Shown: positions 1 through 27,487 of the stretch, in pieces
Numbering within the stretch: the stretch's first letter is position 1
Layout: every line of letters begins with the position of its first letter
Virus record (IMG/VR): IMGVR_UViG_3300033183_000214
Coordinates: 1 to 27,487 of that record
Source of the DNA: a virus
Length of the DNA: 27,487 bases
Reading direction: 5' to 3' (one strand)
The notes under the pieces: generated by a model
What the model saw: the letters and a program-made list of their open reading frames with translations, nothing else
What the model was told of the DNA's origin: nothing
Database searches by the model: none
Program-made: the position numbers and the translations under genes

Positions 1-10
1 CTTGCCTGAC
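1..10. repeat. 10-bp terminal direct repeat, left copy
   Basis: CTTGCCTGAC opens the window and is repeated exactly as its last ten bases (27478-27487). A chance match of this length at the two ends is very unlikely. It suggests a circular genome cut with a short residual overlap, or a short genuine terminal redundancy. The sequence alone does not say which. Confidence 0.7.
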
Positions 11-167
11 CACAATATTTTTTCTCTCAAAGTGCTTATATTTCGTGACAGGGCGATGACGGCGTTTTCCAAAAGTTTTTATATCATGACAAGGGGACGC
101 AACGTCAACGCGTTGTCGTCAAAGTTTGACCCCCTACCGTCGATCCGATTTTCCAATTTTTTGGATT

Positions 168-196
168 TTGCCCAAAACCTTTTGACACCATATAAC
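168..196 (+). promoter_or_regulatory. putative sigma70-type promoter for the packaging/head operon
   Basis: A -35-like TTGCCC (168-173; 4 of 6 consensus bases) and a -10-like TATAAC (191-196; 5 of 6) are separated by exactly 17 bases, upstream of the first late gene at 219. The rest of 11-218 shows no convincing gene. It holds a 10-bp palindrome CAACGCGTTG (106-115), and CCCTACCGTC (132-141), which matches ten bases of the iteron-containing stretch near 25812. Promoter assignment is by eye only. Confidence 0.45.
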
Positions 197-218
197 GTCG
201 GTCGGTTGGGGGTTTCCA

Positions 219-788
219 ATGGGTGACAGTCAAAAACGGGGTCACCTATCACCGACCGAACGTTCGGAAATTATCCGTCTATACAATGCGGGCGGTGTGA
301 CCTATCGTGAATTGGGTGATCGGTTCGGGTGTTCGCGTTCGACGGTGTATCGTGTCATAAACCAAAAGAATACAATCAACATCCCGCCCGAACAAAAGGA
401 ATCCCAATCGAAAGAGAAACGGAAACGTCCACCCAAAACGGAAACGACATCCGATGAACCAATCATTCAAGTCATCGACGATCCGATTGAGTTTCGACGA
501 ATGAAATTGATAGAAATCGCGGGCGACATCATGTCCACCCGAACACGTGGTTCGGTTCAAGTGTTACCCGCCCTTCATCGATTGCATATCCAAACACATG
601 ACGAATTAACACAAATGAAAAGAGAACAAGACGATTTCGACGACGTTGAAAATCCTGACGATTTGATTCAGACAATCGCGATAGCCGTCGCGGGGTTACC
701 GCCAATATTGCGCGATCGTTTGAATGATATGTTGGCGATTGATATGACGGATGTGATACCATTACGAATCAACAGGGGGAACGAATGA
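219..788 (+). CDS. terS: Putative terminase small subunit (HTH DNA-binding protein)
   Basis: A 189-residue protein immediately upstream (one short gene between) of the large terminase, the usual place for the small subunit that recognises phage DNA and loads the packaging motor. Residues about 10-50 form a helix-turn-helix: LSPTERSEIIRLYNAGGVTY followed by RELGDRFGCSRSTVYRVI, of the resolvase/transposase-like type common in small terminases. A charged linker rich in K, E, R and T follows (about 55-75), then a mostly helical C-terminal half. The start ATG at 219 follows a G-rich site (208-212). The 3' end overlaps the next gene by ATGA, indicating translational coupling. The function is inferred from HTH plus position; another phage regulator is possible but less likely. 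Confidence 0.7.
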   Translation: MGDSQKRGHLSPTERSEIIRLYNAGGVTYRELGDRFGCSRSTVYRVINQKNTINIPPEQKESQSKEKRKRPPKTETTSDEPIIQVIDDPIEFRRMKLIEIAGDIMSTRTRGSVQVLPALHRLHIQTHDELTQMKREQDDFDDVENPDDLIQTIAIAVAGLPPILRDRLNDMLAIDMTDVIPLRINRGNE

Positions 789-1036
789 AACCTTCCGTTT
801 TCAAGGTGATCAAATATGACGGTTTGATTTCGTTGACGTTGTGTTTCACCTATTCAATCCAAACCGCAATCGACCAAATCGAAAAGGACATCAACGCGTT
901 TTCGGTTGCGTATCGAACGCGCGTGAAACGTCTATTGGATAGGAATCCGCCCGTCGTCGTGTTGACGTTGTGTGATGAAAACGGATTCGTTCGGGAATGG
1001 CAATATTCAATCTATCAAATCAGGGTGATCGAATGA
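785..1036 (+). CDS. Hypothetical protein between the terminase genes
   Basis: An 83-residue protein overlapping the small terminase gene by ATGA at its start and the large terminase gene by ATGA at its end. That tight coupling, and codon use like its neighbours, supports a real gene. The predicted chain has an N-terminal beta-like stretch (VFKVIKYDGLISLTLCF), a central charged helix with IDQIEKDINAFSVAYRTRVK, and a C-terminal strand pair (VVVLTLCDENGFVREW, YQIRVIE). I recognise no family. It has no signal peptide or membrane segment. Its position between the terminase subunits suggests a role in packaging or its control, but nothing in the sequence proves this. Confidence 0.65.
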   Translation: MKPSVFKVIKYDGLISLTLCFTYSIQTAIDQIEKDINAFSVAYRTRVKRLLDRNPPVVVLTLCDENGFVREWQYSIYQIRVIE

Positions 1037-2508
1037 ACCTTTCGAACCTTCGACGAATAGCGCGGGGAACGTCCCGCCTTGCAACCGACGCGGAATCGAA
1101 CCCCCTTCGATACTTTCGACCGACCCCCGTTCAAAAATCATTCCTTGAAGATACTTCGAAGATAGTGATGTTACGCGGGGGAAACCAAATCGGAAAAACA
1201 ATGGTCGGGTCGATTGAATGTATCTATCGATTATTGGGGAATCATCCAATGAAACGGGTTCCACCCCCGCCGATTGAATGTTGGATCATTTGTCATTCAT
1301 GGGAACAATCCAAAATCATCATGGCGAAGTTTCATTCATTCGTTCCCAAAAACGAATTACACCCCGACGTTGAGTTCGTCGCGGGTCGTGGGTATCGGGG
1401 AACGGGCGCGCCCGTCGTGCGTTTCAAAAACGGTTCAATCCTACGTTTCAAAACCACCAATCAGGCGGGGGGCGGTCGCGGGACGATCGGACTTGCGTCG
1501 GGTTCGGTGGATTATATTTTGATGGACGAACCCCCGCCCCCCGATATATTCGGGGAAGTGTTATCAAGGGTCACCCGAACGCGGGGGTCGATTGGAATCA
1601 CGATGACCCCCGTCGGGGTTCCCGTTGACTATTTGAAAAAGTTAGTCGAACAAAAAGTGATTTCCGAACACGTTGGTCGATTGACGGTCGAAAACACCAC
1701 CCCCGAAGGATGTCGCCCGATGATGACCCAAAAGGAAATCGACGAATTGGCGTCGTCATTCCTTCCGATTGACAGGGACGCGCGAATCAATGGTGATTGG
1801 GAAGGGGGAATCCCCGAAGGTCGCATTTTCGAAAACTTTTCGGATGATTTGATTTCGGATTTGCCACCGTTGACAACAATCCGCGACCCCGAAACGGGAA
1901 TCGAAACCCCGCGTTCGTTCGTTTGGTCAATCGGGATCGATCATGGTCATGACGTGGGAAGTCAGGTGGCGATTTTGGTCGCGGTCGACATCACCGACCA
2001 ATCGAATCCAATCACCTATGTCGTCGACGAATATGTCGCGTCAGGTTCGACCGCCGAAGTTCACGCGAAATCAATCATCGCAATGATACGACGAAACGGT
2101 TTGGAAATGGCGAACATTCAACGTTGGACGGGTGACAGGGTTCACGGTGGTTCGAAATCGGGTGACGGGCGAATGTCGAACACGATGTTGACATCCGCGT
2201 TCGCTCACGTGCTAGGATACCAAAAAGGGAAATTACCATTTCGAATCCGTACCGCGTACAAACCCAAATTTTCGGTTTATTATGGTGTCAACGTGATTCA
2301 TGAACAAATGTCATCGAACCGTTTTCAGATTTTCCCGCGTTGCAAAGTGACGATCAAATCGTTCAAACATTGGGCAATGAAAAAATCGGGGGGAATGGAC
2401 ACGTTGTCAGAATATAAACATTGTATCGACGCGTTGAGATATGCTATATTGCCGATAGTCGATGTCAAGTATCGAACACCCGTCAAATCGAAATCATTCA
2501 GGATGTAA
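1033..2508 (+). CDS. terL: Terminase large subunit (packaging ATPase and nuclease)
   Basis: A 491-residue motor that pumps DNA into the prohead and cuts concatemers. N-terminal ATPase: Walker A RGGNQIGKT (residues 48-56), Walker B YILMDEP (161-167, D165/E166) and a coupling motif GITMTP (188-193). C-terminal RNase H-like nuclease: acidic residues in GIDHG (D303), TGDR (D368) and CIDALRY (D466), the order expected for TerL nucleases. The chosen start, ATG 1033, overlaps the previous gene's stop (ATGA) and follows a GGGTG stretch. An upstream in-frame ATG at 997 would overlap that gene by 40 bases and is less likely. The length is normal for a siphophage TerL. The chain is intact, with every key motif present. 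Confidence 0.95.
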   Translation: MNLSNLRRIARGTSRLATDAESNPLRYFRPTPVQKSFLEDTSKIVMLRGGNQIGKTMVGSIECIYRLLGNHPMKRVPPPPIECWIICHSWEQSKIIMAKFHSFVPKNELHPDVEFVAGRGYRGTGAPVVRFKNGSILRFKTTNQAGGGRGTIGLASGSVDYILMDEPPPPDIFGEVLSRVTRTRGSIGITMTPVGVPVDYLKKLVEQKVISEHVGRLTVENTTPEGCRPMMTQKEIDELASSFLPIDRDARINGDWEGGIPEGRIFENFSDDLISDLPPLTTIRDPETGIETPRSFVWSIGIDHGHDVGSQVAILVAVDITDQSNPITYVVDEYVASGSTAEVHAKSIIAMIRRNGLEMANIQRWTGDRVHGGSKSGDGRMSNTMLTSAFAHVLGYQKGKLPFRIRTAYKPKFSVYYGVNVIHEQMSSNRFQIFPRCKVTIKSFKHWAMKKSGGMDTLSEYKHCIDALRYAILPIVDVKYRTPVKSKSFRM

Positions 2509-2509
2509 A

Positions 2510-3958
2510 ATGAACGATATTATTCCAAATAAACCCGTCGCCCCCGATATGGAAACCGAACGTCGGTGGGAACACACCGCACTTCGACGACGAATGTTGT
2601 TGGGACAATGGCACGATGATTTGATTCGCGAAATCGGAAATCATATCACCGTCGATCGACAAGCGACATGGGGTGTCCCCGATATGTCGTCGAACATTTT
2701 CAAATCGACGACGTCCGCGTTGTGTGCTCTTTATCTTGAACCCCCTGACGTTTCTGTCGGTGTGGATTATGAAAATCAAGCCGACGGGCTATTGTCGCGA
2801 AATGGTTTGGTGAATGACGCGGGCTATTGGGCGATGATGCAACGAATCCAATTTTTCACGATTGGACTTCGGGAATGTTTTGTTCGAATCGACGTGAACA
2901 CATCGGGAACGGGTTTGGTTTATCGGATTGTCACCCCTGATTTGATTTTCGCTGATTCCCCCGCGGGCGACCCTTCGAAACCCGATGTCATTCATGAATA
3001 CCGCGTTCGATTTTGCCAAATATGCAACGAATACGAATGGACGGTCGATGTTTTCGACATTCGCGACAAAATGAATCCAATATATGAAATCGTCAAGGTC
3101 GATATGAATGGAACAATCGGGGAAACCGTCACCGAACAATATATCGGACAATCGATGTCGGGTGACGCGTACCCGTACCGAAATAAGGAAGGCGAACCGT
3201 TCATTCCTTATTCGTTGTATCATGCTGAAATTACGGGCGATTTGTTCGACGCGTTTCACAATTCCGAAATCATCGCGGGTTCATTGAACGCGTCCGTTTT
3301 ACGTTCGTTCTATCTTCATTTGTCGAAAAATTGTTCGTTCCCCCAACGCTATATGATGGGGGCGGTTCCCGCGGGAATGTCAATGTTCGACAATGACATC
3401 GCGTCCCGACGAAACGCAATTTCGACCGACCCGTCGTCGGTTTTGTTGTTCAATCCCGATCCTGATTTGATCGCGGGACAACAACCCCAAATCGGACAAT
3501 TTCAAGCGGGGGGCGATGTCGAAAAAATGTTGGAATCGATCACAACCTACGAACGCGGGTTGGCGTCGAACGCGGGTATCAATCCCGCCGACGTTCAAAA
3601 AATGTCGGGTGACCCCCGTTCGGGTTACGCGATAGCCGTTTCGCGTTCATCCCTTCGGGAAAATCAACGTCGATTCGCGCCCGCGTTCCGTCGTGGCGAT
3701 GTGGAAACGTTGGAAAAATCCGCGATGATTGCGAACAGGTTCATCGGTGGCGATTATCCCGAAACGGGTTATCGTGTTGAGTATCACGCGGTTGAATTGT
3801 CGCCCGAAGAATCGAAAGCCCAACGCGAACACATTTTGTCGTTATTGACGGCGGGTTTGATTTCCAAAATCGACGCGATTCAAATGTTGCACCCTGATTT
3901 AGACGAACAGGACGCGCGCGCCCGATTGATACGAATACAACAACAAAACATTTTCTAA
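2510..3958 (+). CDS. Portal protein
   Basis: A 482-residue protein directly after the large terminase (one-base gap) and before the scaffold, where the portal is expected. The dodecameric portal is the prohead vertex through which DNA enters, and onto which the tail docks. Visible traits fit: an N-terminal helical part (RRWEHTALRRRMLLGQWHDD), a mixed clip/wing region with ECFVRIDVNTSGTGLVYRIV and RVRFCQICNEYEWTVDVFDI, and a C-terminal crown rich in helices and ending in EEQDARARL-like charged sequence. SGDPRSGYAIAVSRSSLRE (about residue 365-385) resembles the tunnel-helix region of phage portals. The start at 2510 follows AGGA (2500-2503); an in-frame ATG at 2462 would run back into terL. Called from order and general character, not from a diagnostic motif. 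Confidence 0.85.
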   Translation: MNDIIPNKPVAPDMETERRWEHTALRRRMLLGQWHDDLIREIGNHITVDRQATWGVPDMSSNIFKSTTSALCALYLEPPDVSVGVDYENQADGLLSRNGLVNDAGYWAMMQRIQFFTIGLRECFVRIDVNTSGTGLVYRIVTPDLIFADSPAGDPSKPDVIHEYRVRFCQICNEYEWTVDVFDIRDKMNPIYEIVKVDMNGTIGETVTEQYIGQSMSGDAYPYRNKEGEPFIPYSLYHAEITGDLFDAFHNSEIIAGSLNASVLRSFYLHLSKNCSFPQRYMMGAVPAGMSMFDNDIASRRNAISTDPSSVLLFNPDPDLIAGQQPQIGQFQAGGDVEKMLESITTYERGLASNAGINPADVQKMSGDPRSGYAIAVSRSSLRENQRRFAPAFRRGDVETLEKSAMIANRFIGGDYPETGYRVEYHAVELSPEESKAQREHILSLLTAGLISKIDAIQMLHPDLDEQDARARLIRIQQQNIF

Positions 3959-3979
3959 ACCCACAAAACAGGAATCAAC

Positions 3980-4660
3980 ATGTCAAAAATAAAAGTGATC
4001 GACGGTGTCGAATACATTATGAAAACCGACGTTGACGAAATCGTTTCGTCGCGTATCTCAAAATATGCTGAAAAGGTTCGCGAATACGAAAGCCGAATCG
4101 ATTCATATCAAACCCAATTGGACGACGCGAAATCGTCCGTCGGTTTGGTTGAGAAATTGAACAGTCAAATCGACCAATTGAACAGTGAATTGACGACCGC
4201 CCGTTCACAATACCAACGTCATTCGACAATTGGTCAATTCGGAATCACCGACCCCAACATCCGCGACGCGGTGGAATGGGCTTTCGATCGCGAAATGAAG
4301 GGACGAAACAAAAAGGATCAAATGTCATTGGGTGATTGGTTGTCAGGAATCAAAGAAAACCCCGAAGGCGCGCCCGCCGTATTACGTCCGTTTTTCAATC
4401 CTACCGTTTCGGAATCCACCGACGTTCCTTCCGATGTCGAACAACCCCAATCAATCCCCGTTCAACATCAACAATCCCCGAACATCCCACCCCAACAACC
4501 CGCCCCGACATCGAACGCGGGTGTCAAAAATATGGGAACCGTCCCCCCTTCCGATTTGTTGGAACGTGCAACCGACCCGACATTTTACGCGAAAAACCGC
4601 GACGCAATCCGTCAAGCGTTTTACACTCAAAAAGGAAAACCGACATCTTTCAAATTCTAG
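3980..4660 (+). CDS. Capsid scaffolding protein
   Basis: A 226-residue protein between the portal and the capsid region. Residues about 20-75 are strongly coiled-coil (EKVREYESRIDSYQTQLDDA, then LNSQIDQLNSELTTARSQYQ). They are followed by a Pro/Gln/Ser-rich disordered stretch (about 150-190, PQSIPVQHQQSPNIPPQQPA) and a basic C-terminal segment (AIRQAFYTQKGKPTSF), which in scaffolds typically contacts the capsid shell. Scaffolds of HK97-fold phages share this low-complexity, helical layout and are removed from the mature head. No serine-protease motif was seen, so a separate or fused head protease is not evident. RBS AGGA lies in the leader AAAACAGGAATCAACATG. Role inferred from position and composition. 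Confidence 0.75.
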   Translation: MSKIKVIDGVEYIMKTDVDEIVSSRISKYAEKVREYESRIDSYQTQLDDAKSSVGLVEKLNSQIDQLNSELTTARSQYQRHSTIGQFGITDPNIRDAVEWAFDREMKGRNKKDQMSLGDWLSGIKENPEGAPAVLRPFFNPTVSESTDVPSDVEQPQSIPVQHQQSPNIPPQQPAPTSNAGVKNMGTVPPSDLLERATDPTFYAKNRDAIRQAFYTQKGKPTSFKF

Positions 4661-4691
4661 AATATAGAAAATCAAAACAGGGGGTCATATT

Positions 4692-4910
4692 ATGGCGATG
4701 TTCATATTTGGCGACGGGGCGGGAACACCGACCGAACACACATTTTCCAATCAATCAACAATCGTTGTGAATCATGGACTAGGATTCCCGCCGTCGGTGT
4801 GGATTGTCATTGGTGGCGAAATGGTGTTCGGTGAAATCACCCACAACAACACAACGACATTTACAGTCCAATTTCAAACAAGTGAAACGGGTGTGATATA
4901 TTATCGATGA
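4692..4910 (+). CDS. Small beta-rich decoration or fibre-knob-like protein
   Basis: A 72-residue protein with RBS AGGGGG. Apart from a short N-terminal tag (MAMFIFGDGAGTP), the whole chain resembles the last ~65 residues of the next gene product. Both have F-x-NQS, then a short strand, then H-x-LG (HGLGFPPSV here, HNLGERLVH there), then alternating hydrophobic strands ending in V.. V repeats. It is therefore probably a free-standing copy of the C-terminal domain of the neighbouring fibre. Such minimal beta domains occur in head fibres and tail fibre tips. Its location between scaffold and capsid genes favours a head-surface protein. The function is inferred; no catalytic motif is present. Confidence 0.6.
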   Translation: MAMFIFGDGAGTPTEHTFSNQSTIVVNHGLGFPPSVWIVIGGEMVFGEITHNNTTTFTVQFQTSETGVIYYR

Positions 4911-4956
4911 ACGAAAACCGTTCATCCAAAATCAATCCAAAATACAAGGAAAAATC

Positions 4957-6315
4957 ATGGCTCAAAGATTTTTAGCACAAGAAATTATCGCCGAAGGCGT
5001 TATCAAACAAAAAGGGACAGTATCACACGACGAACATTTGATCACACGTGGTTATTTACATGGAAACGTGTTGAACGGTATTCACCCCGATTCCGCGAAT
5101 TATTTAGAAGTGATTGCCGACGGTGGTGTCAACAAATTGAAGGTCAAACCATTGACAATCACCGACACAACAGTCGACGCAACGAACGCGACGTTGTCCG
5201 CTTTTGTTAGCAATGTTTATACAGGTTCCAATTTTCAAGAAGGCGACATCGTCATTTTGTCAAGCGCGTCACCCGTTGAATCATACGTTCATAACGGTGG
5301 AACCGCGGGAACCGTCGCCGATTGGGAACAAATCAACACAGGTCTTTCGGACGCTCAAATCCGCGCCTTGTTTTCAGGTGGAAACGCGTTGACCTATAAC
5401 AACACAACGGGTCAATTCGACGTCGTACAAGCCGACATTCGCGCGATGTTTTCCGCGGGAACGGGATTGTCATTGTCGAATGGTCAATTCAGTTTTTCAG
5501 GCGACACCGATGTCGTCCCCGAAGGTTCAACCAATAGATATTACGCCGATAGTTTGGTCGACGCTCATTTGTCAGGTGGAACCGCGATTTCATACAATGC
5601 GGGGGTCATCGCCTTCAACGGGACATCGGACGACGTATCCGAAGGAACCACCAATTTGTATTACGCCGATAGTTTGGTCGACAATCATTTGTCAGGTGGA
5701 ACGGCTATCACATATACAAACGGTGTCATCGCCTTCAATGGTTCAACGTCGGACGTTTCGGAAGGTACAAATCTGTATTACACTGACACCCGCGTAAAAA
5801 ATGCGTTAGGTGTGAAGGCTGTAACGTCACCCGATGTTCAATTGTTGACCTATGACGCGACGGCGGGTGAATACGGTGTCGCCCTTTCGGATGTGTTAGC
5901 CGAGTTTAGCGCGGGTCAAGGGTTGGCGTTTTCATTCGGTGAATACAGTTTGGACGCGAACACCGACGACATTCAAGAATTGTCGGGTGCTACCAATTTA
6001 TTTTTCACTGACAGTCGCGCCCGATCCGCTATTTCCGCCGATCCCGTCGCGGGGAATATGTTGTCATACGACGACGCAACGGGTGAAATGTTGGTCGCCT
6101 TGTCTGATTTCCGTCGTGGTTTCCAAAATCAATCGTTGACCGCCAACACAGGTTTAGCCCTTACTCACAATTTAGGGGAACGATTGGTTCATGTTTCCGC
6201 TATGGACGGGTCAGGAAATGCGGTTGAATTGGAAATCGTATACACATCATCGACCGTCGTGACAGTGAAATCGACCGTTTCATTGACAGGAATCGATATC
6301 GCGGTTAGTATCTAA
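4957..6315 (+). CDS. Repeat-containing virion fibre protein (probable head fibre/decoration)
   Basis: A 452-residue protein. The middle carries tandem units of the form D-V-x-EG-x-TN-x-YYAD-x-LVD-x-HLSGGTAI-x-Y-GVIAFNG (about residues 187-285). A third diverged unit (EGTNLYYTDTRVKNAL) and a fourth (ATNLFFTDSRARSAI) follow. This TN-x-YYTD-x-R pattern is widespread in phage fibre shafts, where it builds trimeric beta-structured stalks. The C terminus (FQNQS ... HNLG ... VSI) forms a small domain also encoded alone by the preceding gene. The N-terminal ~130 residues (AQRFLAQEIIAEGVIKQKG) may attach it to the virion. Encoded between scaffold and capsid, so a capsid-bound fibre seems more likely than a tail fibre, but this is inference. 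RBS AAGGA. Confidence 0.75.
   Translation: MAQRFLAQEIIAEGVIKQKGTVSHDEHLITRGYLHGNVLNGIHPDSANYLEVIADGGVNKLKVKPLTITDTTVDATNATLSAFVSNVYTGSNFQEGDIVILSSASPVESYVHNGGTAGTVADWEQINTGLSDAQIRALFSGGNALTYNNTTGQFDVVQADIRAMFSAGTGLSLSNGQFSFSGDTDVVPEGSTNRYYADSLVDAHLSGGTAISYNAGVIAFNGTSDDVSEGTTNLYYADSLVDNHLSGGTAITYTNGVIAFNGSTSDVSEGTNLYYTDTRVKNALGVKAVTSPDVQLLTYDATAGEYGVALSDVLAEFSAGQGLAFSFGEYSLDANTDDIQELSGATNLFFTDSRARSAISADPVAGNMLSYDDATGEMLVALSDFRRGFQNQSLTANTGLALTHNLGERLVHVSAMDGSGNAVELEIVYTSSTVVTVKSTVSLTGIDIAVSI
5521..5820 (+). repeat. 120-bp tandem repeat inside the fibre gene
   Basis: Period is exactly 120 bases (40 codons). The stretch TTACGCCGATAGTTTGGTCG at 5551-5570 recurs identically at 5671-5690, as does CATTTGTCAGGTGGA at 5566+20 and 5686+20. 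A third, diverged unit begins near 5761 (GAAGGTACAAATCTG). The high DNA identity of the first two units suggests recent duplication; such repeats allow shaft length to change by recombination. Confidence 0.85.
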
Positions 6316-6341
6316 ACGTTGAATTGTATATAGAAAGGTTG

Positions 6342-6381
6342 ACACCCGTTCCGATTTCGATTGGGGCGGGTGTTTTGTTTT
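6342..6381 (+). terminator. Rho-independent terminator ending the first late operon
   Basis: ACACCCG (6342-6348) pairs with CGGGTGT (6367-6373). The adjacent TTCC/GGGG adds four more pairs (two G-U), giving an 11-bp stem, a 10-base loop and a TTTGTTTT tail (6374-6381). It sits 26 bases after the fibre gene and overlaps the last codons of the converging minus-strand gene. No T-run on the other side, so it works for plus-strand transcription only. Confidence 0.75.
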
Positions 6382-6697
6382 AGCCTTTCGAAAGTACAAT
6401 CGACACCGTCCCCGACGCTGATTCGGTGGCGATGTATATTGTTCGATTCGATTGTCGCCCCTGTTCTAGTGTGATAGGACACATATTGTTCGCGGGTACA
6501 AATGAAAAATGAAAATTGTCGTTTTCCCCGTCGCCGAATGTGTCGCCTTCATTCCCTTCGAACGAATAATTGATTCGGGCGTTCGCGCCTATTGAAATGA
6601 CATTCGCGTCACGTGGAAACGAAATCGCGGTCGCGGTGTTCGTCAATTCGATTCGTCGGGTGATTGGATATGAATTGGTTTCGATGTTGATTGACAT
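6380..6697 (-). CDS. Minus-strand beta-rich protein in the head module (putative decoration protein)
   Basis: A 105-residue protein read against all surrounding morphogenesis genes. The start at 6697 is chosen because the minus strand there reads CAGGGGAAAACATG, a strong ribosome site; the open frame extends further upstream to 6826 without such a site. Sequence: SINIETNSYPITRRIELTNT, TAISFPRDANVISIGANARI, a Gly/Asp/Asn-rich turn (EGNEGDTFGDGENDNFHF), then NRTIYIATESASGTVSIVLS. It is almost entirely beta-strand and turn, like small capsid decoration or receptor-binding domains. No signal peptide, no membrane segment. It could be a virion protein acquired as a self-contained cassette, or a small moron expressed on its own. 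I do not recognise the family. Confidence 0.65.
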   Translation of the reverse strand: MSINIETNSYPITRRIELTNTATAISFPRDANVISIGANARINYSFEGNEGDTFGDGENDNFHFSFVPANNMCPITLEQGRQSNRTIYIATESASGTVSIVLSKG

Positions 6698-6761
6698 GTT
6701 TTCCCCTGATGATTGGTTCATGATAAAATAACACATTTCAACCATATTGTGACGTTGTCGT

Positions 6762-6782
6762 TCAACATTTTCAAAATGTTGA
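6762..6782. promoter_or_regulatory. Perfect 21-bp palindrome upstream of the minus-strand gene
   Basis: TCAACATTTT (6762-6771), a central C, and its exact reverse complement AAAATGTTGA (6773-6782). With a one-base centre and no T tail it looks like an operator for a dimeric protein rather than a terminator. It lies 64 bases upstream of the minus-strand start at 6697 and 154 bases upstream of the capsid start, so it could serve either divergent unit. Confidence 0.55.
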
Positions 6783-6809
6783 TATATTGGTGTGTGGACT
6801 ATGACATTT

Positions 6810-6887
6810 CGGGTCACACCCGTCAACAGTGAAAATTGTCGGGAACGTCCAAAACGAATCGGGAACGGGTCACACCCGCCAACAGTG
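6810..6887. repeat. Pair of 22-bp direct repeats in the divergent intergenic region
   Basis: Copies at 6810-6831 and 6866-6887 differ at one base, with a 56-base offset. Each contains the inverted repeat CGGGTCACACCCG followed by YCAACAGTG. A second short motif, TCGGGAACG, also occurs twice between them (6839-6847 and 6859-6867). The repeats lie upstream of the capsid gene and downstream of the 21-bp palindrome. No convincing sigma70 promoter was found for the capsid gene, so these may be activator or operator sites for it. That role is inference. Confidence 0.6.
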
Positions 6888-6936
6888 CAAACCGATAAAA
6901 TAACGACAATACATTCACTATATACTAGGAAAAAAA

Positions 6937-7848
6937 ATGACTACTTATTCAGATTTAGGACAATTGCGTCTTTCCGCAATGATTGAAAACGAAGTTCGCG
7001 CGGTACTTGCTGACATGGCGTCAATTCGTCAATCGGGCGCGCTTATGTTCGCGGGCGACGTTGCCAACATTGGTTCCGATACCATTCGCCTTCGTTATGC
7101 TGATTGGGGAGCCGCTCAACCGTTTAACGCCGTCGCCGATGGTGCTGATTTTAGCGCGACACCAATCACCGAATCAACCGTTGACATCACCGTCGGACGT
7201 TCCGCGTTGCGTTATGACCTGACAGACCTTGCCAATTTTACAGGTTTGGGACTTGACATCGACCCGTTTTCAATCGCGTCAAAAATGGCGATGTCCGCCG
7301 AAGCGCGAATCAATGAAATCGTAACCGCGACATTCGCAAGTGCAACGAATAGCGTTGGGACAAGTGGTGTCAATATGTCAGTCGATGATTTCTTTGACGC
7401 AATGTTCGCCCTTCAACTTGCCAACAATGACGGCGATTTTGTATCGGTATTACATCCGCAACAATTGTCAGACTTGCAAGATTCATTACGTTCGGAATCA
7501 AATAATGCTATGGCGTTCAATCCCGCAACCGCTGAAATGCTGAAAATCAAGGGTCAAGGCTACGCGGGAACGCTTATGGGTGTTGACATTTTCAAATCGT
7601 CATACGTCGAAGAAAGCGCGGGGAATAAAATTGGCGCGATGATGTCCGTCGGCGCGGTTGCCTATGCTATCGGAACACCGCGACCGTTGGCGGGCGCAGG
7701 TGCTGAAATCCGTCCCGCGGGAACGCCCGTCGTTGTGGCTTTCCAACGTGACGAATCAAAAGGTTTAACCGAAATCATTGGTCACCTATATTGCGGGGCT
7801 AGTTTGACGGAAGATGACCGAATCGTCAAAATTGTAACCGACGCATAA
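6937..7848 (+). CDS. Major capsid protein (HK97 fold)
   Basis: A 303-residue shell protein. Traits of small HK97-fold capsid proteins are visible: an N-terminal helix (SDLGQLRLSAMIENEVRAVL), a strand region (TIRLRYADWG and ITESTVDITVGRSALRYDLT, the E-loop/P-domain area), a spine helix (DPFSIASKMAMSAEARINEIV), then A-domain strands with DFVSVLHPQQLSDLQDSLR and a Gly-rich MMSVGAVAYAIGTPRPLAGAG. SVLHPQQ-x-x-x-L resembles the VLHP motif frequent in phage capsid proteins. The RBS TAGGA is seven bases before the ATG. Its own intergenic region with repeats implies independent expression, as expected for the most abundant virion protein. Followed by a hairpin terminator at 7895. Codon use includes more GCT and CTT than its neighbours, consistent with high expression. 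Confidence 0.88.
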   Translation: MTTYSDLGQLRLSAMIENEVRAVLADMASIRQSGALMFAGDVANIGSDTIRLRYADWGAAQPFNAVADGADFSATPITESTVDITVGRSALRYDLTDLANFTGLGLDIDPFSIASKMAMSAEARINEIVTATFASATNSVGTSGVNMSVDDFFDAMFALQLANNDGDFVSVLHPQQLSDLQDSLRSESNNAMAFNPATAEMLKIKGQGYAGTLMGVDIFKSSYVEESAGNKIGAMMSVGAVAYAIGTPRPLAGAGAEIRPAGTPVVVAFQRDESKGLTEIIGHLYCGASLTEDDRIVKIVTDA

Positions 7849-7894
7849 TTCAAAACATTTTGGGGGATGACGGGGTTTTCCCTGTTATCCTTGT

Positions 7895-7924
7895 CATTCC
7901 CCCCCTTCGGGGGGTGGATGTTTT
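7895..7924 (+). terminator. Terminator hairpin with UUCG tetraloop after the capsid gene
   Basis: CATTC (7895-7899) pairs with GGATG-side bases (7916-7920), one mismatch, then five G-C pairs close a C(UUCG)G loop (7905-7910). TTTTAT follows. UUCG-capped stems are unusually stable. The tail is short, so partial read-through into the next head genes is likely. This would set capsid mRNA above downstream mRNA. Confidence 0.65.
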
Positions 7925-7954
7925 ATCAACAACAATCAACAGGGAAAAATAAAA

Positions 7955-8587
7955 ATGGAAACTTTTACGCCGAAATCATGGACAGGGGCAACCCAAAACG
8001 AACACATCCCGAAAGTCGGGAATCGTGGCAACGCCCCGTTTTATTTATCACATCATCCGTTTCAATGGGAATTGGTGAAAACCGACGACGACGTTTTCGA
8101 ATGGTTGCCGACGTTTTCAAAAATTAATGAAATGGCGGGTGTGAATGGTGTACAACAAACCCCGAACGGCGTTGACAGTACAATCACCCGAATGAAAATG
8201 TCCGATAAAGGTCATCAGGTGTTGGAACGTGAATTCGGATATGTCGCCCGCTACCCGTCGCGTCATGGTGGGTTTTACTATACGATGAAATGGGACGTTC
8301 CGAAAATGATTGGGAACAAAACGTTTTGGAATCACGATGAACAAGGATATAACGAATGGCGAAAATTGTTGATTTCCGAAGGCGTCATCGACCGTCCCGA
8401 AACCGAAATCATTGAAATGAAATTGACGGAAGTCGACCGAAAAATCGAACGTCGATTGAAGAATCAACACATCCCCGAAATCAAAAAAGAGATAGACGGA
8501 CTTTATGACATCAAACGTCAAATGAAAAAAGCGTTCGACGCGATGTTCGAAACCGAATCAACATCCAAAAAGAAGAAGGGAAAATAA
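7955..8587 (+). CDS. Hypothetical head-module protein
   Basis: A 210-residue protein after the capsid terminator, RBS AGGGA. The N-terminal two thirds is mixed and aromatic (GNAPFYLSHHPFQWELV, then FGYVARYPSRHGGFYYTMKW). The C-terminal third is a long charged helix (TEVDRKIERRLKNQHIPEIKKEIDGLYDIKRQMKKAF), ending in a lysine-rich tail (STSKKKKGK) suggestive of nucleic acid contact. No family recognised. Its place between capsid and connector genes suggests a virion or assembly protein, possibly a head-internal or head-completion factor. The following small gene starts two bases after its stop, so the two are probably coupled. Confidence 0.7.
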   Translation: METFTPKSWTGATQNEHIPKVGNRGNAPFYLSHHPFQWELVKTDDDVFEWLPTFSKINEMAGVNGVQQTPNGVDSTITRMKMSDKGHQVLEREFGYVARYPSRHGGFYYTMKWDVPKMIGNKTFWNHDEQGYNEWRKLLISEGVIDRPETEIIEMKLTEVDRKIERRLKNQHIPEIKKEIDGLYDIKRQMKKAFDAMFETESTSKKKKGK

Positions 8588-8588
8588 C

Positions 8589-8732
8589 ATGTCAACACGT
8601 GAACAAATTGAACAGCTGACACAACGAATATATCAATCCGAACGCAAACAGGGAAAAGACGTTTCGCGCGAAACCATTCGGGAACGTGTGGTTCAAACCG
8701 CAAAACGCAACGATCAAAAATCCAAAAAATAA
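8589..8732 (+). CDS. 47-residue charged helical protein
   Basis: A short open frame starting one base after the upstream stop codon (TAA, C, ATG), with GAAGGG as ribosome site. The product begins MSTREQIEQLTQRIYQSERK and ends in a Lys/Asn-rich tail (KRNDQKSKK). It is almost wholly helical, with heptad-like spacing of I, L, I and V. Codon use matches the neighbours, and the spacing to the genes on both sides is tight. No family recognised. Its location suggests a small head accessory or assembly factor. Confidence 0.55.
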   Translation: MSTREQIEQLTQRIYQSERKQGKDVSRETIRERVVQTAKRNDQKSKK

Positions 8733-8753
8733 CCCCTTGCCATAGGTGAACAA

Positions 8754-9071
8754 ATGTCATACAGTGGACGACCCTTTTTCCGTATTCCCCGCCCGTTATT
8801 GTTAGAAGGTGGTGTCGAATCCAAAACCATTTCAGGCGACATCACTATCGTCGATAAAGATTCATTATTTCAAATCATTGACGGGGGCGGTGTGAATCGC
8901 GCGGTGACCCTTCCGAATGAAAAGTCGGGTCGTGTGTATATGATTGCGAACGTTGGCGCGTCTCATGATTTGAACCTGAAAAAATCGGACGGAACAACGC
9001 CCGTCGGTGATATTGCTCATGGCGAATCACATTGGGTCGTTTGCGACGGGACCGATTGGTTCATCCTGTAA
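8754..9071 (+). CDS. Small beta-sandwich virion protein (decoration or fibre-knob-like)
   Basis: A 105-residue protein with RBS AGGTG. After a Pro/Leu-rich N-terminal tag (RPFFRIPRPLLLEGG), the chain alternates strands and turns: DITIVDKDSLFQIIDGG, NRAVTLPNEKSGRVYMIANV, ASHDLNLKKSDGTTPVG, and ends HGESHWVVCDGTDWFIL. The order 'xVTLPx(n)G-x-V-Y-x-I-x-N-x-G' followed by 'G-E-x-x-x-VVCDGT-x-W' is familiar from C-terminal domains of phage fibres and small capsid-associated proteins. Here the domain stands alone in the head module, so a capsid decoration protein is the best guess. It is not obviously paralogous to the 4692-4910 product, although both are small beta proteins. No enzymatic motif. 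Confidence 0.6.
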   Translation: MSYSGRPFFRIPRPLLLEGGVESKTISGDITIVDKDSLFQIIDGGGVNRAVTLPNEKSGRVYMIANVGASHDLNLKKSDGTTPVGDIAHGESHWVVCDGTDWFIL

Positions 9072-9085
9072 AATAAGGAAATAAC

Positions 9086-9847
9086 GTGGCAACCGAAAAC
9101 CTATATTCCCCGCGAATCCGTATTCACGACGTGTTCGAACGTTCGCGTTCATATGTCGTTGACCTTCCGATATATCGCGACAATGACATCGTTTCCCCAA
9201 CGGGCGCGTTCTTTACATTGAACGACCCGTCAGGAAATCCCGTCATTGGACGAACCGCCGTTTCAATCGTTGCCAACGTTGCAACGTATACAATCGGGGC
9301 GTCGGAATTGCCCGCGTCGTTGGAATTGTCCGAAGGATATGTCCAAATATGGGAATTGACAATCGGGGGACACGTTTACACCTTCCGAAAACCGACCGCG
9401 ATTTCGTTGTCGTCATTGTATCCCGTCATTTGCGATTTGGATTTGGAATCCGAATACAGTGACCTAGCGTCAATCAGACCGTCATCGTTGGGGACGTCCT
9501 ATCAAAAATATATCGATGAATCGTGGATTCAATTGATTCAACGTATTCGTGATATGGGCAATATGGAATATCTTATCATGTCGCCCCAATCCCTTCGATC
9601 CGCTCATAAAAACCTGACGTTTTATTTGATTTGGAAGGATATGGATTCGTCGGGGTTGGGTGAAGGTCGTTATTTGCAACTAGCGCAAGAACACCGAAAA
9701 CAATTCGAATACGATTTCAAACGATTGAAGTTCAATTACGATTTGAACCGCGACGGTCGGGACGATGACCCGAACAAAAAGCGTTCGAATCTAGGTGTCT
9801 TCTATACCGCCGTTTCACCAACATATATCCGTCGACGGGGTTGGTGA
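9086..9847 (+). CDS. Putative head-tail connector/adaptor protein
   Basis: A 253-residue protein starting at GTG 9086, chosen because AAGGAA lies five bases upstream. An N-terminal beta part (IRIHDVFERSRSYVVDLPIY, PTGAFFTLNDPSGNPVIG, ATYTIGASELPASLELSEGY) precedes a helical part from about residue 130 (YQKYIDESWIQLIQRIRDMG, LAQEHRKQFEYDFKRLKFNY). The helical half resembles neck adaptors in general character. Positioned between the capsid accessory genes and the tail-completion and tail-tube genes, where head-tail joining proteins are encoded. NYDLNRDGRDDD (about 218-229) looks like an acidic, possibly calcium-binding loop. The stop overlaps the next ATG by one base. Assignment rests mainly on gene order. 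Confidence 0.5.
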   Translation: MATENLYSPRIRIHDVFERSRSYVVDLPIYRDNDIVSPTGAFFTLNDPSGNPVIGRTAVSIVANVATYTIGASELPASLELSEGYVQIWELTIGGHVYTFRKPTAISLSSLYPVICDLDLESEYSDLASIRPSSLGTSYQKYIDESWIQLIQRIRDMGNMEYLIMSPQSLRSAHKNLTFYLIWKDMDSSGLGEGRYLQLAQEHRKQFEYDFKRLKFNYDLNRDGRDDDPNKKRSNLGVFYTAVSPTYIRRRGW

Positions 9848-10290
9848 TGTCGTCGGTTTCCGTTTCCACTATTCGACAACGGTTCGCGAACGCGGTTTCG
9901 GGGATTCCTGATTTTCACGAATTGCGAAATCCGTTCGACGGATATGGTCGTTCACCGAATAGCGTCGCGAATCTAGGTTTCGCGGTTGGTGTTCGGGGTG
10001 TCACGCCCCGCGATGACGATCGACAACGCCGTTCGGCGGGTGTGATGTGTGAAACGGAAATGTTCGTTCGGTTCATCTATCGGATACGCCCGAAAGACCA
10101 AATCGTTTCGTTGGATGAAGGTTTCGACAATGTTGAAACCGTCATTCGAACAATCACCAATCGTTCGACCCCGTTACATGACGATTTACAAATCCGATTT
10201 CAGGGGTTCGACAATGAATTGTCGGATTCGGGCGAATATGCTATTTTCACATTATCATTCAATATAATTCACTTCATTTCCTTATTATAG
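9847..10290 (+). CDS. Putative tail terminator/tail completion protein
   Basis: A 147-residue protein that starts at ATG 9847, within TGATG of the preceding stop, and lies just before the tail tube gene. An N-terminal helix (SVSTIRQRFANAVSGIP) leads into mixed alpha/beta sequence: ETEMFVRFIYRIRPKDQ, then EGFDNVETVIRTITNRSTPL, and a final strand SGEYAIFTLSFNIIHFISLL. Tail terminator proteins of siphophages have this size, this position and an alpha/beta fold. They cap the tail tube when it reaches the length set by the tape measure. No diagnostic motif is visible, so the call is positional. An alternative is a neck (head-closure) protein. Confidence 0.5.
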   Translation: MSSVSVSTIRQRFANAVSGIPDFHELRNPFDGYGRSPNSVANLGFAVGVRGVTPRDDDRQRRSAGVMCETEMFVRFIYRIRPKDQIVSLDEGFDNVETVIRTITNRSTPLHDDLQIRFQGFDNELSDSGEYAIFTLSFNIIHFISLL

Positions 10291-10299
10291 GGGGCTATC

Positions 10300-10797
10300 A
10301 TGGCTGATTCATCAATTGTCGCAACACGTCGCGACGGAACCATCAAAATTGTCGACGCGTCGGGAACGCCGAACGAATACACCGTTGTATTTGAAACGGG
10401 CGATTTCTCATTTTCCGAACCGAAAGCCGATCGCGTTGTGATTCGGGATAGGGGCGCGATTGTAGGTTTGAGAAAAGGCGACGACCCCGTCATCACTGGT
10501 TCATTTTCTGTTCACCTTCGTTCGTTGACTGACACCACCGCCGATAACCTATTGGATAATATTTACAATCGCGGTTTTCATGCGGGCGCGTTGACAAGTA
10601 CGGGAACGGACGGTTTCGAACAATTTTTGGAAAACATTGTTTTCACCGCTGACACATCCGCAATCAATGGGAAGGTATACACCGCGACATTCGCGAAATG
10701 TCTTTTGGAAATGGGTTCGATGTCCGAAAGTGCCGACGGCGACACGTTGGAAATCGCTTTCGAATGTTATGGTGGTGTAACTTACGCCCAAACCTAA
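10300..10797 (+). CDS. Major tail tube protein
   Basis: A 165-residue protein directly upstream of the frameshifted chaperone pair, the standard location of the tail tube subunit in siphophages. It is rich in beta strands: STIKIVDA-like DGTIKIVDASGTPNEYTVVF at the N terminus, RVVIRDRGAIVGLRKGDDPV, VITGSFSVHLRSLTDT, and a C-terminal GDTLEIAFECYGGVTYAQT. 'DDPVITGSFSVHL' and a late 'TATFAKCLLE' resemble tube proteins that stack as hexameric rings. RBS AGGGGG. Spacing and strong ribosome site suit a highly expressed virion protein. Confidence 0.7.
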   Translation: MADSSIVATRRDGTIKIVDASGTPNEYTVVFETGDFSFSEPKADRVVIRDRGAIVGLRKGDDPVITGSFSVHLRSLTDTTADNLLDNIYNRGFHAGALTSTGTDGFEQFLENIVFTADTSAINGKVYTATFAKCLLEMGSMSESADGDTLEIAFECYGGVTYAQT

Positions 10798-10823
10798 CAA
10801 AACCATAAAAACAGGGAATCATC

Positions 10824-11168
10824 ATGGAAAAAATCAATTTGTCAGTATTCGGGGACATCAAATGTCAACGTCCACCCCTTTCGATATGTTTCGACATCGT
10901 GTCAATGTTTTCGGAATCATCCGAACGACATGTTCGCGCGCGGTTGTGTGCGGTGGCGTTGTGTTATGCGGTGGACGACCCCCGTTTTCCAAAGAAACCG
11001 ACATCGTTCGATTTGTTGGAACATGGTTCGAAATGTTTGGACTTCCTTTTCGGTCGTGGCGTTGCGGTGTCGACAATATACGAACAGGGGTTGTCGGTGA
11101 TTGGTTGGTTCGCGGAATCGCTACCGTCCGAAAGCGAGGTCACCGAAGTCGAAAATTTTTCCGAATAA
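10824..11168 (+). CDS. Tail assembly chaperone, short form (G-like)
   Basis: A 114-residue protein, mostly helical and Cys-rich (RARLCAVALCYAVDDPRFPK, EHGSKCLDFLFGRGVAVST), ending in acidic ESEVTEVENFSE. It lies between the tail tube and tape measure genes, as do lambda G and HK97 gp14-type chaperones, which coat the tape measure during tail assembly. RBS AGGGA in AAAACAGGGAATCATCATG. Two codons before its stop is a -1 slippery heptamer, from which a longer G-T form can be made (next entry). No sequence motif marks the family; recognition rests on position, length and the frameshift site. Confidence 0.75.
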   Translation: MEKINLSVFGDIKCQRPPLSICFDIVSMFSESSERHVRARLCAVALCYAVDDPRFPKKPTSFDLLEHGSKCLDFLFGRGVAVSTIYEQGLSVIGWFAESLPSESEVTEVENFSE

Positions 11169-11374
11169 CGGTCGCGGGTCAAATCGAAACGACGGGGTTC
11201 GCGATTTCTAGGTTTTGGGGACAGGAACCAACGTGGTTCGAAAATCTATCCCCTGAATTGAAATGTCGGGTTTTGGCGGATTATCGGATTCAATGTGATG
11301 ACGAAAAAACGCGAAAACAAAAAGCCGACAAAATCAAAATCGATCGAATCCGTCGTCGTCGGGGGGCTATATGA
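10824..11374 (+). CDS. Tail assembly chaperone, long G-T form made by -1 frameshifting
   Basis: Translation from 10824 slips back one base at AAATTTT (11153-11159) and continues in the -1 frame from 11159 to the stop at 11372-11374. The product is 183 residues: 112 from G plus 71 from T. The T part reads FRITVAGQIETTGFAISRFW, then FENLSPELKCRVLADYRIQC, and ends in a very basic stretch (RKQKADKIKIDRIRRRR). The next gene starts inside this stop (ATGA), which supports real translation of the -1 frame. The -1 frame is also open far upstream, but that part is a shadow of G. In lambda and relatives the G:GT ratio matters for tail assembly. Confidence 0.75.
11153..11159 (+). promoter_or_regulatory. 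-1 ribosomal frameshift slippery site AAATTTT
   Basis: In the G frame the codons are GAA AAT TTT TCC GAA TAA. The heptamer A AAT TTT fits X XXY YYZ exactly and is two codons from the stop. Downstream, TCGCG (11172-11176) can pair with CGCGA (11200-11204), extendable with G-U pairs, but this stem is modest. Confidence 0.75.
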
Positions 11375-11805
11375 AAACGTTGAAATATGGAAAAGGGAAA
11401 TCGTCAATTGAAATCGCGGGGACACAACGTGATTTGATTATGTCGACCCTTCGAAAAGCCGAACCGATTGTCATGTGGATTTTGGACGCGGAAACGCAAA
11501 AATTGAAAGAAGATTCGGAACGGGGTTGGTTGGTACGCCAAAAGAAATATGGACGTTCGGAAGATTCGAAAGGAAAACATCGAACGGGACTTCGGGTCAT
11601 TCCCCCGTCAACGATTGAAGCGTTCGTCGAAAATACCGCCGAATATGCGTGGGCGATTCGGGTTGGTCGCGATTCGAAAACGTCTATTCCGAAGGGTCGC
11701 AAAATTGCGGACGAATTACTTTGGAAACCCGCAAAGAAAAACGCCGATCGAATCGTCATGGAAATCGCGAAACGTACCGTTCGGGAATTGAAAAAGGTAA
11801 AATGA
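11371..11805 (+). CDS. HK97 gp10-like tail/neck protein (tentative)
   Basis: A 144-residue basic protein coupled to the T frame by ATGA. Middle section: PSTIEAFVENTAEYAWAIRV, then GRDSKTSIPKGRKIADELLW, and a C-terminal helix ADRIVMEIAKRTVRELKKVK. The arrangement 'EYAWAIRVG ... G(R)KIADELLW-x-PAKKNADRIV' recalls the HK97 gp10 family, neck or tail-completion proteins with 'a-x-YA-x-xVE-x-G ... ARPFLRPA' followed by an amphipathic helix. In HK97 the gene precedes the tail tube; here it lies between the chaperones and the tape measure, which is unusual. It could instead be an unrelated tail assembly factor. Confidence 0.45.
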   Translation: MKTLKYGKGKSSIEIAGTQRDLIMSTLRKAEPIVMWILDAETQKLKEDSERGWLVRQKKYGRSEDSKGKHRTGLRVIPPSTIEAFVENTAEYAWAIRVGRDSKTSIPKGRKIADELLWKPAKKNADRIVMEIAKRTVRELKKVK

Positions 11806-11806
11806 T

Positions 11807-14068
11807 ATGGCTGATGTGAACAAGTCGGTTTCGATAAATTATACCGCGTCAACGAAAGACCTTGAAAAGGAATTGAAAAAGATTCCAACAATCACCGATA
11901 AACAGGCGAATGACGCGGTTCGAAAATTGGATTCCAATTTCAACAAAATGGAAAAGGGCGCGGAATCAACGTCGAAGAAAGTCAATTCGAAAATGAAGTC
12001 AATCGGAAAATCGATGGCGACCGTTGGCGCGTCGGTTGCGGTGTTGGGGGGTGGTGTGGTTGCATTGTCACAACGTTTCGCCGATTTGACGAATGAAATG
12101 GTTGACGCGTCGACGAAAACGGGAATCTCGGTCGATACGTTGGCGGGGTTACGTCTAGCCCTTGAAGGTTCGGGTTTAGAGTTCGCGAACATGGAATCGG
12201 GGTTGATTCGGTTTCAATCGTCAATCGTCAACGCGGGTCGGGGTTCCAAAATACTTTCGGACAACTTCAAAAAATTGGGTGTCGATGTCAAGGATTCGAA
12301 CGGCGAAATCAGGGACGCGGATTCGGTGTTCAACGATGTCGTCAAGTCGTTGGGGAACATGGAAAACGCAACCGAACGAAACGCCGTCGCGATGGAATTG
12401 TTCGGTCGTTCGGGTGGTCCCGCGCTTATCCAATCGGGCGCGTTAGACAATTTGGAAAACATGACGACACTTGCAAAAGAATTTGGTGTCGATTTGGGTG
12501 TTGACGGTGTCAACGCTATGGGAACGTTTCAACGGAAAATGGCGGAATTGGAAACCGTCGCCGTCGGTGGTATGCAAAACCTTTTGAACAGTATCGCGGG
12601 CGGAAATGGAATCAATATGGCGATCGAAGGGGTTTCGAAAGGAATCATCTTTTTGGGTTCGATTGCCGAAGATGTGACGGGGTTGATTGGTCAATCATTC
12701 GAAAACATTTTCGCAATCGTTCAAGCGGGTTCGATGGTGATGTCGGGTGACTTCGAACGCGCGGGTGTGTTGATGTCCGATGTGATGAATGAAAACGAAA
12801 CCGCCGTTTTGAATCTAGCGAACACATTTTCGACCGCGTCGGAAAAGGTCGCCAACTTCGAAAGATTATCGCGCGCGTCGACGACCGCGTCAACAATGAA
12901 AACCGTCGGTCAGGAAACCGAAAACACCGCCGACCAAATGGAAAAGGTCGCCGACAACGCGAAAAAAGCCGAAACTGCAATCGCCGAAATGAAACGGGAA
13001 ATCGAAAACGCGTCATCGAACGTCGATGATTTGGTCGTCGCGGTGGATGAACGTTTCATGTCCGCATTGGAAAAGGAAAAGGCGTCAATCATGGAAACGG
13101 GGCGATTGTTACAAGAACAATTCGACGCCCATTCGAAATTGGTTGATCAGGTGTTCGCGCGGGTTGTGGCGGGTGATGATTCGATCGAAACCGAACAACA
13201 ATTGAAACAACTATTGGAAGAACAAATCGTTTTGGGTGACACGTTACAAAAGAACAAAATCGCCGAAGAAAAAGCATTGAATGACCTTCGAAGTCGATTA
13301 CAAGACGAACAACGGGAAAAAGCCGAAGAAAATCACCAAAAAGAAATCGACCGTCAACAAGAATTGAACGACATGATTCAGGAACGAATAACGAACGTCG
13401 AAACGATGGGACAAACCGTTTTGGGAACGTTCGGTTCAATCAGTCAAGCGATTTCCGATATAAACCAACAACAAATCGACGAAATCCGTTCGAAAGCCGA
13501 TTCCGATTTGGAGAAAATCGAAAAAATGGTCGAATCGGGTGTCATTACATCGGAAAACGCGTCCAAACGAAAGGCGAAAATCGAAGAAGATTATCAAAAA
13601 CAAGTCGCGGGGCAACGAAAACGAATGTTCGCGATGAATCAAGCGACCGCAATCGCCGACGTCATATTTCAGGGGGCGATCGCGTCCGCGCGTGCTATTG
13701 CCGATTATGGACTTCCTGCGGGTTTGGCGGTTGCGTCGTTGGCGGTTGCCCAAACAGGCGCGCAATTGGCAAGTATCAAAGCCCAATCACCACCGAAGTT
13801 CGATGTCGGGGGTATGGTTGGAAACGCTACCGACAACGCCCCCGATATGGTTCGCGCGAATCTATTGTCAGGTGAGGCAATATTAGACCGCGCGACGGTT
13901 CGCAATATAGGCGGGGAACAAGGGGTTCGACGGTTACAACGTGGTGAACAGGGCGGTGATCGTGTTATAGTGGTTCAACCGTTCAAACATTTCGACCGTT
14001 TCGTCAAGGGTGGCGGGTTGAACCAATTACGACAACGAAAATCCGTTTCGGGTGTCGGGGGGTATTGA
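11807..14068 (+). CDS. Tail tape measure protein
   Basis: A 753-residue protein after the tail chaperones, the place and size of a siphophage tape measure. Such proteins set tail length at roughly 0.15 nm per residue, which would give about 110 nm. Layout: basic helical N terminus with KVNSKMKSIGKSM; a hydrophobic segment (about 70-88, TVGASVAVLGGGVVAL); helix-rich centre; a hydrophobic area near 270-310; a long coiled coil (about 360-560, with EKALNDLRSRLQDEQREKAE). The C-terminal part is Ala/Gly-rich and hydrophobic (ASARAIADYGLPAGLAVASL), then SPPKFDVGGMVG and LLSGEAILDRATVRNIGGE, a C-terminal pattern common in tape measures. The stop TGA overlaps the following ATG. No lytic transglycosylase or peptidase domain was seen. 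Confidence 0.9.
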   Translation: MADVNKSVSINYTASTKDLEKELKKIPTITDKQANDAVRKLDSNFNKMEKGAESTSKKVNSKMKSIGKSMATVGASVAVLGGGVVALSQRFADLTNEMVDASTKTGISVDTLAGLRLALEGSGLEFANMESGLIRFQSSIVNAGRGSKILSDNFKKLGVDVKDSNGEIRDADSVFNDVVKSLGNMENATERNAVAMELFGRSGGPALIQSGALDNLENMTTLAKEFGVDLGVDGVNAMGTFQRKMAELETVAVGGMQNLLNSIAGGNGINMAIEGVSKGIIFLGSIAEDVTGLIGQSFENIFAIVQAGSMVMSGDFERAGVLMSDVMNENETAVLNLANTFSTASEKVANFERLSRASTTASTMKTVGQETENTADQMEKVADNAKKAETAIAEMKREIENASSNVDDLVVAVDERFMSALEKEKASIMETGRLLQEQFDAHSKLVDQVFARVVAGDDSIETEQQLKQLLEEQIVLGDTLQKNKIAEEKALNDLRSRLQDEQREKAEENHQKEIDRQQELNDMIQERITNVETMGQTVLGTFGSISQAISDINQQQIDEIRSKADSDLEKIEKMVESGVITSENASKRKAKIEEDYQKQVAGQRKRMFAMNQATAIADVIFQGAIASARAIADYGLPAGLAVASLAVAQTGAQLASIKAQSPPKFDVGGMVGNATDNAPDMVRANLLSGEAILDRATVRNIGGEQGVRRLQRGEQGGDRVIVVQPFKHFDRFVKGGGLNQLRQRKSVSGVGGY

Positions 14069-17000
14069 TGAGTAGTGACATAACACCGAACAACCTTCGG
14101 GGATTCATAGTCCCGACGGAAATCACGTCCGAACACATTTGGACGGACGAATCGACGTTCACCCAATCGGGACGACGGACGGGGGTTCCAACATCGAATC
14201 AGGGTCGAACGGGAATGGTTTTGACGGCTATCGGTGAACAGGGCGACCAATCAATCGACATCGAAACGAAAAAGGGTGGAACGGCGGGTTCGGGTGCGTC
14301 ATTCGGGTGGAAATATGCGAATGAATCCGAATACTATGGTTTCGACGCGGTGAACATCCCAACGGGGTTCGATTGGTTTCGTTATTCGTCGTCGTCCCTG
14401 ACAGAATATCAACGAATTGACGCGGTTTCACATCATGGAACAATGGTCGGGGTTTATGAATCATTCGGTTCGTCGAACCGTCGAACGATTGTCGCGTTTC
14501 AACAAAACAAATCGGGTTCGATTGTCACCGATACGTTGTTCACCCAAACATATATTTCACCGCCCGTCGGGGGTTTCCCGTCGGTGTGTCGATTGTCGGA
14601 CGGTTCATATTTGGTCGGGTATATCGGATATACAGGAAACGACGACGGTCAAATCAAAATATATCGTTCAACGGATGACGGGGTTTCGTGGGATTTGGTA
14701 TCGTCGGGAGCGTTCGACATTCCGATCGATTTGGGGTTGTATACGATTCAACGAATCCGAATGACCGCGAACAACAATTCGATTTTGTTGGTTGGGGAAT
14801 TGACGAACGTTTCGGGTTCAATCCGAAATCTATTGGTTCAATATGTGTCGATTGATAACGGTTGTACATTCAATCAGGTCGGGATTTCTAGTGACCCCGC
14901 GCGACATCGTCCCGACGTTGTGACGTTGCCCGACGGGTCGTTCGGTTTGGTGAGTATTGAAAACACCCAAAAAGTCACGTTCACCCGTATTCCGTACGCG
15001 CGTTTCGATGTGACTTCGACGACGTATTCCGCGAATGAAAACATTGTCACCGATGACGCGTCGTTCCCTGTTTGTTCGATTTCGGGTTCGAACCTATTGT
15101 TCGACGGTCGGATGACGGTGTGGATTGACGATGACGGCGTTTTGTATTGTGCAATAGGTAACCGAACCGACAAATCGATAAAATTGTTCACATCGGACAA
15201 CAACGGGGTCACGTGGCGGAAAATGTCAGGGAATGGAACGTTCGACGACGCGAACATATACCAACCCGATTCGACGGGTTCCGAAATCGAAGAATTGTCA
15301 GGGTTGCAACACGAAGGGCGTTCGGTGTTATTTGGAAAACACAACCGTTCCATTCCCCGAATCAATTTGGGGGGCTACTCAACCCGAACATTTCCCGCGA
15401 TTGTTGATTTTCCGAAATGGTATCAATACGGACGTTTCGATTCGAATTGGATTCCGTTACAATTGCCCAATTTGGGACGATATACGGTGACGGGTTCGGG
15501 AACGTCGGTTTTGGGGACGGGTTCCGAAAATGTTCGAATAACAACATCATCGAACACCCGTTATTTTTCAACGTCCCAAACGACAACCCTTGAACAGGGG
15601 GTCATATTACGAACCCGCGTTCGGGTCGGGTCGGGTGGTTCATCCGCGATTGACATCATCGGGATTCGTATTCGAAACGCGACGGGGTCGAATGATTATG
15701 ATGTGACGGTTCGACTATATACAACGGGATTTCGTATCGTCGACAACAATGATTCGGGATTGGTAAAACATACCGAATCCGTATCGATGACGGTCGAACG
15801 TGAAATGATCATCGCGATGTCGAATGATTTTATTTCGATATATCATCGGGAACACAACGAAAACAACGAACGGGTTTGGGACGATATACACATCGATCGA
15901 TTACGCGACGGCGGGGGCGCGCCCTTCAATTTGGTTTATTGGGGGAACCTATCATTCGGAACGGGGGTTTCGGAATGGTCGGAAATGCATCTATCCGAAG
16001 GGGATTCGACGGGAAATCAAATGATTGGGGACACCGAATCCACCGCGTTTCGTCAATACCCTGTAACGGGTGACTATCTTTATTTGGGCGGAGGTGTGTT
16101 GATTTCGACCGCTGAATCGCCAACCTATGAAGGGGACACGTTCGCAATCGTTCCCCGATATGACTATCAAATCGAACGAATCATTCATGACGTTTCGTCA
16201 TCACCCCGCGTTCAATGGCGTTCGGAATCAACATCAGGGGGCGCGGTTCCGTCCGAACGTATCGCGTTCATTTTGGACACCGATTTCGGGGATTTGGGGA
16301 ACAGTTACACCGACAATCAAATCATCGGGTTTCACCTAGCGAACATCAATTTCCGTCAATTCAACGTCGTTCGATACAATGCGAATACGTCGTCATGGGT
16401 GACGGTCGATTCGATTGACACGTCGACGGGGATGAACGGTCGATTCATTCGGGTCGGGGCGACGATTATTCCCAATTCAGGCGGAACCGATGTGTTTTAT
16501 TTGCATTATGGCGAATGTTCGGGTTGGATTGTCGAATTGGATGACGGGGTAAACGTCACCCGTCGTCGTGTGAAACACAATTCGGAAGGTGTATGGAACC
16601 AATCGTTCGCGGGAAAACAACCCGTCATTCATTTGGAAGGGTGCGACAATACCGAACCCGCGTTCGGTGACGTTCGATTCGTTCCCGATACGGTTTCCAT
16701 ATTGGTTCGCGGTGACGCAACGGGCGCGGGTTGGGGAATCCAAATCAATACACAAAATACAATTGACAACGATTTTCGAATCGGAACAATGATGTTCGGT
16801 TCATTGTTCGTCGTCGCGCCGACTTACGGACGGGGGCGTTCAATAGAGTTTCAAGCCAATTCCCAAATCATCGAAACGCGGGACGGAACGACAATCGGAC
16901 GAAAGATTTCGAACGGGGGTCGAATTGCGTCGATTTCATGGACGGACGGTGTCGACACATCTCCCGTTATGGGTGACAATCCCGACCCGAATTATTGGAC

Positions 17001-17280
17001 AGGGAAGGGAACAACACCCGTCGCGAATTACGGGGACGCGCCTTTTCAAATGTTGGGATTGACCCGATACGTCGCGGGCGGTGTGAAACCGATCGTTTAT
17101 TTGCCAGCCTTCGAAAAATTGACGGGTGATTCGTTGACGTTGAACCGATACAATCAACATATATTCGGACGAACGGACGGTTCCGTTTCATTCGACCATG
17201 TTGTCGGGGATGAATTACAAGGCGACAATCGTGGGGAAGTTTTCCGAATTGCAACCGTCAACATCAGGGAAATACAATGA
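14068..17280 (+). CDS. Large tail fibre/tip protein with sialidase-type Asp-boxes
   Basis: A 1070-residue protein between the tape measure and the hub. Residues about 100-400 have beta-propeller character with Asp-box motifs (S-x-D-x-G-x-T/S-W/F): STDDGVSW at 201-208, SIDNGCTF at 261-268, and a variant SDNNGVTW at 376-383. Asp-boxes mark sialidase/BNR-type folds, which often bind or cleave glycans. None of the catalytic Arg triad of sialidases could be identified by eye, so binding is more likely than hydrolysis. The following segment (about 480-640, TVTGSGTSVLGTGSENVRI, GIRIRNATGSNDYDVTVRLY) resembles a concanavalin-like jelly roll. The C terminus (about 970-1070) contains GLTRYVAGGVKPIVYLPAFE. 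Likely receptor-binding part of the tail tip. Start ATG 14068 is chosen over an in-frame TTG three bases earlier. Confidence 0.75.
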   Translation: MSSDITPNNLRGFIVPTEITSEHIWTDESTFTQSGRRTGVPTSNQGRTGMVLTAIGEQGDQSIDIETKKGGTAGSGASFGWKYANESEYYGFDAVNIPTGFDWFRYSSSSLTEYQRIDAVSHHGTMVGVYESFGSSNRRTIVAFQQNKSGSIVTDTLFTQTYISPPVGGFPSVCRLSDGSYLVGYIGYTGNDDGQIKIYRSTDDGVSWDLVSSGAFDIPIDLGLYTIQRIRMTANNNSILLVGELTNVSGSIRNLLVQYVSIDNGCTFNQVGISSDPARHRPDVVTLPDGSFGLVSIENTQKVTFTRIPYARFDVTSTTYSANENIVTDDASFPVCSISGSNLLFDGRMTVWIDDDGVLYCAIGNRTDKSIKLFTSDNNGVTWRKMSGNGTFDDANIYQPDSTGSEIEELSGLQHEGRSVLFGKHNRSIPRINLGGYSTRTFPAIVDFPKWYQYGRFDSNWIPLQLPNLGRYTVTGSGTSVLGTGSENVRITTSSNTRYFSTSQTTTLEQGVILRTRVRVGSGGSSAIDIIGIRIRNATGSNDYDVTVRLYTTGFRIVDNNDSGLVKHTESVSMTVEREMIIAMSNDFISIYHREHNENNERVWDDIHIDRLRDGGGAPFNLVYWGNLSFGTGVSEWSEMHLSEGDSTGNQMIGDTESTAFRQYPVTGDYLYLGGGVLISTAESPTYEGDTFAIVPRYDYQIERIIHDVSSSPRVQWRSESTSGGAVPSERIAFILDTDFGDLGNSYTDNQIIGFHLANINFRQFNVVRYNANTSSWVTVDSIDTSTGMNGRFIRVGATIIPNSGGTDVFYLHYGECSGWIVELDDGVNVTRRRVKHNSEGVWNQSFAGKQPVIHLEGCDNTEPAFGDVRFVPDTVSILVRGDATGAGWGIQINTQNTIDNDFRIGTMMFGSLFVVAPTYGRGRSIEFQANSQIIETRDGTTIGRKISNGGRIASISWTDGVDTSPVMGDNPDPNYWTGKGTTPVANYGDAPFQMLGLTRYVAGGVKPIVYLPAFEKLTGDSLTLNRYNQHIFGRTDGSVSFDHVVGDELQGDNRGEVFRIATVNIREIQ

Positions 17281-18938
17281 ACATTCATCCGAATAATTTG
17301 GTGAACGCCGAAATCGTTTTCGTTTTGGAAATCGATTGGAACGGTGATGTTCATCGCTTTTCGTCATTTCCCGTCGATGTGGAATCGGATGACGGTTCGA
17401 TTTCCTATATTGGACGAATGAACGAACCCGAAGTCAAGTTTCAAACGAAAATCGTCGGGTTCAATCCCGAAGGTGATTCGATCCCAATGGAAATAATTTT
17501 CGAAGGGGTCGATTTGGTCGAACAGTATTGGAAAGGGCGAAAATTGGACGGTTCATCGTGTGAAATTGCGATGTATACGGTTCGAAATGGTTCGGTTGTC
17601 CAATCATACGAAAATCGTATTCCATTGTACAAGGGGCGAATCGTTCAACCTATTATCGGCGACCCCGACCAACCGTCGGGACGTGTGACGTTTTCAATCG
17701 AAAACAATTTGAACACCCGTCGTCGTCGATTGTTGGAACAATCATCGAAAATCGCGTTGTTGGATTTCCCCGATATGCATGTTGAGTCATCCGAAGGGAA
17801 AATCCTTCCGTTCGTATTCGGTACCCCGTCCGATTATCCCGTTGTAAAATCGACGAACGATGTTGGTTCGGGTTCGGGTGCGGTTTCCCCCGCTTATTTG
17901 GTCAAAACGGCGTTTTCTGCGGGGATTGATATTGTTTTGACATTCGCGAATCATCCCGTCAACGCGTCAACGGTGACGGTTCATGATTTCAAAGGAAACA
18001 TCGATTCGATTTCGGTGGACGTTTTGAACCGAACGTCGGACGGTTCATTGTATTCGGCGGTCGATTTGACGGGGTCAACGATAGCGCATGACGGAACGGC
18101 GGGGGTCGCGACTGACGATTTCTATTATTGGATTGAATACGACGACGGGGGCGGGTTCCCGAATCCCTACGGCGACGGGACGTTGTCAGGTGGTGGCGAT
18201 ATATGTCGATATATGTTGGAATTGTCGGGATTGGATGTCGATTGGTCGTCATGGAATGGAATGTCGGGGATTCTCAACCGATACCGTTTCGCGGGATATG
18301 TGAACGACCCGACCGTCGACGCGTTCGATTGGATGTTGGAAAACATTGTCGCGTTCCTTCCGATTGAAGTGATCAACGGTGAACGCGGGATTCGACCCGT
18401 TTTGTCGTTGTACCATTACGCGAACAATTTCGACCCGATTTTCGATTTCGTCGAAGGGGATGACATCGAAATCATTTCCCCAATGGTTCCAATGAAGGAA
18501 CCCGACGACATCGTCAACGATTTGACCCTTTCGTTCGGTTGGTCAGGTCAATCGGAAATATTCCGTTCGCGTATGCAAATCAAAGGAACGTCAGGGGGAC
18601 AATTGACAATCGTCGACCCAATCGCGAAAATGTCGTTCGATCGATTTGGTCGTCGTGAAAAGGAATTGGAATCATATTTCGTTTATGATTTGAACACCGC
18701 GTCGAAAATACTTCGGGATCAAATCCGAATTAATGGTTTGAACGCGATCGGAATCGAAATGGATTGTCACCCGCGTTTCGGTTTCCTTCGGGTCGGTGAT
18801 GTTGTGACGTTGTCGTCGGAACGTCTGAAAATGACGCGAACAATTGGTCAGATAGTGGCGAAACGGTGGAACGGGGGTCGTTGGCGATATATATTGTCAA
18901 TTGAAGAAAACATTTTCGTCAATCAGGAAACCCAATGA
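17277..18938 (+). CDS. Tail hub/baseplate protein
   Basis: A 553-residue protein coupled to both neighbours by ATGA overlaps. The N-terminal third is beta-rich (VFVLEIDWNGDVHRFSSFPV, ISYIGRMNEPEVKFQTKIVG, ESYENRIPLYKGRIV-like). A central region (about 200-310) contains VKTAFSAGIDIVLTFANHPV. The C-terminal part has WMLENIVAFLPIEVINGERG and NGLNAIGIEMDCHPRFGFLR, followed by VGDVVTLSSERLKMTRTIGQ; a late 'xGDVVxL' strand with a final strand is typical of hub proteins of the gp27-like fold that close the tail tube. Position between the large fibre and the amidase fits a tail tip component. The family is inferred from layout, not from a decisive motif. Confidence 0.65.
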   Translation: MNIHPNNLVNAEIVFVLEIDWNGDVHRFSSFPVDVESDDGSISYIGRMNEPEVKFQTKIVGFNPEGDSIPMEIIFEGVDLVEQYWKGRKLDGSSCEIAMYTVRNGSVVQSYENRIPLYKGRIVQPIIGDPDQPSGRVTFSIENNLNTRRRRLLEQSSKIALLDFPDMHVESSEGKILPFVFGTPSDYPVVKSTNDVGSGSGAVSPAYLVKTAFSAGIDIVLTFANHPVNASTVTVHDFKGNIDSISVDVLNRTSDGSLYSAVDLTGSTIAHDGTAGVATDDFYYWIEYDDGGGFPNPYGDGTLSGGGDICRYMLELSGLDVDWSSWNGMSGILNRYRFAGYVNDPTVDAFDWMLENIVAFLPIEVINGERGIRPVLSLYHYANNFDPIFDFVEGDDIEIISPMVPMKEPDDIVNDLTLSFGWSGQSEIFRSRMQIKGTSGGQLTIVDPIAKMSFDRFGRREKELESYFVYDLNTASKILRDQIRINGLNAIGIEMDCHPRFGFLRVGDVVTLSSERLKMTRTIGQIVAKRWNGGRWRYILSIEENIFVNQETQ

Positions 18939-19522
18939 AAACCCTTGTCATCCTAGACCGTCAACACGTTGGAAAACCGACCAACCTTCGGGATTTGGGC
19001 GCGTCCGTTGTGGATTCGAACGGGGTGACAATTTCGGAAGGGGTCGAAACCGCGAAATATATTTTGGAAATCGAAATCGAATGTCGTCGTCAGGGATATG
19101 ACGTGATTGTCATGTCAGACGGTGGATATTCGGAACGTCACGCCCGCGTCAACTATTACGCAAACCAATATGACGGTTCGGTCATTTATATCGCCTGTCA
19201 TATCAACGCGGGCGGTTCGGGAATATATGGTTCGTCATTCTATGATTGGAGATCGTCAACGGGTGAAAAATTGGCGCGTCATATCGCGAACGAATGTTCG
19301 ATTTTGGGATATGATTGGTTATCAATCGAATGTCGCCCGAATAATTGGACGAAAAACGCTTTTCATACGATCAAAGGGGTCGCGCCCGTCGCGGTATGCT
19401 TTGAACCGTATTTCATAGACAATCCCCGTCATCGTGAAACGATGATGAATGACGGGGGTCGAAAATTGTTGGCGGTTCAACTTGTCACCGCCTTGAATCA
19501 TTTCACAACGGAACGAACATGA
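18935..19522 (+). CDS. N-acetylmuramoyl-L-alanine amidase (Amidase_3-type endolysin)
   Basis: A 195-residue zinc amidase cleaving the bond between muramic acid and the peptide stem of peptidoglycan. Ligand and catalytic residues of the Amidase_3 fold are visible in order: H11 in LDRQHVGKP, E35 (or E38) in TISEGVETAK, H89 in YIACHINAG, and the catalytic E157 in VCFEPYFIDN. The first motif is DRQH rather than the usual DPGHGG. There is no signal peptide and no wall-binding domain; the chain is just the catalytic domain, as in minimal endolysins. It is coupled to the hub gene upstream and to two small genes downstream that complete a lysis cassette. It could also be part of the tail tip, given its coupling to the hub gene, but the downstream holin candidate favours lysis. 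Confidence 0.85.
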   Translation: MKTLVILDRQHVGKPTNLRDLGASVVDSNGVTISEGVETAKYILEIEIECRRQGYDVIVMSDGGYSERHARVNYYANQYDGSVIYIACHINAGGSGIYGSSFYDWRSSTGEKLARHIANECSILGYDWLSIECRPNNWTKNAFHTIKGVAPVAVCFEPYFIDNPRHRETMMNDGGRKLLAVQLVTALNHFTTERT

Positions 19523-19734
19523 ATTGGAACCGAATCGCATTGGTCGCGAACATTATCAAAGCCCTGACACCCTTCATATTTCGATTGGTGGACGACATCG
19601 TCGACGCCAAAAAGAAAGATTCCGAAGGTGGAAAGAAAATCACCAAATCCGAACGTCAAGAAATCATTATGGAACACGTGATCGATTTTCCCCTGATTAT
19701 CGAAATGATTGTCGCGGAAATGGAAAAGAAATGA
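19519..19734 (+). CDS. Small lysis-cassette protein, function unknown
   Basis: A 71-residue protein overlapping the amidase gene and the next gene by ATGA on both sides. The N terminus has a hydrophobic amphipathic helix (RIALVANIIKALTPFIFRLV), then a charged segment (DAKKKDSEGGKKITKSERQE), then another hydrophobic helix (DFPLIIEMIVAEME). It is too polar for a clear membrane span, but could associate with the membrane. Wedged between the endolysin and a holin candidate, it may be a lysis regulator or second holin component. It is also possible that it is a small virion protein. No family recognised. Confidence 0.6.
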   Translation: MNWNRIALVANIIKALTPFIFRLVDDIVDAKKKDSEGGKKITKSERQEIIMEHVIDFPLIIEMIVAEMEKK

Positions 19735-20051
19735 CCGTCGAACGTGTTTTGTCGTTGGCTATGGGGCAAGGTGGCGCGTTGGTGTTGTCGCTTATGATGA
19801 TTTATTTTATTGTCAAATCGATAAAGGTCATCGCGATTTGGATTGATACAAAATTGACGAATTGGGTTGAGCGTCATCTAGCCCAAATCGATTCGATGTT
19901 GGATGAATCAAAAGAAGATAGGAAAATGTATCAACAATCGATGTTGAAAATCCTTGAACAATTCGACATCATCGAAGATCGAATCATTTATCAGGGAAAA
20001 CAATTAGAACGTATCGAACAGAAAATCGGCGGTGAACGTGCCGATTCGTAA
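19731..20051 (+). CDS. Putative holin (one membrane span plus coiled coil)
   Basis: A 106-residue protein. The start ATG 19731 overlaps the preceding stop (ATGA); the longer open frame from 19524 is a shadow. Residues about 14-37 form one clear transmembrane helix (GALVLSLMMIYFIVKSIKVI), followed by a long charged coiled coil (HLAQIDSMLDESKEDRKMYQ, EQFDIIEDRIIYQGKQLERI). A small protein with one N-terminal span and a cytoplasmic coiled coil, next to an endolysin, is compatible with a holin or with a Rz-like spanin component. The lack of a signal peptide or lipobox makes a spanin less likely. Context and membrane topology are the only evidence. Confidence 0.55.
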   Translation: MTVERVLSLAMGQGGALVLSLMMIYFIVKSIKVIAIWIDTKLTNWVERHLAQIDSMLDESKEDRKMYQQSMLKILEQFDIIEDRIIYQGKQLERIEQKIGGERADS

Positions 20052-20202
20052 AACGTCGAAGGGATACAAAATCGAAAACGTCGCGGGGTACTCCAAAACC
20101 AAAAAGAAAGCGACCAAACGTTTGAAGGCGATCAAATCATCGCAATCAAAACGAACAATGAAACGAAAGGTTCAATCATCCCGTCGAAAGCCTAGAAAAT
20201 AG
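20038..20202 (+). CDS. 54-residue highly basic protein
   Basis: Starts at GTG 20038 inside the preceding gene (14-base overlap); GGCGGTGAAC provides a ribosome site. The product MPIRKTSKGYKIENVAGYSK continues with a Lys/Arg-rich chain (TKKKATKRLKAIKSSQSKRT) to a basic end (RRKPRK). The 'P-x-R-K-x-x-x-GY-x-I-x-N ... K-x-K-A-x-K-x-L-x-AI' layout resembles a family of tiny basic phage proteins often seen next to structural or lysis genes. Likely nucleic acid binding or virion associated. The last 31 bases overlap, antisense, the 3' end of the minus-strand exonuclease gene. It is confirmed only by codon use, the ribosome site and the coupling. Confidence 0.55.
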   Translation: MPIRKTSKGYKIENVAGYSKTKKKATKRLKAIKSSQSKRTMKRKVQSSRRKPRK

Positions 20203-20753
20203 TGTTTCCATTCCCAAAATAGACGTTTGAACCAATTCGCGCGGTTCAATATATGAAACAACCGTCGACAATCTTCCGCGTCTTTCATCGCGGTGTGGGC
20301 TTTATCAAACGACCACCCAAAAAATTTTCTTACCTTGTCCATTGAAACGCCCCGAAGTGGTAGGTGTTCCCAACATAATGAATGAGTATCGATTTTAGAA
20401 AACGAAATCCGTTGTTCGGTTCGGGCGATTCGACAATGATGGTCAATATAGTTCCAATCAAACGAAACGTTGTGACCAACAATGACACCATAATTCAACC
20501 ATTTCGCGACGACGGGGGCGATTTCTTTCCATGTTGGCGCGTCTTTCCATTCGTGCGGGTTATAGTGGTTGATTTCCAAAGCCCGTTTCGACGCGGTGTG
20601 GATATGAATTGGTTTCACCTTCGAATAGAAATGTTCGGTTTGACCCTTTTCGTTTTCCCGAATGATGGCGATTTCGATGATTTCCCCCGTCCCTGACGAA
20701 AGGTGTGTCGTTTCGATGTCGACGAACAAAAGTGGATACTTATTTCGATTCAT
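20172..20753 (-). CDS. DnaQ-like DEDDh 3'-5' exonuclease
   Basis: A 193-residue minus-strand protein with the exonuclease motifs of the DEDDh family: Exo I FVDIETTHL (D12, E14), Exo II IVGHNVSFDWNYI (D99), Exo III HTAMKDAED (H153, D158). These residues bind two metal ions and remove nucleotides from 3' ends, as in the epsilon proofreading subunit and RNase T. No polymerase is encoded in the window, so the enzyme could proofread for the host replisome, process DNA ends, or degrade RNA or host DNA. On the minus strand, GGGG precedes the start by seven bases. It converges on the lysis genes with a 31-base overlap and diverges from the early region, so it must have its own promoter in 20754-20850, which I could not define. 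Confidence 0.88.
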   Translation of the reverse strand: MNRNKYPLLFVDIETTHLSSGTGEIIEIAIIRENEKGQTEHFYSKVKPIHIHTASKRALEINHYNPHEWKDAPTWKEIAPVVAKWLNYGVIVGHNVSFDWNYIDHHCRIARTEQRISFSKIDTHSLCWEHLPLRGVSMDKVRKFFGWSFDKAHTAMKDAEDCRRLFHILNRANWFKRLFWEWKHYFLGFRRDD

Positions 20754-20979
20754 TGAATACCCCGAAAATGTGTTTTGATTGAATTGAATATACCCGTTTT
20801 ATATCGGAAACCCCGACATTATGACAAAATATGTCCAAATATGGCCACAAATCACCCCAAACGACACCGCGCGCCAAATCAACAACATATGTCGACAACT
20901 ATACACAAAAAGTTTTATCGTTATTCGTTCGGTAGGTTCGACGGTGTGAAATTATTTTCAGTTATTTTCGTTTATTTTG

Positions 20980-21030
20980 TTGTCAAAACGTAAAGTTTCC
21001 TTTACATTGTATATGAACACAACGTTCATA
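20980..21030 (+). promoter_or_regulatory. Putative early promoter with two operator-like palindromes
   Basis: A -35-like TTGTCA (20980-20985) and a -10-like TACATT (21003-21008) are 17 bases apart. The inverted repeat GTAAAG-TTTC-CTTTAC (20990-21005) fills the spacer, and a second, TATGAAC-ACAAC-GTTCATA (21012-21030), covers the expected transcription start. This layout fits a promoter shut by a repressor. The rest of the gene-free stretch 20754-21054 is AT-rich with runs of TTATTTT; I saw no coding sequence with a ribosome site in it. Confidence 0.5.
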
Positions 21031-21054
21031 ACAACAATCAAAACAGGAAACATC

Positions 21055-21267
21055 ATGTTTATAACACTTTCAAAAAAATTCGATTTTTGCGGTTGTAAAA
21101 ACGTATATATGAACGGAAATCAAATCGGTGACATCATCAAGGACGGCGAAACATTCACAATCAGAATTGGAAAACGTATCGGCGCGAATACAGTTTACAC
21201 CCAAATCAATACAACAAATGAAGAAATGATTATTAGCCTTGTTCGTAACTTTATCAATCAACACTAA
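21055..21267 (+). CDS. Hypothetical small early protein
   Basis: A 70-residue protein. The start ATG 21055 is chosen because it follows the leader AAACAGGAAACATCATG, which recurs before the next genes; an upstream TTG in the same frame lacks a ribosome site. Predicted strands: MFITLSKKFDFCGCKNVYMN, then GETFTIRIGKRIGANTVYTQ, then a helix EEMIISLVRNFINQ. The shape is that of a small beta-sheet plus helix domain. No family recognised. As the first gene after the putative early promoter it may act early, for example against a host function, but there is no direct evidence. Confidence 0.6.
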   Translation: MFITLSKKFDFCGCKNVYMNGNQIGDIIKDGETFTIRIGKRIGANTVYTQINTTNEEMIISLVRNFINQH

Positions 21268-21280
21268 AACAGAAAACATC

Positions 21281-21445
21281 ATGGTACAAATTACAAAATC
21301 ACAACTAGAACAGGCGACAAAAATTATCGTTGTAACATATGAATCAGGCGAAACGAAATGGTTTCCGTTCACACTTGAAAACATGGAAATCGTCATTTCA
21401 GAACATTCATGGATTGATGACATTCAAATCATCGAACGCGGATAA
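21281..21445 (+). CDS. Hypothetical small early protein
   Basis: A 54-residue protein starting at ATG 21281 after AAAACAGAAAACATCATG. The chain VQITKSQLEQATKIIVVTYE, SGETKWFPFTLENMEIVISE, HSWIDDIQIIERG looks like a compact alpha/beta fold with an acidic C-terminal half. No cysteines, membrane segments or known motif. It is followed 27 bases later by another gene with the same leader, so these genes form a small operon. Function unknown. Confidence 0.55.
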   Translation: MVQITKSQLEQATKIIVVTYESGETKWFPFTLENMEIVISEHSWIDDIQIIERG

Positions 21446-21472
21446 ACAATCAACAACCAAACAGGAAACATC

Positions 21473-21685
21473 ATGGAAAATAAAATCCAATCATATGAAA
21501 AAACAATGCAATTCGTTGCAACACTAAATCGAAAAGGTAATCAATGGGAATCAATCATTCATAAAAACATGAAATTGACTTTTATTGGGGAAAACTTCGC
21601 GGGGTATTTGTTCGACATTGTAATTTATTTCAGCGAAAATACTAATCGGTGGCATTACAAAGCGACAAAACACGTCGAATCATAA
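21473..21685 (+). CDS. Hypothetical small early protein
   Basis: A 70-residue protein after the same leader AAACAGGAAACATCATG. The sequence ENKIQSYEKTMQFVATLNRK, then MKLTFIGENFAGYLFDIVIY, then NTNRWHYKATKHVES suggests an N-terminal helix and a three- to four-strand sheet with aromatic residues. No family recognised; base composition is AT-richer than the late genes. It is followed by a small stem-loop at 21710-21731 before the next gene. Confidence 0.55.
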   Translation: MENKIQSYEKTMQFVATLNRKGNQWESIIHKNMKLTFIGENFAGYLFDIVIYFSENTNRWHYKATKHVES

Positions 21686-21709
21686 TCAATCTAACAATCA
21701 ATCAACATC

Positions 21710-21731
21710 GGGAATCCCTTTGGGGGTTCCC
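21710..21731 (+). other. Stem-loop between early genes
   Basis: GGGAATCCC (21710-21718) pairs over nine bases (one G-U) with GGGGTTCCC-side bases 21723-21731 around a TTTG loop. No T-run follows, so it is not a classical terminator. It sits 20 bases before the start of the next gene and may stabilise or partly block the mRNA. Confidence 0.5.
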
Positions 21732-21750
21732 ACAACAAACAGGAAAAACA

Positions 21751-21858
21751 ATGTTCAACAAAATCAAAGAACACATCATTCACACATTATTCGTCGGGGT
21801 TCTCTTTATGTCCCTTCCGATTTCTATGGCAATCATTATTTCAGTTTTGGGGGTGTAA
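21751..21858 (+). CDS. 35-residue membrane protein
   Basis: A tiny protein starting at ATG 21751 after AAACAGGAAAAACAATG, the same leader as its upstream neighbours. A short charged head (MFNKIKEHIIH) precedes one long hydrophobic span (TLFVGVLFMSLPISMAIIIS) that fills the rest of the chain. It is probably a single-pass inner-membrane peptide. Such peptides in early regions can alter host membrane proteins or exclude other phages, but the sequence gives no specific hint. The next start is two bases after its stop, so the two genes are coupled. Confidence 0.55.
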   Translation: MFNKIKEHIIHTLFVGVLFMSLPISMAIIISVLGV

Positions 21859-21859
21859 C

Positions 21860-22105
21860 ATGAGTTGGGGACAATATTTAAATAATGAATTACGATTCTT
21901 GAAACTTACACCAAAAGAATTGGAATACCATATCAACAAATATAATGAACAGATGAAAGTATTGCATGAAGTTAGAATGAAAATTCTAGACTGTCAAAAT
22001 GTTAGTAGATTCATCAACAATGAATTATTGAATGAATATGAGAAACTGAATGATCAAAAACAGCAGTTCATTAAAAGACTGAAAGAATTGAATGAAGGGG
22101 TATAA
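21860..22105 (+). CDS. 81-residue coiled-coil protein with foreign codon use
   Basis: RBS GGGGGTG ahead of ATG 21860. The chain is almost entirely helical and charged: ELRFLKLTPKELEYHINKYN, EQMKVLHEVRMKILDCQNVS, ELLNEYEKLNDQKQQFIKRL. It looks like a short antiparallel coiled coil. The base use differs from the rest of the window: in 21961-22020 there are five AG and two CT dinucleotides and no TCG or CGA, while a typical line of the late genes (3361-3420) has none of the first two and several of the latter. It uses AGA arginine codons, rare elsewhere. These are signs of recent acquisition. Function unknown. Confidence 0.65.
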   Translation: MSWGQYLNNELRFLKLTPKELEYHINKYNEQMKVLHEVRMKILDCQNVSRFINNELLNEYEKLNDQKQQFIKRLKELNEGV

Positions 22106-22106
22106 C

Positions 22107-22427
22107 ATGACAATCACTACAAAAGACTTTTCAGGAACCGAATTGGAATCATTCGTCGTCGAATACGCCCGCGAACGTCAAATCACCGTCGCCCCCCTTC
22201 CGAAAACGTGTGGGTGTGTGATGAACGAAGAAATGTTCGACATTCTATGTCAGGAAATGGACGCGCGAATCAACAAAATGACAAAAGGGGTTCGAATGTC
22301 GGTTTCCCAATCAGGGCGTTCACATGTTCGACCGTTGTTATTGGATTTGATCCCGATGATTCCGCGTATCGATGAACGTGTCGTTTTGGCGGGTGCATAT
22401 CAACGCGTTTTCGGGGGTGTCGAATGA
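22107..22427 (+). CDS. Hypothetical early protein upstream of the regulators
   Basis: A 106-residue protein. Start ATG 22107 follows GAAGGGG and lies one base after the preceding stop; the earlier in-frame ATG at 22092 would overlap that gene. An N-terminal part with ESFVVEYARERQITVAPLPK, a Cys pair in TCGCVMNEEMFDILCQEMDA, then a basic stretch (NKMTKGVRMSVSQSGRSHVR), and a C-terminal hydrophobic helix pair (LIPMIPRIDERVVLAGAYQR). No known motif. It returns to the TCG/CGA-rich codon style of the genome after the foreign-looking gene before it. The last base quartet ATGA couples it to an HTH-like protein, which suggests a linked regulatory job. Confidence 0.6.
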   Translation: MTITTKDFSGTELESFVVEYARERQITVAPLPKTCGCVMNEEMFDILCQEMDARINKMTKGVRMSVSQSGRSHVRPLLLDLIPMIPRIDERVVLAGAYQRVFGGVE

Positions 22428-22741
22428 GTTTCCGAACGATTCCCAAAAACACAACGTCATTCGGTGAACGTTTCGTCATTTATTCGATTTCGAAGTTTCC
22501 AAAATCGAACGTCATCGCCAAATTATCAGAATTGTCGGGAATGTGTGAACCGTTGGTTCGTAAAATCATCACCCGTCCAACCCCTGATATGAATCAACTT
22601 CGTCATTTGGTGGCGATGTGTGAATCGATTTCCACGACACCGCGACAATTCGAACGTAACGTTTCCGATTCGATTGAAGGGTTGCAATGTTACCGCGACG
22701 CGTTGAAACGCCTTGAACGGAAACAAGGGGGGTTGAAATGA
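22424..22741 (+). CDS. HTH-like DNA-binding protein (FG-x5-Y family, member 1)
   Basis: A 105-residue protein. Residues 13-20 read FGERFVIY, the FG-x5-Y signature also present in three other proteins of this window. A helix-turn-helix-like region follows (NVIAKLSELSGMCEPLVRKI, about 31-50), and then DMNQLRHLVAMCESISTTPR. The recognition-helix area is diverged from the classical XRE pattern: it has no W and no P-N element. It may bind DNA poorly, or act as a partner of the next gene product. Coupled by ATGA to genes on both sides. Likely a transcriptional regulator of the early region; the target is unknown. Confidence 0.55.
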   Translation: MSFRTIPKNTTSFGERFVIYSISKFPKSNVIAKLSELSGMCEPLVRKIITRPTPDMNQLRHLVAMCESISTTPRQFERNVSDSIEGLQCYRDALKRLERKQGGLK

Positions 22742-22953
22742 CATTCGGGGAAACATTACAACAATATATGAAAATGTCATCGATGACACATGACCAATTT
22801 TCGAAGGCGGTCGGGGTTTCACGTCAAACCGTTTCGTCATGGGTGAATGGTCATTCGTTGCCAAATCAAAACAAGTTCGATAAATTGATCGACGTCATAT
22901 CGAATCGATGTGGGATTCATCCCGCGTTGGTTTATGTGGCGTTCAAACGATAA
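22738..22953 (+). CDS. XRE/Cro-type HTH regulator (FG-x5-Y family, member 2)
   Basis: A 71-residue protein, a bare helix-turn-helix domain. FGETLQQY at residues 3-10 is followed by SMTHDQFSKAVGVSRQTVSSW (15-35), with the classic XRE second and third helices, then VNGHSLPNQNKFDKLIDVIS. The S-x-x-x-F-x-x-x-x-G-V-x-x-x-T-V-x-x-W pattern is textbook HTH_3. Such small proteins bind palindromic operators as dimers, like Cro. Encoded 70 bases before the primase gene, with a strong hairpin between them (22965-23003). It may repress the primase operon, itself or the early promoter near 20980. Confidence 0.8.
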   Translation: MTFGETLQQYMKMSSMTHDQFSKAVGVSRQTVSSWVNGHSLPNQNKFDKLIDVISNRCGIHPALVYVAFKR

Positions 22954-22964
22954 ACAATAAACAA

Positions 22965-23003
22965 AAGGGGTCGCGATTGCTAGCCAAAACACCGCGACCC
23001 CTT
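22965..23003. other. Strong 11-bp hairpin in the primase leader
   Basis: AAGGGGTCGCG (22965-22975) and its exact complement CGCGACCCCTT (22993-23003) enclose 17 bases containing the palindrome GCTAGC (22979-22984). On the plus strand CAACCGTAC follows, so it is no plus-strand terminator. On the minus strand the stem is followed by TTGTTTATTGTTT, a terminator-like tail, although no minus-strand gene ends here. It ends 19 bases before the primase start and could act as attenuator, protein-binding site, or origin element. Confidence 0.6.
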
Positions 23004-23022
23004 CAACCGTACAGGATAAAAC

Positions 23023-25350
23023 ATGGATAACACAAAAACAGACAAAACACAACAACCCGAAATCGACCAACGTGAAACGTTCATTCGGTTCATCAAAAGA
23101 AAACACCGCGACGTTTCGGGATATATTGAATTACGCCCTTGTTTTGAATACCGTCAGGGAATTGACACGAACGCCCGTCGTTGGTTCACCCCCGAAGAAT
23201 TCATCGAAAAATCACCGATGTTCCTTGAATACTGTCGCCGTCATCGTTTGGGCGCGTTCGCGGGTGTGTTGCCCCGTTCGGAAAAGGGACGCGGAACCGC
23301 TGATTCAGTCGAATCGGGTGGTGTTTTGTGGGCGGATATAGACGACAAGGATCACAATGGTTCCCGCGATGTTGTGTGGACGTTGGTTCGTTCGTTACCC
23401 GTCCCCCCTTCCGTTGTGGTACAATCAGGGGGTGGATTACATTTGTATTTCTTTCTAAACACCGAATACCCCGCCGATGAAATCGCCGAAATGAATGAAC
23501 GTATCGCGAAAAAGTGTGGGGGTGATTCCTGTCATGACAAGGCGCGCATTTTGAGACTACCAACATCATTCCACCAAAAGAATCCCGACAATGTTCAATT
23601 CGTTCGGTTCGTCGAATACGATGAATCAATCGAATATACGTTAGACGAATTGTCACCGCTATTCCCACCCGTCGAAAAGTCGAAAATTATCAAGGCGACG
23701 AAAATCGTTCACATCCCCGTTCCAAAACTACCCGACGAAATCCGTCAAATGATGAACGAACATGTTCGATTGAATGAATTGTTCGAAGGTATTGGGAAAA
23801 CAGGTGGTGACACATCGGGGACGGGGTATGATTTCGCGTTCGCGAAGGAATGCGCGTGGTTGGGAATCCCCGCCGACAAAATATGTGACGCGTTGGCGGT
23901 TCGGATTGCGAAACGTGGAAAACGGAAGGGTTCAAATTATATCCTTCGAACCGTCGGTCGTGCCGTCGCCGTCATGGAACAACGGAAAAACGAACCGATT
24001 GACGTCACACCAACGAACAACATTCAGGGCGACGCGAATGTCGTTTTGGAATTGGACAGGTTCCCCGACAATCATCGCGACCCGTCCAAACGAAACCGTC
24101 CGAAAATGACATCGATGAATCTTTATCGCATTTTGACCCTTGACCCGATTTTCGCGGGTTCACTACGGTTCAACGCGTTCAAAAATCGAATCGAAATCGC
24201 CTTCAATGCGACCGACATTCGACGCGGGACATTTCAGAAAATCGCCGATGTCCATTCCAAAAACCTTCGTCATCAGGTCGCGCGAAATTATGGACTTGAA
24301 TACAAAAAGGACGTTATGAACGATGAAATCCAATTCGTCGCACATGAAAACACCGTTCATCCTGTTCGAGAATACCTTGAATCATTGGAATGGGACGGGC
24401 GCGAACGAATCGATCATTGGTTGACGGATTGGGCGAACGCGGAAATCACCCAAATCGGGGAACATCCCGACGGAACCCCAATCACAAATGAACGTTTGAT
24501 TTCCCAATTCGGACGAAAGTTTTTGATTTCGGCGGTCGCGCGGGTGATGAACGCGGGGTGCAAGGTGGACACGTCTTTGATTTTGACAGGGAAACAAGGC
24601 GCGGGGAAATCGACGATTTTCAAGGTATTGACCAAAAATCCCGAATGGTTTCGCGATTCATCAATCAACGTCAACGGCGGTCGGGACGCTTATTCGTTAT
24701 TGTCGGGGGTGTGGATATATGAGTTTGCCGAATTGCAAGCGACCCGAACAAGGGACGCGGAATCCGTCAAGGCGTTTCTGTCATCCTGTTCGGATTCATA
24801 CCGTCCCGCGTATGCACATTATGACGTGGACGTCCCCCGTCAATGTGTGTTTGTCGGGACATCCAATGAAACGGAAATCCTACGCGACCCAACGGGGAAC
24901 CGTCGGTTTTGGGTTGTTCGGGTCACTGACGACATCGATTTGAACGGGTTCGCGAAAATGGTTGACGCGTTGTGGTCGGAAGCCGTCCACGCGTACAAAC
25001 AGGGGGAACGGTGGTGGTTGGATGACGATATCGATTCGATGTTCACCGAACATTCAAACCAATTCCAATCTTCGGATTCATGGACAACTATTTTCGAAAA
25101 TTGGTGGGATACCCTAACGCCTGACGTGAAACATGTGTATAATACGAACGGGTTGACATCGTTACACGTTTTGACTTCCGTCATTGGTTTGGAAGTGGAC
25201 AAAATCGGGCGACATCATGAAATGCGGGTCGGGGGTATTCTCAACGGTTGCGGTTTTGTGAAACGTCGTGTTCGGGTTACGGTTGAAACGTCGAAGGGAA
25301 CCAAAATGAAACGGGTATACAAGTATTTTCATCAAGGGGATGACGAATGA
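23023..25350 (+). CDS. Primase-helicase: AEP primase domain fused to VirE-type ATPase
   Basis: A 775-residue replication protein. N-terminal archaeo-eukaryotic primase: the acidic motif WADIDDKD (D105, D107), SGGGLHLYF (135-143, with the catalytic-type His140), and RILRLPTSFHQKN (175-187). Together these resemble the DxD, sxH and third motifs of plasmid and phage AEPs. A linker (about 230-360) contains a small helical region of PriCT character (FAFAKECAWLGIPADKICDA). The C-terminal part is a P-loop ATPase of the VirE/D5-like group: Walker A GKQGAGKST (523-531), Walker B-like GVWIYEFAEL (562-571), and QCVFVGTSNETEILRDPTGN with RRFWVV (about 607-632), the conserved asparagine and arginine segments. 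It probably primes and unwinds at the phage origin. RBS AGGA in TACAGGATAAAACATG. Coupled by ATGA to an HTH gene. Confidence 0.9.
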   Translation: MDNTKTDKTQQPEIDQRETFIRFIKRKHRDVSGYIELRPCFEYRQGIDTNARRWFTPEEFIEKSPMFLEYCRRHRLGAFAGVLPRSEKGRGTADSVESGGVLWADIDDKDHNGSRDVVWTLVRSLPVPPSVVVQSGGGLHLYFFLNTEYPADEIAEMNERIAKKCGGDSCHDKARILRLPTSFHQKNPDNVQFVRFVEYDESIEYTLDELSPLFPPVEKSKIIKATKIVHIPVPKLPDEIRQMMNEHVRLNELFEGIGKTGGDTSGTGYDFAFAKECAWLGIPADKICDALAVRIAKRGKRKGSNYILRTVGRAVAVMEQRKNEPIDVTPTNNIQGDANVVLELDRFPDNHRDPSKRNRPKMTSMNLYRILTLDPIFAGSLRFNAFKNRIEIAFNATDIRRGTFQKIADVHSKNLRHQVARNYGLEYKKDVMNDEIQFVAHENTVHPVREYLESLEWDGRERIDHWLTDWANAEITQIGEHPDGTPITNERLISQFGRKFLISAVARVMNAGCKVDTSLILTGKQGAGKSTIFKVLTKNPEWFRDSSINVNGGRDAYSLLSGVWIYEFAELQATRTRDAESVKAFLSSCSDSYRPAYAHYDVDVPRQCVFVGTSNETEILRDPTGNRRFWVVRVTDDIDLNGFAKMVDALWSEAVHAYKQGERWWLDDDIDSMFTEHSNQFQSSDSWTTIFENWWDTLTPDVKHVYNTNGLTSLHVLTSVIGLEVDKIGRHHEMRVGGILNGCGFVKRRVRVTVETSKGTKMKRVYKYFHQGDDE

Positions 25351-25610
25351 AGGGATTCACAATCGAAGGGAAAACGGTTTTCGGAAAATGGGTGGCGACA
25401 TATTGCAATCATAACCGAATCACACCGCGTCAATTATACGATCATACAGGAATCAAGGCGCGAACAATGCAACGGATTTTGAAGGGGGTCACGTCCCTGA
25501 CGGATGTCGATTTGTTTTGGATTATCGGGTCATTGTCTGATTTGACAGGTGACGACCCGATTCAATTGGGTGAACACGTTGTTCGGTTGTATCTCACCAA
25601 ACAGAAATAA
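25347..25610 (+). CDS. HTH regulator (FG-x5-Y family, member 3)
   Basis: An 87-residue protein coupled to the primase gene by ATGA. FGKWVATY (residues 12-19) starts the domain; RITPRQLYDHTGIKARTMQR with ILKGV is the helix-turn-helix (about 24-48), and SLTDVDLFWIIGSLSDLTGD closes it. The recognition helix is of XRE type but with M-Q-R instead of T-V-x-x-W. It is the last gene before a terminator and the TGTCCCTACC iteron array, making it a good candidate for the iteron-binding or copy-control protein. That link is inference from position. Confidence 0.7.
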   Translation: MKGFTIEGKTVFGKWVATYCNHNRITPRQLYDHTGIKARTMQRILKGVTSLTDVDLFWIIGSLSDLTGDDPIQLGEHVVRLYLTKQK

Positions 25611-25638
25611 AACGGGGCGGTTTATATATCATGACATA

Positions 25639-25662
25639 ACACAAATATGATTTGATTTGTGT
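25639..25662. promoter_or_regulatory. Inverted repeat downstream of the primase operon
   Basis: ACACAAAT (25639-25646) and its exact complement ATTTGTGT (25655-25662) are separated by ATGATTTG. The arms extend outward as ATGAC (25631-25635) and GTCAT (25661-25665) if a five-base bulge is allowed. It precedes the terminator at 25681 and has no T tail of its own, so it is more likely an operator or protein-binding site than a second terminator. Confidence 0.4.
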
Positions 25663-25680
25663 CATTTGAAATAAACCATT

Positions 25681-25712
25681 GGGGCGATTTCCTTCGGGGG
25701 GTCGTCCCTTTT
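25681..25712 (+). terminator. Strong UUCG-capped terminator after the primase operon
   Basis: GGGGCGATTTCC (25681-25692) folds back on 25697-25708 into a continuous 12-bp stem with several G-U pairs. It is closed by a C(UUCG)G tetraloop (25692-25697) and followed by TTTT (25709-25712). It ends transcription 70-100 bases after the HTH gene and directly before the iteron array, isolating that region from primase transcripts. The same UUCG cap is used after the capsid gene. Confidence 0.75.
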
Positions 25713-25719
25713 CGTTGTG

Positions 25720-25973
25720 TGTCCCTACCTTGTCCCTACCTTGTCCCTACCTTCCGAAATAGGTTGGGACACCATATCGTTTCGATTGTATCGACGTTAT
25801 CCAATTTGTGTCCCTACCGTCCTAACCTATTTTGGAAAAAGATAGAAAAATGTACAATCTGAAATATTGCACAAATTACAGTCTATTGGAAAAAGGTGGG
25901 GACAGGTAGGGACACCGCCCGTCGTTGTGTGTTATAATGTCGAACGCGTCGACGTTGTGTGTGTGTCCCTACC
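25720..25973. repeat. Iteron array TGTCCCTACC: candidate replication origin or operator region
   Basis: Perfect TGTCCCTACC copies lie at 25720-25729, 25731-25740, 25742-25751 (11-base period), 25809-25818 and 25964-25973. One perfect inverted copy is at 25905-25914. Degenerate inverted copies are GGTTGGGACA (25762-25771) and GGTGGGGACA (25895-25904, abutting the perfect one). An AT-rich stretch (about 25828-25894, with GGAAAAAGATAGAAAAATG) lies between them. Iterons plus an AT-rich element beside a primase-helicase gene is the layout of a replication origin. A promoter overlaps one iteron (25909-25938). The gene-free stretch 25611-26033 otherwise shows no coding sequence with a ribosome site. 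Confidence 0.7.
25909..25938 (+). promoter_or_regulatory. Putative promoter overlapping an inverted iteron
   Basis: A perfect -10 TATAAT (25933-25938) lies 18 bases after GGGACA (25909-25914), a -35-like element matching four consensus bases, which is also the end of the inverted iteron. A protein binding the iterons would therefore cover the -35 region and control the genes from 26034 on. The transcript would begin near 25945 and cross the last forward iteron (25964-25973). Confidence 0.55.
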
Positions 25974-26033
25974 TTGTCAGGATTTGGACAACATCACCCG
26001 ACGTTCAATGTTGTGTTATGATAGGTGGTGAAC

Positions 26034-26288
26034 ATGTGTGAAATATGCGGTTGTGATCCCTGCGATTGTTGGGATTGGTTCGGGGGGAATAATGGCGAAA
26101 CGACAAAACATTCGGATTTCGGGACGGGTACGAAACAACCGTATCGAACGGGCGATTCCGATTTTCATGAAACGATTCGGGTTCGAAGAAGATCAAGCGA
26201 CCGCCGTCGCGATTCGTATGGAATCCAAAAATCAATTACAAGTCGACGGGGAACCAATCGACAAACCGAAGGACGTTCCGCGCGGTGA
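26034..26288 (+). CDS. Cys-rich mini-ORF, frame broken near a G6 run
   Basis: ATG 26034 follows a good ribosome site (AGGTGG). The first 18 residues, MCEICGCDPCDCWDWFGG, contain five Cys in CxxC-x-C-xx-C-x-C spacing, a metal-binding pattern that is unlikely by chance. After the G6 run (26082-26087) the frame continues to 26288 as a low-quality shadow of the next gene. With five Gs the Cys motif would fuse in frame to the next protein; with seven it would end in a stop overlapping that gene's ATG (TAATG). So either the homopolymer was misread, the site frameshifts, or this is a short metal-binding leader peptide. The true extent is probably 26034 to about 26090. Confidence 0.45.
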   Translation: MCEICGCDPCDCWDWFGGNNGETTKHSDFGTGTKQPYRTGDSDFHETIRVRRRSSDRRRDSYGIQKSITSRRGTNRQTEGRSAR

Positions 26289-26460
26289 ACCCGCGAACAT
26301 TCCACCCGCGTTCGTTACAGGTATAGCGACCGCGATGTCGAAAGACCGAACACCCAAACGAACCGAATACAGGGAAACGGGCGACGGTTTTGTCGTGTCA
26401 AGCGCGTTCGACGCGTTGGTTCGTGTGAATAAGAAAAAGAAATTACCAAAACGGAAATGA
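26092..26460 (+). CDS. Hypothetical basic protein downstream of the iteron promoter
   Basis: A 122-residue protein starting at ATG 26092, four bases after the G6 run that serves as ribosome site; the open frame upstream of this is out of the Cys-rich frame. The N-terminal part (KRQNIRISGRVRNNRIERAI, PIFMKRFGFEEDQATAVAIR) looks like a small helical, basic domain. The middle contains VDGEPIDKPKDVPRGEPANI and PPAFVTGIATAMSKDRTPKR. The C terminus is Lys-rich (RVNKKKKLPKRK), suggesting nucleic acid binding. No family recognised. If the G6 run is a sequencing error, its N terminus would carry the CxxC-x-C-xx-C-x-C motif. First full gene of the rightmost transcription unit. Confidence 0.6.
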   Translation: MAKRQNIRISGRVRNNRIERAIPIFMKRFGFEEDQATAVAIRMESKNQLQVDGEPIDKPKDVPRGEPANIPPAFVTGIATAMSKDRTPKRTEYRETGDGFVVSSAFDALVRVNKKKKLPKRK

Positions 26461-26461
26461 T

Positions 26462-26758
26462 ATGAAACGTCGAACAATGAATCCGAAAGTCGTCGCGCGT
26501 ATGAAATGCAACGTCGCCCGTCCAATCCGAAGGGGTGAACCCGCGTTCGGTAAAAAGAAAATGGTCGTCAAGGCGTGCAAAGGAAAAGAACAAAAGATTG
26601 TTCGATTCGGTGCGGTTGGATACAAACATAATTATTCCAAACGTGCGAACGAATCGTTTCGGGCGCGTATGCAATGCGACACAAAACCCCCGTCAATCCT
26701 TTCGGCGCGTTATTGGTCGTGCGAACGGTTGTGGAAAAAACGGAAGGGTTCCAAATGA
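26462..26758 (+). CDS. Conserved phage protein with FRAR-x-x-CD ... ARYWSC motif
   Basis: A 98-residue protein starting one base after the previous stop, with GGAAATGAT as leader. A basic N terminus with CNVARPIRRGEPAFGKKKMV is followed by VKACKGKEQKIVRFGAVGYK, and the signature ESFRARMQCDTKPPSILSARYWSCERLW. The pattern 'K-x-V-x-x-F/YG ... (S)FRAR-x-x-CD ... (S/K)ARYWSC' is familiar to me from small, uncharacterised proteins of many marine and aquatic phages; no function has been established to my knowledge. Paired cysteines around the motif could bind metal. Overlaps the RusA gene by ATGA, so it may act in DNA processing together with it. Confidence 0.65.
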   Translation: MKRRTMNPKVVARMKCNVARPIRRGEPAFGKKKMVVKACKGKEQKIVRFGAVGYKHNYSKRANESFRARMQCDTKPPSILSARYWSCERLWKKRKGSK

Positions 26759-27114
26759 AAACAATCGTCATCGAAGGGACGGGGAAAATCCCGTCGAAAA
26801 AGAATCGAATGAGAGTTTGGAAAGGTCGAATGATAAAGGATAAAGGATGTCGCGATTTCGAACACATGTTGTCCGATTTGGCGCGCGTTGTGATGAATGG
26901 TGACGTTCCATTCACCGACGACGTTTCGTTGTCTTTAATGGTCATATTTGGCGACCGTCGACGACGTGACCTTCAAAACCTTTTCGGTTCGGTTTGCGAT
27001 TCGTTGAACGGGATTGTTTATGATGATGATTCCCAAATCGTTGAATTGTCAGGTGAAAAGCATTATATAAAAGGTGAATGGAAATATACGATTCGAATAA
27101 CAGGGGAAACATAA
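26755..27114 (+). CDS. rusA: RusA-family Holliday junction resolvase
   Basis: A 119-residue endonuclease that cleaves four-way DNA junctions, needed to resolve branched replication intermediates before packaging. RusA features: N-terminal GKIPSKKNRMRV (10-21), the catalytic acidic cluster RRRDLQN (D72), D82 in SVCDSLNGIV, and GIVYDDDSQI (D90-D92). The order D-x-x-N ... D-x-L-x-G-x-x-x-DD/DDxQ is diagnostic of the family. The start ATG 26755 overlaps the preceding stop (ATGA). An in-frame ATG 27 codons earlier would lie inside that gene and is rejected. Its length is typical (RusA of E. coli is about 120 residues). The TAATG overlap couples it to the next HTH gene. Confidence 0.9.
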   Translation: MKTIVIEGTGKIPSKKNRMRVWKGRMIKDKGCRDFEHMLSDLARVVMNGDVPFTDDVSLSLMVIFGDRRRRDLQNLFGSVCDSLNGIVYDDDSQIVELSGEKHYIKGEWKYTIRITGET

Positions 27115-27455
27115 TGTCGAAACGTCAAATCAAACCGTCCGTCGAAATGTCGTCGTTCGGTATATTACTCACGTCATATTTATCAAAACATGGAATGTCG
27201 ATCGCGGGGTTTTGTCGTCGTTCGGGTTGCTATGAAACGACCGTTCGGAATTGGATTGACGGGAAAAGTTTTCCCAACATGGAACACGTCATCATTATCG
27301 CGGAAATGTTGTCGCGTCTTGAATGTTGTTTTGGCGATACAATGATTCAGGAAATCGCGTCAACACATCCGATATACACCAACATGATTCGTCGCGAATC
27401 AAAACGATTTCAACAACCCAATCACCCCGAAGGAATCGACGCGGGGGTTGTGTGA
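27114..27455 (+). CDS. HTH regulator (FG-x5-Y family, member 4)
   Basis: A 113-residue protein starting at ATG 27114, one base inside the RusA stop (TAATG), with GGGGAAAC as ribosome site. FGILLTSY (residues 15-22) opens the domain; GMSIAGFCRRSGCYETTVRN with WIDGKSFPN is an XRE-like helix-turn-helix with the W-x-x-G-x-S-x-PN end also found in member 2. An extended C terminus (SRLECCFGDTMIQEIASTHP, then HPIYTNMIRRESKR) may be for dimerisation. It is the last gene before the putative late promoter at 168-196 across the junction. It could therefore be a late-gene activator or a repressor of the packaging operon. Confidence 0.7.
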   Translation: MSKRQIKPSVEMSSFGILLTSYLSKHGMSIAGFCRRSGCYETTVRNWIDGKSFPNMEHVIIIAEMLSRLECCFGDTMIQEIASTHPIYTNMIRRESKRFQQPNHPEGIDAGVV

Positions 27456-27477
27456 TAATTATTTTGAACCTAGCGAC

Positions 27478-27487
27478 CTTGCCTGAC
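27478..27487. repeat. 10-bp terminal direct repeat, right copy
   Basis: Exact copy of window positions 1-10. If the ends are joined through it, the last HTH-type gene (27114-27455) and the small terminase gene (219) are separated by about 240 bases of non-coding sequence. That spacer contains the putative late promoter at 168-196. Confidence 0.7.

Follow-up and report, generated by a model that had tools for sequence, protein, structure and literature searches.

The array of nine iterons lying 3' of a VapE-type primase-helicase gene in the window (the whole stretch of DNA analysed here, 27,487 bp) is very probably the replication origin of this tailed phage, judged by its sequence, and of the initiator-helicase kind found in P4, SaPI/PICI and Sfi21, since its layout matches the origins of P4, Sfi21 and SaPI-like islands. 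The same layout, written with another repeat word, adjoins related genes in many phages and prophages. A candidate origin beside the primase-helicase had been proposed in an earlier, sequence-only reading, and this part is supported by the homology of the neighbouring protein to PriRep1, by a geometry shared with P4 and Sfi21, and by the arrays found 3' of the gene in most related VapE loci. Two further parts of that reading, a helix-turn-helix (HTH) product as the iteron binder and a promoter coupling replication to downstream expression, did not stand.

The iteron array and its surroundings

Nine copies of an 11-bp word occupy positions 25720-25974 (255 bases), arranged in two arms around an AT-rich stretch (table 1). 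The exact decamer TGTCCCTACC is present on the + strand at 25720, 25731, 25742, 25809 and 25964, and on the - strand at 25905. These five forward and one inverted copies, together with two degenerate inverted ones, had all been correctly recognized from the sequence, but the ninth copy, CGTCCTAACCT at 25818-25828, had been overlooked. A search of the whole record returned no exact TGTCCCTACC elsewhere, so that the decamer, whose wider occurrence had been suggested as a check, is confined to the array; likewise, no second iteron cluster was found in the record, which may be incomplete. The presence of one 10-mer six times within 301 bp (25700-26000, either strand) is the maximum for the record, and among 1,000 dinucleotide shuffles of this segment no 10-mer occurred more than twice on either strand. 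The AT-rich stretch reported among the iterons is also confirmed, its AT content lying at the 99.8th percentile of all 65-mers in the record.

The right arm of the array is incomplete, with three copies: the outer ones have either decayed or been lost, and 60 bp instead of 48 bp separate the inner pair from the single copy. Owing to these imperfections, the array by itself displays no significant mirror symmetry when exact matching is required (four sites paired, equal to the shuffle mean). The possible decayed outer copy listed in table 1 was picked up neither by the repeat scan nor by the position-weight scan.

The array starts 370 bp past the primase stop codon, from which it is separated by an HTH open reading frame (ORF) and a terminator. 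As had been read from the sequence, it directly follows the terminator of the primase operon, a hairpin of 12 pairs with a T tail, and a terminator is found at the equivalent position in the nearest relative described below (L011). GC skew, proposed as a check for the origin, climbs steadily through the array region with no switch at the array; it gives no support to the origin and was rejected as an argument for it.

The promoter said to use the inverted iteron as its -35 element is indeed present, with an exact TATAAT at 25933-25938, but its -35 (GGGACA, 25909-25914, inside the inverted iteron) matches at only 4/6 positions, and 1.5 promoter-like matches per region are expected by chance. 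Moreover, no comparable promoter was found inside the array of L011 (primase 61% identical), and the proposal of a self-regulated promoter coupling replication to the downstream unit, which comes from a single sequence, is not retained. As the promoter spans iteron 8, an initiator bound at the origin could block transcription from it, an idea that likewise derives from this one sequence.

Further downstream, TGTGTTATGAT at 26012-26022 precedes the gene at 26092 and resembles the -10 element at 25928-25938. This site may be a conserved promoter of the 26092 gene, because L011 has TGTGTTATCAT upstream of the homologue of the same gene. The next stretch, 26462-26758, encodes a 98-amino acid product matching part of phrog_220 (minor head and DNA pilot protein), despite its location in the replication region.

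Table 1. Coordinates of the array and of neighbouring features in the window.
Feature	Position	Strand	Remarks
VapE-type primase-helicase, 775 aa; PriRep1-like initiator, proposed origin binder	23023-25350	+	PF05272, E 1.2e-71
Codons for C-terminal winged helix (approx. residues 686-770), proposed iteron reader	25078-25332	+	AlphaFold model
Cro-like HTH ORF, 87 aa, not needed by the origin model	25347-25610	+	HTH_26, weak, E 0.038
Intrinsic terminator of the primase operon	25681-25708	+	12 pairs, 4-nt loop, T tail
Iteron 1, outer left arm	25720-25730	+	TGTCCCTACCT, exact
Iteron 2, outer left arm	25731-25741	+	TGTCCCTACCT, exact
Iteron 3, outer left arm	25742-25752	+	TGTCCCTACCT, exact
Iteron 4, left arm, single inverted copy	25761-25771	-	TGTCCCAACCT; degenerate 10-mer TGTCCCAACC at 25762
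Iteron 5, left arm inner pair	25809-25819	+	TGTCCCTACCG
Iteron 6, left arm inner pair	25818-25828	+	CGTCCTAACCT, PWM score 13.2
AT-rich stretch between the arms, proposed melting site	25829-25893		75% AT versus 53% for the record
Iteron 7, right arm inner pair	25894-25904	-	TGTCCCCACCT; degenerate 10-mer TGTCCCCACC at 25895
Iteron 8, right arm inner pair, also holds promoter -35	25904-25914	-	TGTCCCTACCT, exact
Promoter-like site	25909-25938	+	GGGACA - 18 bp - TGTTATAAT; extended -10; 10/12 consensus bases
Iteron 9, right arm, single opposite-strand copy	25964-25974	+	TGTCCCTACCT, exact
Possible decayed outer right-arm copy (weak, speculative)	25980-25990	-	TGTCCAAATCC, 7/11
First gene downstream of the array, conserved in L011	26092-26460	+	Homologue in L180/L011

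The primase-helicase and its winged helix

The primase-helicase is related to SaPI PriRep1 (PDB 7pds) both in sequence (phmmer E 6.4e-37; profile E 5.5e-96) and in fold (Foldseek E 1.3e-27; VIA-align Z 32.4 over residues 338-775, winged helix included). Its last approximately 90 residues are predicted to form a winged helix, with helices followed by a two-stranded beta hairpin (AlphaFold, pLDDT approx. 90). In SaPI Rep and Cch2, it is the C-terminal domains that bind the downstream iteron origins (PMC7581432). Across 33 divergent loci, the distance between iteron words was correlated to the distance between winged helices when the helicase core was held constant (partial r 0.27, p 0.001), whereas with the winged helix held constant it was not correlated to core distance (partial r 0.095, p 0.15). 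The word thus tracks the winged helix and not the core, matching the prediction for a C-terminal reader and in line with the published findings on SaPI Rep and Cch2. At the other end of the protein, six viral contigs (L329-L334) share solely the N-terminal primase part with it, which suggests domain swapping of the primase module.

Arrays beside related primase-helicases

For the comparison, both flanks of VapE were scanned for the short repeat of highest density in 80 loci of viral contigs and 66 loci of bacterial genomes. Arrays of at least six copies were detected 3' of VapE in 25 of the 33 non-redundant viral clusters and in 37 of the 66 genomic loci, and never 5'; at this threshold, the other eight viral clusters and 29 genomic loci are without an array. 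Iteron words differ from locus to locus and include TGTCACCAACC, GGTCCCAACCT, TGTTCCCACC, TGTCCCACCT and GGTCACCCC, among others. The seed-based arrays of three loci (L193, L207 and L213) were dropped as wrong or low-complexity.

The nearest relative found (L011 = L180) has a primase 61% identical to that of the window and an array in the equivalent place, whose left arm reads + 11 + 10 + 11 + 20 - 46 + 9 + (strands, with spacings between them) and whose word is TGTCCCRAAC, not TGTCCCTACC. The array of this relative was defined with a hand-chosen seed (as L011), the seed-based call made for it as L180 being discarded. No closer relatives were retrieved by a search with the window clade alone. 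The word TGTCCCTACC itself is retained in a phage of 68% GC (L007) with a helicase approximately 35% identical. There, the array (L007:6397-6624) lies within the coding sequence at the 3' end of VapE, and its iterons thus encode the initiator's C-terminal tail.

Exact copies of TGTCCCTACC are also present on two AT-rich phage contigs (L009:122-433 and L010:14191-14513), in a divergent four-and-four layout adjoining a VRR-NUC gene and the terminase. No initiator was found on these contigs, where it may lie past the contig end, and both were left out of the comparison because of this and of their divergent layout. As a marker for VapE, TGTCCC at 11-bp spacing was tried and rejected: at least 120 viral contigs carry it, versus 46 in the reversed control, and they include two further phage groups, but just one of these contigs encodes VapE, and VapE loci cannot be recognized by the short core alone. 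In 20 loci (L032:1005-1149, L035, L037, L044, L098 and others), tandem same-strand copies of TGTCCCGCT, 11 bp apart, sit inside the gene of an approximately 358-amino acid replication-like protein without clear Pfam family; as judged from these genes, the TGTCCC core is used there by an unrelated initiator. Approximately 33 other loci (L012, L015, L021, L062, L086 and others) on viral contigs display a near-fixed TGTCCCTATGGT array, terminated by a TGTCCCTNAGGGACA palindrome and located close to a gene for the small terminase, with no VapE within the fetched stretch. The exact decamer TGTCCCTACC was also tried as a text string in the literature, and the matches listed were unrelated, apparently chance primer-like strings.

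A shared arm geometry

What is common to the related arrays is an arm, in which outer copies are followed after 17-22 bp by one inverted copy and after a further 33-50 bp by an inner pair, beyond which comes the AT-rich centre and, often, a mirror-image arm. The left arm of the window reads + 11 + 11 + 19-21 - 46-48 + 9 +. In 48 collapsed loci, the arm core was detected 23 times, versus 5.5 (s.d. 2.1) in shuffles, and a converging mirror pair nine times, versus 0.01; as the spacing ranges were chosen after viewing the arrays, these counts describe a pattern and do not amount to a blind test. The left arm of the window fits the P4 ori arm, as do only 26 of 20,000 shuffles of the window's gaps and strands, and its inner six sites fit the Sfi21 origin, as do nine of 20,000 such shuffles, with tolerances that were in both cases also set after viewing the data.

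On balance, we are inclined to think that a single two-arm origin blueprint is common to VapE- and D5-type primase-helicases, be they from phages, prophages or satellites, and that its geometry is fixed while the word is rewritten with the winged helix. In this blueprint, outer direct copies would stand 9-11 bp apart, 17-22 bp would lead to the inverted copy and 33-50 bp to the inner pair (8-10 bp apart), and the two arms would face each other across approximately 75-115 bp of AT-rich DNA. If geometry is indeed fixed and the word changes in step with the winged helix, the protein should allow its word to be predicted, and the free words would provide natural protein-word pairs for learning winged-helix specificity. 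A spacing rule extending from P4 and Sfi21 to uncultured phages would, if true, likewise help to locate origins in metagenomic phages and serve as a ruler for modelling how two self-loading hexameric helicases assemble on duplex DNA and melt it. A search of the open literature gave no paper describing where VapE phages start replication; judged against this literature, the combination of a constant two-arm geometry and a word that varies freely may be new.

Proposed mechanism and alternative explanations

At the putative origin, the winged helices of the primase-helicase would bind the iterons, each arm would nucleate one hexamer, and the two hexamers would face each other across the AT-rich stretch. 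The facing hexamers could then melt 25829-25893 and load themselves for bidirectional unwinding, with the fused N-terminal domain of the same protein acting as primase.

Could the repeats be instead an operator array that is bound by the 87-amino acid HTH product or another phage repressor and regulates the embedded promoter together with the downstream unit? The HTH ORF immediately precedes the array, and a promoter with an extended -10 overlaps an iteron. However, this ORF is common solely to the window and its nearest relative, whereas such arrays span 49 loci in which VapE is the sole protein family clearly common to all, so that the HTH product is an unlikely iteron binder, contrary to what had been suggested. 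Since, in addition, the promoter is not conserved in L011 and an operator needs no nine-site P4/Sfi21 geometry with an AT-rich centre, we consider an operator array very unlikely. It appears highly improbable, too, that the array serves partition or incompatibility (as a parS-like site or as copy-control iterons), with the initiator binding it but replication starting elsewhere. Such a role is brought to mind by P4, whose type 1 repeats occur in both ori and crr, and a second site could be missing from a record that may be incomplete; yet the order of the array is that of the P4 ori arm and not of crr, its AT-rich centre lies between two arms, an arrangement also seen in the origin annotated for Sfi21, and the record holds no second cluster.

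The array also lies 1.5 kb from the end of the record, with TerL starting at 997, a proximity on a circular map that would suit a packaging site (pac/cos-proximal) or an assembly-end artefact. We give this explanation almost no credence, as related arrays adjoin VapE well within contigs and chromosomes, whatever lies beyond, and no terminal repeat was found at the record ends.

Comparison with known origins

Among the known systems closest to the presumed origin are the SaPI/PICI Pri-Rep-ori modules. In PICIs, two iteron sets flank an AT-rich region 3' of the initiator (PMC6092414), and the window shares with them a homologous helicase with a C-terminal winged helix (SaPI1 Rep = PriRep1, 7pds), an origin 3' of the initiator gene and two iteron sets around an AT-rich stretch (PMC6092414, PMC7581432); that is, a PriRep/VapE-family neighbour, the 3' location and both sets are found, the right one with three copies. 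The iteron word differs, and in the window an HTH ORF and a terminator stand between gene and origin. Furthermore, PICI satellites have no capsid or tail genes of their own, whereas the record is that of a full tailed phage, in which TerL, portal, head, tape-measure and endolysin genes were recognized. An origin layout termed unique to PICIs (PMC6092414) would extend to ordinary tailed phages.

In P4, the type 1 repeats annotated in ori by the depositors comprise three direct, one inverted and two direct copies with spacings of 10, 11, 22, 43 and 10, i.e. the same strand order as the left arm of the window and near-equal spacing. In sequence, the P4 word (TGTTCACC) is similar to TGTCACC and TGTTCCCACC, two words of the family. 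However, ori as annotated in the P4 record contains a single arm of this type, with further repeats approximately 5 kb away in crr, whereas both arms of the window flank one AT-rich stretch; no counterpart of this separate crr was found in the window's possibly incomplete record. The initiators differ as well, since P4 alpha displays D5_N/Pox_D5/Toprim domains and the window protein has VapE instead.

The origin of Sfi21 (AF115103 34487-34784, about 300 bp) is annotated as non-coding and directly 3' of the helicase gene, and we located its GTTAC sites as - 44 + 8 + 76 - 8 - 46 +. These spacings compare with 48, 9, 76, 10 and 60 for the inner six sites of the window, which thus shares with Sfi21 the inner pairs, the 76-bp centre, the single flanking copies and the position 3' of a helicase gene. 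The word (GTTACT) and the helicase (Pox_D5/DUF5906, not VapE) are different.

Origins of iteron plasmids of the RepA/RepE class also combine short direct repeats with an AT-rich region, but their initiators load the host DnaB and their repeats are single-sided, whereas in the window the protein adjoining the array is an SF3-type hexameric helicase in its own right, and the iterons are split between two arms. This kind of origin is already known from P4, SaPI/PICI and Sfi21, and what the window very probably adds to it is a case in which the initiator is of VapE type and the tailed phage is uncultured.
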